Below are positions 1 to 64,000 of a stretch of 64,000 bases of DNA, piece after piece. A model generated the notes under the pieces. That model did no database searches. It was not told the origin of the DNA and worked only from the letters and a program-made list of their open reading frames with translations. Within the stretch, counting starts at the first letter, position 1. Each line of letters begins with the position of its first letter. The stretch comes from Eubacteriales bacterium (GTDB lineage: Bacteria > Bacillota > Clostridia > Oscillospirales > Butyricicoccaceae). A program made the translations under genes and the position numbers. Where the stretch lies: contig JAUNGQ010000007.1 in assembly GCA_030524285.1 (NCBI GenBank), positions 1 through 64,000 on the forward strand, written 5' to 3'.

Positions 1-21
1 CATAGCTATAAGCTTTTTTCA

Positions 22-42
22 ACCACCTGCATAGCAGGTGGT
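22..42. other. Perfect 9-bp hairpin at the left edge
   Basis: ACCACCTGC and GCAGGTGGT are separated by three bases. There is no clean T-tract on either side, so it may be a weak terminator or the end of a feature outside the window. Confidence 0.35.
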
Positions 43-49
43 ATTCTAC

Positions 50-80
50 AATAAAGCGGCGGAAGCTCACCGCTTCCGCC
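50..80 (-). terminator. Terminator of the perR-rbr operon
   Basis: A 9-bp stem (GGCGGAAGC / GCTTCCGCC, 5-nt loop) begins just after the rubrerythrin stop on the minus strand. It is followed by a short T-rich stretch (CTTTATT), so the tail is only moderate. Confidence 0.65.
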
Positions 81-87
81 GGAAAAA

Positions 88-627
88 TTAATAGTTTTCT
101 GCTTTGATCTCAAAATATGCCTTCGGATGAGCACATACCGGGCAGATATCCGGTGCTGTCTTTCCAACGACGATGTGACCACAATTGCGGCACTTCCAGA
201 TGGTGTCACCCTCTCTGGAGAATACAAGGCCGTTCTCAACGTTTTCCAACAGCTTCAGATAACGCTGCTCATGCTCCTTTTCAATTGCAGCAACCTGCTC
301 GAACAGGAATGCGATGTGGTCAAATCCTTCTTCTCGCGCTTCCTTTGCAAATGTCGCGTACATATCAGTCCATTCGTAGTTCTCGCCTGCTGCAGCGTCC
401 TTCAGATTGGTTTCCGTATCCGGAATCTGTCCACCGTGCAGCAGCTTGAACCAGATTTTTGCATGTTCCTTCTCGTTTTCCGCAGTTTCCAGAAACAGTG
501 CAGCGATCTGCTCATAGCCATCCTTCTTTGCCTTGGAAGCATAATAGGTGTACTTACTTCTTGCCTGTGTCTCGCCAGCAAATGCCGCAGCGAGATTCGC
601 TTCTGTTCTTGAACCCTTCAGTTCCAT
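88..627 (-). CDS. rbr: Rubrerythrin
   Basis: Rubrerythrin is a cytoplasmic di-iron peroxidase that reduces hydrogen peroxide with electrons from rubredoxin or ferredoxin-type donors in anaerobes. The 179-residue protein has the N-terminal ferritin-like four-helix domain, with Glu and ExxH iron ligands (ENEKEH near residue 50, EKEHEQ near 115). A C-terminal rubredoxin-like domain carries two CxxC knuckles (CRNC, CPVC). The ATG at 627 was chosen over an upstream in-frame ATG because it has an AAAGGA-type ribosome site and matches the usual start MELKGS. The gene lies 35 bp downstream of perR on the same strand and should be co-transcribed from the promoter at 1098-1127. Length is normal for the family. 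Confidence 0.95.
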
Positions 628-662
628 CACGACACATCCTTTCCACGGTGCACCATGCACCC

Positions 663-1046
663 TCACTCAATAGTTGCCTGCTTTGCACAATCACGACAGA
701 GTCCATACAAGACCAAATCATAGCCAGTGATCTCCGCATCAGACATGCATCTAAGCTGTTCACGCAAAGGCTTCTCCGGCCAGATATCCACGACACAGCC
801 GCATTGTGTACAGATCATATGCTCATGATACGCCAATGTGTGATCAAAATGATCCGAATCTCCCGGAACAACAACGCGCCGAATCATTTTATTGTCGGCA
901 AGCTGATTGATATTGCGGTAAACCGTGGCCAAACTGATTGTTGGCTCCTTCTTCCGAACCTCCTGATATACGGCATCAGCTGTCGGATGACCATCGGATT
1001 GCTCTAATACTTCACGAATCAATTCTCTTTGCCTTGAATACTTCAT
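663..1046 (-). CDS. perR: Fur-family peroxide-responsive repressor (PerR-like)
   Basis: This is a 127-residue Fur-superfamily metalloregulator with a winged-helix N-terminus ([11 protein letters not shown] is the typical recognition helix) and a C-terminal dimerisation domain. The metal-site histidines lie around [11 protein letters not shown], and the structural zinc is held by CTQC and CRDC. Fur, PerR and Zur are hard to tell apart from sequence alone. The PerR assignment rests on the downstream rubrerythrin gene and the operator-like repeat beside its own promoter. The start at MKYSRQ (1046) is supported by AGAGGTGA seven bases upstream; an in-frame ATG six codons earlier has no such site. 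It probably represses its own operon. Confidence 0.85.
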
Positions 1047-1073
1047 CCGGTCACCTCTTTCCATATAATAAAA

Positions 1074-1094
1074 GTAATAATCATTTTTATTATC
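1074..1094 (-). promoter_or_regulatory. Fur/PerR-box-like operator
   Basis: The imperfect inverted repeat (TAATAAT C ATTTTTATTA core) resembles the 7-1-7 Fur/PerR box. It lies just downstream of the -10 element of the perR-rbr promoter, where a bound repressor would block the transcription start. Confidence 0.6.
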
Positions 1095-1097
1095 TTT

Positions 1098-1127
1098 ATA
1101 ATATCAGTTACGAGGTCACGTTGTCAA
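1098..1127 (-). promoter_or_regulatory. Promoter of perR-rbr
   Basis: On the minus strand TTGACA (1122-1127) is followed after 18 bp by TATTAT (1098-1103). The operator-like repeat at 1074-1094 overlaps the expected start site. Confidence 0.7.
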
Positions 1128-1282
1128 GTATATCCGAAAATTTCTGTCAGGTTTGCGTATCATTTATCATTATGTACAAAACCTTCTCGTCATTTTGTAC
1201 ATATTTTAACAGATTTTCTCCCATATTTATGGTATAATATTTATAATATATTTGTTATTTTTCAGTACAAGGAGGGCATGTT

Positions 1283-2761
1283 ATGTTAAACAATATTGAT
1301 TTTAGCCGCCGCATGACGGATGTGGAATATCGTTTGGAAACCCGCGAAGTACGTGGAGAGCTCGCCAGCCTGCAGCATCGCATGAAGGAAAACAAGCTGC
1401 CTGTCATTGTATTGTTTGAGGGCTGGGATTCGTCCGGTAAAGGCAGTATGATTGCCAATATGATCCAAACCCTTGATCCGCGCTTCTTCAAGGTATACAA
1501 CACCAAGGATCCAACTCCTGAGGAACAGCGTTATCCATTCCTATGGCGCCACTGGTGCAGGACACCGGAACGCGGAAAGATGGCAATTTTCGATGAAAGC
1601 TGGTATCCTGAGGTTTCACGCGCCCGTATTGAGAAGGATTTAAGCACGGAAGAGGCTTACAGCCGCATGGACAGCATCAACACGTTTGAACGTCAGCTGT
1701 CCCAGGATGGTTACCTGATTATCAAATTTTTCCTGCATATCTCAGCGAAGGAACAGGCAAAACGTCATGCCAAGCTGATGAGCAATAAAAATACCAAATG
1801 GCGTGTAACAGAGCGGGATAAATTCCGCAATAAGCACTATAAGGAATATTATCGTGTATACGACGAAATGCTGGAAAAGACCAACACGGTTTTTGCTCCA
1901 TGGCATATCATCAGCGCAATGGAACGCCGCAGTGCGATGAACGAAATTTATCAAATCATTGTGGATTCTATTCGTTCCGCGCTGGATGAAAAGAAAGTTA
2001 TCGTTCCATCGGAATACCATGCACAGGTGCATAGCTTCCAGCTGGTAAAGCAGCCTAAGCTCGCCGATATCCCGCTATATCGCCGCATTGAGGATGATAC
2101 CTATCGTACCCTGCTGAAAAAGGAACAGCGGAAGCTGTCCAAACTGCACAATATCATTTACCGTGAACGTATCCCGATTATCATCGCCTATGAGGGCTGG
2201 GATGCTGCCGGAAAGGGCGGCAATATCAAGCGTCTGACTTCGGCATTGGATCCCCGGGGTTATGAGGTTGTTCCAATTGCCTCTCCGACACCGATTGAAA
2301 AGGCGCATAACCATCTGTGGCGCTTCTGGCAGAATCTGCCGAAGGACGGTCATATAACTGTATTTGACCGCACTTGGTATGGCCGCGTCATGGTAGAGCG
2401 TCTGGAAGGCTTCTGCTCGGAGGATGCATGGAAGCGTGCCTATCAGGAGTTGAATGAATTTGAATATGAACTGCAAAAATGGGGCGCAGTCCTTATTAAG
2501 TTCTGGCTGCATATTGATTCAGATGAACAGCTCCGCCGCTTCACTGAGCGTCAAAATACACCGGAAAAGCAGTGGAAAATTACAGAGGAAGACTGGCGTA
2601 ACCGCGAAAAGTGGGATCAATATGAAACCGCTGTCAACGATATGATCCGCCTGACCTCTACAGAGTATGCTCCTTGGACAATCATTGAATCACAGGATAA
2701 GAAGTTCGGACGCATCAAGGCAATTCAGACCTTGAACGATGCCATTGAAGCGCACATCTGA
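1283..2761 (+). CDS. pap: Polyphosphate:AMP phosphotransferase (two-domain PPK2)
   Basis: The 492-residue protein contains two consecutive PPK2 domains, each with its own Walker A-like loop (FEGWDSSGKGS near residue 45, YEGWDAAGKGG near 305). It also has lid-type motifs such as FDESWY and FDRTWYGR. Two-domain class II PPK2 proteins phosphorylate AMP to ADP with polyphosphate, so the product probably links polyphosphate stores to the adenylate pool in the cytoplasm. AAGGAGGG lies 7 bases before the ATG. The gene is monocistronic and ends at the bidirectional terminator shared with the convergent LysR gene. A nucleoside-diphosphate (class I or III) preference cannot be excluded from sequence. 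Confidence 0.88.
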   Translation: MLNNIDFSRRMTDVEYRLETREVRGELASLQHRMKENKLPVIVLFEGWDSSGKGSMIANMIQTLDPRFFKVYNTKDPTPEEQRYPFLWRHWCRTPERGKMAIFDESWYPEVSRARIEKDLSTEEAYSRMDSINTFERQLSQDGYLIIKFFLHISAKEQAKRHAKLMSNKNTKWRVTERDKFRNKHYKEYYRVYDEMLEKTNTVFAPWHIISAMERRSAMNEIYQIIVDSIRSALDEKKVIVPSEYHAQVHSFQLVKQPKLADIPLYRRIEDDTYRTLLKKEQRKLSKLHNIIYRERIPIIIAYEGWDAAGKGGNIKRLTSALDPRGYEVVPIASPTPIEKAHNHLWRFWQNLPKDGHITVFDRTWYGRVMVERLEGFCSEDAWKRAYQELNEFEYELQKWGAVLIKFWLHIDSDEQLRRFTERQNTPEKQWKITEEDWRNREKWDQYETAVNDMIRLTSTEYAPWTIIESQDKKFGRIKAIQTLNDAIEAHI

Positions 2762-2775
2762 CCATATAGCACACA

Positions 2776-2805
2776 AAAAGGCTTCCCCTGTGCGGGAAGC
2801 CTTTT
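2776..2805. terminator. Bidirectional terminator between pap and the LysR gene
   Basis: A perfect 12-bp stem (AAAAGGCTTCCC / GGGAAGCCTTTT) with a 6-nt loop sits between two convergent genes. The A and T runs at its ends let it serve both strands. Confidence 0.85.
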
Positions 2806-2814
2806 CATCTGCCT

Positions 2815-3696
2815 TTATTCTCCGATACTCCTGCCATACTGTGCACAGATATCAATAAACTGCTGCAGGCTTGTACCAAGATATTTATTTTTATGCCATA
2901 CGATAGCGAACTGGCGTTCCAATGACGCATCGGTCACACGGATCTCCACCAGAGAGCCAGAATGAAGACGTTCCGATGCCAACCGCCGTGAAATTACCGT
3001 CATACCAAAGCCCATTTCCGTACCACGCAAAATTGCTTCACTGTTATTGCAAACCCACTGGATATTCAGCCGTGGCATTGCACTTTCAAAAACCTCACGA
3101 GTACCGCTTCCCTTTTCACGCAAAATAAACGGTATCTCCGCTAAATCCGCTAAATGAACAGCCCTCCTACTTCCAAACGGATTGTTATCCGGTGCGCAAA
3201 CCAGCGCCATCGGATCATTCATCATGAATTGGGTTATCAGATCCGGGCTGGAAACTTTTCCTTCCACAATAGCAACATCCAGCTCGCTTTTGAGCAACAT
3301 CTGTTCAATGACATGCGTATTATCTACGACAACCTGCGGCGCGGGGTTGTTTGTTTCCTGCATATACCGCTTCAATGCGTCGCCAATGACACACGTGCCA
3401 ACGGTAACCGTTGCACCTACACGCAGCAAATCGGTTTCATCCGCATTTTTTAACCGCTGCTCCATAGCATCATACATAGATAGAATATGCCTTGCATATT
3501 CCCGAAGCTGCGTACCGGTTGGTGTAATGTATAAACGGCGTCCCAAACGCTCAAACAACCGCACGCCATATTGCTCTTCAATTTCGCCAATTGTCCCACT
3601 GACAGACGGCTGCGCTATATGCATCTTCTTAGCAGCTTCGCTCATGCTTCCACAATCAGCAACCGCAAGAAAAATCCGCAGATTCCGCAAAGTCAT
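2815..3696 (-). CDS. LysR-family transcriptional regulator
   Basis: The 293-residue protein has an N-terminal winged helix-turn-helix (LRIFLAVADCGSMSEAAKKM, then QPSVSGTIGEIEE) and a periplasmic-binding-like effector domain from about residue 90. This is the standard LysR layout and length. The start at MTLRNL is preferred because GGGAGAGGAT precedes it. The nearest upstream gene is the DRE-TIM aldolase at 3965-4939 on the same strand, not a divergent gene, so the usual divergent-target rule gives no clue. The effector and regulon are unknown. It resembles the CysB/CysL-like branch only in general features. Confidence 0.88.
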   Translation of the reverse strand: MTLRNLRIFLAVADCGSMSEAAKKMHIAQPSVSGTIGEIEEQYGVRLFERLGRRLYITPTGTQLREYARHILSMYDAMEQRLKNADETDLLRVGATVTVGTCVIGDALKRYMQETNNPAPQVVVDNTHVIEQMLLKSELDVAIVEGKVSSPDLITQFMMNDPMALVCAPDNNPFGSRRAVHLADLAEIPFILREKGSGTREVFESAMPRLNIQWVCNNSEAILRGTEMGFGMTVISRRLASERLHSGSLVEIRVTDASLERQFAIVWHKNKYLGTSLQQFIDICAQYGRSIGE

Positions 3697-3910
3697 GTTA
3701 TATCCTCTCCCTTTGTTTATCAGCTGCACAAATCATGTGCCATCCACCCCTTATAATATTCAATATTATACAACATATTGCCCTTTTGCACAATACATGT
3801 TTTTTAAATAAATTATTTTTCACTAATTTGCACAATACGCAAAAACATACCGGACTGTCTATACTTTGCATGTTTCCATCATGCAGACATGCTGCACCAT
3901 CTATTGCATA

Positions 3911-3947
3911 AAAAATACGCCGCACAGCATATCCCTGTACGGCGTAT
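3911..3947 (-). terminator. Terminator of the aldolase gene
   Basis: An ATACGCCG / CGGCGTAT stem, extended by ACAG/CTGT across one mismatch, is followed on the minus strand by TTTTTT. It lies 18 bp after the aldolase stop. Confidence 0.85.
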
Positions 3948-3964
3948 CAAACAATATGAAGCTG

Positions 3965-4939
3965 TTATTCCTGATCCAGATCGAGATAGAAACGCGCATA
4001 ATCATGCCGTCTATCCTTGGTAAAGCTGATTGCAGAACGCGGATGCATATTCAAACGTCCAGTCAGCAGGTAAGCAGTGTTATACCCCCACTGGATACCT
4101 TCCTCACGCAGCTTGTCCATATGCGTTTCCACAAAGCGCAGAACCGGCGGCAGATGGTACTTCGGATTCTTCAGGAAGCCAAGCAGCTGCTCCAGCATAC
4201 AGTTGCCCGCACCGCGTCCCATACCGTTCATGGTTGCATCCAACATGCTGACACCAACTGCACACGCATCAATGGTATTTGCAAAAGCAAGCATCTGGTT
4301 ATTATGTGCATGGATACCAACCTTTTTGCCATACTTGTCCATCTGCTCCATGTACATTTCGGACAGGCTACGGATTTCCTCCGGATATAGGGAGCCGTAA
4401 CTATCAACCAGATAAACCGCATTTGCCGGGCTTTGACCGATCATATCCAGCGCTTTCAACAGGTCTTCCTTATGCGCCTTGGAAACTGCCATGATGTTGC
4501 AGGTTGTTTCATAACCCATTTTTGCACAATGCTCAATCATTTCAATCGCTGATGGCATCGTATTGATATAGGTTGCAACACGAACCAAGTCAACCGGGCT
4601 GTTGCTGCGTTCCACAATATCACGCTTATAGTTGGTACGGCCAACGTCAGCCATAACTGCAATTTTCATATCGGTATCATTTTCACCGACAACATCATAA
4701 ATGTCCTGATCATCGCAGAACTTCCATTTACCGAACTCTGACGGATCGAACAAATCCTTGGATGCCTTATAACCAAATTCCATATAATCCACACCTGCAT
4801 CCAGATTGGTCTGATACAGGTCACGGATGAAATCATCGCCAAAATAAAAATTATTGCACAGACCGCCGTCACGGATGGTTGCATCTACAACCTGAATATC
4901 CTTGCGGTATGTCATCAAATTGCCCTTCTGTGGTGCCAT
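3965..4939 (-). CDS. DRE-TIM metallolyase / aldolase-family protein (HMGL-like)
   Basis: The 324-residue protein belongs to the HMG-CoA lyase-like superfamily. The signature ATIRDGG near residue 18 corresponds to the metal- and substrate-binding DRDGG-type strand, and GIHAHNNQMLAF near 215 gives the HxH metal ligands. Relatives include 4-hydroxy-2-oxovalerate aldolase and 2-isopropylmalate/homocitrate synthases. The sequence and the lack of a C-terminal regulatory domain fit an aldolase-type enzyme better than a synthase. The substrate is unknown because no partner (acylating aldehyde dehydrogenase, hydratase) is nearby. Two starts are plausible: the ATG at 4939 (AAAGGA) and an ATG eight codons later (AGAAGGG). 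The gene has its own terminator. Confidence 0.75.
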   Translation of the reverse strand: MAPQKGNLMTYRKDIQVVDATIRDGGLCNNFYFGDDFIRDLYQTNLDAGVDYMEFGYKASKDLFDPSEFGKWKFCDDQDIYDVVGENDTDMKIAVMADVGRTNYKRDIVERSNSPVDLVRVATYINTMPSAIEMIEHCAKMGYETTCNIMAVSKAHKEDLLKALDMIGQSPANAVYLVDSYGSLYPEEIRSLSEMYMEQMDKYGKKVGIHAHNNQMLAFANTIDACAVGVSMLDATMNGMGRGAGNCMLEQLLGFLKNPKYHLPPVLRFVETHMDKLREEGIQWGYNTAYLLTGRLNMHPRSAISFTKDRRHDYARFYLDLDQE

Positions 4940-5004
4940 AATACTTGTCCTTTCAACGCGATACTTTTGTAGATTAAACTGTAACCGACTAAATTACCAG
5001 CTTT

Positions 5005-5036
5005 GTAAAACAGCCTCCTGCACACCGGCAGGAGGC
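5005..5036 (-). terminator. Terminator of tsf
   Basis: A GCCTCCTG / CAGGAGGC stem is followed on the minus strand by TGTTTTAC, 25 bp after the tsf stop. Confidence 0.8.
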
Positions 5037-5060
5037 CGCATGTTATTTCGTAATATATAA

Positions 5061-5993
5061 TTACTTGGTCATGGAAGCAACTTCTGCTGCGAAGTCGTCC
5101 TGCTTCTTCTCGATGCCTTCGCCCTTTTCGTAACGGGTGTACTTAACCAGCTTGATGGAGCCGCCCAGTTCCTTTGCTACAGCAGCGATATGCTTCTCAA
5201 CAGAGACCTTGTTCTCCTTAACAAAAGCCTGCTGCAGGAGGCAGTTCTCCTCGTAGTACTTGCCGATACGGCCCATAACCATCTTCTCGATGATGTTCTG
5301 CGGCTTCGGCTTAGCAGCGGTCTTGTTCTCTTCCATAGCCTGTGCCAGCAGGATTTCCTTCTCTCTGTCCAGTGTAGCCTGATCTACATCAGACTTGTCC
5401 ATGAACAGCGGACGCATTGCAGCTGCCTGCATGCCGATATCCTTGCCCAGTTCAGCAACAGTCGGATTACCCTTAATGTCATCAGATACTTCCAGCGCTA
5501 CCAGAACACCGATAACACCGCCCATATGGGTGTAGCCAACGTTTACAGTTGTCTCGTCATAACGCTCAAAACGACGGATCTGCAGGTTCTCACCGATAGT
5601 CAGAACCTTGTCCTGCAGTGCGCCTGCAACATCAGTATCACCCATCTTGCAAGCCTTCAGTGCATCCACGTCTGCCGGATTTTCAGCGATAACTACTTTA
5701 GCTACATCAGAAGCAAACTTCTGGAAATCAGCGTTCTTAGCAACGAAGTCAGTCTCAGAGTTAACTTCAACAATTGCAGCAGCGCCGCACTCGTTGCATA
5801 CTTCGATGGTTACAATGCCTTCAGCAGCGATACGGCTTGCCTTCTTAGCAGCCTTAGCCAGACCCTTCTCACGCAGAATTTCAACTGCCTTGTCGAAGTC
5901 GCCGTCAGCTTCCTGCAGCGCCTTCTTGCAATCCATCATACCAACATTGGTCTGCTCACGCAGAGCCTTAACATCCTTTGCAGTAAATGCCAT
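5061..5993 (-). CDS. tsf: Elongation factor Ts
   Basis: EF-Ts is the cytoplasmic nucleotide-exchange factor that recycles EF-Tu-GDP to EF-Tu-GTP. The 310-residue protein begins with the conserved UBA-like helix module (MAFTAKDVKALREQTNVGMM, then DCKKAL). It also carries the EF-Tu-contacting segment EVNSETDFVAKN near residue 80. Length is normal. GGGAGGATTC precedes the ATG. It follows rpsB in the near-universal rpsB-tsf order, but a strong terminator hairpin lies in the 91-bp gap, so tsf expression probably depends on read-through. Confidence 0.97.
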   Translation of the reverse strand: MAFTAKDVKALREQTNVGMMDCKKALQEADGDFDKAVEILREKGLAKAAKKASRIAAEGIVTIEVCNECGAAAIVEVNSETDFVAKNADFQKFASDVAKVVIAENPADVDALKACKMGDTDVAGALQDKVLTIGENLQIRRFERYDETTVNVGYTHMGGVIGVLVALEVSDDIKGNPTVAELGKDIGMQAAAMRPLFMDKSDVDQATLDREKEILLAQAMEENKTAAKPKPQNIIEKMVMGRIGKYYEENCLLQQAFVKENKVSVEKHIAAVAKELGGSIKLVKYTRYEKGEGIEKKQDDFAAEVASMTK

Positions 5994-6033
5994 GATGTGA
6001 ATCCTCCCTAGTTTATATTCCGTTTTTTGTGAA

Positions 6034-6065
6034 AAAAGCCCGCCCGATCAACACGGCGGGCTTTT
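6034..6065 (-). terminator. Intercistronic terminator between rpsB and tsf
   Basis: A perfect 11-bp stem (AAAAGCCCGCC / GGCGGGCTTTT, 10-nt loop) with a T-run on the minus strand lies inside the rpsB-tsf unit. It probably acts as a partial terminator that sets the S2 to EF-Ts ratio. Confidence 0.75.
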
Positions 6066-6084
6066 CCTGATATCATTTCAAAGC

Positions 6085-6810
6085 TTATTCAGCAGCCTTT
6101 TCCTCTACTTCTTCGGAAGCGAGCTGTTCACCCTGCTTGCCTTCCAGAACAGCGTTAGCCATGGTGGAAGAGATCAGCTTGATCGCACGGATTGCGTCAT
6201 CGTTGCCCGGGATTACATAGTCAACTTCGTCCGGATCACAGTTGGTATCAACGATAGCTACTACCGGAATCTTCAGCTTACGAGCCTCAGCAATCGCATT
6301 CTTTTCCTTGCGCGGATCGACAACGAACATAGCGCCCGGCAGCTTCTTCATGTCCTTCACGCCGCCCAGATACTTCTCCAGCTTGGCAATCTCCAGCTGC
6401 AGCTTGATAACTTCCTTCTTCGGCAGCAGATCAAAGGTGCCGTCTTCCTGCATCTTCTTCAGCTGGTTCAGACGAGCGATACGGGTACGCATGGTGGTAA
6501 AGTTGGTCAGCATACCGCCCAGCCATCTAGCGTTTACATAGTACATACCAGCGCGCTCGGCCTCCTCGCGGATTGCGTCCTGCGCCTGCTTCTTAGTACC
6601 AACGAACAGGATAGATTCGCCAGCGGCAGCGGTATCACGTACGAAGAAGTAAGCTTCTTCCAGCTTCTTAACGGTCTTCTGCAGATCGATAATGTAGATA
6701 CCGTTTCTCTCAGTGAAAATGTACTGTGCCATTTTCGGGTTCCATCTTCTGGTCTGATGACCAAAGTGCACGCCTGCTTCCAGCAGCTGCTTCATAGAAA
6801 TAACTGACAT
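6085..6810 (-). CDS. rpsB: 30S ribosomal protein S2
   Basis: S2 is a primary component of the small ribosomal subunit. The 241-residue protein has the canonical N-terminus ([22 protein letters not shown]), the central [12 protein letters not shown] segment and the VDTNCDPD motif. The start at 6810 was chosen over an in-frame upstream ATG because AAGGAGG lies nine bases before it and the protein then begins at the family's usual position. It is the first gene of rpsB-tsf, with its promoter at 6929-6957 and a leader of roughly 110 nt containing a hairpin. Confidence 0.97.
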
Positions 6811-6859
6811 TGAAATGTCCTCCTTAGTTTTTCCTCCACATCGTTCCATTTGGCAGCGA

Positions 6860-6882
6860 CCCTGTATTCTATGCCTACAGGG
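6860..6882 (-). promoter_or_regulatory. Hairpin in the rpsB leader
   Basis: CCCTGTA and TACAGGG pair over a 9-nt loop, inside the transcribed leader between the rpsB promoter and its start codon. It has the position expected of an S2 autoregulatory element, but I do not recognise a known family. Confidence 0.4.
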
Positions 6883-6928
6883 CACCACGCCGCTTTACGC
6901 GATGTGTGTGTATTTTTCATACCAGATG

Positions 6929-6957
6929 ATTTTATCATATACAATCAGCAAACGCAA
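6929..6957 (-). promoter_or_regulatory. Promoter of rpsB-tsf
   Basis: TTGCGT (6952-6957), 17 bp, then TAAAAT (6929-6934) on the minus strand. The -35 element lies just beyond the end of the upstream ylmC-like gene. Confidence 0.6.
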
Positions 6958-6967
6958 GGAAAATTTT

Positions 6968-7276
6968 TTATTTTTTAAAAAAAGATTCCCTTCCATGCTC
7001 TTTCCGTTCGCATCTGTCTCTTGGAGAAAAACTGGTTAGAATAATATCATCCCCAATTCGACGGATCGCATCCCACGGGATCACAAAATCCTCCCGCCTC
7101 CCCAACAGGCCAAGTCTGGGTCTGCCCGGAACAACAATCGCTACCAAGCGTCCCGTGCAGGTGTCGATCTCCACATCGTTGACATAGCCAAGGCGGCTGC
7201 CGTCGCAAATGCTGATAACCTCCTTGCACCGCAGGTCAACAATACGGCAGCACGGTCCATGCGATAAATCCTGCAT
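6968..7276 (-). CDS. YlmC/YmxH-family PRC-barrel sporulation-associated protein
   Basis: The 102-residue protein is built around a PRC-barrel-like fold: the stretch from residue 9 (CRIVDLRCKEVISI) through GSRLGYVNDVEID to FVIPWDAIRRIG matches the YlmC/YmxH family. Members are common in spore-forming Firmicutes, and their function is not firmly known. GGGAGGTGGA precedes the start at 7276. The gene begins one base after the stop of the polysaccharide deacetylase, so the two are translationally coupled. A basic tail (RCERKEHGR) follows the domain. The cell-wall neighbours suggest an envelope or spore role, which is inference. Confidence 0.75.
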   Translation of the reverse strand: MQDLSHGPCCRIVDLRCKEVISICDGSRLGYVNDVEIDTCTGRLVAIVVPGRPRLGLLGRREDFVIPWDAIRRIGDDIILTSFSPRDRCERKEHGRESFFKK

Positions 7277-7277
7277 A

Positions 7278-8171
7278 TCATTCCACCTCCCCAGTCTGTT
7301 CCAGAAGCTTTTGCCAAAACTGTTCACTGCTGAGACGTCCATCCCGATTATACCGTCGGATATCCTTCAGACATGCCGGATCACGTACAATACAGGCGAT
7401 GCCCTCTTCACAGCTCAGAGACGCTGCAAAGCCGTATTCTTCCACCACTGCGTCGGTCTCGTCATTTCGTGCGCCATACGGATACGTATAGCAGATCGGC
7501 TCTGGAATCCCCAATGAAGCAAACAGCTGCTGTGCCCGACGGGTATCCTCAAAAAAGATATCATGGTAAACAGACTTATCCTCTCCCTGCACAGGCAGGC
7601 AGCCGCGCCGTGGCTTCAGGTCATGAAAGTCATAGGAATGGTTCTGTATTTCTATTACGCCGGAGGCTACCATTTCCTTCAGTTCCTCTCCGGTACAATA
7701 AGACCACGCCTCATGCTCCTGTTCATCATCGGTATTGGAAAATTGTTCCACCAGTGTTCCTACCGGCGATAATACAGCCTGCATATCATATTTCTGCAAT
7801 AATGGATAGGCATTGCAGTAATTATTATAATAGCCGTCATCAAAAGTAAGCATCACCGGCTTTTTCGGTAACGATGTTCCATCCTCGACATACGAAACCA
7901 AATCGGATATTGTCACCGTTTCATAGCCGCGGTCAGACAAATATTGTAAATCGCGCTCCAGCATAGTCGGAGAAATCACATATGCTCCAGGTGATTCTCC
8001 TTCATCTGTCACGCTGTGGTACATTGCCACTGGGAGTAAAATAGCTGTATCCTGCGCCGAGGTTTCCCGCACCATCTGACGCTCCACACTGGCACCAAGC
8101 ATAGCAAACAGTACCAGTCCGGTAAGAAACACAGCTTCCCAACGCCATTGCCCTTTTTTTGGTTTTCGCAA
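7278..8171 (-). CDS. Membrane-anchored polysaccharide deacetylase (NodB domain)
   Basis: The 297-residue protein has a basic N-terminus and one hydrophobic segment (about residues 13-27: AVFLTGLVLFAMLG), so it is anchored or exported. A NodB homology domain follows, with the metal/catalytic motifs TFDDGY (near 109) and HSYDFH (near 178). Such enzymes de-N-acetylate peptidoglycan or related polymers. The only start in frame before an upstream stop is a TTG at 8171, preceded by AAGGATG; a nearby ATG at 8184 is in another frame. It lies 15 bp after the amidase stop and one base before the ylmC-like gene, giving a three-gene cell-wall operon. Confidence 0.85.
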   Translation of the reverse strand: MRKPKKGQWRWEAVFLTGLVLFAMLGASVERQMVRETSAQDTAILLPVAMYHSVTDEGESPGAYVISPTMLERDLQYLSDRGYETVTISDLVSYVEDGTSLPKKPVMLTFDDGYYNNYCNAYPLLQKYDMQAVLSPVGTLVEQFSNTDDEQEHEAWSYCTGEELKEMVASGVIEIQNHSYDFHDLKPRRGCLPVQGEDKSVYHDIFFEDTRRAQQLFASLGIPEPICYTYPYGARNDETDAVVEEYGFAASLSCEEGIACIVRDPACLKDIRRYNRDGRLSSEQFWQKLLEQTGEVE

Positions 8172-8186
8172 TGCCCATCACCATCC

Positions 8187-8732
8187 TTACGGCTGCCGGA
8201 ACGGCACCCCAAAATAGTCCGCTGTCGAAACCGCCAGATTTCTGGCAATATCCCGAATATTCGCCCGAATCCAGTTTGCGTCATCTGGATTGTCGTGATA
8301 CGCAACTTCAATCAGGATTGCCGGCGCCGCTGTCCGCCGCAGCTCTGCCAGCCGTGTTGTCGGAATGGTGTCCACCAGTTGCGGCGTTGGTGAAATCAGG
8401 CTGAAATTGTTGGCAAATATTTCAGCGGCCCGTTGTCCCTGCGTACTTCCGGTATAGTAATATACATCTGTCCCTCGCAGTTGCCCTGCAAGGCTTTCCG
8501 GCGCTGCATTGGAATGGATCGCAAGATGAAAATCCGCATTCGCTGCATTGGATTTCTGCGCGCTGGTCAAGGCTGTGTCCTCCGTTGTATTGCGCACGAC
8601 AGTAATACCGGATGCCTCCAGATATGGTACCATGGCATCCGCAATTAGATTCATATAATATTCTTCACTGCCCATACCATCGTAAAATGGATTGAATTCC
8701 TGTGTGGACGGGCTGAGAAATACCGTTGGCAT
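8187..8732 (-). CDS. N-acetylmuramoyl-L-alanine amidase (Amidase_3, CwlC-like)
   Basis: The 181-residue zinc amidase domain is preceded by no signal peptide, as in the mother-cell autolysin CwlC. It has FLSPSTQ at the start, the zinc-ligand segment HLAIHSNA near residue 70, and the catalytic AILIEVAYHDN near 138, where the Glu-containing IEVAYHDN matches the E-x-x-F/Y-x-x-N motif. It would cleave the bond between muramic acid and the stem peptide. AAAGGAGG precedes the ATG. It is the first gene of the amidase / deacetylase / YlmC operon. Absence of a signal peptide suggests action at lysis of the mother cell, or a non-classical export route. Confidence 0.88.
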   Translation of the reverse strand: MPTVFLSPSTQEFNPFYDGMGSEEYYMNLIADAMVPYLEASGITVVRNTTEDTALTSAQKSNAANADFHLAIHSNAAPESLAGQLRGTDVYYYTGSTQGQRAAEIFANNFSLISPTPQLVDTIPTTRLAELRRTAAPAILIEVAYHDNPDDANWIRANIRDIARNLAVSTADYFGVPFRQP

Positions 8733-8818
8733 AGGTTTTTCCTCCTTTAAGCGTGTATCTTCCCCATCCTATGCGCAGGACAGCTTCTTCAACACAACAA
8801 AAACATCGGCGGTAACAC

Positions 8819-8850
8819 AAAAAAACCGCCGAAGGGCAATCCTCCGGCGG
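8819..8850 (-). terminator. Terminator of the group B hydrogenase gene
   Basis: A CCGCCG / CGGCGG stem is followed on the minus strand by seven T residues, shortly after the hydrogenase stop at 8872. Confidence 0.85.
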
Positions 8851-8871
8851 CACAATATACAATTTTTGTCA

Positions 8872-10299
8872 TCAGAACTTGGTTTCGTAGCTTCCGATGG
8901 ACATATTGATGGTTTCCTTCTGGCTGCTCTTTGCATAATTGTCAACAGAAAGCTTATCCTTCGGGGAATGGTTGATCACACCTGCACCATTGATGCAACC
9001 GCCTTCACACGCCATGCCTTCAATAAAGTTTTCTGCCAAACGTCCCATCTTCGCCTTGAGCAATGCAACCTTGCACTGTTCGATACCGCTACAAACAGCA
9101 GCTTTTGGCTGGAAGTCTACATTCTGTTCCTTTGCACTCTGTACAACAGCTTCCGTCAGACCGCCAGAACGTGCAAAAACACGTCCATAATAGGATGCAT
9201 CTGTCATTGGCATATCATCCTGCTCTTCCGGCGGGAATCCGGCAGCATCCAGCAGCGCCTGCATCTCCTCAAAGGTGATAACACAGTCAATCCATGGTCT
9301 TACAGTGTCCAGCTTCTGCTCATACTTCTTTGCGGTGCACGGCCCAATAAAGATGGTTTTGATCGGCCATGCGCTGTTTTCCTTGACGTATCTGCCAATC
9401 TCCGCCATTGGAGACAGATTATGGGAAATATGCTCCGCCATTTCCGGTACATGCTGCTTGATATAGCGTACAAACGCCGGACAACAGGAAGACGTCAAAA
9501 AGCCCTTTTCCGCCAGCTCCTGTGTTTCCTTCTTTGCAACCATATCCGCACCCAGCGCTGCCTCAACAACATCATGGAAGCCCAGATTACGCAGCGCCTG
9601 CTTTACCTGCCCCAGAGACGCCCCTTGGAACTGGGAGGCGATTGCCGGCGCCACAATTGCTACGGTATAGTAGCCGCGGTGGTCCGCCTGCTTGATCAGA
9701 TTGATGGCATCAACAATATAGGAATTGTCGACAACCGCACCAAACGGGCACTGGCTAACACATGCGCCACAGTTGATGCACTTATCATAATTGATTTCAG
9801 CCTTCTGCTGGTCATTCATCTTAATTGCGCCAACCTTGCAGCTGCGCTCGCACGGACGTACATTTTCGGTAATCGCACCATACGGACATACCTTTGCACA
9901 GCGTCCACAGTGGATGCACTTTTCCGGATCAATTTCCGCCTTGCCGTCTCTGCCCTTTGAGATTGCATTGCGCGGGCATACCTTCATACAGCGATGTGCC
10001 AGACATCCGCGGCAAGAATTGCTGACCGTATAGCGGTCAACCGGACATTCGTCGCATGCAATATCAATAACCTGAATGACATTACTTCCCTGCTCACCGC
10101 CGAGTGCATTATGTACACGTTCACCGACAATGGCACGTTCCTTATATACACAGCAGCGCATGGTTGGTTTCTTTCCCGGAATAACCTCATGCGGAACGGA
10201 ATAATAAACATCCTCCATTTTTTCATTTAATGCATGTTCTGCAACAGCCCGGAGCACTTTATATTTAATTAACTGTACATCAGTTTCAAAACTTCTCAT
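8872..10299 (-). CDS. [FeFe] hydrogenase, group B-like
   Basis: The 475-residue protein catalyses reversible proton reduction, probably with ferredoxin. N-terminal Cys motifs include CRGCLAHRCMKVCP (96-109) and two ferredoxin-type 4Fe-4S motifs, CIHCGRCAKVCP (128-139) and CINCGACVSQCP (174-185). The H-cluster domain has L1 as TSSCCPAF (269-276), L2 as GPCTAKKYE (319-327) and L3 as EGMACEGGC. L2 has Gly where classical enzymes have Met before Pro-Cys. That change, the absence of an N-terminal 2Fe-2S domain, and the spacing point to the group B clade rather than the bifurcating type. The start at MRSFETD is supported by GGGAGAAG. It is monocistronic with a clear promoter and terminator. The maturase HydG is encoded at 48.65 kb. 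Confidence 0.9.
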   Translation of the reverse strand: MRSFETDVQLIKYKVLRAVAEHALNEKMEDVYYSVPHEVIPGKKPTMRCCVYKERAIVGERVHNALGGEQGSNVIQVIDIACDECPVDRYTVSNSCRGCLAHRCMKVCPRNAISKGRDGKAEIDPEKCIHCGRCAKVCPYGAITENVRPCERSCKVGAIKMNDQQKAEINYDKCINCGACVSQCPFGAVVDNSYIVDAINLIKQADHRGYYTVAIVAPAIASQFQGASLGQVKQALRNLGFHDVVEAALGADMVAKKETQELAEKGFLTSSCCPAFVRYIKQHVPEMAEHISHNLSPMAEIGRYVKENSAWPIKTIFIGPCTAKKYEQKLDTVRPWIDCVITFEEMQALLDAAGFPPEEQDDMPMTDASYYGRVFARSGGLTEAVVQSAKEQNVDFQPKAAVCSGIEQCKVALLKAKMGRLAENFIEGMACEGGCINGAGVINHSPKDKLSVDNYAKSSQKETINMSIGSYETKF

Positions 10300-10356
10300 G
10301 GACACTTCTCCCTTTCCCAGCAATAATGAAAGTTTGTCGTATTCTTAACAAAATGT

Positions 10357-10385
10357 ATTGTATCGTAACAACGCATCAATGTCAA
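10357..10385 (-). promoter_or_regulatory. Promoter of the group B hydrogenase gene
   Basis: TTGACA (10380-10385), 17 bp, TACAAT (10357-10362) on the minus strand. Confidence 0.7.
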
Positions 10386-10402
10386 ACAAGCGATACCCAG
10401 CC

Positions 10403-10426
10403 CATGTCAGTACAGATGATGACATG
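10403..10426. promoter_or_regulatory. Inverted repeat upstream of the hydrogenase promoter
   Basis: CATGTCA and TGACATG are separated by 10 bp, starting about 18 bp upstream of the -35 element. The position fits an activator site, and no regulator is identified. Confidence 0.4.
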
Positions 10427-10759
10427 TTGTGTAGCCTTTGATGAGTTGTTTTTGGCTTTTTGTTGAAATGCTGTCTCAAAAGCAAAAAAACGCCATTTTT
10501 CATGTGCATTTTGTATAATTTTTGTGTGAAAATTTTAGTTTTTATGCCAATGCTGATAATTTCGGAAATGTTCGATTGCTTTGTATCTCTATGAGAAATA
10601 TCATCATTCCTATCAGCAGCAATCTCCAGTTAAGAAAATCCTCTCTCCATATGTTAAAAAACAGGCAAAGCAGCGCCAATATTTCTGTATCGGTATTACC
10701 TTGCTCTCATCTGCAATCTCTTCCGCCGGAACTCGTTCAGAAATACAGAAATATCCGCT
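10427..10759. other. Intergenic stretch without a recognised gene
   Basis: The 333 bp between the hydrogenase regulatory region and the end of the fumarase gene are A/T-rich. Open frames here lack ribosome sites and recognisable protein content. An isolated TATAAT at 10514-10519 (plus strand) has no convincing -35 partner. I see no terminator for the fumarase gene. Confidence 0.5.
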
Positions 10760-11317
10760 TTATTCTGCCGAACGAAACTGTGCAATACCCGTAGCATACA
10801 GGCTTCCACCCTGTGCATCCATGGCAACAATAGCCGGAAAATTCTCTACCATCAAGCGCTTGACGGATTCGCACCCCAGCTCCTCATACGCCACAACATC
10901 AAGCGAACGCACGGAATCTGCGATCACTGCGCCTGCACCACCGATTGCTACCATATAAACACATCCATATTTCTGCATGGCATCATGTACAGTCTGATTG
11001 CGGACGCCCTTTCCGATCATGCATACCTGGCCCTTTTCAATCAATGTCGGGGAAAACGGGTCCATACGACCGGATGTGGTTGGGCCGCACGCACCGATTA
11101 CCTGTCCTGGCTTTGCAGGAGTTGGACCTGCATAATATACAACGGAATCCTGAATATCAAAAGGCACCTGCTCTCCGGCATCCAGCGCCGCAAGAATCTT
11201 TTTGTGTGCAGCATCACGTGCGGTATAGACGGTTCCGGTCAGAGATACAGTATCTCCTGCCTTCAGCACGCCGACATACTCGCGCAGCTGCGATGTGTTC
11301 AGATCATAATGTGCCAT
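10760..11317 (-). CDS. Class I fumarate hydratase / tartrate dehydratase beta subunit
   Basis: The 185-residue protein matches the C-terminal or beta part of Fe-S-dependent fumarase. The domain spans LKAGDTVSLTGTVYTARDAAH, with GPTTSGRMD near residue 90 and the IGKGVR and VAIGGAGA segments. In two-subunit enzymes the alpha chain carries the 4Fe-4S cluster and the beta chain completes the active site. The start at MAHYDL follows GAGGT. The alpha gene is normally directly upstream, but here a plus-strand gene occupies that side and nothing coding lies downstream, so the partner must be elsewhere. A tartrate-type specificity is equally possible. Confidence 0.85.
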   Translation of the reverse strand: MAHYDLNTSQLREYVGVLKAGDTVSLTGTVYTARDAAHKKILAALDAGEQVPFDIQDSVVYYAGPTPAKPGQVIGACGPTTSGRMDPFSPTLIEKGQVCMIGKGVRNQTVHDAMQKYGCVYMVAIGGAGAVIADSVRSLDVVAYEELGCESVKRLMVENFPAIVAMDAQGGSLYATGIAQFRSAE

Positions 11318-11437
11318 CGGAAAAACCTCATTTCTTTTGAATATTTTTCTATGATACATTATAGCAGGGAAAAACGGGAAATACAACCGGATTATCTTCT
11401 TGCTTCCATTTTCCTCCAAAGGAAAATAGAATAATGA

Positions 11438-11466
11438 TTGTTATTCTTCTCCATTCCCGTTATAAT
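11438..11466 (+). promoter_or_regulatory. Promoter of the unknown membrane-anchored protein gene
   Basis: TTGTTA (11438-11443), 17 bp, TATAAT (11461-11466), about 70 bp before the start codon. Confidence 0.6.
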
Positions 11467-11533
11467 AAAATGTATCGACATTTTTCTGCATAATCCTACA
11501 TGCATATAGAAAACTGGGGAACTGTGAGGGGAC

Positions 11534-12952
11534 ATGATTTTGAGTTCAAAAAAACAACGAGCATCTACAATCCGGTGGATTACACGCATAATCACAATTT
11601 TCTGTGCCTGTCTTCTACTTGCCGGCATACCCGCATCCGCAGCGCGGATGGGCTCTGTCGACATCAACGGCTCAGAGGTTGCCTATCAGGCACAGTACAA
11701 GGCATACACACAAGCGGCTGCCGAAGACGATGCCGTTGTATGCGAGTTTACCGTTTCCAATCCGACAGCCGGGAAAAACGGCGCACTATGTCGCATCATC
11801 CTGCCGCAAAGTCAGAATGTTTATTTGTACATGGACGCCGGTGATCTTGCTGTCATGCGGTATGACGGCTCAGAATACAAGAAATTTGGCGTAGATTATC
11901 AACTGAAAAACAACGTAACATATACATTATGTGTCTTCCGCGACGGGCTGGTGCTTTTTGACGGTACACGCTGCTATACCTACAGCGGCAATCTGTACGG
12001 CTTTACAGATGTTATTGCAGGCTGGAGCGATGATTCCAACGTATTTTCAACCAAGCTATCAAAGAAAAAGCCATCACAAATCAAATCCAATAGCAGCAGC
12101 ACAGAATCCACACCGAGCAGCGGCTCAAGCATGGAAACAGCCTCTGTCACTGTCTCCAATCCATATCCACCCATCTGGGTTATTCTTGCCATGCTGCTCG
12201 GCACAACCAGCAATCTGTTGGCACTTGCAGCATTGCGTTCGTCTAATATCGCACTACGTACCGTGCAGCGGTCTATGCTACGCAACAATACCAATGTATC
12301 GCGCGCGCACAAACAGCAGACAACCTCTGCTCCCAAGCGTCCGGCTCAAAAACCAAAGGCTCCATCCGCTGCTCCGCCCAAACGGGCCACAGCCTCAACG
12401 CCTGCAAGGCCTGCCAAATCTGCATCCCATTCCTCTGCTGCGTCTTCCACGGCCCGCCCGTCAGGAAACAAACAGTCGCGGTTCTTCGATGTCGATGCAC
12501 TGCCACCGTCCAGACCGCCAACGGCTCCTACACCAGTAGCTCCTACACAGCCTACGCAGCCGTTTGACGTCTATAACGGTGACTATTGGCGCATACACAG
12601 GGAAAAATTTATCCCGTGCAACTTCGGCAGCTCCGGCTTTGGCTACTGTATTTTCTCCCGCGGCTCTGATATCTCTTCTGATATGTTTGTCCTGCTGGGC
12701 GATGCATACATCTGGCTCAATCCGGTTCGCTTCCATTCGACTTCCGTAGACCATGGCGTATTGCTCCGTATGGGGGAAATTGCCGGAATTGCCATGGCAT
12801 TTGATTTCTGCCATGTCGGCACGGGCAAACGGGAAATTGCACTGGCCTATGACGTTGAAATGGTTAATTTTCGCCCTGCACGTGTCAAGCAAGGCCCGCA
12901 CGGCACATCCGAGCTGATTGACCGCGGCATTATTGTGTTTGAACCAGTATGA
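11534..12952 (+). CDS. Unknown exported/membrane protein with Pro/Ala/Ser-rich linker
   Basis: I do not recognise a family. The 472-residue protein has an N-terminal signal-like segment (about residues 18-36, ending PASAA). A beta-rich domain to about 175 is followed by a Ser-rich spacer, one hydrophobic helix (about 210-232, WVILAMLLGTTSNLLALAAL), a long basic Ala/Pro/Ser/Lys linker (about 255-345) and a C-terminal domain of about 120 residues containing GDAYIWLNP. The order suggests an extracytoplasmic sensor-like domain joined through the membrane to a cytoplasmic one. GAGGGG lies only two bases before the ATG, so the in-frame TTG at 11540 may be the true start. It stands alone under its own promoter. 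Confidence 0.65.
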   Translation: MILSSKKQRASTIRWITRIITIFCACLLLAGIPASAARMGSVDINGSEVAYQAQYKAYTQAAAEDDAVVCEFTVSNPTAGKNGALCRIILPQSQNVYLYMDAGDLAVMRYDGSEYKKFGVDYQLKNNVTYTLCVFRDGLVLFDGTRCYTYSGNLYGFTDVIAGWSDDSNVFSTKLSKKKPSQIKSNSSSTESTPSSGSSMETASVTVSNPYPPIWVILAMLLGTTSNLLALAALRSSNIALRTVQRSMLRNNTNVSRAHKQQTTSAPKRPAQKPKAPSAAPPKRATASTPARPAKSASHSSAASSTARPSGNKQSRFFDVDALPPSRPPTAPTPVAPTQPTQPFDVYNGDYWRIHREKFIPCNFGSSGFGYCIFSRGSDISSDMFVLLGDAYIWLNPVRFHSTSVDHGVLLRMGEIAGIAMAFDFCHVGTGKREIALAYDVEMVNFRPARVKQGPHGTSELIDRGIIVFEPV

Positions 12953-13028
12953 TAAGCCTTGCAATCTCTTTTGCACGATGCTACAATAATAACCGTCTTA
13001 AAATCTATCCAATTGGAGGAACCATACC

Positions 13029-14240
13029 ATGATTAGTATCAAGGATATTGATGAGGCTGCGCAGCGTTTGCAGCCTGTTGTACATTATATTCCATTGTCC
13101 TCTTCTACGACATTTTCCGGCATGACAGGCGCGGAAGTATATCTCAAGTGTGAAAACCAGCAAAAGACCGGCTCTTTTAAAGTGCGCGGTGCATACAACA
13201 AGATTATGAAGCTGTATGAGGCCGGTGGGCTGACATCTGTTATCGCCTCTTCTGCGGGCAATCATGCGCAAGGCGTTGCCTTTGCCGCAAATAAAATCGG
13301 TATTCCGTCCACCATCTGTATGCCGCGCTCCACACCGATTGCAAAGGTATCCGCAACGCAGGGCTATGGTGCCAATGTTGTCCTGTCCGGTTCCTGCTAT
13401 GATGATGCCTATGCAAAGGCAATGGAAATCGTGGAGGAAACCGGCGCTACTTTCATCCACCCGTTTGACGATGAGGATGTTATGGCAGGTCAGGGTACCA
13501 TCGGTTTGGAAATCCTGCGTGATCTTCCGGCTGTCGATGTCATTCTCGTGCCGGCAGGCGGCGGCGGACTGTTATCCGGTGTTGCAGCATGTGTGAAGCA
13601 GATCAATCCACGTATTCAGGTTATCGGCGTACAGGCAGAAGGCGCTCCGGCAATTGCGCAATCCTATCATCAGGATAGCATCCATGCAAGTGATTCCGTT
13701 CATACCATTGCAGATGGTATCGCAGTAAAATGCCCTGGCTCCAAGACCATGGAACATATCAATGCATTTGTTGATGACATGATGACCGTTTCCGATGACG
13801 AAATCGCTTCTACCATCCTGCTGCTTTTGGAGCGTACCAAGCAGGTTGTAGAACCGGCTGGTGCATCTTCTCTGGCAGCTCTGCTGTCCGGCAAGCGTGA
13901 TTTCTCCGGTAAGAAGGTGGTATGCCTGCTGTCCGGTGGTAATATTGATGTAAGCTTTATCCATCGTGTTGTTGAAAAGGGTCTGGTTACCCGCTGCCGC
14001 CATATGAAGTTCTCTATTATTATGCCGGATGTACCGGGTTCACTGGAGCGTCTGGCGGGCATTATTGCTTCTCAGAATGCGAACATTATCCGGTTCCAGC
14101 ATGACCGCGTTAGTGCAAATCTGGATATCGATGAAGCGATCGTCCATGTTGTCTGCGAGGTAGGTGGACAGGAGCAGGGACAGGCGCTTTTGGATGCAAT
14201 TGAAAGCAACGGCTACAAATGCTCTCTTGGTGAAAGCTGA
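13029..14240 (+). CDS. ilvA: Threonine ammonia-lyase (threonine dehydratase) with ACT domain
   Basis: This PLP enzyme converts L-threonine to 2-oxobutyrate and ammonia, the first step towards isoleucine or a catabolic route. Of the 403 residues, about 1-315 form the fold-type II PLP domain, with KTGSFKVRGA near residue 51 (the Lys is the PLP-binding residue), SAGNHAQGVA near 77 and PAGGGGLLSG near 177. Residues about 325-403 form a single ACT domain (MPDVPGSLERLAGII). This layout matches the shorter threonine dehydratases found in Gram-positives rather than the two-ACT IlvA of enterobacteria. A GGAGGA site precedes the ATG. It is monocistronic, with a strong terminator. The ilvC gene lies about 49 kb away. 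Confidence 0.9.
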   Translation: MISIKDIDEAAQRLQPVVHYIPLSSSTTFSGMTGAEVYLKCENQQKTGSFKVRGAYNKIMKLYEAGGLTSVIASSAGNHAQGVAFAANKIGIPSTICMPRSTPIAKVSATQGYGANVVLSGSCYDDAYAKAMEIVEETGATFIHPFDDEDVMAGQGTIGLEILRDLPAVDVILVPAGGGGLLSGVAACVKQINPRIQVIGVQAEGAPAIAQSYHQDSIHASDSVHTIADGIAVKCPGSKTMEHINAFVDDMMTVSDDEIASTILLLLERTKQVVEPAGASSLAALLSGKRDFSGKKVVCLLSGGNIDVSFIHRVVEKGLVTRCRHMKFSIIMPDVPGSLERLAGIIASQNANIIRFQHDRVSANLDIDEAIVHVVCEVGGQEQGQALLDAIESNGYKCSLGES

Positions 14241-14262
14241 AAAAATCCATAATAAGTATACG

Positions 14263-14295
14263 AAAGCCCGTGTTTGCATAAAACACGGGCTTTTC
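14263..14295. terminator. Terminator of the threonine dehydratase gene
   Basis: A perfect 13-bp stem (AAAGCCCGTGTTT / AAACACGGGCTTT, 5-nt loop) ends in TTTT. It sits between convergent genes and can serve both. Confidence 0.9.
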
Positions 14296-14296
14296 T

Positions 14297-14719
14297 TTAT
14301 CTGTTTGTGGTTGTTGTCTCGTTTGTGGTTCTTGTTCCGTTTGTTGTGTTGTTGCCCATACCGCTGGTATTGTCACCATTTCCGGTCACTGCATCGCCAA
14401 CATCATCCACACCGTCCTCTACAGCACGTCCAAGATCATCTGCTGCACTTTCTACATCGCCGGTCACGGTACCATTTGCATCCGTACCATTGCCGGTTGT
14501 CGTATTGTCATCATAGCCGGTGCCGTCATTGCCGACAATACCATCTCCATTTCCATCTACAAAGCCAGAACCAGTATCCGTTGTATCGGTTGTTGTATCA
14601 GTTGTTGTCGTGGTGTCGGTGGTAGTTGCCGTGTCATTTGTACTTGCTGTGCCACATCCTGCCAGCAGCGCTGCCATCAGGCAGAGGGACAGGAACATTG
14701 TACCCATTCTTTTTTTCAT
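14297..14719 (-). CDS. Small Thr/Asp-rich lipoprotein
   Basis: The 140-residue protein has a lipoprotein signal peptide with lipobox LLAGC (Cys at about residue 22). It continues as low-complexity sequence dominated by Thr, Asp, Asn and Gly, including many DTTT/TTDT units and DGNGDG-like acidic stretches. No folded domain is visible. It is most likely a surface-tethered disordered protein. GGAGGTAATT precedes the ATG. Acidic DxNxDG-like runs might bind calcium, which is speculation. The gene is alone and ends against the terminator shared with the threonine dehydratase gene. Confidence 0.75.
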   Translation of the reverse strand: MKKRMGTMFLSLCLMAALLAGCGTASTNDTATTTDTTTTTDTTTDTTDTGSGFVDGNGDGIVGNDGTGYDDNTTTGNGTDANGTVTGDVESAADDLGRAVEDGVDDVGDAVTGNGDNTSGMGNNTTNGTRTTNETTTTNR

Positions 14720-14805
14720 GCGTAATTACCTCCAAAGGCTGAATTTTGCCTTTAGTTTTCCGGTATCCGCAAAATTTTATACATCACAGGAAAAAATTAC
14801 GCTGT

Positions 14806-15336
14806 TTATATAGCCGTACCCTTTTTCGCCAATCGCAGATGTTTCATATGCTTCTGCAAAGCATTCAAAATCGTACCGGTAAGAACCCCCATCGGTATCG
14901 ATGAAACCAACAGCAATGGCAGATAGGCAATCACATCTACTGTCTGCATGACCAGCATAGCGGCAACAATCTGTCCAAAATTATGCATCGCTGCAGAAGC
15001 TGCACTAATTCCATAAAATGAGAACCAGCTTCCGTGCTTATGCAATAAAAGCCATGTTGTTGTGAGCGCCAGCATACCACCGAACAGGCTGAATAACAGC
15101 TGTGTTACACTTCCGGCAAATAAGGATGCGAGTACGATACGGCAGAACAGGATAGCATATGCTTCCTTTGGCGTCAAAAAAAGCAACGCAAACATTGTGA
15201 CAACATTTGCCAGCCCGAGTTTGATACCCGGAATTGGAACCAGCAGTTCAAGGGGTATCATACGTTCCACCAGAGAAAGCGCAAGCGCAAGTGCGGTCAA
15301 CATGCCACAGAGGGCAATCCGCTTTGTTTTACTCAT
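14806..15336 (-). CDS. Gx transporter family membrane protein (EetB/HepS-I-like)
   Basis: The 176-residue hydrophobic protein has about five to six predicted membrane helices and matches the Gx transporter family, once annotated heptaprenyl diphosphate synthase component I. It shows ALCGMLTALALALSLVE near the start and PIPGIKLGLANVV near residue 40. It resembles ECF-type substrate-binding components. The start at MSKTKRI follows GGGAGGG. It is the last gene of a three-gene unit after apbE and the NusG-domain protein. The same trio occurs in flavin-dependent electron-transfer loci (eetA/eetB/fmnB in Listeria) and near Rnf genes, so flavin- or quinone-related transport is possible but unproved. 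Confidence 0.8.
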   Translation of the reverse strand: MSKTKRIALCGMLTALALALSLVERMIPLELLVPIPGIKLGLANVVTMFALLFLTPKEAYAILFCRIVLASLFAGSVTQLLFSLFGGMLALTTTWLLLHKHGSWFSFYGISAASAAMHNFGQIVAAMLVMQTVDVIAYLPLLLVSSIPMGVLTGTILNALQKHMKHLRLAKKGTAI

Positions 15337-15350
15337 ATGTATCCCTCCCA

Positions 15351-15749
15351 TCATTGTACCACGACATCAACTGCATCGTCTGTTTTTGTGCTGCCGGTAA
15401 TTTTTATCATGACACGGTTTGGCAGACACACCGCTGTCTGCCCCACGCGGGATATCCAACCGGTATTCTCACAGGTATGATCCGGACATTCGGACTCCAC
15501 AAACCGCATACATTCGCCGTCGATTTCAATAACGACATCTGTTGCCTTCCCCGCAAGCCGGATAGTCTTTTGCGTATTATTCCCCAACCGCAATTGCTGA
15601 TACATTTCCCCATCGAGCCAGATTTCGCCATAGGTCTGGTCTGCCTGAAGCAGTGCGAGATGTATCCAAATGCCGCAGGCAACGGCGATAATCACAATAA
15701 ATATGAGAAAATCGCCCCATTTCATCGGTAGCCTTGCTTTATTCTTCAT
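15351..15749 (-). CDS. NusG domain II-containing membrane protein (EetA-like)
   Basis: The 132-residue protein has a single N-terminal membrane helix (about residues 12-34, FLIFIVIIAVACGIWIHLAL). An extracytoplasmic NusG domain II-type beta domain follows, with the conserved Cys-containing segment CPDHTCENTGWI near residue 88 and VCLPNRVMIKI near 107. The ATG at 15749 overlaps the end of apbE (ATGAAGAATAA), so translation is coupled. Function is unknown. The family is regularly found beside ApbE and Gx-transporter genes, which suggests a part in extracytoplasmic flavin or redox protein assembly. Confidence 0.8.
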   Translation of the reverse strand: MKNKARLPMKWGDFLIFIVIIAVACGIWIHLALLQADQTYGEIWLDGEMYQQLRLGNNTQKTIRLAGKATDVVIEIDGECMRFVESECPDHTCENTGWISRVGQTAVCLPNRVMIKITGSTKTDDAVDVVVQ

Positions 15750-16752
15750 AGGTATACTCCGTGCTTTCCAACGTAAAACTGTCCTTCAGACCGTCTGTCA
15801 CATGAACTGTATGGTCATCGCATATAAAAACAGCCTCAATACGATTTTCCTGACAGAAGCTCCTTGCCGCATCATAGCCCATGACAAACAGGGCAGTGGA
15901 ATAGGCGTCCGCACTGGCAGAATCCTGCGAAACCACTGTCACGCTACGGATATCGGTTTCTGCAGAATATCCGGTTTGCGGATCAAAAATATGACAATAC
16001 CGTTTTCCATTGCTTTCAAAATAACGCTCATAATCTCCGCTTGTGACAACAGCTACATCCGTAATGGACAATATTGCGAAATAATTCGACGGATCATCCG
16101 GGTCTGTAATACCGACAGTCCACGGCGTATCCACTTCCTTTTCTCCCAATACATAAATATTTCCACCAAGCGCAACAATGGCCTTGTCCACATTTTTTTG
16201 CTTTAAAATTTCTACAACGTGGTCTGCGGCATAGCCCTTACCAATGCCGCCCAGATCAACCTCTGCTGCCGCAGGAATCAATGCTGTTGTCCCCTCCAGT
16301 GAAACCGCTGTATAATCAACAAGCGGCAGGACAGTGTCAATTTCGTCCTGTGTCGGTACTGCTGCATGATCTGTTCCAATGCCCCATAAATCCGATAATG
16401 GCGCAATGGTTGGATCAAAGAAACCCTCTGTTTTTGCAGCCAAATCAAGTGCATCCTGCAAAATATCCGCTGCCTGCTCGGACAGCTCTGTACGCTTCCC
16501 CTCCGCTTGGTTCAGGGCATAGATATCGCTTGTCTCCCTTGTACGGGAAATATCCGCTTCAAGCATATTGATATATGAAATACTTTCGTTCACAGCATCC
16601 TGTGCATTCTCTCCATAAGCTGTAATCTGCATTGCCGTATCCATGGCATAAAAATCCTGGGTAACATAATCCGGTTGTTTTTTCCCACCACAGCCAGTCA
16701 GAAGCATCGCCAGCGCTGCCGCCAGCACGATGCCGGCCTGTCCTTTTCTCAT
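15739..16752 (-). CDS. apbE: FAD:protein FMN transferase (ApbE family lipoprotein)
   Basis: ApbE attaches FMN covalently to Thr/Ser of exported flavoproteins such as RnfG-, NqrC- or PplA-type proteins. The 337-residue protein has a lipoprotein signal with lipobox LLTGC (Cys at about residue 21). The ApbE fold follows, with YAMDTAMQITAYG near 35, GGIGKGYAADHV near 168, ALGGNIYVLG near 194 and the Mg/FAD region SADAYSTALFVMG near 280. GGAGGATTTATA precedes the ATG. It heads the three-gene unit with the NusG-domain II and Gx-transporter genes. No Rnf or FMN-binding target gene is in the window. Confidence 0.93.
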   Translation of the reverse strand: MRKGQAGIVLAAALAMLLTGCGGKKQPDYVTQDFYAMDTAMQITAYGENAQDAVNESISYINMLEADISRTRETSDIYALNQAEGKRTELSEQAADILQDALDLAAKTEGFFDPTIAPLSDLWGIGTDHAAVPTQDEIDTVLPLVDYTAVSLEGTTALIPAAAEVDLGGIGKGYAADHVVEILKQKNVDKAIVALGGNIYVLGEKEVDTPWTVGITDPDDPSNYFAILSITDVAVVTSGDYERYFESNGKRYCHIFDPQTGYSAETDIRSVTVVSQDSASADAYSTALFVMGYDAARSFCQENRIEAVFICDDHTVHVTDGLKDSFTLESTEYTYEE

Positions 16753-16785
16753 TATAAATCCTCCATTGTAAGCTCACATGAACTT

Positions 16786-16814
16786 ATTATAGTACGATGT
16801 CACGGTAAATACAA
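16786..16814 (-). promoter_or_regulatory. Promoter of the apbE unit
   Basis: TTGTAT (16809-16814), 17 bp, TATAAT (16786-16791) on the minus strand. Confidence 0.65.
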
Positions 16815-16828
16815 CTGCGTAAAGCATG

Positions 16829-16864
16829 GAAAAGCCTGCACCGCCAAAGCAGCACAGGCTTTCC
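16829..16864 (-). terminator. Terminator of amt
   Basis: An AAAGCCTG / CAGGCTTT stem with a 16-nt loop is followed on the minus strand by TTTTCC. It lies 41 bp after the amt stop. Confidence 0.65.
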
Positions 16865-16904
16865 CGTGAACATGTATTAGGGATTGATGGAAGGATGCTA
16901 TTAT

Positions 16905-18614
16905 TTATTTCTCATACTGCAATGCGTCGTAGCCGACTGCACCAGTACGAATCTTGATGACATTCTGAACATCATAAATGAAGATCTTACCGTCGCCGAT
17001 ATGACCGGTATACAGAACCTTACGGCAGGTATCTACGACAGTTTCGACTGGAACACGGCTGATAACCATTTCAACCTTGGTCTTCGGATGCAGCGTAGCG
17101 TTCATCGCAACACCGCGGTAGTATTCCGTCGCGCCCTTCTCTACGCCGCAGCCCAGAACATTGGTAACAGTCAAGCCAGCTACACCAATTTCCTCCAGAG
17201 CATCTTTTAGAACCTCCAGACGGGACTGTCTGCAAATAACAACTACCTTAGACAGCTTATGACCATCTGTTGTGGTAGACGGTACTTCTGTTGCCGGAAT
17301 TGCTTCCTCAACAGAAACCGGAGCTCCTGCTGTCAGCTTTGCATCCGACTTGTAAAAACCGTTGACAGTGGGAATCGGCATGAAGTCAGCATATGCAGAA
17401 GACAGACCATGCTCCATGATATCCAGACCACGGATTTCCTCTTCCTCGCTTACACGCAGGCCCATGGTATGCTTAATAATCCAGAATACGATTGTCATCG
17501 TAACGCCAACCCATGCAATAACGCTGACAACGCCAAGGCACTGAATCAGGAAGAAATGTGCGCCATGACCGTAAAGCAAACCCTGATCTACAGAAAACAG
17601 ACCGGTCAAGATAGTGCCCATCGCACCGTTTACACCATGCACGCCGAAAGCGCCAACCGGGTCATCAATTTTCAGAACCTTTTCAACAAATTCAATACCG
17701 AATACAACAGCGATGCCTGCACAGATACCAATGATTGCTGCACCCAGCGGGCTTACCATATCTGTACCGGCCGTAATTGCAACCAGACCAGCCAGCGAAC
17801 CGTTCAGGGTCATGGAAACATCCGGCTTGCCGTAACGAATCCAGGTAACGCACATCGTTGTAACGGTAGCAACAGCAGCAGCCATATTCGTGGTAACATA
17901 TACCAGAGAAGCAGATTCATAAGCGCCATCCGTCATCGCAACTGTAGAAGCGCCATTGAAACCAAACCAGCAGAACCACAGAATAAATACGCCCAAAGCG
18001 CCAAGAGTCAGGGAGTGTCCCGGAATTGCCTTTGCCTTGCCATTCTTATCATACTTGCCAATACGCGGACCAAGGAATGCAGCGCCAATCAAAGCTGCAA
18101 CACCGCCTACCATATGCACACAGGTAGAACCGGCAAAATCATGGAAGCCCAACTGAGCCAACCAGCCGCCGCCCCAGATCCAATGTCCGGAAATTGGATA
18201 AATCACCGCGCTAATTACCATAGAATAAACGCAGTAGGCCGAGAACTTGGTTCTCTCCGCCATAGAACCGGAAACAATCGTTGCAGCAGTAGCACAGAAT
18301 ACCGTCTGGAAAATCAGCGTGGTATAGCCGCCCTCGCCGCCATTTGTCATAAAATCAAATCCGCCGATCAGTGCGCTGGAGCCGCCGAACATAATGCCGA
18401 AGCCAATTAACCAGTAAAGCGGAGTACCCAATGAAAAGTCCATCAGGTTTTTCATAATAATGTTGCCAGCGTTCTTAGAACGGGTAAAACCCGTTTCTAC
18501 CATAGCGAAGCCTGCCTGCATGAAGAAGACAAGCGCTGCACCCAGCAGTGTCCATGAAGTGTCAATCGCGGTGGCATGGTCAGCCAACACAGTCATAATA
18601 CTTGTGGTATCCAT
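16905..18614 (-). CDS. amt: Ammonium transporter fused to a C-terminal P-II domain
   Basis: The 569-residue protein combines an AmtB/Rh channel (about residues 1-420, eleven helices) with a GlnK/P-II-like domain (about 455-569). The channel shows FMQAGFAMVE near 33, the twin-His pore segments HMVGG near 165 and GVHGVNGAMG near 315. The P-II part has the LSKVVVICRQSRLEVLKDAL strand-helix start, a T-loop around EYYRG with Tyr, and GHIGDGKIFIYDV as the B-loop. In separate systems GlnK plugs Amt when nitrogen is rich; here the plug is built in. The start at MDTTSI follows AGAGGTAATG. It lies downstream of glnN behind a terminator, so it depends on read-through or an unseen promoter. Confidence 0.93.
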   Translation of the reverse strand: MDTTSIMTVLADHATAIDTSWTLLGAALVFFMQAGFAMVETGFTRSKNAGNIIMKNLMDFSLGTPLYWLIGFGIMFGGSSALIGGFDFMTNGGEGGYTTLIFQTVFCATAATIVSGSMAERTKFSAYCVYSMVISAVIYPISGHWIWGGGWLAQLGFHDFAGSTCVHMVGGVAALIGAAFLGPRIGKYDKNGKAKAIPGHSLTLGALGVFILWFCWFGFNGASTVAMTDGAYESASLVYVTTNMAAAVATVTTMCVTWIRYGKPDVSMTLNGSLAGLVAITAGTDMVSPLGAAIIGICAGIAVVFGIEFVEKVLKIDDPVGAFGVHGVNGAMGTILTGLFSVDQGLLYGHGAHFFLIQCLGVVSVIAWVGVTMTIVFWIIKHTMGLRVSEEEEIRGLDIMEHGLSSAYADFMPIPTVNGFYKSDAKLTAGAPVSVEEAIPATEVPSTTTDGHKLSKVVVICRQSRLEVLKDALEEIGVAGLTVTNVLGCGVEKGATEYYRGVAMNATLHPKTKVEMVISRVPVETVVDTCRKVLYTGHIGDGKIFIYDVQNVIKIRTGAVGYDALQYEK

Positions 18615-18707
18615 TGATACATTACCTCTTTTTATATGATTTGTGAAATTGGGTACATACATAGCGCATGTACGCCGTGCATGTGCCATAGAAAGAATAG
18701 AGAATTA

Positions 18708-18757
18708 AAGAAAAGGCGTATATACCTTCCCTTTCGGGTTTTGGTATACACGCCTTT
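18708..18757 (-). terminator. Terminator between glnN and amt
   Basis: An AAAGGCGT / ACGCCTTT stem continues after one mismatch with TATACC / GGTATA and has an inner CCCGAAAGGG hairpin. TTTTCTTTAATT follows on the minus strand. Confidence 0.8.
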
Positions 18758-18804
18758 GTGTCAAAATAATGTACGTATTTGTTTTCAGATCATTCTGAAT
18801 CAGC

Positions 18805-20886
18805 TTAAGAGTTTACACCGAACAGCAGCTTATCATAAGCCGGGAACGGCCAGTACTTGGCAGCGGTGTTGATTTCCATCTCATCGGCAACCTTACGCAG
18901 TGCTTCCATTGCCGGAATAACCGTGCCGCGCTGATAGTTTGCAGCCTCCTGCACATCCTCAATGTCGTTGCCGCCGGCAATTGCAACAGACAGAGCTTCC
19001 GTCTTTGCATAAGCATCAGCAGACAGAGTGGACAGCTTTTCGATTTCCTGAATTTCCAACGCAGCGTCGATGCCCAGCGTCTTCTTGTTGCAGGCAATGT
19101 CAGACAGCTCCTTGACATAGGAGGCTACAGCCGGAATAATATCCTTCTTCGCCATATCAACCATGGTGCGGGACTCAATCTTAATCAGCTTTGCATACTC
19201 TTCCAGCAGGATTTCCTTACGGGACATCAGCTCAGTCTCGCTCAGAACACCGTTGGACTCAAATACGTCAATGAACTCATCGTAGCATGCCAGCGCCTCC
19301 GGTGTGCTGCGCAGGTTCGGCAGACCGCGCTTCTCAGCCTCTTCTACCCAGCTGTCATCATAGCCATTGCCGTTGAAGATAACACGCTGATGCGCAGTCA
19401 ATTCACGCTTAACCAGTGCATTCAGTGCCTTGCGGAAATCCTCTGCACCCTCCAGCTCATCAGCATAGCCGCGGAATACATCAGCAACAGCAGTGTTCAG
19501 CATCATATTGATACATCCGATGTTCTGAGAGGAACCAGGCATACGGAATTCAAAACGGTTGCCGGTGAAAGCAAACGGAGAAGTTCTGTTACGATCTGTG
19601 TTATCCTTCGGGAATACCGGCAGTGTGGTAACGCCCAGTTCAATCTTAGCAGCGCCGGTACCAGCTGTCTCCTGACCAGCAATAATATCGTTCACAATGC
19701 GCTGCAGCTCATCACCAAGGAATACAGAAACAATTGCCGGAGGTGCTTCATTTGCGCCCAGACGATGGTCATTGCCAGCAGAAGCGACAGAAATGCGCAT
19801 CAGCTTTGCATACTTATCAACAGCAGCGATAACCGCAGTCAGAATCAGCATAAACTGTGCATTATCCTTCGGATTGCTGCCCGGATTCAGCAGATTTTCA
19901 CCAGCATCGGTGGACATAGACCAGTTGTTATGCTTGCCGGAACCGTTCACACCATCAAACGGCTTTTCATGGAACAGGCAGACCATACCATGCTTCAGCG
20001 CAACCTTCTTTGCAATATCCATCAACAGCTGATTGTTATCAGTTGCAATGTTGGTGGTAGAGAAAATCGGTGCAACTTCGTGCTGTGCTGGCGCTACTTC
20101 ATTGTGCTTGGTCTTAGCCAGCAGGCCATACTTCCACAGCTCTTCATCCAGATCTGCCATGAAGGAAGCGACGCGCGGCTTAATGGTACCAAAATAATGG
20201 TCATCCATTTCCTGACCCTTCGGGCTCATTGCACCGAACAGGGTACGGCCAGAGAAGATCAGGTCCTTACGTGCATCATAATACTTCTTATCAACAAGGA
20301 AGTATTCCTGCTCCGGACCTACGGTAGTGGTCACACGCTTGACATCCTTACCGAACAGGTTCAGTACACGACAAGCCTGCTTGCTGATGGCATCCATGGA
20401 ACGCAGCAGCGGAGTCTTCTTATCCAAAACTTCACCGGTGTAGGAGCAGAATGCAGTCGGAATATACAGCGTGCCATCCTTAACGAATGCATAGGAGCTC
20501 GGATCCCATGCAGTATAACCACGTGCTTCAAAGGTAGCGCGCAGACCGCCGGACGGGAAAGATGAAGCATCCGGCTCGCCCTGAATCAGTTCCTTGCCGC
20601 TGAAGGACATAATCACCTTGCCCCCAGCAGTTGGGCTGATAAAGGAGTCATGCTTTTCTGCGGTAACGCCGGTCATCGGCTGGAACCAATGGGTGTAGTG
20701 GGTTGCGCCCTTGTCTACTGCCCAATCCTTCATTGCGTTAGCGACAACGTTTGCAATGCTGACATCAAGCGGAGCTCCAAGCTCGATGGTCTTCATCAGC
20801 TTCTTGAATACTTCCTTCGGCAGCTTGTCGCGCATAACGTTTTCATTAAATACGTTCTCGCCGAAAATTTCCGGGATATTACTCAT
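18805..20886 (-). CDS. glnN: Glutamine synthetase type III
   Basis: GlnN makes glutamine from glutamate, ammonia and ATP. The 693-residue length and the N-terminal domain ([24 protein letters not shown] near residue 80) are typical of the large GS III class of Bacteroides, cyanobacteria and clostridia. Catalytic signatures include [13 protein letters not shown] near 200, [14 protein letters not shown] near 260, [12 protein letters not shown] near 320 and [16 protein letters not shown] near 440. GGAGGTGCG lies ten bases before the ATG at 20886. It is transcribed divergently from the split glutamate synthase operon, with a near-consensus promoter and a terminator-like hairpin in its short leader. 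Confidence 0.97.
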
Positions 20887-20925
20887 TGTACAACGCACCT
20901 CCATGCACGTATCTTGAAACATTTG

Positions 20926-21102
20926 TTATTGACTATTATTCATTACCTCTATAGGATATAACAAAAGAGGCGCCGCGGATAGGGAGTATCCACAGCGCCG
21001 TTGCTGTTTACGCTGTTTATTATAGTCCCGCTTTTTGGGTCTGTCAACCGAATTTTCCAATGTTTTTGTCTGTTTTTTGCAATTTTTACTATTTTTACTC
21101 AT
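20926..21102 (-). CDS. Possible small basic protein upstream of glnN
   Basis: This is a 58-codon frame beginning MSKNSKNCKKQTK, with an AAAGGAAG ribosome site six bases before the ATG. It is rich in Lys, Asn, Arg and Gln and has no recognised domain. The second half runs through the glnN promoter and attenuator hairpin, so coding is doubtful. Either a true short gene overlaps the regulatory region, or only chance keeps the frame open. Confidence 0.25.
   Translation of the reverse strand: MSKNSKNCKKQTKTLENSVDRPKKRDYNKQRKQQRRCGYSLSAAPLLLYPIEVMNNSQ
20963..20999 (-). promoter_or_regulatory. Terminator-like attenuator in the glnN leader
   Basis: About ten bases after the predicted glnN start site, GGCGC and GCGCC close a hairpin of about 13 bp (inner GTGGATA / TATCCGC, 5-nt loop) followed by TCTTTT. 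Upstream in the same leader, ACAGCG can pair with the left arm (CGCTGT), which would form a competing antiterminator. Confidence 0.6.
21019..21047 (-). promoter_or_regulatory. Promoter of glnN
   Basis: Perfect consensus: TTGACA (21042-21047), 17 bp, TATAAT (21019-21024) on the minus strand. Confidence 0.8.
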
Positions 21103-21180
21103 GGATTCTTCCTTTACGCCGGCTTTTCTATGCAAGTTGTATGAAATCCGCAAAATAAGTCAGTTTTTTTTGCAAGACGC

Positions 21181-21209
21181 TTGACGTATTCCTGCATTTA
21201 TTATAGAAT
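21181..21209 (+). promoter_or_regulatory. Distal promoter of the split glutamate synthase operon
   Basis: TTGACG (21181-21186), 17 bp, TAGAAT (21204-21209). A strong terminator-like hairpin follows immediately downstream. Confidence 0.6.
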
Positions 21210-21227
21210 AGGTACAGTGAACAAAGG

Positions 21228-21299
21228 CGTTCATTCCAGAGTATGTTTATTACTTAATTTGGTAGTAATATGCCCTGGAATGGACGTTTTTTCTTTTTT
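21228..21299 (+). promoter_or_regulatory. Terminator-like attenuator in the glutamate synthase leader
   Basis: CGTTCATTCCAG (21228-21239) pairs with CTGGAATGGACG (21275-21286) in a 12-bp stem with one G-T pair. An inner helix is possible, and TTTTTTCTTTTTTC follows. There is no upstream plus-strand gene for it to terminate, so it most likely attenuates the promoter at 21181-21209. Confidence 0.65.
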
Positions 21300-21309
21300 C
21301 TGCCATTTG

Positions 21310-21334
21310 GCCGGGGAGTAAACCATCCCGGCCT
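21310..21334 (+). promoter_or_regulatory. Second hairpin in the glutamate synthase leader
   Basis: GGCCGGG and CCCGGCC form a 7-bp GC-rich stem followed only by TTTGG. It is too weak for an efficient terminator and could be part of a regulatory fold. Confidence 0.4.
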
Positions 21335-21399
21335 TTGGTGTCAAAATGCAGTTTCACTGTGATCCATCTGCCATATATCAGATGATATTTCTTATTTTA

Positions 21400-21429
21400 T
21401 TGCTTGTATCATACTATAAATGTGATAAT
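21400..21429 (+). promoter_or_regulatory. Possible proximal promoter of the glutamate synthase operon
   Basis: TTGCTT (21400-21405), 18 bp, GATAAT (21424-21429). It lies downstream of the attenuator, so it could give attenuation-independent basal expression. Confidence 0.4.
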
Positions 21430-21460
21430 GTGAGGTTAATTTTTTTAGGAGGAATTTATC

Positions 21461-22561
21461 ATGCTAAAAGAGGGTCAATACCATATCCCCTCGGGATGTG
21501 CGATCTCGGGCATCTTCCACAAGGACGGACGCCGTACCGACGGCACTGAAATCATCCGTTCCATCTCGGTCATGCATGACCGTTCCAATGGTCTGGGCGG
21601 TGGCTTTGCAGCGTATGGCATTTACCCGGAATATGCGGACTGCTATGCGTTCCATCTATTCTATGATGAGCCAAATGTAAAGGATGCTTGTGAAAAGTTC
21701 CTGAACGAGCACTTTGAAATCGCATCCATGTCCCGTATCCCAACCCGAAAGCATCCGTCCATTACAGATGAACCGCTGATCTGGCGTTATTTCGTCGTCC
21801 CACGCCGTTATAAGCTGATTGAAACCCAGCTGAGTGAGGATGAGTTCGTTGTGCGCTGTGTGACCAATATTAACCATAAATATAAGGGCGCCTATGTATT
21901 CTCCAGCGGCAAGAACTGCGGCGTATTCAAGGCAATCGGTTTTCCGGAGGATGTAGGCCTGTACTATCGTCTGGAAGAATATGAAGCGTATTCCTGGACT
22001 GCACATGGACGTTATCCAACCAACACCCCTGGCTGGTGGGGCGGCGCACATCCGTTTGCCATGCTGGACTTTACCATCGTGCATAACGGCGAAATCTCGT
22101 CCTACGATGCAAACCGCCGTTCTATTGAAATGCACGGCTATAAATGCGACCTGCTGACCGATACCGAAGCAATTACCTATATCTTTGATTATCTGGTACG
22201 CAGAAAGGGCCTGACTCTGGAAGAGGCTGCTCATGTCGTTGCCGCTCCATTCTGGTCCACCATTGAAAAAATGCCGCCGGAGCAGCGGGCTGAGTATACT
22301 TATCTCCGCGACGCATTTGCCGGTCTGCTCATCAACGGCCCGTTCTCTATCATGCTTGGCTTTACCGGCGGTGTGATGGCCCTGAATGACCGCCTGAAGC
22401 TCCGCTCCATGGTTGTTGGTGAAAAGGGCGAAGACGTTTACATTGCATCGGAAGAAGCGGCAATCCGCGTCATCCAGCCTGAGCTGGATAAGATCTGGGC
22501 ACCGCGCGGCGGTGAGCCGGTCATTGTAACCTTAAACGAAGACGCGCAAGGAAAGGAATAA
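21461..22561 (+). CDS. Split glutamate synthase, glutaminase (class II amidotransferase) subunit
   Basis: The 366-residue protein is the stand-alone N-terminal nucleophile amidotransferase domain of an archaeal-type glutamate synthase. It releases ammonia from glutamine for the partner synthase subunit. The catalytic Cys is at residue 13 (SGCAISGIFHKDG), so a 12-residue propeptide must be removed. Substrate-binding motifs AHGRYPTNTPG near 182 and VHNGEISSYDANRR near 207 are present. TTAGGAGGAA precedes the ATG. It is the first of five tightly spaced genes (six-base gap to the next) that together replace one large GltB plus GltD. Confidence 0.9.
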   Translation: MLKEGQYHIPSGCAISGIFHKDGRRTDGTEIIRSISVMHDRSNGLGGGFAAYGIYPEYADCYAFHLFYDEPNVKDACEKFLNEHFEIASMSRIPTRKHPSITDEPLIWRYFVVPRRYKLIETQLSEDEFVVRCVTNINHKYKGAYVFSSGKNCGVFKAIGFPEDVGLYYRLEEYEAYSWTAHGRYPTNTPGWWGGAHPFAMLDFTIVHNGEISSYDANRRSIEMHGYKCDLLTDTEAITYIFDYLVRRKGLTLEEAAHVVAAPFWSTIEKMPPEQRAEYTYLRDAFAGLLINGPFSIMLGFTGGVMALNDRLKLRSMVVGEKGEDVYIASEEAAIRVIQPELDKIWAPRGGEPVIVTLNEDAQGKE

Positions 22562-22567
22562 TCCATC

Positions 22568-24073
22568 ATGGCTATTGAGTATTTATATCCCCAGTTTGAG
22601 GTGCTGCGCAATCCGGATCGCTGCATTGCATGTCGGGTATGCGAGCGCCAATGTTCAGAAGAAGTACATCGTTACGATCACGATTTAAAGAAGATGGTTT
22701 CGGACGAAAGCAAATGTGTCTGCTGCCATCGTTGCGTATCCCTGTGCCCTACCCGTGCACTGAAAATTACCAAGACCAACCACCAGTTCCGTGAAAATGC
22801 CAACTGGACCGGCGAGGTCATTCAGGAGGTTTACCGCCAGGCAGAATCCGGTGGTACGCTGCTGTCCTCCATGGGTAACCCGAAGGACTATCCGATTTAC
22901 TGGGACAAGATTCTGATCAATGCATCCCAGGTTACCAACCCATCCATTGACCCGCTGCGTGAGCCGATGGAAATCCGCACCTATCTCGGCAAGAAGCCTG
23001 GAACCATCGAACGCGATGAAAACGGCAAGCTCATTCCGAACCTGACTCCACGTCTGCGTCTGGATGTGCCGATCATGTTCTCTGCTATGTCCTATGGCTC
23101 CATCAGCTACAATGCACACGAATCGCTCGCGCGTGCTTCCAAAGCAATGGGAACCTTCTACAACACCGGTGAAGGCGGTCTGCACGAGGACTTTTACAAG
23201 TGGGGCGGCAACACCATTGTACAGGTTGCATCCGGCCGTTTTGGTGTTGAAAAGGATTACCTGAACGCAGGCGCCGCAGTGGAAATTAAAATCGGTCAGG
23301 GCGCAAAGCCGGGTATCGGCGGTCATCTGCCGGGAACCAAAGTTGCAGCAGATATCTCCCGTACCCGTATGATTCCGGAAGGCACCGATGCAATCTCCCC
23401 TGCCCCGCACCATGATATCTACTCCATCGAAGACCTGCGCCAGCTGGTATTCTCTCTGAAGGAAGCTACTGCATATAAAAAGCCGGTTATCGTTAAGATC
23501 TCCGCCGTACACAACGTAGCAGCAATTGCTTCCGGTATCGCACGTTCCGGTGCCGACATTATTGCAATTGACGGCTATCGCGGCGGCACTGGTGCGGCTC
23601 CAACCCGTATCCGTGACAACGTCGGTATCCCGATTGAACTGGCGCTGGCCGCTGTTGACCAGCGTCTGCGTGATGAAGGTATCCGTGATAATGTTTCTAT
23701 CGTCGTCGGCGGTTCCATCCGCAACTCCGCTGATATTGTCAAGGCAATCGCATTGGGCGCGGATGCAGTCTATATCGCAACATCTGCTCTGTTGACTCTT
23801 GGCTGCCACCTGTGCCGTACCTGCCAGAGAGGTAAGTGTAACTGGGGTATTGCAACCCAGCGTCCGGAGTTGGTAAAGCGTCTGAATCCGGATATCGGCA
23901 GTGAACGCCTGATAAACCTCCTCAATGCATGGAGCCATGAAATCCGTGAAATGATGGGCGGTATGGGTATCAATTCCATCGAAGCCCTGCGCGGCAACAG
24001 ACTGATGCTCCGTGGTATCGGTTTGAATGAGAAGGAACTGGAAATCCTCGGCATCAAGCACGCTGGCGAATAA
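22568..24073 (+). CDS. Split glutamate synthase, FMN/Fe-S synthase subunit
   Basis: The 501-residue catalytic subunit joins ammonia to 2-oxoglutarate and reduces the product to glutamate. Two N-terminal 4Fe-4S motifs (C19, C22, C25, C29; C50, C53, C56, C60) precede the GltB-type FMN barrel from about residue 100. The barrel shows AMSYGSISYNAHESLARA near 175, GQGAKPGIGGHLPG near 245 and DGYRGGTGAAP near 338. The CHLCRTCQRGKC segment near 420 supplies the 3Fe-4S cluster. The extra ferredoxin domain and lack of amidotransferase and GXGXG parts define the archaeal-type split enzyme. GGAAAGGAA precedes the ATG. Confidence 0.93.
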   Translation: MAIEYLYPQFEVLRNPDRCIACRVCERQCSEEVHRYDHDLKKMVSDESKCVCCHRCVSLCPTRALKITKTNHQFRENANWTGEVIQEVYRQAESGGTLLSSMGNPKDYPIYWDKILINASQVTNPSIDPLREPMEIRTYLGKKPGTIERDENGKLIPNLTPRLRLDVPIMFSAMSYGSISYNAHESLARASKAMGTFYNTGEGGLHEDFYKWGGNTIVQVASGRFGVEKDYLNAGAAVEIKIGQGAKPGIGGHLPGTKVAADISRTRMIPEGTDAISPAPHHDIYSIEDLRQLVFSLKEATAYKKPVIVKISAVHNVAAIASGIARSGADIIAIDGYRGGTGAAPTRIRDNVGIPIELALAAVDQRLRDEGIRDNVSIVVGGSIRNSADIVKAIALGADAVYIATSALLTLGCHLCRTCQRGKCNWGIATQRPELVKRLNPDIGSERLINLLNAWSHEIREMMGGMGINSIEALRGNRLMLRGIGLNEKELEILGIKHAGE

Positions 24074-24088
24074 GGGAGGCAGATCAGT

Positions 24089-24517
24089 ATGAAACGAGTA
24101 TACGTAAATGAAAAATGGTGTCTTGGATGCCATCTTTGTGAATATAACTGCGCCTTTGCCAATTCCGGTATGCGCGATATGGTAAAAGCCCTCAAAGACA
24201 GGGAAATTTTCCCACGTATCCGTGTCGAAGAAGGTGACAGCATCAATTTCGCTGTTTCCTGCCGTCACTGTGACAACCCGCTCTGTGTAAAGGGCTGTAT
24301 TTCCGGCGCCTTGTCGATTGAAGACGGTGTTATCTCCATTGATTCCAACAAATGCGTTGGCTGCTTTACCTGCGTGCTCTCCTGCCCGTATGGCTGCATC
24401 AGCACATCGGAATCCGGCGCCGTTCAGAAGTGCGAGCTTTGCACCAAAAACGCTGACGGTACACCGCAGTGCGTCGCAGGATGTCCGAACAACGCAATCG
24501 TATTTGAGGAGAGGTGA
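24089..24517 (+). CDS. 4Fe-4S electron-transfer protein of the glutamate synthase operon
   Basis: The 142-residue HycB/DmsB-type ferredoxin-like protein has four Cys clusters: CLGCHLCEYNC near residue 11, CRHCDNPLCVKGC near 58, CVGCFTCVLSCP near 90, and CELC with CVAGCP near 114-132. It probably wires electrons from the neighbouring FAD oxidoreductase to the FMN synthase subunit. AAGGGAGG precedes the ATG. The stop overlaps the ribosome site of the next gene. Confidence 0.88.
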   Translation: MKRVYVNEKWCLGCHLCEYNCAFANSGMRDMVKALKDREIFPRIRVEEGDSINFAVSCRHCDNPLCVKGCISGALSIEDGVISIDSNKCVGCFTCVLSCPYGCISTSESGAVQKCELCTKNADGTPQCVAGCPNNAIVFEER

Positions 24518-24522
24518 GCAAA

Positions 24523-25761
24523 TTGAAATATGTAGTTATCGGCAATGCAACTGCTGCAATCGGTACGGTGGAAGGTATTCGTTCAGTAGATCAGGACGGT
24601 GAAATCGTACTGATTTCCAGCGAGCCGCATTTCACCTATGGCCGCCCGCTCATCTCCTATCTGCTGCTGGGCAAGACCACGGAAGAAAAAATGAACTACC
24701 GTCCGACTGATTTTTATGAAAAAAATCATGTGACTACCATGCTTGGCCGCACAGTCACCAAAATTGATAAAGATGCAAAAAATGTCGTTCTGGAAAACGG
24801 CGAGACAGTTTCGTATGATAAGGTAGCAATCTGCACCGGTTCCCGCCCGTTTGTTCCGCCGATGGAGGGTCTGGACACGGTAGAAGATCAGACCGCTTTC
24901 ATGACTATGGATGATGCGCATCGTCTGGCAACACTGCTGGGCGATCAGAAGGATAAGGATGTCCTGATTATCGGCGCCGGCTTGATTGGTTTGAAGTGTG
25001 CAGAAGGTATTCTGCATCTGTCCAAATCCCTGACCATCATCGATATGGCGCCGCGTATTCTGCCGAATGTACTGGATGCGTACGGCTCCTCCTTCTTACA
25101 GGAGTATCTGGAACAGCTCGGTATGAAATTTTATCTGTCCGATTCCGTTGCCAAGTTTACAACACCGCATCACGCTGTATGCAAGAGCGGTCTGGAGCTG
25201 GACTTCGATGTTCTGGTTGTTGCTGTCGGCGTCCGTCCGAACACACAGCTGGCAGAGGAAATCGGCTGTGACGTAAACCGCGGTATTCTGGTCAATACCC
25301 ACAGTCAGACCAGCGTGGCAGACGTTTACGCGGCCGGCGATTGCACGGTGTCTCATGACATTGCGGCAAACGTTGACCGTATCCTTGCCATCCTGCCGAA
25401 TGCATACCAGCAGGGCGAGGTGGCCGGTATCAACATGGCAGGCGGCAACACGGTATTTGATTGCGCATTTCCGATGAATGCTTCCGGCTTCCTCGGCTTG
25501 CACATGATTACAGCTGGCAGCTATGATGGTGAAGCATATATCACCAAGGCCGATGGCATGTACAAGAAGCTGGTTGTACGCGACAATAAGCTCGTAGGCT
25601 TTATTCTGATTGGTGATGTTGACCGCGGCGGTATCTACACTTCCCTGATCCGCGATCAGGTTCCGTTGGATACCATCAACTTTGATCTGATTCGTGAGCA
25701 TCCGCAGCTGATGGCATTTGCTAAGTCTGCGCGTGCGAAGAAGCTCGCACAGCCGCACTAA
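24523..25761 (+). CDS. FAD-dependent NAD(P)H oxidoreductase of the glutamate synthase operon
   Basis: The 412-residue pyridine nucleotide-disulfide-type oxidoreductase has an N-terminal FAD Rossmann segment (YVVIGNATAAIG), a central NAD(P)-binding GAGLIGLKCAEG near residue 152, and a second FAD contact YAAGDCT near 272. It probably feeds NAD(P)H electrons to the Fe-S protein and synthase, replacing GltD. I place the start at a TTG (24523), because AGGAGAGGTGA is correctly spaced before it. A GTG nine bases upstream would leave the Shine-Dalgarno touching the start codon. It lies almost directly on the preceding stop. Confidence 0.87.
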   Translation: MKYVVIGNATAAIGTVEGIRSVDQDGEIVLISSEPHFTYGRPLISYLLLGKTTEEKMNYRPTDFYEKNHVTTMLGRTVTKIDKDAKNVVLENGETVSYDKVAICTGSRPFVPPMEGLDTVEDQTAFMTMDDAHRLATLLGDQKDKDVLIIGAGLIGLKCAEGILHLSKSLTIIDMAPRILPNVLDAYGSSFLQEYLEQLGMKFYLSDSVAKFTTPHHAVCKSGLELDFDVLVVAVGVRPNTQLAEEIGCDVNRGILVNTHSQTSVADVYAAGDCTVSHDIAANVDRILAILPNAYQQGEVAGINMAGGNTVFDCAFPMNASGFLGLHMITAGSYDGEAYITKADGMYKKLVVRDNKLVGFILIGDVDRGGIYTSLIRDQVPLDTINFDLIREHPQLMAFAKSARAKKLAQPH

Positions 25762-25781
25762 GGGAAAGGACGAAGCAAATT

Positions 25782-26504
25782 ATGAAGAAACTCCATGTAG
25801 ATCTCATGCATTTTAAAGCCCTGAATGACTGGGTTCGTGATTGTGAAGATTCCGAAATTTTTCTGGATAACCTCATCGGTCAGCGTTATGTTGCTGCCGG
25901 CTCACAGGGCAAAAACATTATTATTACCGGCACCCCGGGCAATGCACTGGGCTGTTATCTGGATGGCTCCAGCATTCTGGTCAACGGCAACGCCCAGGAT
26001 GCAACCGGTGATACCATGAACAGCGGTTCCATCATCATTGACGGCAATTGCGGTGATACCACCGGCTACGGTATGCGCGGTGGCATGATTCTGGTACGCG
26101 GTGACGCAGGCTATCGTGCCGGCATTCATATGAAGCAGTACAAAGATCATATTCCGGTACTGGTCATTGGTGGCAAGGCAGGCTCCTTCCTCGGTGAATA
26201 TCAGGCTGGCGGCGTGATTATCGTGCTTGGCAAGGGCTGTGACGGCAAGCAACCGACTGGCTTCTTCTGCGGTACTGGTATGCACGGCGGACGTATGTTC
26301 CTCCGCTGTGATGAAGCTCCTGATATTCCGATTCAGGTCAAGGCTGACGTTGCTACCGACGAAGACAAAGCTTCTATTCGGAAGTTTGTTGAGGAATACT
26401 GTGATAACTTCGGCGGCAGTGCAGATGACATTCTCAAGGAGAAGTTCTATGTGCTGACCCCAAATACGCACAGCCCATACGAGCGTATGTATACGTTTAA
26501 CTGA
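25782..26504 (+). CDS. Split glutamate synthase, GXGXG domain subunit
   Basis: The 240-residue protein is the stand-alone right-handed beta-helix domain normally found at the C-terminus of GltB. Repeating Gly motifs run from about residue 45 to 165 (GKNIIITG, GDTMNSGSIII, GYGMRGGMILV, GEYQAGGVIIVLG), and the domain ends in GTGMHGGRMFLR. In full-length enzymes this domain is structural and helps couple the two active sites. AGGGAAAGGACGAAGC precedes the ATG. It is the last gene of the operon, and a terminator-like hairpin with its own upstream TATAAT follows before glnA. Confidence 0.9.
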   Translation: MKKLHVDLMHFKALNDWVRDCEDSEIFLDNLIGQRYVAAGSQGKNIIITGTPGNALGCYLDGSSILVNGNAQDATGDTMNSGSIIIDGNCGDTTGYGMRGGMILVRGDAGYRAGIHMKQYKDHIPVLVIGGKAGSFLGEYQAGGVIIVLGKGCDGKQPTGFFCGTGMHGGRMFLRCDEAPDIPIQVKADVATDEDKASIRKFVEEYCDNFGGSADDILKEKFYVLTPNTHSPYERMYTFN

Positions 26505-26524
26505 TTTCTTTTCATTTGAATGTA

Positions 26525-26575
26525 TGATATAATGACGGACAGCAGGCATATACGCATCCTGCTGTCCGTTTGCAA
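26525..26575 (+). promoter_or_regulatory. Extended -10 promoter and terminator-like hairpin before glnA
   Basis: TGATATAAT (TATAAT at 26528-26533, with an extended -10 TG and only a weak TTTCTT -35) is followed at once by a perfect 12-bp stem (ACGGACAGCAGG / CCTGCTGTCCGT, 11-nt loop). A T-rich tail comes next. The hairpin can end the glt operon and also attenuate the glnA promoter. Confidence 0.6.
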
Positions 26576-26604
26576 TTTTTTATTTGGGAGCTTAGGAGGA
26601 TTTT

Positions 26605-27930
26605 ATGAACAATTATACATTCCGTGAGGTCATGCAGTATGTCTCAGAGAATGATGTGAAATTTATTCGTCTGGCGTTCTGTGATATCTTCGGCACGCAG
26701 AAAAACATTTCCATCATGCCTCGTGAACTGTCCCGTGCCTTTGAAGAAGGTATTTCCTTTGATGCCTCCTCTATCCGCGGCTTTATGAATATTGATCAAT
26801 CCGATCTGCTGCTGTTCCCCGATCCGGCTACGCTTTCCGTTCTGCCATGGCGTCCGTCGCATGGACGTGTGGTTCGCTTTTTCTGTGATATCAAATATCC
26901 GGACGGCACACCGTTTGAAGGGGATGGCAGACAGGTGCTGCGTAAGGCGCAGGAAGACCTGAAAAAGCTGGGTTATTCTGCAAAAATCGGCACAGAATGT
27001 GAATTTTATCTGTTAAAGCAGGATGAGGACGGCCTTCCAACCAAAACTCCGCATGATAATGCCTCGTACTTAGACATTGCGCCTCTGGATAAGGGAGAAA
27101 ATGTCCGCCGTGAAATCTGTCTGACACTGGAGGAAATGAACCTCCGCCCAGAGGCTTCCCATCACGAAACCGGGCCGGGCCAGAATGAAATTGATTTTGC
27201 ATATGATTCTGCAGTTACCGCTGCCGATAACCTGATTACCTTCCGCGGCGTTGTCAAAACACTGGCTTCTGTCAACGGCCTGTATGCATCCTTTATGCCC
27301 AAACTGTTCCGTGACCATCCGGGCAATGGTCTGCACATCAATCTGTCCCTGTTCCAGCATGGTGAAAATGTCTTCCGTGCTTCGGATGATGGCGAGCATT
27401 CCCTGATTGCAGAAAGCTTTATCATGGGCATCCTGACCCGCTGCTACGAAATCTCTGCATTTCTGGACCCGCTGGTCAATTCGTATGAACGTCTTGGTAC
27501 GTATGAAGCGCCGCGTTACATCACCTGGAGTCATCAAAACCGTTCTCAGCTGATTCGCATTCCGGCAGCACACGGCGTAAATCAGCGCATGGAGTTGCGC
27601 TCCCCAGACCCATGTGCCAATCCATATTTAGCCTTTTCCCTGTTGCTTCGTGCTGGTATGGAAGGTATCGAACGCGGTTTGAAGCTGTGCGATCCATGCA
27701 ATATGAATCTGTACGACGTTCCGTCCTCCATGGTTCGTGAATATGATTCCCTACCGAGCACCCTGATAGAAGCAGTCCGCGCCGCTAAAAAGAGCGAATT
27801 TGTCAAGCGCTCTCTCCCGGATAAAATTATTCAAGCTTATCTTTCCGCAAAAACCAGTGAATGGAATCGTTATTCCGATGCTTCAGACAAATCTGCAGTG
27901 ATTGACTCCCTCTATTTCCATTCGTACTAA
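26605..27930 (+). CDS. glnA: Glutamine synthetase type I (alpha)
   Basis: The 441-residue GS I assimilates ammonia into glutamine. It has the beta-grasp N-terminus (VKFIRLAFCDIFGTQKN, RGF near residue 57), the ATP/Glu catalytic motifs GTECEFYLL near 126, GPGQNEIDF near 191, NGLHINLS near 241, and RIPAAHGVNQRMELR near 315. The tail lacks the adenylylation-loop Tyr region of GS I-beta, as expected for Firmicutes enzymes that are feedback-inhibited instead. TTAGGAGGATT precedes the ATG. It sits between the split glutamate synthase genes and an ANTAR regulator. Together with GlnN it gives the cell two glutamine synthetases. Confidence 0.96.
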   Translation: MNNYTFREVMQYVSENDVKFIRLAFCDIFGTQKNISIMPRELSRAFEEGISFDASSIRGFMNIDQSDLLLFPDPATLSVLPWRPSHGRVVRFFCDIKYPDGTPFEGDGRQVLRKAQEDLKKLGYSAKIGTECEFYLLKQDEDGLPTKTPHDNASYLDIAPLDKGENVRREICLTLEEMNLRPEASHHETGPGQNEIDFAYDSAVTAADNLITFRGVVKTLASVNGLYASFMPKLFRDHPGNGLHINLSLFQHGENVFRASDDGEHSLIAESFIMGILTRCYEISAFLDPLVNSYERLGTYEAPRYITWSHQNRSQLIRIPAAHGVNQRMELRSPDPCANPYLAFSLLLRAGMEGIERGLKLCDPCNMNLYDVPSSMVREYDSLPSTLIEAVRAAKKSEFVKRSLPDKIIQAYLSAKTSEWNRYSDASDKSAVIDSLYFHSY

Positions 27931-28001
27931 CATGCGGAATTATGCTGGCAGCATCATTTCTGTCAGCTATCTGCCTACCGGTTGAAAGGGGAGGTATCAT
28001 T

Positions 28002-28574
28002 TTGGAGAATATTCTATTGATTACCGCATCAAAAAAAAGTGCAGATATGCTTCTAAATTTGCTTCAGTCGGGTCGATGGCAGCCTGCCCGCATTCTCATC
28101 GCTTCTTCCTGTAACGAAGCCCGCCGTCTCCTGATTGAGAACAATGTTGATCTAATCCTGATTAATACACCGCTTCCGGATGAATTTGGTCATGACTTTG
28201 CTGTCCACGCCTGTCAGAACACACTTGCCGGTGTTCTGATGCTTGTCAAGGCAGAGCTTGCTCCCTCTGTTTCTGAACGTGTCGAACAAGAGGGCGTGTT
28301 TGTTATAACAAAACCAATTTCCCGTCCAATATTCTATCAGTCTCTGCATCTGGTCAATTCTTCCCGTATGCGCGTATACACACTGCAAAAGGAAAACCGT
28401 AAATTGCGTCAGCGCATAGAAGATATGCGCGTGATCAACCGTGCGAAATGTCTTTTGATTGCAGAAAAACACATGAGCGAAGATGAAGCACATTCCTATA
28501 TTGAAAAGCAGGCGATGAACTACCGCCAAACCAGACGCGACATTGCAGAGGAAATTATCCGTTCATTCACATAA
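28002..28574 (+). CDS. ANTAR-domain antitermination regulator with degenerate receiver
   Basis: The 190-residue protein has an N-terminal receiver-like domain (1-115), a coiled linker (about 120-140) and a C-terminal ANTAR RNA-binding domain (133-188: INRAKCLLIAEKHMSEDEAH, then IEKQAMNYRQTRRDIAEEI). The receiver is degenerate: the phospho-acceptor Asp is Asn (N55 in LILINTPLP), and the acidic pair near residue 8 is Thr-Ala, though the Lys of TKP (K104) remains. Control by phosphorylation is therefore unlikely. The start is a TTG at 28002 behind GGGGAGG; an upstream ATG at 27942 has no ribosome site. An ANTAR protein (NitR) is encoded beside glnA in some Clostridium, so a nitrogen-regulatory role is likely. 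A terminator follows. Confidence 0.88.
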   Translation: MENILLITASKKSADMLLNLLQSGRWQPARILIASSCNEARRLLIENNVDLILINTPLPDEFGHDFAVHACQNTLAGVLMLVKAELAPSVSERVEQEGVFVITKPISRPIFYQSLHLVNSSRMRVYTLQKENRKLRQRIEDMRVINRAKCLLIAEKHMSEDEAHSYIEKQAMNYRQTRRDIAEEIIRSFT

Positions 28575-28582
28575 AATTACGT

Positions 28583-28620
28583 AAAACGGCAGAATTTCTT
28601 TTTGAAAGCCTGCCGTTTTT
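28583..28620 (+). terminator. Terminator after the ANTAR gene
   Basis: A 10-bp stem (AAAACGGCAG / CTGCCGTTTT) ends in TTTTT, 9 bp after the stop. Confidence 0.85.
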
Positions 28621-28732
28621 CCATTTTCCTTCCACCCCTTGTTTCCATGATTCCCCGTATGCTTCTATTGCCTCTGTATCCACCGGACAAATGAAATGGT
28701 CAATTTCCCCCGAAAGTTGTGATTTTACGCTC

Positions 28733-28761
28733 TTGCAATAGATGGTTATTCAAGGTATAAT
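28733..28761 (+). promoter_or_regulatory. Promoter of dapF-pyrG-dapL
   Basis: TTGCAA (28733-28738), 17 bp, TATAAT (28756-28761), about 70 bp before the dapF start. Confidence 0.7.
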
Positions 28762-28839
28762 TGATCTGAATGTATTTCATGCACCAAAACTGGTGCTGTT
28801 GTATCAAATTTTACAGTTTTTAGTTGAGGATGACACGCA

Positions 28840-29682
28840 ATGAAGCTGAATTTTACAAAAATGCATGGCTGTGGCAACGACTACATCTATTTTAACTGCT
28901 TTGAGCAGGAAGTTGTTGATCCAGAATCGCTTTCCATCCGCCTTTCTGACCGCCATTTCGGCATTGGCGGCGATGGCATCGTACTGATCTGCCCTTCTGA
29001 AACTGCAGATGCAAAAATGCGTATGTTCAATGCGGACGGCAGTGAGGGTAAAATGTGTGGCAACGCAACCCGCTGCATCGGCAAGTACATGTATGAGCAC
29101 GGAATGATTGACAAGCCGGAGATGACGCTGGAAACGCTCAGCGGAATCAAGCTGCTGAAAATACAGGTTGAAAACGGCAAGGTTGTCAGCGTGCGCGTGG
29201 ACATGGGCAAAGCTATTCTCAATCCGTCGGAAATCCCGACAAAATATGAAGGTGAAACAGCAGTGGCTGTGCCGCTCATCGTGGATGGCACAGAGTATGC
29301 AGTCACCTGCGTTTCGATGGGCAACCCACATTGTGTTGTATTTACCGATGCAGATGTCAACACCCTTGACCTTCCCCAAATCGGTCCGTCCTTCGAGAAC
29401 CACGTCATGTTCCCGGAGCGTATCAACACTGAATTTATCCGTGTCATCGACAATCATACCCTGCAGATGCGCGTTTGGGAACGTGGCAGCGGAGAAACGT
29501 GGGCCTGCGGCACCGGCGCATGTGCAGCTGCAGTTGCGGCTGTTCTGAACGGCTATTGCCCAAAGGGGGAAGAGATCACCATCCATCTGCGCGGCGGTGA
29601 TCTGACGATCTGTTATACCGATGAGGCAGTATTCCTCAGCGGTCCCGCAACCACAGTATTTGAAGGGAGCATAGAAATATGA
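28840..29682 (+). CDS. dapF: Diaminopimelate epimerase
   Basis: DapF interconverts LL- and meso-diaminopimelate for lysine and peptidoglycan. The 280-residue protein has the two active-site Cys motifs, [12 protein letters not shown] near residue 73 and ACGTGACA near 223. It also has the N-terminal [12 protein letters not shown] and the central [10 protein letters not shown]. The ATG is preceded by GAGGATGAC. The stop codon overlaps the pyrG start (ATGA), so the genes are coupled. With dapL two genes on, it forms the LL-aminotransferase variant of the lysine pathway. Confidence 0.96.
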
Positions 29683-31301
29683 CAAAGTATATCTTTGTAA
29701 CCGGCGGCGTTGTTTCCGGTCTTGGCAAGGGCATTACCGCAGCGTCTCTCGGCCGCCTTTTGAAGGCACGCGGTCTGAAAATCGCCGCACAGAAGCTTGA
29801 CCCATATATTAACGTTGACCCGGGTACTATGAGTCCGTTCCAGCATGGCGAGGTATATGTTACTGACGACGGCGCCGAAACCGATCTGGATCTCGGACAT
29901 TACGAACGCTTTATCGATGAGGATCTGAACAAGTTCTCCAATCTCACTACCGGTAAGGTTTACTGGAATGTACTGAACAAAGAACGTAAGGGTGACTATC
30001 TGGGCGAAACCGTACAGGTTATTCCACATATCACCGATGAAATCAAGTCCTTCATCTATTCGGTTGGCAAAAAGAGCAATGCTGACGTGGTTATTACCGA
30101 AATTGGCGGCACAACCGGTGACATCGAGTCCCAGCCGTTCCTTGAGGCAATCCGTCAGGTATCCACAGAGGTTGGACGCCGCAATTGTCTGTTTATCCAT
30201 GTTACGCTGGTGCCGTTTATCTCCGGCTCAGATGAACCGAAGTCCAAGCCGACACAGCATTCCGTCAAGGAGCTGCGCGGTCTGGGTATCCAGCCGGATA
30301 TGATCGTATGCCGTGTAGATCAGCCGCTGACCGATGATATCCGCCGCAAAATTTCCATGTTCTGTAATGTACAGGCGGACTGTGTCATTGAAAACCGCAC
30401 TGTGCCGGTCCTGTATCAGGCACCGCTGATGCTGGAGCAGAGCCATTTTTGTGATATTGTATGCCGTGAGCTGGCGCTTGCCTGCCGTAAGAGCGATATG
30501 AGCGAATGGTATGAAATGGTAGACCGTATTGACACCCGCAAGGGTACTGTCAAGATCGCTTTGGTAGGTAAGTATGTCCGTCTGCACGATGCTTACCTGT
30601 CCGTTGCAGAAGCATTGCAGCATGGTGGCTTTGAAAACGGTGTGAAGGTTGAAATCGACTGGGTGGATTCCGAGGAAATCAACGAGTCCTCTGTAGACAA
30701 GCTGTTGTCTGGTAGCGATGGTGTTATCCTGCCGGGCGGCTTCGGTCAGCGCGGTATTGAAGGCATGGTATGCGCAGCGAATTTCTGTCGTATCCGCAAT
30801 ATCCCGTACTTCGGCATCTGCCTCGGTATGCAGATCGCAGTTATTTCGTATGCACGTAATGTACTGAATTATAAGGATGCAAACTCCGGCGAATTTGCTC
30901 CGGAGAGCACCCATCGTGTGATTGACCTGATGGAAAGCCAGCAGGGTATTTCCAAAAAGGGCGGCACTATGCGTCTGGGCGCTTATCCATGTCAGATTCG
31001 TCCGGGCACACAGATGGCAGAAGCATATCAGGAAGATCGTATCTCCGAGCGCCATCGTCACCGTTACGAATTTAACAATCAGTTCCGTGAAGAAATTGAA
31101 CATGCGGGTATGGTGATTTCCGGTACCTCTCCATCCGGCGAGCTTGTTGAGACTGTAGAGATCCCGGGACACCCGTTCTATGTAGGCGTTCAATTCCATC
31201 CGGAATTCAAATCGCGTCCGAACCGCGCTCATCCGCTGTTCAAGGCGTTTATTGCAGCATCTAAGAAAAGGAGCAATGAAACCTATGAAAATGAATCATA
31301 A
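29679..31301 (+). CDS. pyrG: CTP synthase
   Basis: PyrG aminates UTP to CTP using glutamine and ATP. The 540-residue protein has the synthetase domain ([15 protein letters not shown] at the start, [18 protein letters not shown] near residue 47) and a C-terminal class I glutaminase. That glutaminase has FGICLGMQ near 380 (nucleophile Cys) and HPEFKSRP near 515 for the His-Glu pair. Length is normal. It overlaps dapF by four bases and dapL by 17 bases, so the three are one translational unit. It consumes glutamine made by the neighbouring synthetases. Confidence 0.97.
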
Positions 31302-32463
31302 TTTCTCGAACATCGCGCAGAGTTATCTGTTCTCTACCATTGCGAAGAAGGTTGCAGATTATACCGCTGCTAATCCGGATAAGAAGGTAATCCGACTGGG
31401 CATTGGCGACGTTACCCTGCCGCTGCCGCAGGCCGCAGTGGATGCAATGCACGCTGCTGTTGATGAGCAGAGCAAGTCCAGCTCTTTCCGCGGCTATGGT
31501 CCGGAACAGGGCTATGACTTCCTGAAGGAATCCATTCAGGCTTACTATGCTACCCGTGATACCAAGCTGGAGCTGGATGAAATTTTCGTTTCCGATGGAG
31601 CCAAGTCTGATGTTGGTAATATTCTGGATCTGTTCGACAAGGACAACCTTGTTCTGGTTCCGGATCCGGTTTATCCTGTATATGTTGATACCAATGTTAT
31701 GGCTGGCCGTAAGATTACTTACATGAATGCAAATGAATCCAATGGCTTCCTGCCGCTGCCGGACCCGGAGGTAAAGGCTGATATCATCTACCTGTGCTCT
31801 CCGAACAATCCGACTGGAGCTGCATATGACCGTGCAGGTCTGAAAGCATGGGTTGACTATGCTCTGGCAAACGATGCTGTCATCCTGTATGACGCAGCAT
31901 ATGAATGCTTTGTCGCGGAGGATCTTCCGCGCAGCATTTATGAAATCGAAGGCGCAAAGGACTGTGCGATTGAGTTCTGTTCGTTCTCCAAGACCGCAGG
32001 CTTCACCGGCACTCGCTGCGGCTATACCATCGTTCCGCTTCAGTTGGAGCGCGAAGGTATGAACCTGAACAAGATGTGGCTGCGCCGTCAGACTACCAAG
32101 TTCAACGGCGTCGCTTATGTTGTTCAGCGCGGCGCTGCTGCTGTCTTCACCGAAGAAGGTATGAAACAGGTTCAGGCAAATCTGGATTATTACCGTGAAA
32201 ATGCCCGCATTCTGGCAGAAGCGATGGATGAACTGGGTATCTGGTATACTGGCGGTAAGAACTCCCCGTATATCTGGCTGAAGTGCCCGAACGGTATGGA
32301 GTCCTGGGAATTCTTTGATTACCTGCTGGAGAATGCCAATGTCGTTGGCACACCGGGCGCAGGCTTTGGTGAAAACGGCAAAAACTTTTTCCGTTTGACT
32401 GCGTTTGGTGATCGTGAAAATACCATTGAGGCCGTTGCACGCATCAAAAAGCTGCTTTCCTGA
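31285..32463 (+). CDS. dapL: LL-diaminopimelate aminotransferase
   Basis: DapL converts tetrahydrodipicolinate and glutamate directly to LL-diaminopimelate and 2-oxoglutarate, bypassing the succinylase or acetylase steps. The 392-residue fold-type I PLP enzyme has [10 protein letters not shown] near the start, [10 protein letters not shown] near 38, [11 protein letters not shown] near 172 and the PLP-Lys segment [14 protein letters not shown] near 233. The start at MKMNHNFS was chosen because relatives begin at this point (MKINENY-like) and AAAGGAGC lies at a usable distance. It overlaps the 3' end of pyrG. It is the last gene of the dapF unit. Confidence 0.95.
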
Positions 32464-32522
32464 ACTTTTTTTAAATAAATAAACGTCTTCTAATTCGTTT
32501 TTTTGAAAATTATACATTTTCA

Positions 32523-32566
32523 CAAGGGGTGCTGCGGGTTATCCGCGGCATCCCTTGACTTTTTTG
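32523..32566 (+). terminator. Terminator of dapL, overlapping the next promoter
   Basis: CAAGGG..TGC..GCGG pairs with CCGC..GCA..CCCTTG (two internal mismatches), followed by a TTTTTT run. The 3' arm overlaps the -35 element of the LtaS-like gene promoter. Confidence 0.7.
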
Positions 32567-32583
32567 TAACCAAACGTTATAAT
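32555..32583 (+). promoter_or_regulatory. Promoter of the LtaS-like gene
   Basis: TTGACT (32555-32560), 17 bp, TATAAT (32578-32583). The spacer contains the T-tract of the preceding terminator. Confidence 0.7.
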
Positions 32584-32619
32584 AACCCTGTTTTAAGTCC
32601 AATGGAGGCGCTTTTTTAT

Positions 32620-34482
32620 ATGAAAAATAAGTTAAGCTCGTGTAAGAAGTTTTTTGCGTCCAATCTTCAGAATATCTTCTTTTATCTGACGCCTCTGGCG
32701 ACATTTATTGTAGTGGAGATTCTGGAATACGGTGGAACGGACAGTGAATGTCTGTGGCCAAATCAGCTTGCATTCTGGGTAAATATCATGTTCTATTATG
32801 GTATTTTTATGCTGTTCCGTGCCATTACCGGACGCCCCCGTTTTACGATCATTTTTGTCAACTTCGTTTTCCTCGTCTTTGGCATTTGCAACCATTATTC
32901 TATCCATATCCGCAACGAACCAATCGTTCCCTGGGACCTTTATGCTGTTGGCACAGCTGCCGAAGCGCTGAACGGCTTTACCTGGACCATTCCGGCTGAA
33001 GTCATTGCATGTTCCATTGGCTGTCTGATCTGGTGGATTATTACGATTAAATTCATACATTTCCCGAAACAGAAAATCCGCACACGCGCATGTAATCTTG
33101 CACTTTCGGCAGCAGTTCTTACTGGCTTTGTCCTGTTTGGTACCATCGGCAGCGGTAACTTTTATTTCAGTACCTGGCGTCAGGTCACTGCCAACCGCAA
33201 GAACGGTATGGCATTGAACTTTACTATCAATATGGACGCCCTGTTTGTGGAGGAACCTACCGACTATTCCAGAGAAACAGCATCTACTATCCTCTCCTCT
33301 GTTACGACAGAAGAGGTCAATACGGATGAAGAAACTGTCCAGCCGAATATCATTGCGATTATGGACGAAACCTTTGCTGACCTGTCCATTCTCGGTGATC
33401 TGGGACTGGAAAGTACCAACGACGTTATGCCGTTTGTGCATTCGCTCAGCGCACAGGAAAATACCATAACCGGTCAGCTGGTTGTCCCGGCTTTTGGCGG
33501 TGGCACCTGTAACTCGGAATATGAATTCCTGACCAGTAATTCTTACGCTTTCTTCAAAGGCGGCAGCTATCCAATGCTGCAATACATCCATGGGGCCTCT
33601 GACTCTATGGCTTCTGTTCTTGCAGAGCAGGGCTATAACACCGTTGGAATGCATCCATATTACGGCTCCGGCTGGAACCGTAAAAATGCATATCCGCTGC
33701 TCGGTTTTGAATCGTTTCTTGATATTGATGATTTTGATGAAGAAACGACGGAATATCTCCGCCGCTACGTCAGCGATAATTCTTCTTTTGATAAGGTTAT
33801 TGAGCTGTATGAAAAGAATAACGCAGAATCAGACGATCCGTTCTTCATGTTCAATGTAACCATGCAGAATCACTGCGGCTATGATACAACCTATGCAAAC
33901 TTCGAGGAGAATGTAGAATTTGAGTTTGATTCCCTTTATCCGTATACCAAACAGTACCTTTCTCTGATTCAAGAATCTGACCGTGCAATTGAGCGCCTGA
34001 TTACTTATTTCAGCGAGCAAGAGGAACCGACAATCGTTGTCCTGTTTGGCGATCATATGCCGTACATTGAAAATTCTTTCTATAATCATCTGACCAACGG
34101 TTCTCTCAAAACCGCGGCAGAAATCGAGTTGGATAAGCATACCGTCCCGTTCTTTATCTGGGCAAATTACGACATCAATGAAGAGGATTATTCCGATATT
34201 GGCCGCATCAGCGCTAACTATCTTGGCCCTCTGACGATGAATGTTGCCGGTGCACAGCTCAGCGATTATCAGGAATATGTCTACAGCCTGATGGATTCGT
34301 ACCCGGTTATTTCTTCTGTCGGCTGTATGAACAAGGATGGCGTATATGTCCCACTGGAAATGGCAGCTTCTGACTTGCATGATTACAAAATTGTTCAATA
34401 TAAAAATGTGTTCGATAATACTGATACATCAAAGCAGAAAGAGGATACCGGCAGCAGTTCAGGCTCCGGTAGCGGTGCATAA
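32620..34482 (+). CDS. LTA synthase-family membrane sulfatase
   Basis: The 620-residue protein has an N-terminal membrane domain of about five helices (residues 15-200) and an extracellular alkaline-phosphatase-superfamily sulfatase domain. It resembles LtaS, which polymerises glycerol phosphate onto a lipid anchor. Catalytic signatures are NIIAIMDETFADL (metal Glu, near 248), GGGTCNSEYEFLTS near 297 (nucleophile Thr), and FGDHMPYI near 485. The C-terminus is a short Ser/Gly tail. The start at MKNKLSS follows TGGAGG. No other teichoic acid gene is nearby, so the polymer made is uncertain; a phosphoglycerol transferase role is the alternative. Confidence 0.85.
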   Translation: MKNKLSSCKKFFASNLQNIFFYLTPLATFIVVEILEYGGTDSECLWPNQLAFWVNIMFYYGIFMLFRAITGRPRFTIIFVNFVFLVFGICNHYSIHIRNEPIVPWDLYAVGTAAEALNGFTWTIPAEVIACSIGCLIWWIITIKFIHFPKQKIRTRACNLALSAAVLTGFVLFGTIGSGNFYFSTWRQVTANRKNGMALNFTINMDALFVEEPTDYSRETASTILSSVTTEEVNTDEETVQPNIIAIMDETFADLSILGDLGLESTNDVMPFVHSLSAQENTITGQLVVPAFGGGTCNSEYEFLTSNSYAFFKGGSYPMLQYIHGASDSMASVLAEQGYNTVGMHPYYGSGWNRKNAYPLLGFESFLDIDDFDEETTEYLRRYVSDNSSFDKVIELYEKNNAESDDPFFMFNVTMQNHCGYDTTYANFEENVEFEFDSLYPYTKQYLSLIQESDRAIERLITYFSEQEEPTIVVLFGDHMPYIENSFYNHLTNGSLKTAAEIELDKHTVPFFIWANYDINEEDYSDIGRISANYLGPLTMNVAGAQLSDYQEYVYSLMDSYPVISSVGCMNKDGVYVPLEMAASDLHDYKIVQYKNVFDNTDTSKQKEDTGSSSGSGSGA

Positions 34483-34495
34483 ATAATAACACGAA

Positions 34496-34527
34496 AAAAA
34501 GGATGGCAGATTTTTGCCATCCTTTTT
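34496..34527. terminator. Terminator of the LtaS-like gene
   Basis: A perfect 13-bp stem (AAAAAGGATGGCA / TGCCATCCTTTTT) lies 13 bp after the stop. It can act on both strands. Confidence 0.88.
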
Positions 34528-34577
34528 ATATGCCCTGATTCCGCAAAAGGCTGGAGATTACAGCATTTTATCCTCAG

Positions 34578-34790
34578 CTATACCTGACTACGAAGACGGG
34601 CGTTTTCATTTTCCTTTTCAATTAAATCATCCATCAGCCGCATAATGCGGTTTTTATAATAATCGGACAGCTTCTGTACCAACTCACAGGTCTGTTCCCG
34701 ATCATATCCGCCAAACAGCGTTGTTGGTATAGCAAGCTTCATGCTGCCATCCTCATCATATAAAATATAATTTCGAACAGAATCTTCCAT
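34578..34790 (-). CDS. Small acidic protein of unknown function
   Basis: I do not recognise this 70-residue protein. It starts MEDSVRNYILYDEDGSMKL and ends in a predicted amphipathic coiled-coil helix (about residues 30-68, with DYYKNRIMRLMDDLIEKENENARL). AAAGGAG lies nine bases before the ATG, which favours this start over an ATG 15 codons earlier. The coiled-coil tail suggests dimerisation or binding to a partner. It is transcribed away from the LtaS-like gene and has no clear operon partner. Confidence 0.6.
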   Translation of the reverse strand: MEDSVRNYILYDEDGSMKLAIPTTLFGGYDREQTCELVQKLSDYYKNRIMRLMDDLIEKENENARLRSQV

Positions 34791-34883
34791 ACTGTTATAC
34801 TCCTTTCCTGCTATCTGTATGTAGTATACCAACAACAGGTAAAATCACGCAGCGCCACACTGTAAAATCTGTATCAAGCTATG

Positions 34884-35477
34884 TTAAATTTCTGTATTAC
34901 CGTATAACAGCCGTTTTGCAATGTCACTCATAATGGCATGGCCCCGTTCATTGGGATGCACACCATCAAAAAAATAACGATAATATTCATCCACTGTATA
35001 TTTTGGAAAATATTGGGCAAAATCTAAACATAGGAGCTGATTCTCTACTGCGTAAGCCCGAATCCAATCGGCCAGATCGTGCAGCTTTTCCGGCAATGAC
35101 TGTATTCCAGGATAAAATTCAGCCCAGTCATTTTCCAGCAGCATAGCAAAGTCAGGCATAACACATACCGCTGGAATGACAGTAATTCCGCTCATTTCTG
35201 CCCTTTCATACATGGCTCGCAGGTTTTCCTGCACAGATTGCAGGCTTCTCCCTTCACTCAGGTCATTGATACCGCCCATAATCACCACATAATCCGGTTT
35301 CTCACGCAGAACATGTGCGGTAAAACGTCGCAACATACCAGCCGTAGTGTCCCCACTAATTCCATGATTGATACTTTCTCCCGGTAGTGCATCGACCCAG
35401 CACATCCCACGCGCGACACCATATCCTTCTGTAATGCTGTCTCCTAGAAATACTGTTCGTTTGTGTTTTTGTATCAT
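34884..35477 (-). CDS. SGNH/GDSL-type esterase or lipase
   Basis: The 197-residue cytoplasmic hydrolase has the four SGNH blocks: FLGDSITEGYG (catalytic Ser, residue 14), the Gly in NHGISGDTT, GGINDLSEG near 68 (Asn), and FDGVHPNERGH near 176 (Asp and His). Such enzymes cleave acyl or acetyl esters from lipids, sugars or peptidoglycan. There is no signal peptide, so the substrate is probably intracellular. The ribosome site (GGATGAAC) is weak. It has no functionally linked neighbour. Confidence 0.85.
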   Translation of the reverse strand: MIQKHKRTVFLGDSITEGYGVARGMCWVDALPGESINHGISGDTTAGMLRRFTAHVLREKPDYVVIMGGINDLSEGRSLQSVQENLRAMYERAEMSGITVIPAVCVMPDFAMLLENDWAEFYPGIQSLPEKLHDLADWIRAYAVENQLLCLDFAQYFPKYTVDEYYRYFFDGVHPNERGHAIMSDIAKRLLYGNTEI

Positions 35478-35661
35478 AACTGTTCATCCATTTCATTCAT
35501 ATTTTTGTAAAAAAATTGTTAAATAATATTGTTTTATACCTTTTATTTTTATTGTTAACTTCCTATATCAAAATCAGTTTACGCTTCATTTGAGACAGTA
35601 TTTGCACATTTTGCACAAACGTGCAAAAATAAGTTTGTTTTCGTTGCCAAATGTTAATTTA
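35478..35661. other. A/T-rich intergenic stretch
   Basis: The gap between the GDSL hydrolase and the next gene's promoter is strongly A/T-rich with TTGCAC / GTGCAA-like half sites (around 35610-35626). I see no gene, terminator or stable hairpin in it. Confidence 0.4.
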
Positions 35662-35690
35662 TTGCATTTTTATTTGAAAAATGTTACAAT
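35662..35690 (+). promoter_or_regulatory. Promoter of the 115-residue unknown gene
   Basis: TTGCAT (35662-35667), 17 bp, TACAAT (35685-35690). Confidence 0.6.
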
Positions 35691-35813
35691 AAATCCATCA
35701 AAATAAGATTCTCTTTGGCGGGACATTTTCTCCCCCTGTTCTGCTATTCTCTCTTTCCTTTACATAGGCATACCAAGTCTCACATGTATTTTTCTGAATT
35801 GAGGTGTTTCAAG

Positions 35814-36161
35814 ATGTTACAGTTAAAAACTCCACTTTCCCCAACGGAATCTGAAATGCTGCTCCAATGCCTTTCTGAGATGGAAAATAATTTAATGTCC
35901 AAGAACAGTTCTTCCAATCAGGATATGCTCAAACGGACAACACTTGCTTCCGCAAGGCAAAAGGTACAGTCTCAGATGTATGACTGCTTCTATCGTGAAG
36001 AAATTGCAAATATGGTTTTCGCTCTGGATTCTCTTTCCAGAAAATACCATGCGCAACTGACAGAAAGTACACCTGTCGAAACAGCTGCAACGGTAGGCTC
36101 TGTTCTGCGTACAGTCGCTGTAACACGTGCAAAGCTTCGTCAGGCTGCTACACGCAAATAG
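35814..36161 (+). CDS. Small protein of unknown function
   Basis: I do not recognise this 115-residue protein. It appears wholly helical, with leucine-, glutamine- and serine-rich amphipathic segments and no membrane segment or signal peptide. A Lys/Arg-rich C-terminus (VTRAKLRQAATRK) ends it. GAGGTG lies seven bases before the chosen ATG (35814); 33 codons upstream in frame have no ribosome site. A plausible promoter and a strong terminator flank it, so it is probably a real monocistronic gene. Confidence 0.6.
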   Translation: MLQLKTPLSPTESEMLLQCLSEMENNLMSKNSSSNQDMLKRTTLASARQKVQSQMYDCFYREEIANMVFALDSLSRKYHAQLTESTPVETAATVGSVLRTVAVTRAKLRQAATRK

Positions 36162-36224
36162 CTAATTTCGGAACAATCGATATGTTCCATGCCCCCCTTT
36201 CTCTGCGCGGACACCTCCCGCGCA

Positions 36225-36264
36225 AAAGCGCATCTGTCTCCCCCCGACAGATGCGCTTTCTTTC
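36225..36264. terminator. Bidirectional terminator before the PNP gene end
   Basis: A perfect 14-bp stem (AAAGCGCATCTGTC / GACAGATGCGCTTT) with a C-rich 7-nt loop lies between convergent genes. Confidence 0.85.
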
Positions 36265-36267
36265 CGC

Positions 36268-37101
36268 TTACATACTGCGTGCAATCGCAGAAATGGATTG
36301 TTTTACCAGCTTTTCAAACCGTGGCGCTACCTGATCTGCATTTTGCTGCACCTCATCGTGCAGCAGCGGCCCGCCAGTCAGGCCTGCTGCCATATTCGAT
36401 ATACAGGAAATGCCGCATACTCTCATACCCATATGCCGTGCTGCAATCACCTCGCAAGCAGTGCTCATGCCGACTGCATCTGCTCCCAGCACTTCAGCCA
36501 TACGAATTTCCGCAGGCGTTTCAAATTGTGGTCCCGGAAGCTGGATATAAACGCCTTCCTGAAGCGGGATATTTTCTTTGCGTGCCGTTGCCCGGATGAT
36601 TTCACGTAACTTCGCATCATACGCTTCTGTCATGTCCGGGAATCGTGTTCCCAGCTCATCCATATTGGCGCCGCGAAGTGGAGATGGGATAAACGAGGAA
36701 ATATGGTCATGAATCAGCATGAGGTCCCCAGCATGAAACTTTTTACAGATACCGCCAGATGCATTGGTAACCATCAGGACTTCTGCTCCCATCAGCTTCA
36801 TCAGGCGGATCGGCAGGACAACATCGGAAATATCATAACCTTCATAATAATGTACACGGCCCTGCATGATGACAACCGGAACGGCATCCACATAGCCAAA
36901 AACAAACTGTCCCTTATGTCCTTCTACAGTCGAAGTCGGGAAGCCTGCAATGGCATGATAGCTTACCCGCTTTGCAATCCGAATCGTATCCGCAAAATTT
37001 CCCAGTCCGGTTCCCAGAACAAGCGCCATCTGCGGCTTGAAATCTGTCAGCTCCCGCAGGCTTTCATAACATTTCATCAGTTTTTCATAGGTTTCACTCA
37101 T
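36268..37101 (-). CDS. Purine nucleoside phosphorylase (class I, trimeric type)
   Basis: The enzyme phosphorolyses inosine, guanosine or deoxy forms to base and ribose-1-phosphate in purine salvage. The 277-residue protein has the phosphate-binding GTGLGNFAD near residue 30, QGRVHYYEGYD near 79, NASGGI near 112, HDHISSF near 130 and the active-site segment AVGMSTACEVIAARHMG near 209. This is the PNP-I/PunA type rather than hexameric DeoD. The ATG at 37101 is better spaced from AAAGGA than a GTG three codons upstream. It faces away from the lipoprotein gene. Confidence 0.93.
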   Translation of the reverse strand: MSETYEKLMKCYESLRELTDFKPQMALVLGTGLGNFADTIRIAKRVSYHAIAGFPTSTVEGHKGQFVFGYVDAVPVVIMQGRVHYYEGYDISDVVLPIRLMKLMGAEVLMVTNASGGICKKFHAGDLMLIHDHISSFIPSPLRGANMDELGTRFPDMTEAYDAKLREIIRATARKENIPLQEGVYIQLPGPQFETPAEIRMAEVLGADAVGMSTACEVIAARHMGMRVCGISCISNMAAGLTGGPLLHDEVQQNADQVAPRFEKLVKQSISAIARSM

Positions 37102-37261
37102 GGCTTCCACATCCTTTCTGTTTACTATTAGTATACCATGCTTTTGAAAAATATAACAGCGCTTTTGCCCCGTATTTATACGAAATCAACATCTGAAACA
37201 TTTGTGTTGATGTATGGTTCGAAATTTTTGTAAGAAGAAAATTTAATTTCATACCGTTGTC

Positions 37262-37290
37262 TTGCGGGTTTACCATGTATTTGCTATAAT
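37262..37290 (+). promoter_or_regulatory. Promoter of the lipoprotein gene
   Basis: TTGCGG (37262-37267), 17 bp, TATAAT (37285-37290), 32 bp before the start codon. Confidence 0.65.
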
Positions 37291-37321
37291 ATAGGTGCAA
37301 AACATTTTAGGAGGTTTAAAA

Positions 37322-37975
37322 ATGAAACGGGTATGGAAAACACTATTTTCGTCCATGTTGATTGTCGGCGTCGTATGTCTGCTGACTGCATGTGGACCAA
37401 AATTTGATGCAAGCGGTTATGTAAAGGCTGCTTTGGATGCCGATATCCACGGCGAGAGCGCAGAATATGCGAAACTGCTCGAAATTACAGAAGAAGAAGC
37501 ACAACAGGAATACGAAGAGGTCTTGGACAGCATGGTATCTGAAATGTCCGATCTGGGGCTGTCCGACGAGTTAAATGACAAGTATCGTACTCTATTCGCT
37601 GATCTGCTCAAGAAGACAGATTACACCGTTCTGGAAGCTACGGAAAATGACGATGGCAGCTTTACGGTTCCGGTTGAAATCAAGCCGATTACCAACGTTT
37701 TTTCTGGTCTTATGGATGAGTTGGAAGCCGATATGACAGAATATGCCAACAGCCTTGTGGACTCTGGCGATATTCCAAATGACGATGAGATCACGGAATA
37801 TGCAGGTCAGTTGGTCTACGATATGCTGGCAGCACGTCTTGATGCGATTGAATATGGCGAGGCACAGACCGTAGAGGTTACCGTTGCTCTGGATGAGGAT
37901 AACGCTTATGGCGTTGCCGAAGACGATATTGAAGCATTGCTGACAACCATGATTGATCTTGGCGATCTTGCCTGA
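37322..37975 (+). CDS. Acidic lipoprotein of unknown function
   Basis: The 217-residue protein has a lipoprotein signal with lipobox LLTAC (Cys at about residue 24). A helical, very acidic domain follows, including EITEEEAQQEYEEVLD near 50 and DELEADMTEYANSL near 137. A beta segment, YGEAQTVEVTVALDED, lies near 180. Similar lipoproteins are common in Ruminococcaceae and Lachnospiraceae without assigned function. TAGGAGG precedes the ATG. Tex follows after a terminator, so the gene is probably monocistronic. It may be a surface-anchored binding protein, though nothing in the sequence shows the ligand. Confidence 0.7.
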   Translation: MKRVWKTLFSSMLIVGVVCLLTACGPKFDASGYVKAALDADIHGESAEYAKLLEITEEEAQQEYEEVLDSMVSEMSDLGLSDELNDKYRTLFADLLKKTDYTVLEATENDDGSFTVPVEIKPITNVFSGLMDELEADMTEYANSLVDSGDIPNDDEITEYAGQLVYDMLAARLDAIEYGEAQTVEVTVALDEDNAYGVAEDDIEALLTTMIDLGDLA

Positions 37976-37988
37976 TGATACCGAAACA

Positions 37989-38025
37989 ACAAGTCGCAGT
38001 TGAATGGTGGACTGCGGCTTGTTTT
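37989..38025 (+). terminator. Terminator of the lipoprotein gene
   Basis: A 12-bp stem (ACAAGTCGCAGT / ACTGCGGCTTGT, one G-T pair, 10-nt loop) is followed by TTTTATT. Confidence 0.8.
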
Positions 38026-38047
38026 ATTGCGAAAGGATACCCTCTGT

Positions 38048-40198
38048 ATGAATATTGCAGAAAAGCTTGCGCAGGAGCTAGACCTGCGTGCAGACCATGT
38101 AGAAAACGTCATTACCCTGTTGGATGAGGGCAATACCGTGCCATTTATCGCACGCTATCGTAAGGAAATGCACGGTACGATGGACGATCAGGTGATCCGC
38201 CAGCTGGCAGACCGCCTTTCTTATCTGCGCGGGCTGGAAAAACGTAAGGAAGAAGTGATACATGCCATTGAAGAACAGGGAAAGCTAACCTCTGCTCTCA
38301 AGGCTTCAATTGATAAGGCAGAAATTCTGACAGAAGTGGAAGATCTCTATCTGCCTTTCCGCCCCAAACGAAAGACCCGTGCATCTGCGGCACGCGAAAA
38401 GGGGCTTGAACCATTGGCGGAACAGCTTCGTACCGGTTCCAGCCTTCCGGCGAAGGAGCTGGCACAGACATATATTTCTGAAGAAAAGGAGATTTTGTCT
38501 GCGCAGGATGCACTGGAAGGTGCATTGGATATTTTGGCAGAGGACTGCTCCGTTAATGCAGCTCTGCGTGGTCATCTACGTGCACTGCTGCGTTCTACCG
38601 GCGAACTTGTTTCCACGGGTAAGGAGGCAGAAGCCACTGTCTATGCACAATATGCTGCATTCCGCAGCCTGGTCCGCCGTCTGCAAAGCCACCAGATTCT
38701 GGCTTTGAACCGCGGTGAACGTGAAAAGTTTCTAAAAATTGATATCGAATGTGATGCAGATGCTGCTGTCCAACTGATTTCCCGTTCTGTTTTCCAAAAA
38801 CCACATCCGTATGAAAAAGAGCTGACGGAAATGGCGGCAGATGCATGGAAGCGTCTGCTCTTTCCATCCCTGAGCCGTGAGCTGCGCAAGGAGTTAACAG
38901 ATGATGCCAATGAGCAGGCAATTTCCACATTTGCACTGAATCTGCGCCCACTGCTGATGCAACCGCCGATCAAGCATAAAATAACACTCGGGTTTGACCC
39001 GGCATACCGTACCGGCTGTAAGCTCGCTGTTGTCGACGAAACCGGTGCCGTACTGGATACTTCCGTTATTTATCCAACTCCTCCGCATAAGAAGATCGAG
39101 GAATCCAAACGCAAGCTGGAGGCACTGTGCCGGAAACACAATGTCACCTGTGTTGCGTTAGGCAACGGCACAGCAAGCCGTGAATCTGAACAGTTTTTAA
39201 CGGATTTTATCCGTGAAACCGGACTGCCAATCTCTTATATGGTTGTCAGCGAGGCTGGTGCATCGGTTTATTCCGCTTCCAAACTGGGCGCACAGGAATT
39301 TCCCGATTATGATGTTTCCCTGCGTTCTGCTGTTTCCATTGCCCGCCGCCTGCAAGACCCACTGGCAGAACTGGTAAAAATTGACCCGAAGGCAATCGGC
39401 GTCGGACAGTATCAGCATGACATGCCGCAGGCACGTTTGTCTCAGGCGTTGGATGGTGTTGTAGAAGATTGTGTCAATGCCGTCGGTGTTGATCTGAATA
39501 CCGCTTCCCCCTCCCTTTTGGAGCATATCGCGGGTATTACACCTGCCATTGCGAAGAATATTGAAACATACCGCCAGACAAATGGTGCATTCTCTTCCAG
39601 AAAACAGCTATTGAAGGTATCCAAGCTTGGACCAAAAGCATTTGAGCAGTGTGCAGGCTTCCTGCGCGTTGCGGAAAGTGCAGAGGTGCTGGATCATACG
39701 GCAGTACACCCGGAATCGTATCCGGCAGCAAAAACGCTGCTGGCTTTGTGCGGGTACACGGAGGAAGATGTAAAAACCCATCGGTTGACTGATTTAAACA
39801 AGCGTATCCAAGCCACCGGTAGGCGTGAGCTGGCACAGCGCTGCGGCATCGGCATCCCCACACTGACAGATATTGCTGAGGAATTACAGAAGCCGGGGCG
39901 TGACCCACGCGATGAACTGCCTGCACCACTACTGCGCAGTGCAGATGTTATGACCCTTGACCAGCTCAAGCCAGGCATGGAGGTTATGGGCACGGTACGC
40001 AATGTCTGTGACTTCGGCGCCTTCGTGGACATCGGTGTTCATGAGGATGGTTTGGTACACATTTCGCAGCTATCTAATCGATATGTCAAGCATCCATCGG
40101 ATGTTGTGCGCGTTGGAGATGTTGTCAAGTCCGTTGTACTGTCTGTCGATGTCAACAAAAAACGCATTGGACTTTCCATGAAGCAGGTAAAGCAGTAA
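38048..40198 (+). CDS. tex: Tex-family RNA-binding transcription accessory protein
   Basis: Tex is a conserved cytoplasmic nucleic acid-binding protein related to eukaryotic Spt6. The 716-residue protein has the helical N-terminal region (VPFIARYRKEMHGTMDD near residue 35), a YqgF/RNase H-like domain with GFDPAYRTGCKLAVVDE near 318, and a helix-hairpin-helix segment near 500 (LNTASPSLLEHIAGI). A C-terminal S1 RNA-binding domain covers about residues 640-710 (GTVRNVCDFGAFVDIGVHEDGLVHISQ). GAAAGGATACC precedes the ATG. Length and order are normal for the family. Confidence 0.95.
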   Translation: MNIAEKLAQELDLRADHVENVITLLDEGNTVPFIARYRKEMHGTMDDQVIRQLADRLSYLRGLEKRKEEVIHAIEEQGKLTSALKASIDKAEILTEVEDLYLPFRPKRKTRASAAREKGLEPLAEQLRTGSSLPAKELAQTYISEEKEILSAQDALEGALDILAEDCSVNAALRGHLRALLRSTGELVSTGKEAEATVYAQYAAFRSLVRRLQSHQILALNRGEREKFLKIDIECDADAAVQLISRSVFQKPHPYEKELTEMAADAWKRLLFPSLSRELRKELTDDANEQAISTFALNLRPLLMQPPIKHKITLGFDPAYRTGCKLAVVDETGAVLDTSVIYPTPPHKKIEESKRKLEALCRKHNVTCVALGNGTASRESEQFLTDFIRETGLPISYMVVSEAGASVYSASKLGAQEFPDYDVSLRSAVSIARRLQDPLAELVKIDPKAIGVGQYQHDMPQARLSQALDGVVEDCVNAVGVDLNTASPSLLEHIAGITPAIAKNIETYRQTNGAFSSRKQLLKVSKLGPKAFEQCAGFLRVAESAEVLDHTAVHPESYPAAKTLLALCGYTEEDVKTHRLTDLNKRIQATGRRELAQRCGIGIPTLTDIAEELQKPGRDPRDELPAPLLRSADVMTLDQLKPGMEVMGTVRNVCDFGAFVDIGVHEDGLVHISQLSNRYVKHPSDVVRVGDVVKSVVLSVDVNKKRIGLSMKQVKQ

Positions 40199-40230
40199 GC
40201 CTTATCGCGCTATAACAGAAAAAATCTACT

Positions 40231-40270
40231 AAAAAATCCTCCCTCATACGAAGGAGGATTTTCTCTTTTT
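40231..40270. terminator. Bidirectional terminator between tex and pepD
   Basis: A 10-bp stem (AAAATCCTCC / GGAGGATTTT, 10-nt loop) has an A-run before it and TTTTCTCTTTTT after it, between convergent genes. Confidence 0.85.
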
Positions 40271-41717
40271 AATCACACTGTGCCAGTACGCCGAGTAAAA
40301 AATTCCATGTTCTCTGTACGGATGGAATGGACAGCCTTTCTCTGGTTGTATGGATATCCAGAATATCCGGGCCAAAGGAGATGCAGTCAAGCTGCTCCAG
40401 CTTGCCGGACAATAACCCGCATTCCAAACCGGCGTGGATTGCCGCAACAACCGGCGGCCTGCCATACTGCCTGGTATAAACATCCACCATAATCTCCCGC
40501 AGGCGGGAATCCTGTTTATATTCCCATGCAGGATATTCGCCCTCAACCTGACAATATCCACCAAAACGTCCACAAATATCTGCGAGCTTCTGTATTAGCT
40601 CCTGCTTCGCTGTATTGACACTGCTGCGGACAGAAAATTTCATGTGCACACCGCGGAAATCTACCGAAAGCATACCAAAATTCAATGAAGTCTGCACCAA
40701 ACCATCGATATCCTCACTCATTTTCTGCACGCCATTCGGAACCTGCTGGAGTACCGAAAGAACATTTCTGCGGCAGTCGCCAATCATCACTTCAAAACGG
40801 TCTTCCATCGATTCTGTTACTTCAATTGTAATATCTGGATCTGATGCACCATATTGTACACGGTAAGCCTCCTGCTGTCTAGCAGCCAAAATCTTTAAAT
40901 CATCCAGACGCTCCGGTAAAATGACAATATCCGCTGCGGTTTCTCTGGCAATGGCATTGTCTTTCAAGCCGCCGTCCACGATACACAATGCAAATGCAAA
41001 TTCCTCGTCCATTTTATGGAGCAAGTCTCCCATCAGCTTATTGGAATTTGCAAGTCCCTTGTCTATTTCTGTACCGGAATGCCCGCCGCGCAGCCCTGTA
41101 ATCTTCACCGTTACACGCAAGCCGTCTTTTAATGTCCACATAACCGGCATAAAACAGTCCACCGTTGCACCACCGGCGCAGCTTGCCAGCAATACGCCTT
41201 CTTCCTCGGAATCAATATTCAATACGCGGCGTGCTTGGATCTCAGATAAATCAATTGCCGCCGCACCCAGCATACCGATTTCTTCATCTACAGTGAGTAC
41301 AACCTCAAGCGCCGGATGCGGAATCGTCGCATCATCCAGAATTGCCAGCGCATAGGCAACTGCAATGCCGTCATCGCCGCCGAGCGTTGTGCCGTCTGCC
41401 CAGATCCATTCGCCGTCGGTTTTCAGGCGAAGCCCTTGTGTCTGCATATCGATGTCACAATCCGGCGCTTTTTCGCATACCATATCCAAGTGGCCCTGTA
41501 TCATAATCGGCTGTGCGTGTTCCATACCAGCCGTTGCCGGTGCAAAAACAATGACATTATTACTGTCATCCTGTATCCAACGCAGACCGCGCTCCTGCGC
41601 AAACCGCACGCAAAAATCACTGATTGCCTTTGTATTGCGTGAACCATGTGGGATTGCACACAGCTGCTCAAAAATATCCAACACCTTTGACGGCTGTAAG
41701 CCTGTCAAAACACTCAT
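40269..41717 (-). CDS. pepD: Aminoacyl-histidine dipeptidase / M20 beta-alanyl dipeptidase
   Basis: The 482-residue cytoplasmic zinc dipeptidase of the M20C type cleaves Xaa-His and other dipeptides. It has the metal motifs GHLDMVCEK near residue 75, DGTTLGGDDGIAVAYALA near 108 and the catalytic DEEIGMLGA near 143. The lid or dimerisation domain spans about 200-400. AAAGGAG precedes the ATG. It stands alone, and its substrate range cannot be fixed from sequence. Confidence 0.92.
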   Translation of the reverse strand: MSVLTGLQPSKVLDIFEQLCAIPHGSRNTKAISDFCVRFAQERGLRWIQDDSNNVIVFAPATAGMEHAQPIMIQGHLDMVCEKAPDCDIDMQTQGLRLKTDGEWIWADGTTLGGDDGIAVAYALAILDDATIPHPALEVVLTVDEEIGMLGAAAIDLSEIQARRVLNIDSEEEGVLLASCAGGATVDCFMPVMWTLKDGLRVTVKITGLRGGHSGTEIDKGLANSNKLMGDLLHKMDEEFAFALCIVDGGLKDNAIARETAADIVILPERLDDLKILAARQQEAYRVQYGASDPDITIEVTESMEDRFEVMIGDCRRNVLSVLQQVPNGVQKMSEDIDGLVQTSLNFGMLSVDFRGVHMKFSVRSSVNTAKQELIQKLADICGRFGGYCQVEGEYPAWEYKQDSRLREIMVDVYTRQYGRPPVVAAIHAGLECGLLSGKLEQLDCISFGPDILDIHTTRERLSIPSVQRTWNFLLGVLAQCD

Positions 41718-42007
41718 ACAAAATCAACTCCTTTTATCTTCCTACATGATAGCATGTTCTTCCATAAATAAAAAGATCCAACCCTGCAATATTTTTATCC
41801 ACATTTCCCTTTTTTTCTTTGTTTTTTTATCCATTCTTTTCGTCATTTCGTATAACTGCACGAGATACTTTGACAGATTTCCTTGTTATTTTATCTATTT
41901 TGGTTAAATGACCAATCAAGAATCTGTGAAACATTCTTAAAATGTTATCAAAACAATCGGAATTTTCATACGTTTTGTAACATGACAAACAAATGGGAAA
42001 GGGGTAT
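41718..42007. other. A/T-rich intergenic stretch
   Basis: These 290 bp upstream of pepD and of the small gene at 42058 are very A/T-rich. Open frames here lack ribosome sites. I find no convincing hairpin or operator. Confidence 0.4.
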
Positions 42008-42057
42008 TATAATTCCAACAAAACAAAGACACACTGAGTAACAAGGAGGTGCCCGCT

Positions 42058-42249
42058 ATGGGATTACTAAGTGAAATCCATCAGATCAGTAAATCCGGTT
42101 CCCGCGATCAGTTAAATTCTCTGCTTTTTACAGGTTCAAATAGCGCGTGCGTACCCAATTTATATACACAGCGCATTGCGCTTTCTGCAATCCGACATGA
42201 TACAGAAATTTCTTTGGCCGCTATTTCCCCCACGGAACAGATGTATTAA
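42058..42249 (+). CDS. Small protein of unknown function
   Basis: This is a 63-residue predicted protein (MGLLSEIHQISKSGSRDQLN...) with no recognised domain. Support comes from an excellent ribosome site (AAGGAGGTG, seven bases before the ATG), a TATAAT at 42008-42013, and a strong terminator shortly after the stop. It contains one Cys and no membrane segment. The complete transcription unit argues that it is expressed. A short RNA with an incidental frame is the alternative. Confidence 0.55.
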   Translation: MGLLSEIHQISKSGSRDQLNSLLFTGSNSACVPNLYTQRIALSAIRHDTEISLAAISPTEQMY

Positions 42250-42308
42250 ACAAACCAATTCTCTCCAATTTTCACTCACTATATATTTCATTTCCCCTAT
42301 CTCCTACG

Positions 42309-42343
42309 AAAAAGAGAGGCATGTCCCCCATGCCTCTCTTTTG
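42309..42343. terminator. Bidirectional terminator between the small gene and hisB
   Basis: A perfect 13-bp stem (AAAGAGAGGCATG / CATGCCTCTCTTT, 5-nt loop) has T-runs on both strands. Confidence 0.88.
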
Positions 42344-42357
42344 TTATGTAAAATCAA

Positions 42358-42945
42358 TTATAACGATCCCTTGGTGGAAAGTACATCTGTGATGCGTTCA
42401 TCATACATCGTGGCAGCATCCAGCGCCTTGGCAAATGCTTTGAACATTGCTTCCATAATATGATGATTATTGGAGCCGTACAATACCTTAATATGCAGAT
42501 TCATAGCGCCTGCATAGGAAACAGCGTAAAAGAATTCCCGCGCCATCTCCGTATCCATATCACCGCAGCGGTCTGCCGTAAATTCCGCATCAAATACCAA
42601 ATATGGCCTGCCGGATAAATCAACCGCACACAGCACCAGCGCCTCATCCATCGGCAGGATGCAGGAGCCATACCGTTTGATACCTTTTTTGTCCCCAACG
42701 GCCTCCCGGATCGCATTGCCAAGCACAATACCGGTATCCTCAATGGTATGATGGCAATCAACCTCAAGGTCACCATCTACCTTCAACGTCATGTCAAACA
42801 GCCCATGCCTTGTAAAGCCATGCATCATATGGTCAAAAAAACCAACGCCGCTGTTAATATCTGCCTTACCCGTTCCGTCAAGGCTCAAATCCAGTTTAAT
42901 TCTGGTTTCATTCGTGTTGCGTTCTATCCTGCTGGTACGCGCCAT
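42358..42945 (-). CDS. hisB: Imidazoleglycerol-phosphate dehydratase
   Basis: HisB removes water from imidazole glycerol phosphate in histidine synthesis. The 195-residue monofunctional enzyme has the Mn ligand motifs GVGFFDHMMHGFTRHG near residue 33, DCHHTIEDTGIVLG near 62 and SNNHHIMEAMFKAFA near 162. AGGAGG precedes the ATG. No other his gene is in the window. It is unusual to find hisB outside a his operon. The only likely operon partner is the 99-residue unknown gene 84 bp upstream. Confidence 0.95.
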   Translation of the reverse strand: MARTSRIERNTNETRIKLDLSLDGTGKADINSGVGFFDHMMHGFTRHGLFDMTLKVDGDLEVDCHHTIEDTGIVLGNAIREAVGDKKGIKRYGSCILPMDEALVLCAVDLSGRPYLVFDAEFTADRCGDMDTEMAREFFYAVSYAGAMNLHIKVLYGSNNHHIMEAMFKAFAKALDAATMYDERITDVLSTKGSL

Positions 42946-43029
42946 GCAATCTGCCTCCTGTTGCTTGAACTATATAGGTTGATACTATTATAGCAAGCCC
43001 TGACGCATCTTGCAATTGTTTTACACAGC

Positions 43030-43329
43030 CTATATGCGCACCGGAAAACCAGTCAGAGAAAATGTTCGTGGACCAATGGAAACATCCAGTTCCAGTACGC
43101 CATCTGCCAATACACCGGTAGCATGGAATGATACTTCATTGTCTTCAAACCAGATCGTCCCGGCAAAGTCACGGATGTCATCCTCCATTTTTCCCTGTGT
43201 AATCATGGTACCATGTCCCATCATCATAATGTGTCCGGAAACTCCGCCCTCTGTCGGATACAAATCCAGTGAACCCGAGAGCAATCCCATCGGACTGTCT
43301 AAAAAAATATTATACTTTTCCTGTTGCAT
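43030..43329 (-). CDS. Small beta-rich protein of unknown function
   Basis: I do not recognise this 99-residue protein. Alternating hydrophobic strands and turns (SGSLDLYPTEGG, GTIWFEDNEVSFHATGVL) suggest a compact calycin- or beta-barrel-like fold. It has no signal peptide, and one Met-rich turn (HIMMMGHGTM) near residue 33. AAAGGGGAC lies eight bases before the ATG. It is on the same strand and 84 bp upstream of hisB with no terminator between, so the two may be co-transcribed. Nothing links it to histidine synthesis. Confidence 0.6.
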   Translation of the reverse strand: MQQEKYNIFLDSPMGLLSGSLDLYPTEGGVSGHIMMMGHGTMITQGKMEDDIRDFAGTIWFEDNEVSFHATGVLADGVLELDVSIGPRTFSLTGFPVRI

Positions 43330-43559
43330 GTTACGGTCCCCTTTCCTCCGTTATTTTTTATAACAGCCAGAATATACCTACCGATTTTCGCAATATACCC
43401 ATATAATTTTGTCAATTTTCCGTTTTTATCCAAAGATCATTCACAAGATTAGCTGTTCTTAATTTTAATGATACCCATTTTAAATTCATACGTCAACGAA
43501 CAGTTTGTAAACAAATTCTCAAAAAATTATCACAATACAGAAAAAACAGAAAATCCCTC

Positions 43560-43589
43560 TTGTTTCGCACCTTTTCTGCGTTTTATAAT
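43560..43589 (+). promoter_or_regulatory. Promoter of the TetR-family gene
   Basis: TTGTTT (43560-43565), 18 bp, TATAAT (43584-43589), 24 bp before the start codon. Confidence 0.55.
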
Positions 43590-43613
43590 AGAAGAAAAGG
43601 AGGTTGCTTCCAT

Positions 43614-44201
43614 ATGGCAAAAAAAGACTCCCGCAACACCAAAGGGCGCATTGTAGACGCCGCATGGGCGCTGTTTTATGAACAGGGCTATGACGAAACA
43701 ACGATTGATGACATTGTTGAGCGTTCGGAAACTTCCAAAGGCTCATTTTATCACTATTTTGACAGCAAGGATGCGCTACTCTCCTCGCTTTCCTATTTAT
43801 TTGATGCAAAATATGAACAGCTGATGCAGGAAATTGATCCGGAAATGAACAGCTTCGATAAGCTGATGTATCTCAACCATGAGCTGTTTCTAATGATTGA
43901 AAACAGTGTCCCCATGGATCTGCTGGCGCAGATGTATTCTTCCCAGTTAGTTACCTTCGGTGAGCGCCATCTGCTAAACCAGGGCCGCACCTATTATCGT
44001 GTCCTGCGCAAAATTGTCATAGAGGGCCAACAGCGCAGTCAAATGCGTACCGACGTCTCAGTCAATGAAATTGTCAAGGCATATGCCATGCTGGAACGTG
44101 CTATGATTTATGACTGGTGTATATGCAATGGAGATTATTCTTTATATCAATACTCCAGTACAACGCTTCCTATGTTTCTAAAAGCATATAAACATTTTTA
44201 A
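43614..44201 (+). CDS. TetR/AcrR-family transcriptional regulator
   Basis: The 195-residue protein has an N-terminal TetR helix-turn-helix (about residues 8-55: KGRIVDAAWALFYEQGYDETT, then TSKGSFYHYFDSKDALL) and a helical ligand-binding C-terminal domain. AAAGGAGG precedes the ATG at 43614; upstream in-frame codons have no ribosome site. The putP-type symporter gene follows 173 bp downstream on the same strand and is a possible target. The ligand is not evident. Confidence 0.9.
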   Translation: MAKKDSRNTKGRIVDAAWALFYEQGYDETTIDDIVERSETSKGSFYHYFDSKDALLSSLSYLFDAKYEQLMQEIDPEMNSFDKLMYLNHELFLMIENSVPMDLLAQMYSSQLVTFGERHLLNQGRTYYRVLRKIVIEGQQRSQMRTDVSVNEIVKAYAMLERAMIYDWCICNGDYSLYQYSSTTLPMFLKAYKHF

Positions 44202-44374
44202 TTCCCTGATTTTCACACTTTTTATGACCCATAATAAAAAATCTAAGTATTATATCAATTATACGGTATAGACTTCATTCTAGTATTCAGTTCATATTTC
44301 TGTTTACTCCTTTCTATGCTAAAATACATGGGTATTGTTTTATCAGCATGATTTTTATAAAAGGAGTAAGTGAA

Positions 44375-45907
44375 ATGTCAACCACAGTTATCGTTATTGC
44401 CATTATCGTTTATCTGGCAATGATGCTTTATATCGGTTTCCGTTTCTCCCGCAGAAACAAAAGCACCGATGATTTCTATCTTGGCGGACGTAAGCTCGGC
44501 CCACTGGTTACAGCCATGAGCGCTGAGGCATCAGACATGAGCAGTTGGCTGCTGATGGGTCTGCCGGGCGTTGCATATGTGACCGGTATTGCAGATGCCA
44601 CATGGACCGCAATTGGCCTTGCAATTGGTACTTATCTGAACTGGCTGATTGTCGCACGCCGTATTCGCATCTATACCCATACCACAAATTCCATTACCAT
44701 TCCGGACTTCTTCTCTGACCGTTATGGTGACAAGAAGCATATCCTGTCCGCTGTCGCAGCAATCATTATCATTATTTTCTTCATCCCATATACCGCTTCC
44801 GGTTTTTCCGCCTGCGGCAAGCTGTTTAACCAGCTGTTTGGTGTAGATTATATGATTGCGATGATTGTCAGCGCTGCAATCATTGTTGGTTATTGTGCAC
44901 TGGGCGGCTTTCTGGCAGCCAGTACGACGGATTTGGTGCAGTCCATCGTTATGACAATTGCACTGATTGTCGTTGTATTCTATGGCATTCATTCCGCAGG
45001 CGGCTGGGATGCTGTGATCACCAACGCACAGTCCCTGCCAGGCTATTTGAGCCTGACCAATATTTATAACCCGGAAACCGGTACATCCTCGGTTTACGGC
45101 GCCCTGACCTCCGCTTCCATGCTTGCATGGGGCCTTGGTTACTTCGGTATGCCGCATGTTCTGCTTCGTTTCATGGCAACTGAGGACGAAAAGAAACTGA
45201 AAACCTCCCGCCGTATCGCTACCGTATGGGTTGTGATCTCCATGGCAGTTGCAGTATTTATTGGTATTGTTGGTCTGGCTATGACCAAGGCAGGTACATT
45301 GCCGGTTCTGGAGGATTCCGAAAGAATCATCATCAATATTGCGCAGTTAATCAGTGAGCACGGTGTTCTGGCTGCACTGATGGCAGGTGTTATTCTGGCA
45401 GGTATTTTGGCAGCTACAATGTCCACCGCTGACTCCCAATTGCTGGCTGCTTCCTCCAGCTTCTCTCAGAACCTGCTGCAGGATCTGTTCGGCGTCAAAT
45501 TGACCAATAAACAGAGCATTTTTGCCGCTCGTATAACGGTTGTTGTCATCTCAATCATTGCAATCTTTCTTGCACGTGACCCGAACAGCTCCGTATTCCG
45601 CATTGTATCGTTCGCATGGGCAGGCTTCGGCGCTACCTTTGGTCCGGTTGTTCTGCTTGCTCTGTTCTGGAAGCGTTCCAATATCTACGGCGCTCTGACA
45701 GGCATGGTTGCAGGCGGCGCTATGGTATTTATCTGGAAATTTGGTATTGCTACCCTCGGCGGTGCATTCGCTATCTACGAACTTCTGCCGGCATTCATTG
45801 TTGCGCTGGTTGTCAATATCATCGTCAGTCTGGTGACCCCAGCTCCGTCTCAGGATGTTATCGATGTATATGACAAGGTTTCAGCTTTGGTTGCAAAGAA
45901 GGATTAA
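44375..45907 (+). CDS. putP: Sodium/proline symporter
   Basis: The 510-residue member of the sodium:solute symporter family has about 13 membrane helices. The conserved N-terminal segment is GGRKLGPLVTAMSAEASDMSSWLLMGLPG (about residues 37-65), which contributes sodium and substrate contacts in PutP. A central GYCALGGFLAASTTDLVQ lies near 170. AAAGGAG precedes the ATG. Proline is the best-supported substrate by similarity, but related amino acid or osmolyte substrates are possible. A TetR-type gene lies upstream and a terminator downstream. Confidence 0.9.
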   Translation: MSTTVIVIAIIVYLAMMLYIGFRFSRRNKSTDDFYLGGRKLGPLVTAMSAEASDMSSWLLMGLPGVAYVTGIADATWTAIGLAIGTYLNWLIVARRIRIYTHTTNSITIPDFFSDRYGDKKHILSAVAAIIIIIFFIPYTASGFSACGKLFNQLFGVDYMIAMIVSAAIIVGYCALGGFLAASTTDLVQSIVMTIALIVVVFYGIHSAGGWDAVITNAQSLPGYLSLTNIYNPETGTSSVYGALTSASMLAWGLGYFGMPHVLLRFMATEDEKKLKTSRRIATVWVVISMAVAVFIGIVGLAMTKAGTLPVLEDSERIIINIAQLISEHGVLAALMAGVILAGILAATMSTADSQLLAASSSFSQNLLQDLFGVKLTNKQSIFAARITVVVISIIAIFLARDPNSSVFRIVSFAWAGFGATFGPVVLLALFWKRSNIYGALTGMVAGGAMVFIWKFGIATLGGAFAIYELLPAFIVALVVNIIVSLVTPAPSQDVIDVYDKVSALVAKKD

Positions 45908-45925
45908 TTTTATTCCCTAAAAAGT

Positions 45926-45968
45926 TTAAGCAGATTTCTCACAGAAATGTGTGGAAATCTGCTTTTTA
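45926..45968 (+). terminator. Terminator of putP
   Basis: An AAGCAGATTT...CACA stem pairs with TGTG...AAATCTGCTT, followed by a TTTTTATC tail. Confidence 0.75.
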
Positions 45969-46027
45969 TCATTTTGTTGCAAATCTGCAATTGTTTTCCA
46001 CGCTGTATGAGACACGTTTTCCTCTTG

Positions 46028-46046
46028 TTTGTCGAAATTTGTCGAT
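46028..46046 (+). promoter_or_regulatory. Two tandem 0A-box-like sites upstream of spo0A
   Basis: TGTCGAA (46030-46036) and TGTCGAT (46040-46046) are ten bp apart, one helical turn. They match the Spo0A core TGTCGAA. Confidence 0.55.
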
Positions 46047-46168
46047 CATTTCCTTTCATGACCAATTGGTCATTCCGCTACCTCCTAATTCTCCCTATAT
46101 AAGGCCCATAATTTGATAAAATTCGTGTTTTTCGTTACATTTTATTCCATTTTTCACTCAAATCCGAT

Positions 46169-46175
46169 TGTCGAA
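46169..46175 (+). promoter_or_regulatory. Third 0A-box-like site upstream of spo0A
   Basis: A perfect TGTCGAA core lies about 39 bp upstream of the -35 element of the spo0A promoter. Confidence 0.5.
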
Positions 46176-46213
46176 CACAATAGCTTTGGATAATTTTTAT
46201 TTAATTTCTTGTC

Positions 46214-46242
46214 TTGTTTGCTTCCATTTTACGATATATAAT
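46214..46242 (+). promoter_or_regulatory. Promoter of spo0A
   Basis: TTGTTT (46214-46219), 17 bp, TATAAT (46237-46242), about 50 bp before the start codon. Confidence 0.6.
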
Positions 46243-46291
46243 AAAAATCGTTCGGTATAAAACTACTTATAGAAAAGAGAGGATTGAAAAA

Positions 46292-47080
46292 ATGTTATCT
46301 GTTATTCGGGTGATGATTGCATCGGAAGACAGCACATTTTCAAAGCTGTTTTCTGCAACAACGCAGCCCTCCGAAGGTTTATCTGTAGTCGGTATGTATA
46401 CCTCGGGGATTGGTTTGATGGACGCGATCCGGCATGATAAGCCTGACGTACTGTTGATTGATTTCATGCTTCCCGGCGTCAATACTCTAACCATTTTACA
46501 TGAGATAAACCGGCTTTCGTCGGAAGAACGTCCCACGGTTTATGTCCTGTCCTCATTTGCTTCTCCGGAAACTGTTGCGGAATGTCATCGTTTGGGAGTT
46601 TGCTTTTTCCTGCGCAAGCCAATTGATATTGCATCGCTTATTGACCTGATTTCCCGGTATGGTATTTCCTCCCGGCATTCTCTGTATCAGCCCAAGGCAC
46701 AACCAAGCTGGCTGGATGTTTTCATGTATGTTACCCAGATTCTGACAAGTCTTCAAATCCCGGCGCATGTTGCAGGCTATGGCTATGTTCGTGAATGTAT
46801 TATGTTGACGCTTGCCGATACATCCACAGCAGACTCTGTCACCAAAATCCTGTATCCAACTGTTGCCAAAAATAATAATACTACATGGACAAGCGTGGAG
46901 CGCGATATCCGCAATGCAATTGAAATCGCATGGAAACGCTCAAACGGCTATATGCCTGGTTTCAGTACAGTCCGCCGTCCTCCAAACCGTGAGTTCATTC
47001 TCACAATTGTAGATCGTGTACGCTGTGAAATGCACCTTGATCAAAACTATCCAGATCAAATCCAACGCGGAATTTTTTAA
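46292..47080 (+). CDS. spo0A: Spo0A-type sporulation master regulator
   Basis: Spo0A is the response regulator that commits endospore formers to sporulation. The 262-residue protein has an N-terminal receiver (1-120) with acidic E12/D13, phospho-acceptor D57 (LLIDFMLPG) and K109 (RKP). The C-terminal Spo0A DNA-binding domain (about 144-255) shows IPAHVAGYGYVRECIMLTL, TKILYPTVAKNNNTTWTSVE and NAIEIAWKRSN. This is a clear but divergent match: family proteins usually have KGYQYLREAI and PSRVERAIRHAIE there. AAGAGAGGATTG precedes the ATG. The usual upstream partner spoIVB is absent. 0A-box-like sites upstream suggest autoregulation. Confidence 0.88.
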   Translation: MLSVIRVMIASEDSTFSKLFSATTQPSEGLSVVGMYTSGIGLMDAIRHDKPDVLLIDFMLPGVNTLTILHEINRLSSEERPTVYVLSSFASPETVAECHRLGVCFFLRKPIDIASLIDLISRYGISSRHSLYQPKAQPSWLDVFMYVTQILTSLQIPAHVAGYGYVRECIMLTLADTSTADSVTKILYPTVAKNNNTTWTSVERDIRNAIEIAWKRSNGYMPGFSTVRRPPNREFILTIVDRVRCEMHLDQNYPDQIQRGIF

Positions 47081-47099
47081 TTTTTTATTAATTTTCTCT

Positions 47100-47137
47100 A
47101 AAATAGCGCTGATTTTACGCATTCAGCGCTATTTTTG
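47100..47137 (+). terminator. Terminator of spo0A
   Basis: A perfect 13-bp stem (AAAATAGCGCTGA / TCAGCGCTATTTT) is followed by TTG after the T-run. Confidence 0.85.
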
Positions 47138-47161
47138 TATACTTTTTCCTGTATCCAGCAA

Positions 47162-47190
47162 TTGACGTACCGCTTCATTACCTTTATAAT
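47162..47190 (+). promoter_or_regulatory. Promoter of the L,D-transpeptidase gene
   Basis: TTGACG (47162-47167), 17 bp, TATAAT (47185-47190). A leader of about 145 nt follows with short inverted repeats (GAATCC/GGATTC, GAATTT/AAATTC, CCAGT/ACTGG). Confidence 0.65.
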
Positions 47191-47343
47191 GATTAACGTA
47201 TTGGTTTCTACTTGAATCCGTCATTTCTACTACAAAGGATTCCGTTGAATTTTCTCGAAATTCCCTCTTTCAGCGAATTTTTGGGAAACGAACCAGTTTG
47301 GAAATACATACTGGCTTTCCTGTATTTTGAATGGAGATTTGTA

Positions 47344-48123
47344 ATGAACAGACAGAAAAAAACCTTTTTGAAACGTATCGTACTTCCTTTCACCGTATGC
47401 TGCACTGCTACCGTCACAATGGCCGCCCTTTTTTGCCATGCAGCTTTTCTTACCGGCGCCGTTGCGGCAGAGCCGCAAACCTCAAACGCCGGCGAAGCTG
47501 CTAAAAAAACAGTAGAGCAGGCTGCTTCTCAGGCAGAACAACAGGTTCAGCAGTCAGACAGCAATGTGCAGGAAATTGATGGGATCGAATGGGTTATCCA
47601 CGAGGAGCTTCCCATTCAGGAGCCCTCGCTTTCTCCGGAAGAAGCAACGGATGTTTCCATTCTCGTGGAAAAGTCCAAGCATTTGCTTACCCTTTATAGC
47701 GGTGAAACTGTCATTGCCCAGTATACCGTCGGTCTTGCGAGCCAATATACAGAGGGTCCAAAGCAGCAGGAAGGTGACAAGCGCAATCCGGAGGGTGAAT
47801 ATGAAGTTTGTGTCCTCAATGAAAACAGCAAATATTATCTTGCCCTCGGACTGAATTACCCGAATGCAGCAGATGCCCAGCGCGGTTTGGATACCGGATT
47901 GATTACACAGGAGGAATATAATGATATTATGTACCAGCTTTCTGTCGGCCAACAGCCAAACTGGTATACCAAGCTCGGCGGGCAGATTATGATCCATGGT
48001 CAGAAGGGAAACCTTGGCGGGCAGACAGACTGGACAACCGGCTGCGTTGCTGTGAACAATGCAGTCATGGATATTTTGTGGAAGTATTGTCCGGTTGGTA
48101 CCAAAGTCACTATCGTTGCGTGA
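47344..48123 (+). CDS. L,D-transpeptidase (YkuD domain), exported
   Basis: The 259-residue protein has an N-terminal signal or anchor segment (about residues 10-40) and a short Gln/Ala-rich spacer. A C-terminal YkuD domain carries the catalytic MIHGQKGN...TTGCVAV motif (His near 228, Cys near 244). YkuD enzymes form 3-3 peptidoglycan crosslinks or attach proteins to the wall, acting outside the membrane. TGGAGATTTG precedes the ATG. It is monocistronic with its own promoter and a fairly long leader, and lies between spo0A and the hydG unit. Confidence 0.88.
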   Translation: MNRQKKTFLKRIVLPFTVCCTATVTMAALFCHAAFLTGAVAAEPQTSNAGEAAKKTVEQAASQAEQQVQQSDSNVQEIDGIEWVIHEELPIQEPSLSPEEATDVSILVEKSKHLLTLYSGETVIAQYTVGLASQYTEGPKQQEGDKRNPEGEYEVCVLNENSKYYLALGLNYPNAADAQRGLDTGLITQEEYNDIMYQLSVGQQPNWYTKLGGQIMIHGQKGNLGGQTDWTTGCVAVNNAVMDILWKYCPVGTKVTIVA

Positions 48124-48144
48124 CATTCCTATGGCAGTACAGCC

Positions 48145-48173
48145 TTGTGCTTTTTTGTATTTGGTGGTATACT
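48145..48173 (+). promoter_or_regulatory. Promoter of the TM1266-hydG unit
   Basis: TTGTGC (48145-48150), 17 bp, TATACT (48168-48173). A leader of about 200 nt follows. Confidence 0.6.
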
Positions 48174-48179
48174 ATAACA

Positions 48180-48370
48180 AATACCGGTACGCGGATAGAG
48201 ACGCTCTTACCGCAAACCATGTTACGTTTAAACCAAGTGTACCGCCCCGCAAGGAGTATTGCCTGACGGAAAAGACATGCAAAACACATGCCTATTTTCT
48301 GCCATACTTGATGGCAAATGATTCTGTCTATTCTACATCCTTGTGCTGCGGCACAGGGATGTTTTTTTTC
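48180..48370 (+). ncRNA. Structured leader RNA (candidate riboswitch or attenuator) of the hydG unit
   Basis: After the promoter the leader can form a three-way junction. CGGTAC (48185-48190) pairs with GTACCG (48239-48244) and encloses a GCGG/CCGC stem with an inner AGAG/CTCT helix and an AAAC/GTTT hairpin. Further hairpins (GCAA/TTGC, GCCAT/ATGGC) follow. It ends in an intrinsic terminator (48336-48370), 17 bp before the TM1266-family gene. The conserved cores of the cobalamin, SAM, TPP, FMN and glycine riboswitches are not present as far as I can see. The ligand is unknown. Confidence 0.5.
48336..48370 (+). terminator. Leader terminator before the TM1266-hydG genes
   Basis: An 11-bp stem (CATCCTTGTGC / GCACAGGGATG, one G-T pair, TGCG loop) is followed by eight T residues. 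Confidence 0.85.
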
Positions 48371-48387
48371 AGAAAGGATTGCATCGT

Positions 48388-48636
48388 ATGGAAGAAACCC
48401 GTGTAGCAGTTGTGGCCATTGTCGTGGAAAATCCCGCACAGGCAGACCAACTCAATGAGATTTTACATCAGTACAGACAGTATATTATTGGCCGAATGGG
48501 TATCCCCTATGAGAAGCGGGATATTTCACTCATCAGCATCGCTGTTGACGCACCTACGGATATTATCAGTGCCATGTCCGGCAAAATCGGTATGCTGGAG
48601 GGTGTCGCTGCCAAAGCAGTCTATTCTAAAGTCTAA
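48388..48636 (+). CDS. TM1266-family putative iron-only hydrogenase system regulator
   Basis: The 82-residue protein has an ACT-like ferredoxin fold (beta-alpha-beta-beta-alpha-beta: RVAVVAIVVENPAQADQLNEIL, then DISLISIAVDAPTDII, GKIGMLEGVAAKAVYSKV). The family is regularly encoded next to [FeFe] hydrogenase maturation genes and is annotated as a putative regulator. The mechanism is not established. AGAAAGGATTG precedes the ATG, shortly after the leader terminator. It is 14 bp upstream of hydG. Confidence 0.85.
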   Translation: MEETRVAVVAIVVENPAQADQLNEILHQYRQYIIGRMGIPYEKRDISLISIAVDAPTDIISAMSGKIGMLEGVAAKAVYSKV

Positions 48637-48650
48637 GGAGGTAACATATT

Positions 48651-50066
48651 GTGTACAATGTGATGTCCCCCAAAGCAGAAGAATTTATCAGTGACGAAGA
48701 AATCCGTGCATGTCTTGCGTATGCCGAAGCAAATAAGCACAATCGTGAGCTGATTGACCAGATTCTTGAAAAAGCCCGCAAAATGAAAGGCGTTTCCCAC
48801 AAGGAAGCCATTGTCTTGCTGGATTGTGATCTGGAGGATAAAAACCAGGAAATTTATGCGCTTGCCCGTCAAATCAAGGAAGAATTCTACGGCAACCGTA
48901 TCGTTATGTTTGCCCCGCTGTACCTGTCGAATTACTGTATCAATGGCTGTGAATACTGTCCATATCACGCAAAAAACCGCCATATCCCACGCAAAAAGCT
49001 GACACAGGAAGAGATTCGGCAGGAGGTTATGGCACTGCAGGATATGGGGCATAAGCGTCTTGCCATTGAATCCGGTGAAGATCCTGTGAACAATCCGCTG
49101 GAATACATTCTGGAATCCATCAAGACCATTTACAGCATCAAACATAAAAACGGTGCTATCCGCCGTGTCAACGTCAATATTGCCGCTACAACGGTGGAAA
49201 ACTACACCAAACTCAAGGATGCCGGTATCGGTACTTATATCCTGTTCCAGGAGACCTATAACAAAGAATCCTATGAAGCGCTGCATCCATCCGGTCCAAA
49301 GTCGGATTATGCATACCATACCGAGGCGATGGATCGTGCAATGGAAGGCGGTATCGATGACGTTGGCCTTGGCGTGCTGTTCGGTCTAAACAACTATCGC
49401 TATGACTTCACTGGTATCATCATGCATGCAGAGCATCTGGAAGCCTACAAGGGTGTCGGCCCGCATACCATCAGTGTACCACGCCTGCGCCGTGCGGATG
49501 ATATTGACCCGGATGTATTTGACAACGGCATTGACGATGACCTGTTTGCTAAAATCGTCGCATGTATCCGCATTGCTGTTCCGTATACCGGCATGATCGT
49601 TTCCACCCGTGAGAGCCAGCAGAGCCGCGAACGTGTGCTGAACCTCGGCGTTTCCCAGATCAGCGGCGGCTCCCGTACCTCTGTCGGTGGCTATACGGAC
49701 GAAGAGCGTCCGGAGGATACGGTTCAGTTTGATGTCGATGACCGCCGTACACTGGATGAGGTGGTGCACTGGCTGATGGATCTGGGCTATGTACCAAGCT
49801 TCTGCACCGCCTGCTATCGTGCCGGACGTACCGGCGACCGCTTCATGTCTTTGCTAAAAAGCAGGCAGATCGTCAACTGCTGCCATCCAAACGCACTGAT
49901 GACGTTAAAGGAATATCTGGAGGATTATGCTTCTCCGGAGACAAAGGCAGTTGGTGAAGCGTTGATTCAGAAGGAGCTGCAAACCATTCCAAATGAGCAG
50001 GTCCGCGAAAAAGCCGCAGAATACATCGCAAATATCCATCTTGGACAGCGTGATTTCCGCTTCTAA
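48651..50066 (+). CDS. hydG: [FeFe] hydrogenase H-cluster maturase HydG
   Basis: HydG is a radical SAM tyrosine lyase that makes CO and cyanide ligands for the H-cluster. The 471-residue protein has the CX3CX2C cluster motif CINGCEYC near residue 96 and a C-terminal auxiliary-cluster motif, CTACYRAGRTGDRFM near 384 with a further Cys after about 22 residues. The start is a GTG at 48651, eight bases after GGAGGT; the resulting MYNVMS... N-terminus matches the family. HydE and HydF are not in the window. It should mature both hydrogenases encoded here. Confidence 0.96.
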   Translation: MYNVMSPKAEEFISDEEIRACLAYAEANKHNRELIDQILEKARKMKGVSHKEAIVLLDCDLEDKNQEIYALARQIKEEFYGNRIVMFAPLYLSNYCINGCEYCPYHAKNRHIPRKKLTQEEIRQEVMALQDMGHKRLAIESGEDPVNNPLEYILESIKTIYSIKHKNGAIRRVNVNIAATTVENYTKLKDAGIGTYILFQETYNKESYEALHPSGPKSDYAYHTEAMDRAMEGGIDDVGLGVLFGLNNYRYDFTGIIMHAEHLEAYKGVGPHTISVPRLRRADDIDPDVFDNGIDDDLFAKIVACIRIAVPYTGMIVSTRESQQSRERVLNLGVSQISGGSRTSVGGYTDEERPEDTVQFDVDDRRTLDEVVHWLMDLGYVPSFCTACYRAGRTGDRFMSLLKSRQIVNCCHPNALMTLKEYLEDYASPETKAVGEALIQKELQTIPNEQVREKAAEYIANIHLGQRDFRF

Positions 50067-50093
50067 TCTCGACAAAATTTTAACATTTCATCA

Positions 50094-50130
50094 ACCCGAA
50101 GACGGTTTTCTGTCTTCGGGTCTTTTTTTC
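50094..50130 (+). terminator. Terminator of hydG
   Basis: A perfect 10-bp stem (ACCCGAAGAC / GTCTTCGGGT) is followed by CTTTTTTTC. Confidence 0.88.
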
Positions 50131-50192
50131 GCCTCAAATAATGCAAATCGCTATATTTTTTCAATTTATCAAAAGAATTATGCAAAATAAGG

Positions 50193-50220
50193 TTGCTTTT
50201 TTTTCAAAATAGCGTACAAT
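50193..50220 (+). promoter_or_regulatory. Promoter of the group A hydrogenase operon
   Basis: TTGCTT (50193-50198), 16 bp, TACAAT (50215-50220), about 100 bp before the first gene. Confidence 0.5.
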
Positions 50221-50320
50221 ATAGAATAAAATATTTGAGCATTTGTTGATTATTTTCTGATGAAATCAGGGTTACTGTCGAGTAACATCGGAGCAAAAAT
50301 GAATTTGAGGTGACGAATCA

Positions 50321-52159
50321 TTGAGTAGATTAAGTCTGGAAACACCAAACAAAGCACAAACCGTTGTAGAAGGCCTTTATCGGGATCTGGAACGCCGTAT
50401 TGCTGCCAGCCCTCCGGGGCTATGTCCAGTGGACATTTCTCTTGGTTTTTTGAAGCTTTGCCATGCACAGACCTGTGGCAAATGCTCCCCGTGCCGCATC
50501 GGCCTCGGACAACTTGCCCATTTGATGGATGATGTCTTGAGCAGCCGTGCCACGATGGACACCATTGATCGCATTGAAAAGACTGCCAAAACCATAGCCG
50601 ATACAGCAGATTGCGCTATCGGCTATGAAGCAGCCAACATGGTTCTGCGCGGCGTACAAGGCTTCCGTGATGACTACGAGGAGCATGTCCAGAATAACCG
50701 TTGTACCAGCGGGCTGACCCAGCCGGTACCGTGTGTTGCACTATGTCCGGCACATGTGGATGTACCGGGTTATATCTCTCTTGTCCGTGCAGGACGCTAT
50801 GAGGATGCAGTCAAGCTCATCCGCAAAGACAACCCATTTCCGACAGCCTGTGCCTTTGTCTGTGAGCACCCGTGCGAAGCACGCTGCCGCAGAAATATGG
50901 TGGATGATGCTGTCAATATCTGTGGCATCAAGCATTTTGCCGTTACTCATGCCATGCACGTATCTCCTGCTCCAAACCAGCCGTCTACCGGCAAGCGTGT
51001 TGCTATCATCGGCGGCGGCCCGGGCGGTTTGTCCTGTGCTTTTTATTTGCAGCTGATGGGACATCATACCGTTGTTTATGAACAGCGCCCGAAGTTGGGT
51101 GGTATGCTGCGCTACGGCATTCCGCGTTACCGTCTGCCGGAGGAAATGCTGGACAACGATATCGATGTCATCCTCAGCACTGGTGTTGAGGTACATACCG
51201 GCGTATCCGTTGGACGTGATATTCCGATTCACGAAATTGAACACGACTTCGATGCTGTTTTCCTGTGCATCGGCGCACATGTCGACCGCAAAATCGGTAT
51301 TCCAGGTGAAAGCAGTATCGGTGTTGTTTCCGCAGTAGAAATGCTGCGTGATATTGGTGAAGGCAACGCACCGGATCTCACTGGTAAGCGTGTTTGTGTC
51401 ATCGGCGGCGGCAATGTATCCATGGATGCTACCCGTACGGCAATTCGTCTGGGCGCTTCCAGCGTAACCACAGTGTATCGCCGCCGTGTAGACGATATGA
51501 CCGCATTACAGGAGGAAATTGAGGAAGCAGCAGCAGAAGGCGCAACCATTCTTCCGTTGCAGGCACCGCTTCGCATTGAACACGATGAAGAAGGGCATGT
51601 GACTGCCCTGATTACCCAACCGCAGCAGATCGGCCCGGTTGGGCGCGATGGACGTCCAAGCCCAATCGCCGCAAAACTGGAAGAAAAGGCAATCCCATGC
51701 GATATTGTCATTGTCGCAATCGGTCAGGGCATTGATTCCAAGGCATTTGCTGCCGCTGGTATTGCCGTCAATCGTGAACGCTTTTCCGCACTGCCGGACA
51801 GCATCGTGGAAGGCAGCACGAAGACCTTTGCAGGCGGCGACGCTGTTACCGGTCCATCTACCGTAATCCGTGCGATTGCAGCCGGAAAGGTTGCTGCGGC
51901 CAATATCGACAACTTCCTCGGCTACAACCATGTGATTCATGCAGCTGTAGAAGATATTCCGGAAGCACCGCTGTCTCCGGTTCCAGCATGTGGACGCGTT
52001 AATCTGCGCACTCGTCCGGCATGTGACTGCATCAACAACTTTGATGATATCAAGGAAGGCATGACAGAGGAAGAGGTTTTACAGGAATCTTCCCGTTGTC
52101 TGCGTTGTGATCATTATGGCTATGGCAACTTCAGAGGAGGTAGAATGAGACAATGGTAA
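50321..52159 (+). CDS. NuoF/GltD-like Fe-S flavoprotein partner of the hydrogenase
   Basis: The 612-residue protein fuses two parts. Residues 1-120 resemble the C-terminal 4Fe-4S domain of NuoF/HydB (CGKCSPC at 52-58, a further Cys at 98). Residues 130-600 resemble the GltD subunit of glutamate synthase, with a Cys-rich domain (CVALCP 138-143, CEHPCEARC 181-189), FAD-binding IIGGGPGGLSCA (229-240), NAD(P)-binding VCVIGGGNVSMDATR near 360 and the GGDAVTGPST FAD closing motif near 505. It probably passes electrons between NAD(P)H and the hydrogenase. The start is a TTG at 50321 behind GAGGTGAC. Its stop overlaps the hydrogenase start by seven bases. Confidence 0.88.
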   Translation: MSRLSLETPNKAQTVVEGLYRDLERRIAASPPGLCPVDISLGFLKLCHAQTCGKCSPCRIGLGQLAHLMDDVLSSRATMDTIDRIEKTAKTIADTADCAIGYEAANMVLRGVQGFRDDYEEHVQNNRCTSGLTQPVPCVALCPAHVDVPGYISLVRAGRYEDAVKLIRKDNPFPTACAFVCEHPCEARCRRNMVDDAVNICGIKHFAVTHAMHVSPAPNQPSTGKRVAIIGGGPGGLSCAFYLQLMGHHTVVYEQRPKLGGMLRYGIPRYRLPEEMLDNDIDVILSTGVEVHTGVSVGRDIPIHEIEHDFDAVFLCIGAHVDRKIGIPGESSIGVVSAVEMLRDIGEGNAPDLTGKRVCVIGGGNVSMDATRTAIRLGASSVTTVYRRRVDDMTALQEEIEEAAAEGATILPLQAPLRIEHDEEGHVTALITQPQQIGPVGRDGRPSPIAAKLEEKAIPCDIVIVAIGQGIDSKAFAAAGIAVNRERFSALPDSIVEGSTKTFAGGDAVTGPSTVIRAIAAGKVAAANIDNFLGYNHVIHAAVEDIPEAPLSPVPACGRVNLRTRPACDCINNFDDIKEGMTEEEVLQESSRCLRCDHYGYGNFRGGRMRQW

Positions 52160-53943
52160 ATGTAATCATTAACGGCATCGCTGTCCGTGTACCGGAGGGT
52201 ACAACAATCATGGAAGCTGCTGCAAAAGCCGGCGTTACCATCCCTTCCCTGTGCTATCTGAAGGAAATCAATGAAATCGGCGCATGTCGTGTCTGTTGTG
52301 TTGAGGTAGAAGGAGAAAGCCGCTTAGTATCCTCCTGTAATAACCTCGTCTATGAAGGCATGGTAGTACACACCAATTCCCCGCGTGCACGTCAGGCCCG
52401 CCGTATCAATGTAGAACTGCTGCTTTCCCAGCATGACGGCCAGTGTGCAACCTGTGTACGCTCCGGTAACTGTAAGCTACAGCATGTTGCAAATCAGCTG
52501 GGTATCCTGCGCAATCCCTATGCGTTGGATTTGCCGAACAATCAGTGGACAACCACCTTCCCGCTATATCGTAATGCGCAAAAATGCATTAAATGTATGC
52601 GGTGCGTCCAGTTCTGCGATAAAATTCAGACGCTTGGCGTCTGGGGCATGGCTGGTTCCGGCGGACGCACCACGGTGGATGTCACCTACAACCGCCGTAT
52701 CAAGGATTCAGACTGCGTTTTGTGCGGGCAATGTATTACCCATTGTCCGGTTGGCGCCCTACGTGAACGCGATGATACCATTGAAGTTCTGGATGCACTG
52801 GCCGATCCCGAAAAGATCACAGTCGTCCAGATTGCACCAGCGGTTCGCGCCGCATGGGGTGAATCTCATGGCTTGCCGAGAGAAATGGCAACCGTTCGCC
52901 GTTTGGCAGCAGTTCTGCGTTCCATCGGCTTTGACTATATCTTCGATACGGCATTTGGCGCTGATGTAACCATTATGGAAGAATCCGCAGAGTTCCTCCA
53001 GCGGTTCTCCTCCGGTGAATTGCGTGAATATCCGATGTTTACTTCCTGCTGCCCGGGCTGGGTGCGTTTCGTCAAGTCTCAGTATCCGCAGTTAACCAAA
53101 TATCTCTCTACATCCAAAAGCCCACAGCAGATGTTTGGCGCCCTGACGAAGAGCTATTTTGCTGAAAAAATTGGCGTTTCCTCGGAAAAAATCTGTTGTG
53201 TATCCATTATGCCATGCATTGCAAAAAAGGCGGAAAAAGACGGGCATATTTTCGGTAAGACAAACGACATTCAGGATGTAGATATTGTCATCACCACCCG
53301 CGAAATGGATCGTCTGATCCGCTCGGAAAACATCAATGTATTCAGCCTGCCGGAAGCGGAATTTGACTCTCCGCTGGGTATTGGTTCAGGAGCAGGGGTC
53401 ATCTTCGGCGCAACCGGAGGCGTTATGGAAGCTGCTTTGCGTACTGCTTATCATACAGTAACCGGCAGCAATGCCGCACCGGATGCTTTCCGTGCTGTAC
53501 GCGGTACAGAGGGCTGGCGTGAAGCAGAATTTGACCTGAACGGTACTTCCATTCGATGTGCAATCGCCAGTGGCCTTGGCAATGCCCGTAAGCTGATTGA
53601 AGCTGTCCTGTCCGGCAGGAAACAGTATGATTTCGTAGAGATCATGGCATGTCCGGGCGGCTGTGTCAGCGGCGGCGGGCAACCGATTCCATTTGAGCAG
53701 AATGATCAGTCAGATGTGCGCGGTGAACTTCTGTATAAGCTGGACCGTTTCAGCCCGCTGCGTTATCCGCATGAAAATGCTGAAATCAAGGTACTGTACA
53801 ATACCTATTTGGGTGCGCCGCTGTCAGAAAAAGCAGAGGAGCTGCTGCATACAGACCATTTCAGCTGGACAATGCCGCTGAGCCTTGGTCTGCAATCCCA
53901 GGATACCGAAGATACAACCATCCAATTCGGACACGGCAAATAA
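52153..53943 (+). CDS. [FeFe] hydrogenase catalytic subunit, group A (A2-like)
   Basis: The 596-residue HydA has an N-terminal 2Fe-2S ferredoxin domain (C34, C45, C48, C62), a His-ligated 4Fe-4S site (H94, C98, C101, C107) and two 4Fe-4S motifs (CIKCMRCVQFC near 147, CVLCGQCITHC near 185). The H-cluster domain carries FTSCCPGW, MPCIAKKAE and MACPGGCVSGGG. All cluster Cys are intact. The gene overlaps the NuoF/GltD-like gene by seven bases. That pairing defines the group A2 (glutamate-synthase-linked) class in the HydDB scheme. The direction and partner in vivo are inferred. A terminator follows. Confidence 0.94.
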   Translation: MVNVIINGIAVRVPEGTTIMEAAAKAGVTIPSLCYLKEINEIGACRVCCVEVEGESRLVSSCNNLVYEGMVVHTNSPRARQARRINVELLLSQHDGQCATCVRSGNCKLQHVANQLGILRNPYALDLPNNQWTTTFPLYRNAQKCIKCMRCVQFCDKIQTLGVWGMAGSGGRTTVDVTYNRRIKDSDCVLCGQCITHCPVGALRERDDTIEVLDALADPEKITVVQIAPAVRAAWGESHGLPREMATVRRLAAVLRSIGFDYIFDTAFGADVTIMEESAEFLQRFSSGELREYPMFTSCCPGWVRFVKSQYPQLTKYLSTSKSPQQMFGALTKSYFAEKIGVSSEKICCVSIMPCIAKKAEKDGHIFGKTNDIQDVDIVITTREMDRLIRSENINVFSLPEAEFDSPLGIGSGAGVIFGATGGVMEAALRTAYHTVTGSNAAPDAFRAVRGTEGWREAEFDLNGTSIRCAIASGLGNARKLIEAVLSGRKQYDFVEIMACPGGCVSGGGQPIPFEQNDQSDVRGELLYKLDRFSPLRYPHENAEIKVLYNTYLGAPLSEKAEELLHTDHFSWTMPLSLGLQSQDTEDTTIQFGHGK

Positions 53944-53964
53944 TCTTATCCTATCACATAACGA

Positions 53965-54002
53965 AGCCCTGCGGTTTTTCTTTGAACCGCAGGGCTGTTT
54001 TA
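53965..54002. terminator. Terminator of the group A hydrogenase operon
   Basis: A perfect 12-bp stem (AGCCCTGCGGTT / AACCGCAGGGCT, 8-nt loop) is followed by GTTTTATT. It lies at the convergent end of the MFS gene. Confidence 0.88.
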
Positions 54003-55214
54003 TTCTATTATTTTGCTTGAAAGACCTTTGCGGACGGAAAGCAGATTATATACCGCCATAACCACCAGTGCCGCCGCTGCTATCAGCAGGACGGACAGAC
54101 CGATCCGCATACCTGCTGCCCCAGCTACCATACCGACGACCGCTGGTGCTACAACTGCCCCCATGCTGGTCATCAGAACAAAGAAGCCCATGCAGACTGG
54201 ATACCGTGTGAACAAATCACCCGCATTGGATACCGATGTACCATACATGCCGGACATGCTCAGACCAAGCCCAATGGTTGCGACCATCATCATAGCAAAG
54301 CTGCGGCTGCTGACAAGCATATACAAAAACAGCAATTGGCCTGCCGCCATGGCCACAATCATCTGGTACGGGCGGAAGTGCGATGCCAAGCCAGAACAGC
54401 TAATGCGTCCCACCAGAAGTGCAATCCACAGCGCAGACGTGACGACCTGCGCAAAATTATCTGTCATTACATGGGAATCGACAAAGAAAGAGGTCAACCA
54501 GCCCATCATGGCGCCCTCAATCCCCTGATAGAAAAAGCAAATCAGCATGGTCACCCAGAAAATCTTCTCCTTGAAGAATCCATAAGAAACCGTTTTGCTT
54601 TCCTGTGACTTGCTTTGTACCGAACCGGTACTGCCCAGCTTCATACGGAACATTGCCAGCAGTCCGAGGAACGCTACAACTGCTGCCAGCAGAACAGCCA
54701 GACGCCATCCGGTGGGATCAACCTTTCCACAAAGCAGCACAACAACCGGAGCAATACATGCACCAATTGCAAAAAATGCATGCAACAGATTCAGCGGACC
54801 AGCATTGCCCTTTGCCAGATCAGTCATAATCTGGTTATTATAGTTGGTAACAGCCCCCTTACTCATACCAATCAATGCCATAGCAATCAGCAACCAGACC
54901 GGATTCCCATTGACGAGCAGCATCCCCAAGCCGATACAAGTGCCAGAAGCCAGCAGGATAAACGAGTTCTTCAACCCCAAATATAATGGCAGGAAGCCTG
55001 CTCCCAAACCCGCAATCGCATAGCCGACAGACTGTACCGACAGCAGCATGCCGCCAACCTGATAACCGATACTGTAGTCCTCTTTCAGCGCCGGTAAAAT
55101 TGATCCAAGCATAATCAATGCAACGCCAAGCGCAAAGTATGCAAAAAAGAGATTGAAAACAACATATCGGTTATCCTTTCCGATTGATCGGAAAAAGCTT
55201 TCCTTATGTTCCAT
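54000..55214 (-). CDS. Major facilitator superfamily transporter
   Basis: The 404-residue protein has twelve predicted membrane helices in two bundles of six with a charged central loop (about residues 195-220, RMKLGSTGSVQSKSQESK). The N-terminus (SFFRSIGKDNRYVVFNLFFAY) is cytoplasmic. The layout resembles sugar or organic-anion MFS permeases (FucP-like and related), but no motif fixes the substrate. The start at MEHKESFF follows TTGGAGG. The promoter carries a perfect palindrome over its -10 element, so expression is probably repressed until an inducer, perhaps the transported compound, is present. Confidence 0.85.
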   Translation of the reverse strand: MEHKESFFRSIGKDNRYVVFNLFFAYFALGVALIMLGSILPALKEDYSIGYQVGGMLLSVQSVGYAIAGLGAGFLPLYLGLKNSFILLASGTCIGLGMLLVNGNPVWLLIAMALIGMSKGAVTNYNNQIMTDLAKGNAGPLNLLHAFFAIGACIAPVVVLLCGKVDPTGWRLAVLLAAVVAFLGLLAMFRMKLGSTGSVQSKSQESKTVSYGFFKEKIFWVTMLICFFYQGIEGAMMGWLTSFFVDSHVMTDNFAQVVTSALWIALLVGRISCSGLASHFRPYQMIVAMAAGQLLFLYMLVSSRSFAMMMVATIGLGLSMSGMYGTSVSNAGDLFTRYPVCMGFFVLMTSMGAVVAPAVVGMVAGAAGMRIGLSVLLIAAAALVVMAVYNLLSVRKGLSSKIIE

Positions 55215-55239
55215 TTTGTGTTCCTCCAATGGGATTTTT

Positions 55240-55256
55240 ATGTATCAATGATACAT
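55240..55256. promoter_or_regulatory. Palindromic operator of the MFS gene
   Basis: ATGTATCA and TGATACAT form a perfect 8-1-8 palindrome that overlaps the -10 element of the MFS promoter, the classical place for a repressor. No regulator gene is adjacent. Confidence 0.65.
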
Positions 55257-55276
55257 ATATGCAGAACACAAGTCAA
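55248..55276 (-). promoter_or_regulatory. Promoter of the MFS gene
   Basis: TTGACT (55271-55276), 17 bp, TATCAT (55248-55253) on the minus strand. Confidence 0.65.
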
Positions 55277-55374
55277 TTTCAATTATCACCAAGTTTTTGT
55301 ACATTATCGTCATTGATATGATCATGCCTACCAGTGGGAGAAAGGAGCTTTTCTATATAAAACGAAAGGAATCG

Positions 55375-56175
55375 TTATATTTCCAGTACCTCCAGATCAT
55401 CTGGAATATACAGCTTTCCATGAAAATACTGTTTTCCTTCCGTAGCATACCATATCTTTCGATGCTCGATATTGCTATCCTCCGTATGATACAGCACCAG
55501 ATTTTTTACGCCAAGCTGTTCTGCTTTTTCACAGGCATCTTTCACTGTTGAATGCTGCTTTTCATACGGATGAAAGACATCCGCCTGTGCATCCAGGCAA
55601 AACGCCTCATGCAGCAACCACGTGCTGTTTTCCGCGTATTGTCTTTCACATTCTCGATACGGCTCATCCCCACAGCAGGTCAGCTTTTCTCCATTTCCCA
55701 GCTCCATCATAAAGCCGAACTGCTTTGCTTTTTTGGACTGAATATCAAAAAAAGTTACCTTCTTCCCTTGAATGATACAGGTTTCCCCATCCTTTACGGT
55801 AATCAGATGTAACCGTTTTCCCAGCAGCTTCGTATGCTTCTTTGACAGCAGCATTTTGGAGATTTTCTCAATCAGCTCAATGACCTCTTTATGACCATAA
55901 ATATTTGCTTCCCCTTCATACTGTCCCTGATGCATATGTTGACAGATCATACGCACCATCCAAATAATCCCCATCAGATGATCTACATGCTTATGTGTAA
56001 CAAAAATATCCTGGATGTTACGCCAATCGATTCCTGCCTGCTTGAGTTGGCGCAGAACGGTATTTCCACCGCCGCCATCTATCATAAAGTTCTGTCCATT
56101 GTCACTGAGTACAAAACAGGTGTTGTAGCATTCTGTTACCATAGCATTGCCTGTTCCCAGCATTGTCAGCTTCAT
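55375..56175 (-). CDS. Metallo-beta-lactamase-fold hydrolase (RNase Z-like)
   Basis: The 266-residue cytoplasmic protein has the MBL-fold metal motif THKHVDHLMG (HxHxDH, near residue 62) and an N-terminal KLTMLGTGNA strand like RNase Z. Further ligands are probably in CCGDEP near 172, the LLHEAF segment and the YHTED segment near 235. It could process tRNA 3' ends or hydrolyse a small-molecule ester. The loop pattern is not that of canonical RNase Z, so I leave the function open. AGGAGGATTTCG precedes the ATG. It lies 17 bp downstream of the anti-sigma-like gene, and so in the same unit as the broken sigma factor gene. Confidence 0.8.
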   Translation of the reverse strand: MKLTMLGTGNAMVTECYNTCFVLSDNGQNFMIDGGGGNTVLRQLKQAGIDWRNIQDIFVTHKHVDHLMGIIWMVRMICQHMHQGQYEGEANIYGHKEVIELIEKISKMLLSKKHTKLLGKRLHLITVKDGETCIIQGKKVTFFDIQSKKAKQFGFMMELGNGEKLTCCGDEPYRECERQYAENSTWLLHEAFCLDAQADVFHPYEKQHSTVKDACEKAEQLGVKNLVLYHTEDSNIEHRKIWYATEGKQYFHGKLYIPDDLEVLEI

Positions 56176-56192
56176 CGAAATCCTCCTGTTGT

Positions 56193-56996
56193 TTATTTTT
56201 GCAGCAGCTCTTGTATGACAGCAGCAACATCGTCCAATGTCAGTTTTTCCATATCCTGTCTCTCTGCTGCCCATACAGAGGGATATGCGTCCTTATCATA
56301 CAGGATTGTCTGCCCCAGGATACCTTTCTTCTGTAAGAAGGCATGGCGCACACCGTCCGGCAGCTCACAGTCTGCAATATCCTTCCAGATCAGCGTTCCT
56401 GAACCCATATCCATGCTTTCATGCGCTGCATACGGACGTGCTATGAAAATACCTTCCATACCAATTTCTGCTTTTTCCATGGTATCCATACCGAATGTTC
56501 CTATGCCATCCATACGAATCGGCTCCGTCAAGATGCGGATATCCTGTCCTGCTTCACAGCCTTCCAGATCGCGGTAAACCTCACTGACTTTGACTGTAAT
56601 GATACCATAATATTTTTTTCCTTCACTATCTGCAATGCAGATATTCTGTATGTCCGCAATGGTCCCACGAAAAACATTGGTATCACTCTGTGTCACAAGC
56701 TCTTCCTCTGTCAAATATGCCAGACAAGCGACGCTTCCCTCTTCCGGAAGCTCTGTAACCTCTGTCACATGAATGTCACCGGTAGAACGTTCCAGCTTCC
56801 ATTCGGCAGCTGAAGTTCCATTTTCCGCCGGACTTCTGCCGAGCCATACTGCATATCCTGCTGCAATAATCAGTATAGCGCATACAGCAGCAGTAATCCA
56901 GCGGTATTTCCGTTTTTCGACTCGAACCACATCTGCTTCCGCAATGTATTCATCGGCAATATTCCCGATCAAACGCAACAGCTTCTTTTCCTTCAT
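56193..56996 (-). CDS. Membrane anti-sigma factor-like protein
   Basis: The 267-residue protein has a cytoplasmic N-terminal helix region (1-30), one membrane helix (about 33-51, WITAAVCAILIIAAGYAVWLG) and an extracellular domain of about 210 residues (RDLEGCEAGQDIRILTEPI, ARPYAAHESMDMGSGTLIW). This is the layout of an anti-sigma factor that holds an ECF sigma factor at the membrane. It overlaps the sigma gene by four bases (ATGA) behind AAGGAGTGG. I find no zinc-binding ZAS motif. If the sigma gene is dead, this protein has lost its partner. Confidence 0.65.
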   Translation of the reverse strand: MKEKKLLRLIGNIADEYIAEADVVRVEKRKYRWITAAVCAILIIAAGYAVWLGRSPAENGTSAAEWKLERSTGDIHVTEVTELPEEGSVACLAYLTEEELVTQSDTNVFRGTIADIQNICIADSEGKKYYGIITVKVSEVYRDLEGCEAGQDIRILTEPIRMDGIGTFGMDTMEKAEIGMEGIFIARPYAAHESMDMGSGTLIWKDIADCELPDGVRHAFLQKKGILGQTILYDKDAYPSVWAAERQDMEKLTLDDVAAVIQELLQK

Positions 56997-57550
56997 ATCA
57001 CCACTCCTTCCGCCTCCAAAAACTGACGCAGCTTTTTCCTCGTCCGAAACAGGCTGGACTTCACCCTGCTTTCTGAAATTTGAAACCGCTCTGCGATATC
57101 GGAAATGGAATCCACATACCAGTACCTACGCACAAAGATCATACGATTCAGCCTGCCTTGCTGTTTGAGAAAGCGATTGATGCTTTCTGCGGTTTCTTTC
57201 GCTTCCAAATCATGTGACGGTTCATTCCAGTCTACAACACATTCCGTCAACTCGGACAGTAATTCCAGCATGATGCCGCCGCGCTTCTGCGCCGTGTGGT
57301 AATCATAATAGTCCAGTGCGATATTGCGTGTAATTTTTCCCAGAAATACAGCCAGACGGTTCGGCCGCTTGGGTGGCATTGCTTTCTATGCAGCCAGATA
57401 AGTATCATTTTCACATTCCTCCGCATCCTCTTTCCGATGCAGAATGTTCCATGCAATCGAATAGCAGTACCGCCCATATTTCCCTGATGTCTCCGTAATG
57501 GCAGCTTCATCTCGATTCCAATACAGTTCCATAATTTCTTTATCCTCCAT
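56993..57550 (-). pseudogene. ECF sigma factor interrupted by an in-frame TAG
   Basis: Read through one stop, the frame gives a 185-residue sigma-70 family ECF factor. The start is MEDKEIMELYWNRDEAA (ATG at 57550, GGGAGGTG before it), with region 2 segments SIAWNILHRKEDAEECENDTYLAA and region 4 with ISDIAERFQISESRVKSSLFRTRKKLR. A TAG at 57386-57388 replaces the Trp codon normally found in the YLAAW motif of region 2.2; TGG to TAG is one change. An ATG nine bases downstream (57379) could restart translation but would lack most of region 2. The rest is intact. It overlaps the anti-sigma-like gene. Confidence 0.8.
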
Positions 57551-57608
57551 CTGTGCACCTCCCTTCCCTATTATAGTAGGAAAAACTGTGTTGTGGTTGC
57601 ATCCTCAT

Positions 57609-57643
57609 CAAAAAAACTGCCCGTATTGCAGGGCAGTTTTTTC
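57609..57643. terminator. Terminator after the MATE gene
   Basis: A perfect 12-bp stem (AAAAAACTGCCC / GGGCAGTTTTTT, 8-nt loop) lies just past the MATE stop. The ECF sigma gene starts about 60 bp beyond it on the same strand. Confidence 0.88.
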
Positions 57644-57646
57644 TTA

Positions 57647-59008
57647 TTACCTTGTCACCTGATGAATCCACTTGAAGGATTTTGCCCGCAGATAAACAAT
57701 CGGGCATTTACCGATCTGATCCATTTTCAAGCAGAAGAACACCACAACCGGTGGGAATTTGAATACAAATGCAGACAGATATGCACACGGCAGGCAGATC
57801 AGCCATGTCCAGATATTGTTATTCTTCATGGAAAATTTCGTATCGCCTCCGGCACGCAGAAAACCGCTGTCGGTTGCCATTTGATAGCACGTACCTACTG
57901 TTGTGATCGCCAGAACAATAATAAACTGACGTGTCAGCTCCGCAGCACGCGGTGTCAGGGTATTGTAAATCATCAAAATCGGCCACTGGGACAGATACAG
58001 CACAATACCGGTGATGACACCAATCATAAGGAATAAAATCTGTAAGGTATGCAGCAGTGGCTTGACACCATTAATTGGATCAGACTCATGCTCACCCAGT
58101 GTCTTACCTGTAATAATTGCAGCTGCACTGGCTGCACCATAGCCGATAACAGAAATAATCTGATAAACAATAACAGAAATGGAATTTGCCGGCAGAACAG
58201 AGGCAGAATCCTGCATATTGCCAATAATAGCCGTCTGCGCAATGGAATTGACGCCCCATAAAGCCTGTGTAATCAGAAGCGGCAGAGAAATACGCACATA
58301 ATCCGGCATATATTGCTTATCAATAAAAATCAGCTTTTTTACATTCAGGTTTAATGTATGTTCCCGGAATTTGAGGAACCAGATAACAATCAACAGCTCT
58401 ACTGTTCTGGAAACCAGTGTTGCAATGGCAGCGCCGCGGACACCCAAAGCCGGTGCTCCAAAATGTCCGTAAATCAGGATATAATTCAGCACGATATTGA
58501 TACAAAGTGTCGATCCGGCAATGATATATCCAATTTTTACAATACCTATAGAACGCAGGGAGGATGCCAGCATATTTGTAATCGCAAACAGAATATACGT
58601 AAAGCAGATAATCTGTAAATATTGCAAAGCCTCTTTTGCAACCGCTGCGTCATTGGTCATCACCCCGATCAACTGGCGTGGAAAAATCAATGCTGCAAGA
58701 AACAGAAGCAATGCAAGACCACCGCCAAAACGTAATCCACAGCCGATAATACTTGGAATTGGCCTGATTTCCTTTTTCCCCCAGTAACGTGCGCCTAAAA
58801 CAACAATACCTTCACTGACCCCCACAACCAGCATCTGCAAAAAGAATTGGAACTGGTTGCACAACGATACGCCGGAAAGCGCATCCTGTGAATAGCGTCC
58901 GATCATAATATTATCTGCCAGATTGACAGAATATGTAAGCAAATTCTGTAAGGCAATACTCAAGGTTAAAATTGCAAATGATTTATAAAAATTTTTATCC
59001 CGAATCAT
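57647..59008 (-). CDS. MATE-family efflux transporter
   Basis: The 453-residue protein has twelve predicted membrane helices in two MatE repeats. MATE proteins export drugs or metabolites in exchange for sodium or protons. Segments include TYSVNLADNIMIGRYSQDALSG near residue 25 and the second-repeat ALWGVNSIAQTAIIGNM near 252. AAAGGAAGGG precedes the ATG. It is divergent from the AraC-type regulator, which is its most likely neighbour in regulation. The substrate is unknown. Confidence 0.9.
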   Translation of the reverse strand: MIRDKNFYKSFAILTLSIALQNLLTYSVNLADNIMIGRYSQDALSGVSLCNQFQFFLQMLVVGVSEGIVVLGARYWGKKEIRPIPSIIGCGLRFGGGLALLLFLAALIFPRQLIGVMTNDAAVAKEALQYLQIICFTYILFAITNMLASSLRSIGIVKIGYIIAGSTLCINIVLNYILIYGHFGAPALGVRGAAIATLVSRTVELLIVIWFLKFREHTLNLNVKKLIFIDKQYMPDYVRISLPLLITQALWGVNSIAQTAIIGNMQDSASVLPANSISVIVYQIISVIGYGAASAAAIITGKTLGEHESDPINGVKPLLHTLQILFLMIGVITGIVLYLSQWPILMIYNTLTPRAAELTRQFIIVLAITTVGTCYQMATDSGFLRAGGDTKFSMKNNNIWTWLICLPCAYLSAFVFKFPPVVVFFCLKMDQIGKCPIVYLRAKSFKWIHQVTR

Positions 59009-59114
59009 ATTAGCCCTTCCTTTCTATGTGTCGTCCAAATATTTAGAAAATATACGATGATAAAAACCAACCAAAATGCGCAATTTTTATTTGATTTTTC
59101 ATTTCTTTTCCAAT

Positions 59115-59142
59115 ATTATATCGTATTCTTATAAAAATACAA
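59115..59142 (-). promoter_or_regulatory. Promoter of the MATE gene
   Basis: TTGTAT (59137-59142), 16 bp, TATAAT (59115-59120) on the minus strand, divergent from the AraC-gene promoter. Confidence 0.6.
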
Positions 59143-59164
59143 TAAAATTTTCAACCGATTTATT

Positions 59165-59193
59165 TTGATTTTATGCTATCGTAGTGGTATAAT
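59165..59193 (+). promoter_or_regulatory. Promoter of the AraC-PfkB unit
   Basis: TTGATT (59165-59170), 17 bp, TATAAT (59188-59193). Confidence 0.65.
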
Positions 59194-59214
59194 AAGCAAA
59201 AGGAGGTATACCCT

Positions 59215-60087
59215 ATGGGAAAATGTACCGAACCTGGCGTACTGTTGGAGTCTGACCGTTTCTTTAATACACCCAGTGCCGCTGCAAGCAAGCTGTTCTA
59301 CTATATCACCCGTTGCGGGCATTATTTCTGTACAACAGAATATGATTTCCGGGATGACTGTGATGTTGCTCGCCTGCCGAGCCATAGAAATTCGACGATA
59401 TATTATGTCATTTCCGGTTGTGTACAGGTGGAAAATGCCGGTATTGTCAGCGCGGTTCTTCCCGGACAGGTTGCATTGGTTGATTGTGCGCTACCACACC
59501 GTTTTCATGCTCTCAAAAAAAGTGAAACTCTCTGGATGCACATTGAAGGCTGCAATACGAAAGAATTTTTTTCTTCTATTCGCAGCATGTATTCTGACCG
59601 CCTTTCCTTTGTACCGCCGTCATCCCAAAATACAAAAAATACCATGCTCCAGCTCATCAATGCCTTTCGGTTTCCCGGACATATGAGTGAAGGCGAACAA
59701 TCCCAGCGGATTCATCGCCTGTTGTGCGAACTGATTGTCCTGCCGCATACTCAGCATTTGGAACACAGTGATGATGCAATTTCTCAGGTTGTGGATTTTA
59801 TCACACAGCATTTGTTTGAAGACCTTTCTGTCAACGATGTTGCAAAATCGGTAAACCTCAGCCCTTCCCATCTGTCCCGTTTATTTAAAATGCGGACCGG
59901 TTTTTCTCCTCATGAATTTATTATACTACGTCGCATTGATGCTGCCAAGGAACTGCTGCTGACATCAACTCTGTCTGTAAAGCAGATTGCTTTCCGTGTC
60001 GGCTATCATAGTGAGGCAAATTTTATTACATCCTTTTCCAGCAAAACTGGTGTTACCCCAGCTGTATTCCGTAAAAATCCGATTTAA
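59215..60087 (+). CDS. AraC-family transcriptional regulator
   Basis: The 290-residue protein has an N-terminal cupin-like sensor (about residues 30-150, with VISGCVQVENAGI and GQVALVDCALPHRFHAL). A C-terminal pair of AraC helix-turn-helix motifs (about 185-288) shows LSVNDVAKSVNLSPSHLSRLFK and SVKQIAFRVGYHSEANFITSF. This is the typical sugar-responsive arrangement. AAAAGGAGG precedes the ATG. It lies 14 bp upstream of a PfkB-type kinase gene in the same unit and is divergent from the MATE gene. A carbohydrate or nucleoside inducer is likely. Confidence 0.9.
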   Translation: MGKCTEPGVLLESDRFFNTPSAAASKLFYYITRCGHYFCTTEYDFRDDCDVARLPSHRNSTIYYVISGCVQVENAGIVSAVLPGQVALVDCALPHRFHALKKSETLWMHIEGCNTKEFFSSIRSMYSDRLSFVPPSSQNTKNTMLQLINAFRFPGHMSEGEQSQRIHRLLCELIVLPHTQHLEHSDDAISQVVDFITQHLFEDLSVNDVAKSVNLSPSHLSRLFKMRTGFSPHEFIILRRIDAAKELLLTSTLSVKQIAFRVGYHSEANFITSFSSKTGVTPAVFRKNPI

Positions 60088-60101
60088 TGGAGGTTTATCT
60101 A

Positions 60102-61061
60102 ATGTCTGACTGCTGTGATATTGTCCTTGCTGGTGCAGCAATTCTGGATATTCCTGTTGTACCGGCAGATGCTTCTGTCTTCACCCGCGGCTCTACACCG
60201 GCTGACCGGATTATTATGACCTCTGGCGGGGATGCAATGAATGAAGCTCTGGTATTATCCCGCCTTGGCAAAAAGGTTCGCCTGATTACCCGCATCGGCA
60301 AGGATGACGCCGGTACATACCTGAAAAATATTTGCCATGCGCAAGCTATTGATACCACCTATTTCTACGAAGCTGACGATTTGGATACTGGTATCAACGT
60401 TGTTCTGGTTGACCGGACTGGGGAGCGTTATTTCCTGACCAATCCACACGGAAGCCTGCGTGCACTGCGGGCAGAAGATATCATTCCAGAAGCGCTGGAA
60501 CATGCAAAGATTTTCTGTTTTGCCAGTATCTTTGTTTTTCCACTCATTGCCCCGGCACAGCTTGCGGAAATTTTCAGCATGGTGCGCAGCCGTGGTTTGC
60601 TTGTCTGTGCTGATATGACCTCCCCGAAACATGGTGAGACAGTCGACGATCTTGCTCCTGCTTTGAAACAACTGGATTACCTGTTTTCCAATGAAGTGGA
60701 AGCACAGGCAATCACCGGTGTCAAAGAGCCGGAAAACATGGCGGAAATCCTATTACAAACCGGAGTGCGGCATGTCATCATCAAAATCGGCTCCCGCGGC
60801 TGCCTGATTGCAGACCAGACCGGTTACCGTGAAATGATTCCGGCCTGTCCGAATACAACATGCATCGATACCACTGGCGCCGGCGACAACTTCGCCGCAG
60901 GCTTCTTTGCTGCCCTGCTGGATGGCAGAGACTTTACCGATTGCGCACGCTTTGCCAATGCTACAGCTGCTATTTCGATAGAGACAATCGGCGCATCTAC
61001 AGGTGTTTCCAGCATAGCTCAGGTATTGCAACGGTATATGGATGCTTATTATTCACATTGA
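60102..61061 (+). CDS. PfkB-family carbohydrate or nucleoside kinase
   Basis: The 319-residue ribokinase-superfamily protein has the N-terminal substrate motif (SGGDAMNEALVLSRLG near residue 43) and the C-terminal signature DTTGAGDNFAAGF near 258, which holds the catalytic Asp and anion hole. It phosphorylates a sugar or nucleoside with ATP. The exact substrate (fructose, ribose, 2-keto-3-deoxygluconate or other) cannot be told. The start at MSDCCD follows TGGAGG. It is preceded by the AraC regulator, with no transporter or aldolase alongside. Confidence 0.85.
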   Translation: MSDCCDIVLAGAAILDIPVVPADASVFTRGSTPADRIIMTSGGDAMNEALVLSRLGKKVRLITRIGKDDAGTYLKNICHAQAIDTTYFYEADDLDTGINVVLVDRTGERYFLTNPHGSLRALRAEDIIPEALEHAKIFCFASIFVFPLIAPAQLAEIFSMVRSRGLLVCADMTSPKHGETVDDLAPALKQLDYLFSNEVEAQAITGVKEPENMAEILLQTGVRHVIIKIGSRGCLIADQTGYREMIPACPNTTCIDTTGAGDNFAAGFFAALLDGRDFTDCARFANATAAISIETIGASTGVSSIAQVLQRYMDAYYSH

Positions 61062-61126
61062 TACCATCTATTTCATCATTCTGACGACAAATTTACAATT
61101 TGTTCGCAAAGACCTTGTGCATTTTA

Positions 61127-61155
61127 TTGCGCATTCTAATATTGGGTGTTATAAT
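61127..61155 (+). promoter_or_regulatory. Promoter of the 191-residue membrane protein gene
   Basis: TTGCGC (61127-61132), 17 bp, TATAAT (61150-61155). Confidence 0.65.
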
Positions 61156-61191
61156 ATATCTCAGTGAATTTCCGTAGGAAGAGTGAATCAT

Positions 61192-61767
61192 ATGAGTTTT
61201 TTCAGTCAGTTAAAAGACGAATTAAATGACAACAACATCGACAAGGCAAAGCTGAAGGAGCTGACCAAGCACATACCGGAGGAAGCTGCAAAGGAAGATG
61301 CCGCAAAAAAAGAACCTGTCAAAAAGGTTCAGGAAGATGACCCGGACTATCCGGATCATCCGGACTATATCGCACTGAAACCTCGTATGACTGAGGTAAA
61401 GCTGTGGAATATGCCGGCAATCCGCTTCTATTTGACACTGATTTTCTTCTGTATCGGTATGATCCTGTTTGGTGTGATTAACCAGCTGTTTGGCTTTGGC
61501 ATGACCAAGGGAGCTGTTGGCTGGTGGCAGATTATCGGCGCCGCAATTGGCTTTTTTCTCAGTCGTGAATATGTCGAGCCACATCTGCGCATCCCGTTCT
61601 CCAAGGGTACGCCGGAACAAAAGAAAAAGGCTGTAGAAGCATATCTGGCAGAAGTCGAAACATTGGACAAGCATATCGAAGATCTTCGCAAGCTGCAAGG
61701 AGTAGAAAAAGCTGAAGATACAGAGCCTATGCTGGAAGTAATTGAAGTTGACGATACAAACGAATAA
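61192..61767 (+). CDS. Membrane protein of unknown function
   Basis: I do not recognise this 191-residue protein. A charged N-terminal region of about 70 residues (SFFSQLKDELNDNNIDKAKLKELTKHI, then EDDPDYPDHPDYIALKPRM) precedes two membrane helices (about 83-106 and 114-130). A C-terminal charged helix (KKKAVEAYLAEVETLDKHIEDLRKL) is predicted to form a coiled coil in the cytoplasm. AGGAAGAGTG precedes the ATG. A promoter and perfect terminator flank it as a single-gene unit. Confidence 0.65.
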   Translation: MSFFSQLKDELNDNNIDKAKLKELTKHIPEEAAKEDAAKKEPVKKVQEDDPDYPDHPDYIALKPRMTEVKLWNMPAIRFYLTLIFFCIGMILFGVINQLFGFGMTKGAVGWWQIIGAAIGFFLSREYVEPHLRIPFSKGTPEQKKKAVEAYLAEVETLDKHIEDLRKLQGVEKAEDTEPMLEVIEVDDTNE

Positions 61768-61770
61768 TAT

Positions 61771-61811
61771 AAAAAAATTCCGTCATTGACCGACAATGAC
61801 GGAATTTTTTT
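61771..61811. terminator. Bidirectional terminator (18-bp perfect stem)
   Basis: The 18-bp stem (AAAAAAATTCCGTCATTG and its complement, 5-nt loop) serves the membrane protein gene on the plus strand and the candidate small RNA on the minus strand. Confidence 0.9.
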
Positions 61812-62015
61812 AGACACGCTGAGTCAGGAGAGAATCTGTTGTATATTCAAAACAACAAGGATAAGGAGATAGAGAGATAAGAGAAGAGAGATTCAACATT
61901 CAGGAAACAGATTTCTCAAACGTGTCCTGCGGCTCTACCGCATATAGTAAGATATAGTAAAAGGAAGGTTTGAAAGGGATACTGGAAAGGCTTACGCATA
62001 TCTTCCCTTTCAACA
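61771..62015 (-). ncRNA. Candidate structured small RNA, about 245 nt
   Basis: A minus-strand promoter at 62022-62049 starts a transcript that ends at the perfect terminator 61771-61811. It has no plausible coding frame. The 5' end folds at once (TTGAAAGGGA, 61970-61979, pairs with 62004-62013), followed by a GCGG/CCGC hairpin (61929-61941). A long arm follows: 61813-61818 pairs with 61921-61926 and 61828-61840 with 61906-61917. The arm exposes a loop of about 65 nt that is almost all pyrimidine over 61857-61893 and contains CTCC, complementary to Shine-Dalgarno sequences. I do not recognise a known family; a diverged 6S RNA is the main alternative. Confidence 0.6.
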
Positions 62016-62021
62016 ATTCTT

Positions 62022-62049
62022 ATTATAGTCATTTACACCAAAAATTCAA
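62022..62049 (-). promoter_or_regulatory. Promoter of the candidate small RNA
   Basis: TTGAAT (62044-62049), 16 bp, TATAAT (62022-62027) on the minus strand. Confidence 0.65.
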
Positions 62050-62261
62050 CATCAAAATTGTTTAAATTTACGAACGCGTGGACAATTGTATTTGTTACAA
62101 GTGCATACGACGTCGAAAATACGTGGAAAATGCTTCCGCAGCATTGTTACAATATACCAATATTTTGTTAAATAATACGTAAAAATACGAAAAAACAGCG
62201 CAAAATCCACTCTTTTCACGCCAAAATTTGTGCAAATCGAAGTAATCACAACATGATAGCA
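62050..62261. other. Intergenic stretch between the small RNA and ilvC
   Basis: A/T-rich sequence of 212 bp with a short TGCT/AGCA hairpin (around 62131-62144) and no coding frame with a ribosome site. It may hold upstream regulatory elements of the small RNA. Confidence 0.35.
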
Positions 62262-62295
62262 AAAGCGGCACGATCCATACGGATCATGCCGCTTT
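62262..62295 (-). terminator. Terminator of ilvC
   Basis: AAAGCGGCA / TGCCGCTTT with inner GATCC / GGATC and one mismatch, followed on the minus strand by TTTTGC. It lies 30 bp after the ilvC stop. Confidence 0.8.
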
Positions 62296-62324
62296 CTTAT
62301 GATATTTCCTGTTTCAACTATGTA

Positions 62325-63362
<1,038 letters not shown>

Positions 63363-63372
63363 CTAAAACATT

Positions 63373-63407
63373 GTTGTCATACAACGTATACCACGTTGTC
63401 ATACAAC
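63373..63407 (-). promoter_or_regulatory. Paired GntR-type operators in the ilvC leader
   Basis: Two identical copies of GTTGTCATACAAC (63373-63385 and 63395-63407; GTTGT-N3-ACAAC palindrome) have centres 22 bp apart, two helical turns. They lie just downstream of the ilvC promoter, so a bound repressor would block transcription. Confidence 0.7.
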
Positions 63408-63425
63408 TATTTATTGCTACTTAGT

Positions 63426-63454
63426 ATTATACATGTATAGAATATCGATGTCAA
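63426..63454 (-). promoter_or_regulatory. Promoter of ilvC
   Basis: Perfect consensus TTGACA (63449-63454), 17 bp, TATAAT (63426-63431) on the minus strand. The -35 overlaps the last codons of the gntR gene. Confidence 0.75.
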
Positions 63455-64000
63455 TGATTATTTTCATTTCGTTCAGGAAGTTCTTCATTCCAGATTGCAT
63501 GATGTAGATGAATGGTCACAGCGCTCCTGACCGCCTCTGCGTCCCGCTTTTGTAAAAACTCCATGATTAAAATATGATCTTTATAGGCATCCTCTGCAAT
63601 GACCTCATAATTAAAGTTAAACGAAAAGGTTCGTTCAATGGTTTCTGTCAACAGCGGCATAAAGCGACTCAGAAAATCATTATGGGATGCTTTGACGATC
63701 GCACCATGGAACATATTTTCCGATTCAATACGCTGTTTTCCAGTTGGATTCAGCCTGAGCTGCTCCTGACATATCTGTCCCAGTTCCAAAATCTGCTGAA
63801 TCTCTTCCTCTGTTGCCCGTTTACAGGCGAGTGCAGCGGCTTCCGGCTCAAAAATCATACGTGCTTCATACAAATCGCGCAGCGTAATCTTCATATCAGC
63901 CAGATCTTTCAGCTCTAATTTCCCGGAAACATACTGGTTAATCTGTGCCGATACAAACGTACCTTTGCCACGTTTGACAGTTAACAGGCCTTCCGATGTC
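63451..64000 (-). CDS. GntR-family (FadR/FCD) regulator, 5' end beyond the window
   Basis: The visible 182 codons hold the end of the winged helix (EGLLTVKRGKGTFVSAQ, the typical GntR wing) and a complete FCD effector domain. The FCD part shows LRDLYEARMIFEPEAAALACKRA, then FHGAIVKASHNDFLSRFM and the final DHILIMEFLQKRDAEAVRSAVTIHLHH. The last segments supply the metal-binding Asp and His. The start codon and most of the DNA-binding domain lie beyond base 64000. The stop lies just upstream of the ilvC promoter, and the paired palindromes there fit FadR-type operators, so it probably controls ilvC. Confidence 0.9.
   Translation of the reverse strand, partial: TSEGLLTVKRGKGTFVSAQINQYVSGKLELKDLADMKITLRDLYEARMIFEPEAAALACKRATEEEIQQILELGQICQEQLRLNPTGKQRIESENMFHGAIVKASHNDFLSRFMPLLTETIERTFSFNFNYEVIAEDAYKDHILIMEFLQKRDAEAVRSAVTIHLHHAIWNEELPERNENNH

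Follow-up and report, generated by a model that had tools for sequence, protein, structure and literature searches.

A candidate small RNA gene with conserved pyrimidine-rich loops in a genus of Clostridia

In Listeria monocytogenes, LhrC uses CU-rich sites to bind the Shine–Dalgarno (SD) region, and its several unpaired C/U-rich sites, placed in loops and a linker ahead of an intrinsic terminator, make it a close described parallel to the locus presented here (PMC4132741). Another is IsrR of staphylococci, with conserved unpaired C-rich regions beside stems and a terminator (PMC9410917). On a broader scale, a study of human microbiomes (PMC8040213) describes 3161 candidates for structured RNAs, and the present RNA may be among them. 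Our literature search for C-rich anti-Shine–Dalgarno small RNAs of Clostridia returned no paper. To our knowledge, few small RNAs have been charted in the less-studied genera of Clostridia.

The locus and its copies in the genus

The window, a stretch of 64,000 nucleotides analysed as a whole, contains on its minus strand at 61771–62015 a compact candidate small RNA gene of about 245 nt, with both ends predicted. It occupies the intergenic region between an ilvC-like gene (62325–63350), which carries KARI domains, and a convergent gene of 194 aa (61183–61767, plus strand). Read 5′ to 3′ along the RNA, the parts are a promoter, the hairpin P1, a single strand with ACCUUCC, the hairpin P2, a closing arm round a pyrimidine-rich loop, and a terminator. 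To judge from sequence comparison, the locus looks like an independent small RNA gene conserved in shape across the genus. Of 87 family genomes, 10 contain the convergent gene, and 9 of these belong to the genus; its protein has no match to a family in Pfam (E 0.001) or NCBIfam (E 0.01).

A DNA similarity search gives matches in 8 of 60 related genomes, none outside the genus; with the copy of genome G006 as DNA query, 9 of the 12 genus genomes match, the window's own included. The match in G011 is the promoter, and the remainder of that copy was read by hand. The layout can be read in all nine carriers: G000 (the window's genome), G003, G005, G006, G007, G008, G009, G010 and G011. Seven copies, those of G000, G003, G005, G006, G008, G009 and G010, are of one type, hereafter A-type. 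The remaining two (G007 and G011), which we recognised from position, promoter and CCUUCCUUUUC, are B-type, with the same layout and a different loop. The DNA search finds no match in G004 (100% complete) or G002 (65% complete), and in G001 the contig stops at the convergent gene.

A covariance model of the A-type core, R1, was built from six sequences and run with stricter filters on family and order genomes. Among 87 family genomes it gives a single match in each of 7, every one a member of the genus; six of these are its own building sequences and the seventh (G010) is weak (E 0.081). Among 295 sampled order genomes it matches 3, again all in the genus. With the tools used, the RNA thus appears confined to the genus; since R1 misses the B-type copies, other genera may hold a diverged form.

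The promoter, of sigma-70 type, reads TTGAAT-16-TATAAT at 62049–62022 on the minus strand, as the sequence-only reading of this DNA had proposed, and its TTG and ACTATAAT are invariant in nine aligned copies. Promoter-like sites are frequent in the window, with 5 found against 3.4 expected (sd 1.6). The region is kept despite a changing upstream gene: G000 and G006 have ilvC there, in G010 a further gene stands between ilvC and the RNA, and in G007, G009 and G011 we find what we take to be a TruA-like gene. Conservation of the promoter region (62023–62170, minus strand) extends over an unusual length, about 100–150 nt upstream and in several blocks, in the A-type copies and less so in the B-type. 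In the nine-copy alignment, two of these upstream blocks, the 0A-box-like TTTTCGACG (62119–62111, minus strand) and GTATATTGTAACAA (62157–62144, minus strand), are mostly missing from the B-type copies. The former site reads TTTTCGACA in G003, G005, G006 and G009 and TTTTCGACG in G000 and G008, and G007, G010 and G011 have no such 0A-box-like site at the corresponding upstream place of the alignment. We take the site to resemble the reverse complement of the Spo0A box.

Spo0A_C domains occur in 12 of 12 genus genomes. The window also encodes a second Spo0A-like response regulator, with receiver and Spo0A_C domains, at 46214–47080 (plus strand), about 15 kb from the RNA; its Pfam match has E 2.2e-26 and its NCBIfam Spo0A score of 148.3 bits lies below the cut-off of 200. 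A lower-scoring second Spo0A_C match shares a contig with the RNA in G003, G005, G008 and G010.

The covariance search that the sequence-only reading had called for, with Rfam 15 (SRP, RNase P, tmRNA, raiA and others), gives no match over its gathering score in the whole window and, up to E 10 around the locus, 19 weak matches, none over its gathering score. Elsewhere in the window, a sub-threshold match to t44 RNA (RF00127) lies at 6827–6928 on the minus strand (39 bits, below the gathering score of 44, with E 7e-5). Separately, AAAAGGAAGGAATTGGGTAAAGATG, near contig position 12294 (G000:C1:11500-15500), recurs in G000, G004 and G008 and may be a conserved leader; the frame that follows it is 10 aa long in G000, and in G008 it has 41 aa.

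Drifting stems and invariant loops

The minimum-energy fold of the RNA (−65.2 kcal/mol, z −5.34, with 0 of 200 shuffles equally stable) contains the 5′ hairpin, the GCGG/CCGC hairpin, the closing arm and the 18-bp terminator, all of which had been noticed from the letters alone. The intrinsic terminator (61770–61812, minus strand, 18–19 bp), which lies between the RNA and the convergent gene, contributes much of the folding energy. Without it, the window copy is only mildly better than shuffles (z −1.15, within a range of −0.57 to −3.83 over the nine copies), and it is therefore covariation, not energy, that carries the argument for structure.

Four stems make up the remainder, all on the minus strand. 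P1, the 5′ hairpin (61970–62013), is present in the fold, and its arms can be read in eight of nine copies. P2, the GCGG/CCGC hairpin (61928–61942), is also in the fold; six of the seven A-type copies have an identical TGCGG/CCGCA, and G010 lacks it. In the closing arm, P3 pairs GGACACG (61921–61927) with CGUGUCU (61812–61818), both in the fold and in hand-read arms, and P4, read by hand in seven copies, pairs AAUCUGUU (61906–61913) with AACAGAUU (61833–61840). MAFFT with RNAalifold alone does not fully recover the closing arm. The alternative that RNAalifold offers (GGGAGA with UCUCCU, UUGUU with AACAG) was set aside and ascribed to misaligned 3′ arms, and the stems were read by hand.

Each of the nine copies has P3, and no two share its 5′ arm. 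Counted on hand-built strings, with one bulge omitted in each of G005, G007 and G011, its outer six pairs are paired in 54 of 54 cells, and 6 of 6 pairs are changed on both sides. The covariation score of P3 is 1.505 against 0.272 for shuffles and is reached by 0 of 500 of them; reading P3 by hand leans towards structure, yet slid and shuffled controls stay below this score. The number of double-change pairs does not by itself exceed what shuffles give (126 of 500). When arms of different genomes are paired with each other, the mean is 0.63 for P3 (own arms 1.00) and 0.80 for both P1 and P4 (own arms 0.95 and 1.00), the P1 and P4 values being the best of the offsets tried and computed without G003 and G006 for P1 and without G008, G007 and G011 for P4. 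Since arms of different genomes also pair well in P1 and P4, covariation there is weak and these two stems are supported mainly by their presence. The compensatory changes in relatives that the sequence-only reading had asked for are found in P3. Loops are conserved and stems drift: the CU block has 20 invariant columns of 23, the P3 side 3 of 18. The conserved layout is not due to chance.

Three stretches in loops or linkers stand out, again on the minus strand. The single-stranded ACCUUCCUUUUACUAUAUC (61951–61969) contains CCUUCCUU, which is kept in nine of nine copies with a mean unpaired probability of 0.82–1.0. A conserved loop block, CUGAAUGUUGAAU (61891–61903), includes UGAAUGUUGAA, which does not vary among six of the seven A-type copies and is absent from G010. 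The pyrimidine-rich loop (61851–61891) ends in CUCCUUAUCCUUGUUGUU (61868–61851), 18 nt that are letter-identical in six genomes and have a mean unpaired probability of 0.64–0.85 in the six copies; the pyrimidine runs of the B-type loops reach 0.86–1.0. The values of 0.14 (G006) and 0.02 (G011) obtained for a 'CU tract' refer to the first nine-pyrimidine run, which in these two copies precedes CCUUCC and falls within the 5′ hairpin region. In the window copy, what had been described as about 37 nt of nearly pure C/U measures 35 nt with 3 purines or 38 nt with 4. Because a slightly longer pyrimidine tract occurs elsewhere in the window, in an AT-rich gap at 41803 (plus strand), tract length alone means little; across the aligned copies, the special trait of the tract is its sequence conservation. 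The exact 18-mer is also found in 5 IMG/VR contigs, which score at most 27.3 bits with R1 and were taken as chance matches.

Proposed action and rival explanations

The locus is probably a lineage-specific independent sRNA gene, most likely acting in trans by C/U-rich pairing, and this trans-acting pairing is the best reading of our analysis, held with moderate confidence. We infer that the housekeeping-type promoter would give a transcript of about 245 nt ending at the strong intrinsic terminator, in which P1, P2, P3/P4 and the terminator would form a scaffold that keeps at least two C/U-rich stretches single-stranded, among them ACCUUCCUUUU, located after P1 and before P2, and CUCCUUAUCCUUGUUGUU, in the loop that P3/P4 close. 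These stretches would pair in trans with purine-rich parts, chiefly the ribosome-binding regions, of several mRNAs and would lower their translation. The B-type copies, with their different loop, count against trans-pairing.

The sequence-only reading had proposed an anti-Shine–Dalgarno loop whose CUCC could pair with AAGGAG-type ribosome sites. Duplex energies against the ribosome sites of 53 window genes are equalled by 19 of 200 shuffles for the ACCUUCC stretch and 40 of 200 for the CU loop, so that in predicted binding to ribosome sites the loops barely outdo shuffled versions of themselves. The true anti-SD tail is equalled by 0 of 200 in the same 53-gene test, a control favoured by the rough gene set, which comprises ORFs of at least 120 aa with starts chosen by means of that very tail. 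What stands of the earlier reading is a candidate new small RNA with exposed pyrimidine loops, on sequence and covariation and with no Rfam match; its generic anti-SD action lacks clear support.

Extended complementarity before ATG was sought with the patterns GGATAAGGAG and AAAAGGAAGG, and also AACAAGGATAAGGAG with at most 2 mismatches. GGATAAGGAG-N-ATG gives 29 rows (27 sites) in the 12 genomes against 4 in the reversed control, an excess that is expected because the pattern contains the SD. The window's own genome, which is 73% complete, contributes none of these sites, and the genes are not orthologous, the only similar pairs among predicted proteins of at least 40 aa being two double-counted sites. 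For AAAAGGAAGG-N-ATG there are 60 rows, compared with 23 for the control; 44 of the 60 were read, and three of the 60 lie on the complement of the RNA itself. Its two most recurrent sites, which occur in five and four genomes, seem to lie inside coding sequence, presumably of rimP and rplC to go by the protein letters. Two gene types recurred at starts, encoding what we take to be a Gfo/Idh-like dehydrogenase and an IolE-like protein. In the orthologue follow-up, with 11 loci taken from one listing of 46 matches, the ribosome sites of both types are not conserved beyond the SD at the loci with readable starts (9 of 11 and 7 of 10). Neither the pattern search before ATG in the 12 genus genomes nor the two orthologue sets yielded a conserved target.

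The null result of the target search would suit the main rival, in which the stem shows a long C/U loop that titrates a pyrimidine-binding protein, for example a cold-shock protein or Rho. The C/U loops are long, G-poor and largely unpaired, as such a sponge would have them, and the 18-nt loop, conserved letter for letter over more than a typical pairing seed, could mean protein binding. What is conserved, however, is the exact order of letters beyond composition, and a second, separate motif (CCUUCC) is also kept, as is UGAAUGUUGAA; we regard the sponge as possible but rather unlikely.

A more elaborate and improbable version of trans-pairing makes the RNA the output arm of a genus-specific circuit, in which the second Spo0A-like regulator would act via the conserved TTCGACA-type site and the RNA would retune many mRNAs through two or three pyrimidine motifs. 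The link of Spo0A to the RNA promoter is a weak lead, and G010, which has the second Spo0A-like protein without the site, speaks against it.

The convergent gene is the neighbour in eight of nine carriers, with the terminator in between, as would be expected of a cis element of that gene (its 3′ end, an antisense RNA or a terminator); a leader of a downstream gene would be a related possibility. In G006, however, the convergent gene is missing beside the RNA and is not found in the genome, and the RNA and terminator are intact; moreover, the RNA has its own conserved promoter, and in the copies read no gene directly follows on its strand. We consider a cis role very unlikely.

About as unlikely is a small mRNA, whose short peptide would begin at the AAUGUUGAA block or at a different start, on this strand or the opposite one. 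The sequence-only reading had seen no coding frame; the window copy does have two short ATG frames (27 and 29 aa), G010 has an ATG frame of 43 aa and G005, on the opposite strand, a frame of 27 aa, but no reading frame is common to the nine copies on the RNA strand or the opposite strand, and five copies are without any frame of at least 15 aa on the latter. Among the four genomes with a listed AAUGUUGAA frame, the conserved pyrimidine block falls in two different frames, and in G009 the AAUGUUGAA frame ends after three codons.

The least probable reading, the diverged 6S RNA binding RNA polymerase that had been offered as the alternative, draws on the length and the long closing arm with an open region in the fold, features that we take to resemble 6S, and is rejected as the main 6S of the genus because 8 of 12 genus genomes, including six of the nine carriers, have a separate canonical gene (RF00013, over its gathering score) on another contig. 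Around the locus 6S gives no match at its gathering score or even up to E 10, and the open region here is a pyrimidine-rich hairpin loop, whereas 6S has a central bubble. The 6S search finds no gene in G000, G002, G003 or G005 (73, 65, 88 and 94% complete), and for the window's own genome the separateness of 6S rests on its relatives.

Comparison with described small RNAs

The candidate RNA gene is clearly delimited, its closing arm covaries and its loops are invariant, which allows its likely active sites to be named before experiment. If pairing with mRNAs is true, the genus would gain a post-transcriptional regulator with testable sites; if protein binding is true, the 18-nt invariant loop is a ready bait.

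The trait that unites RNAs of the LhrC, RsaE and IsrR type, an unpaired, conserved C/U-rich motif outside coding sequence with its own promoter and terminator, is present here as far as sequence can tell. Their UCCC core is missing from both exposed stretches, and the window copy has UCCC only in the paired 3′ arm of P1. Where LhrC has redundant UCCC sites, the exposed stretches here have CUCC and CCUUCC; the layout is another one, and five LhrC copies compare with one R1 match per genome. LhrC binds the SD regions of its targets (PMC4132741); here the pattern search found no conserved target. IsrR, with its three conserved C-rich regions on stem-loops, differs in its iron regulation and its tested targets (PMC9410917). 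The candidate would be placed beside these RNAs as what appears to be a new sRNA family of a known kind.
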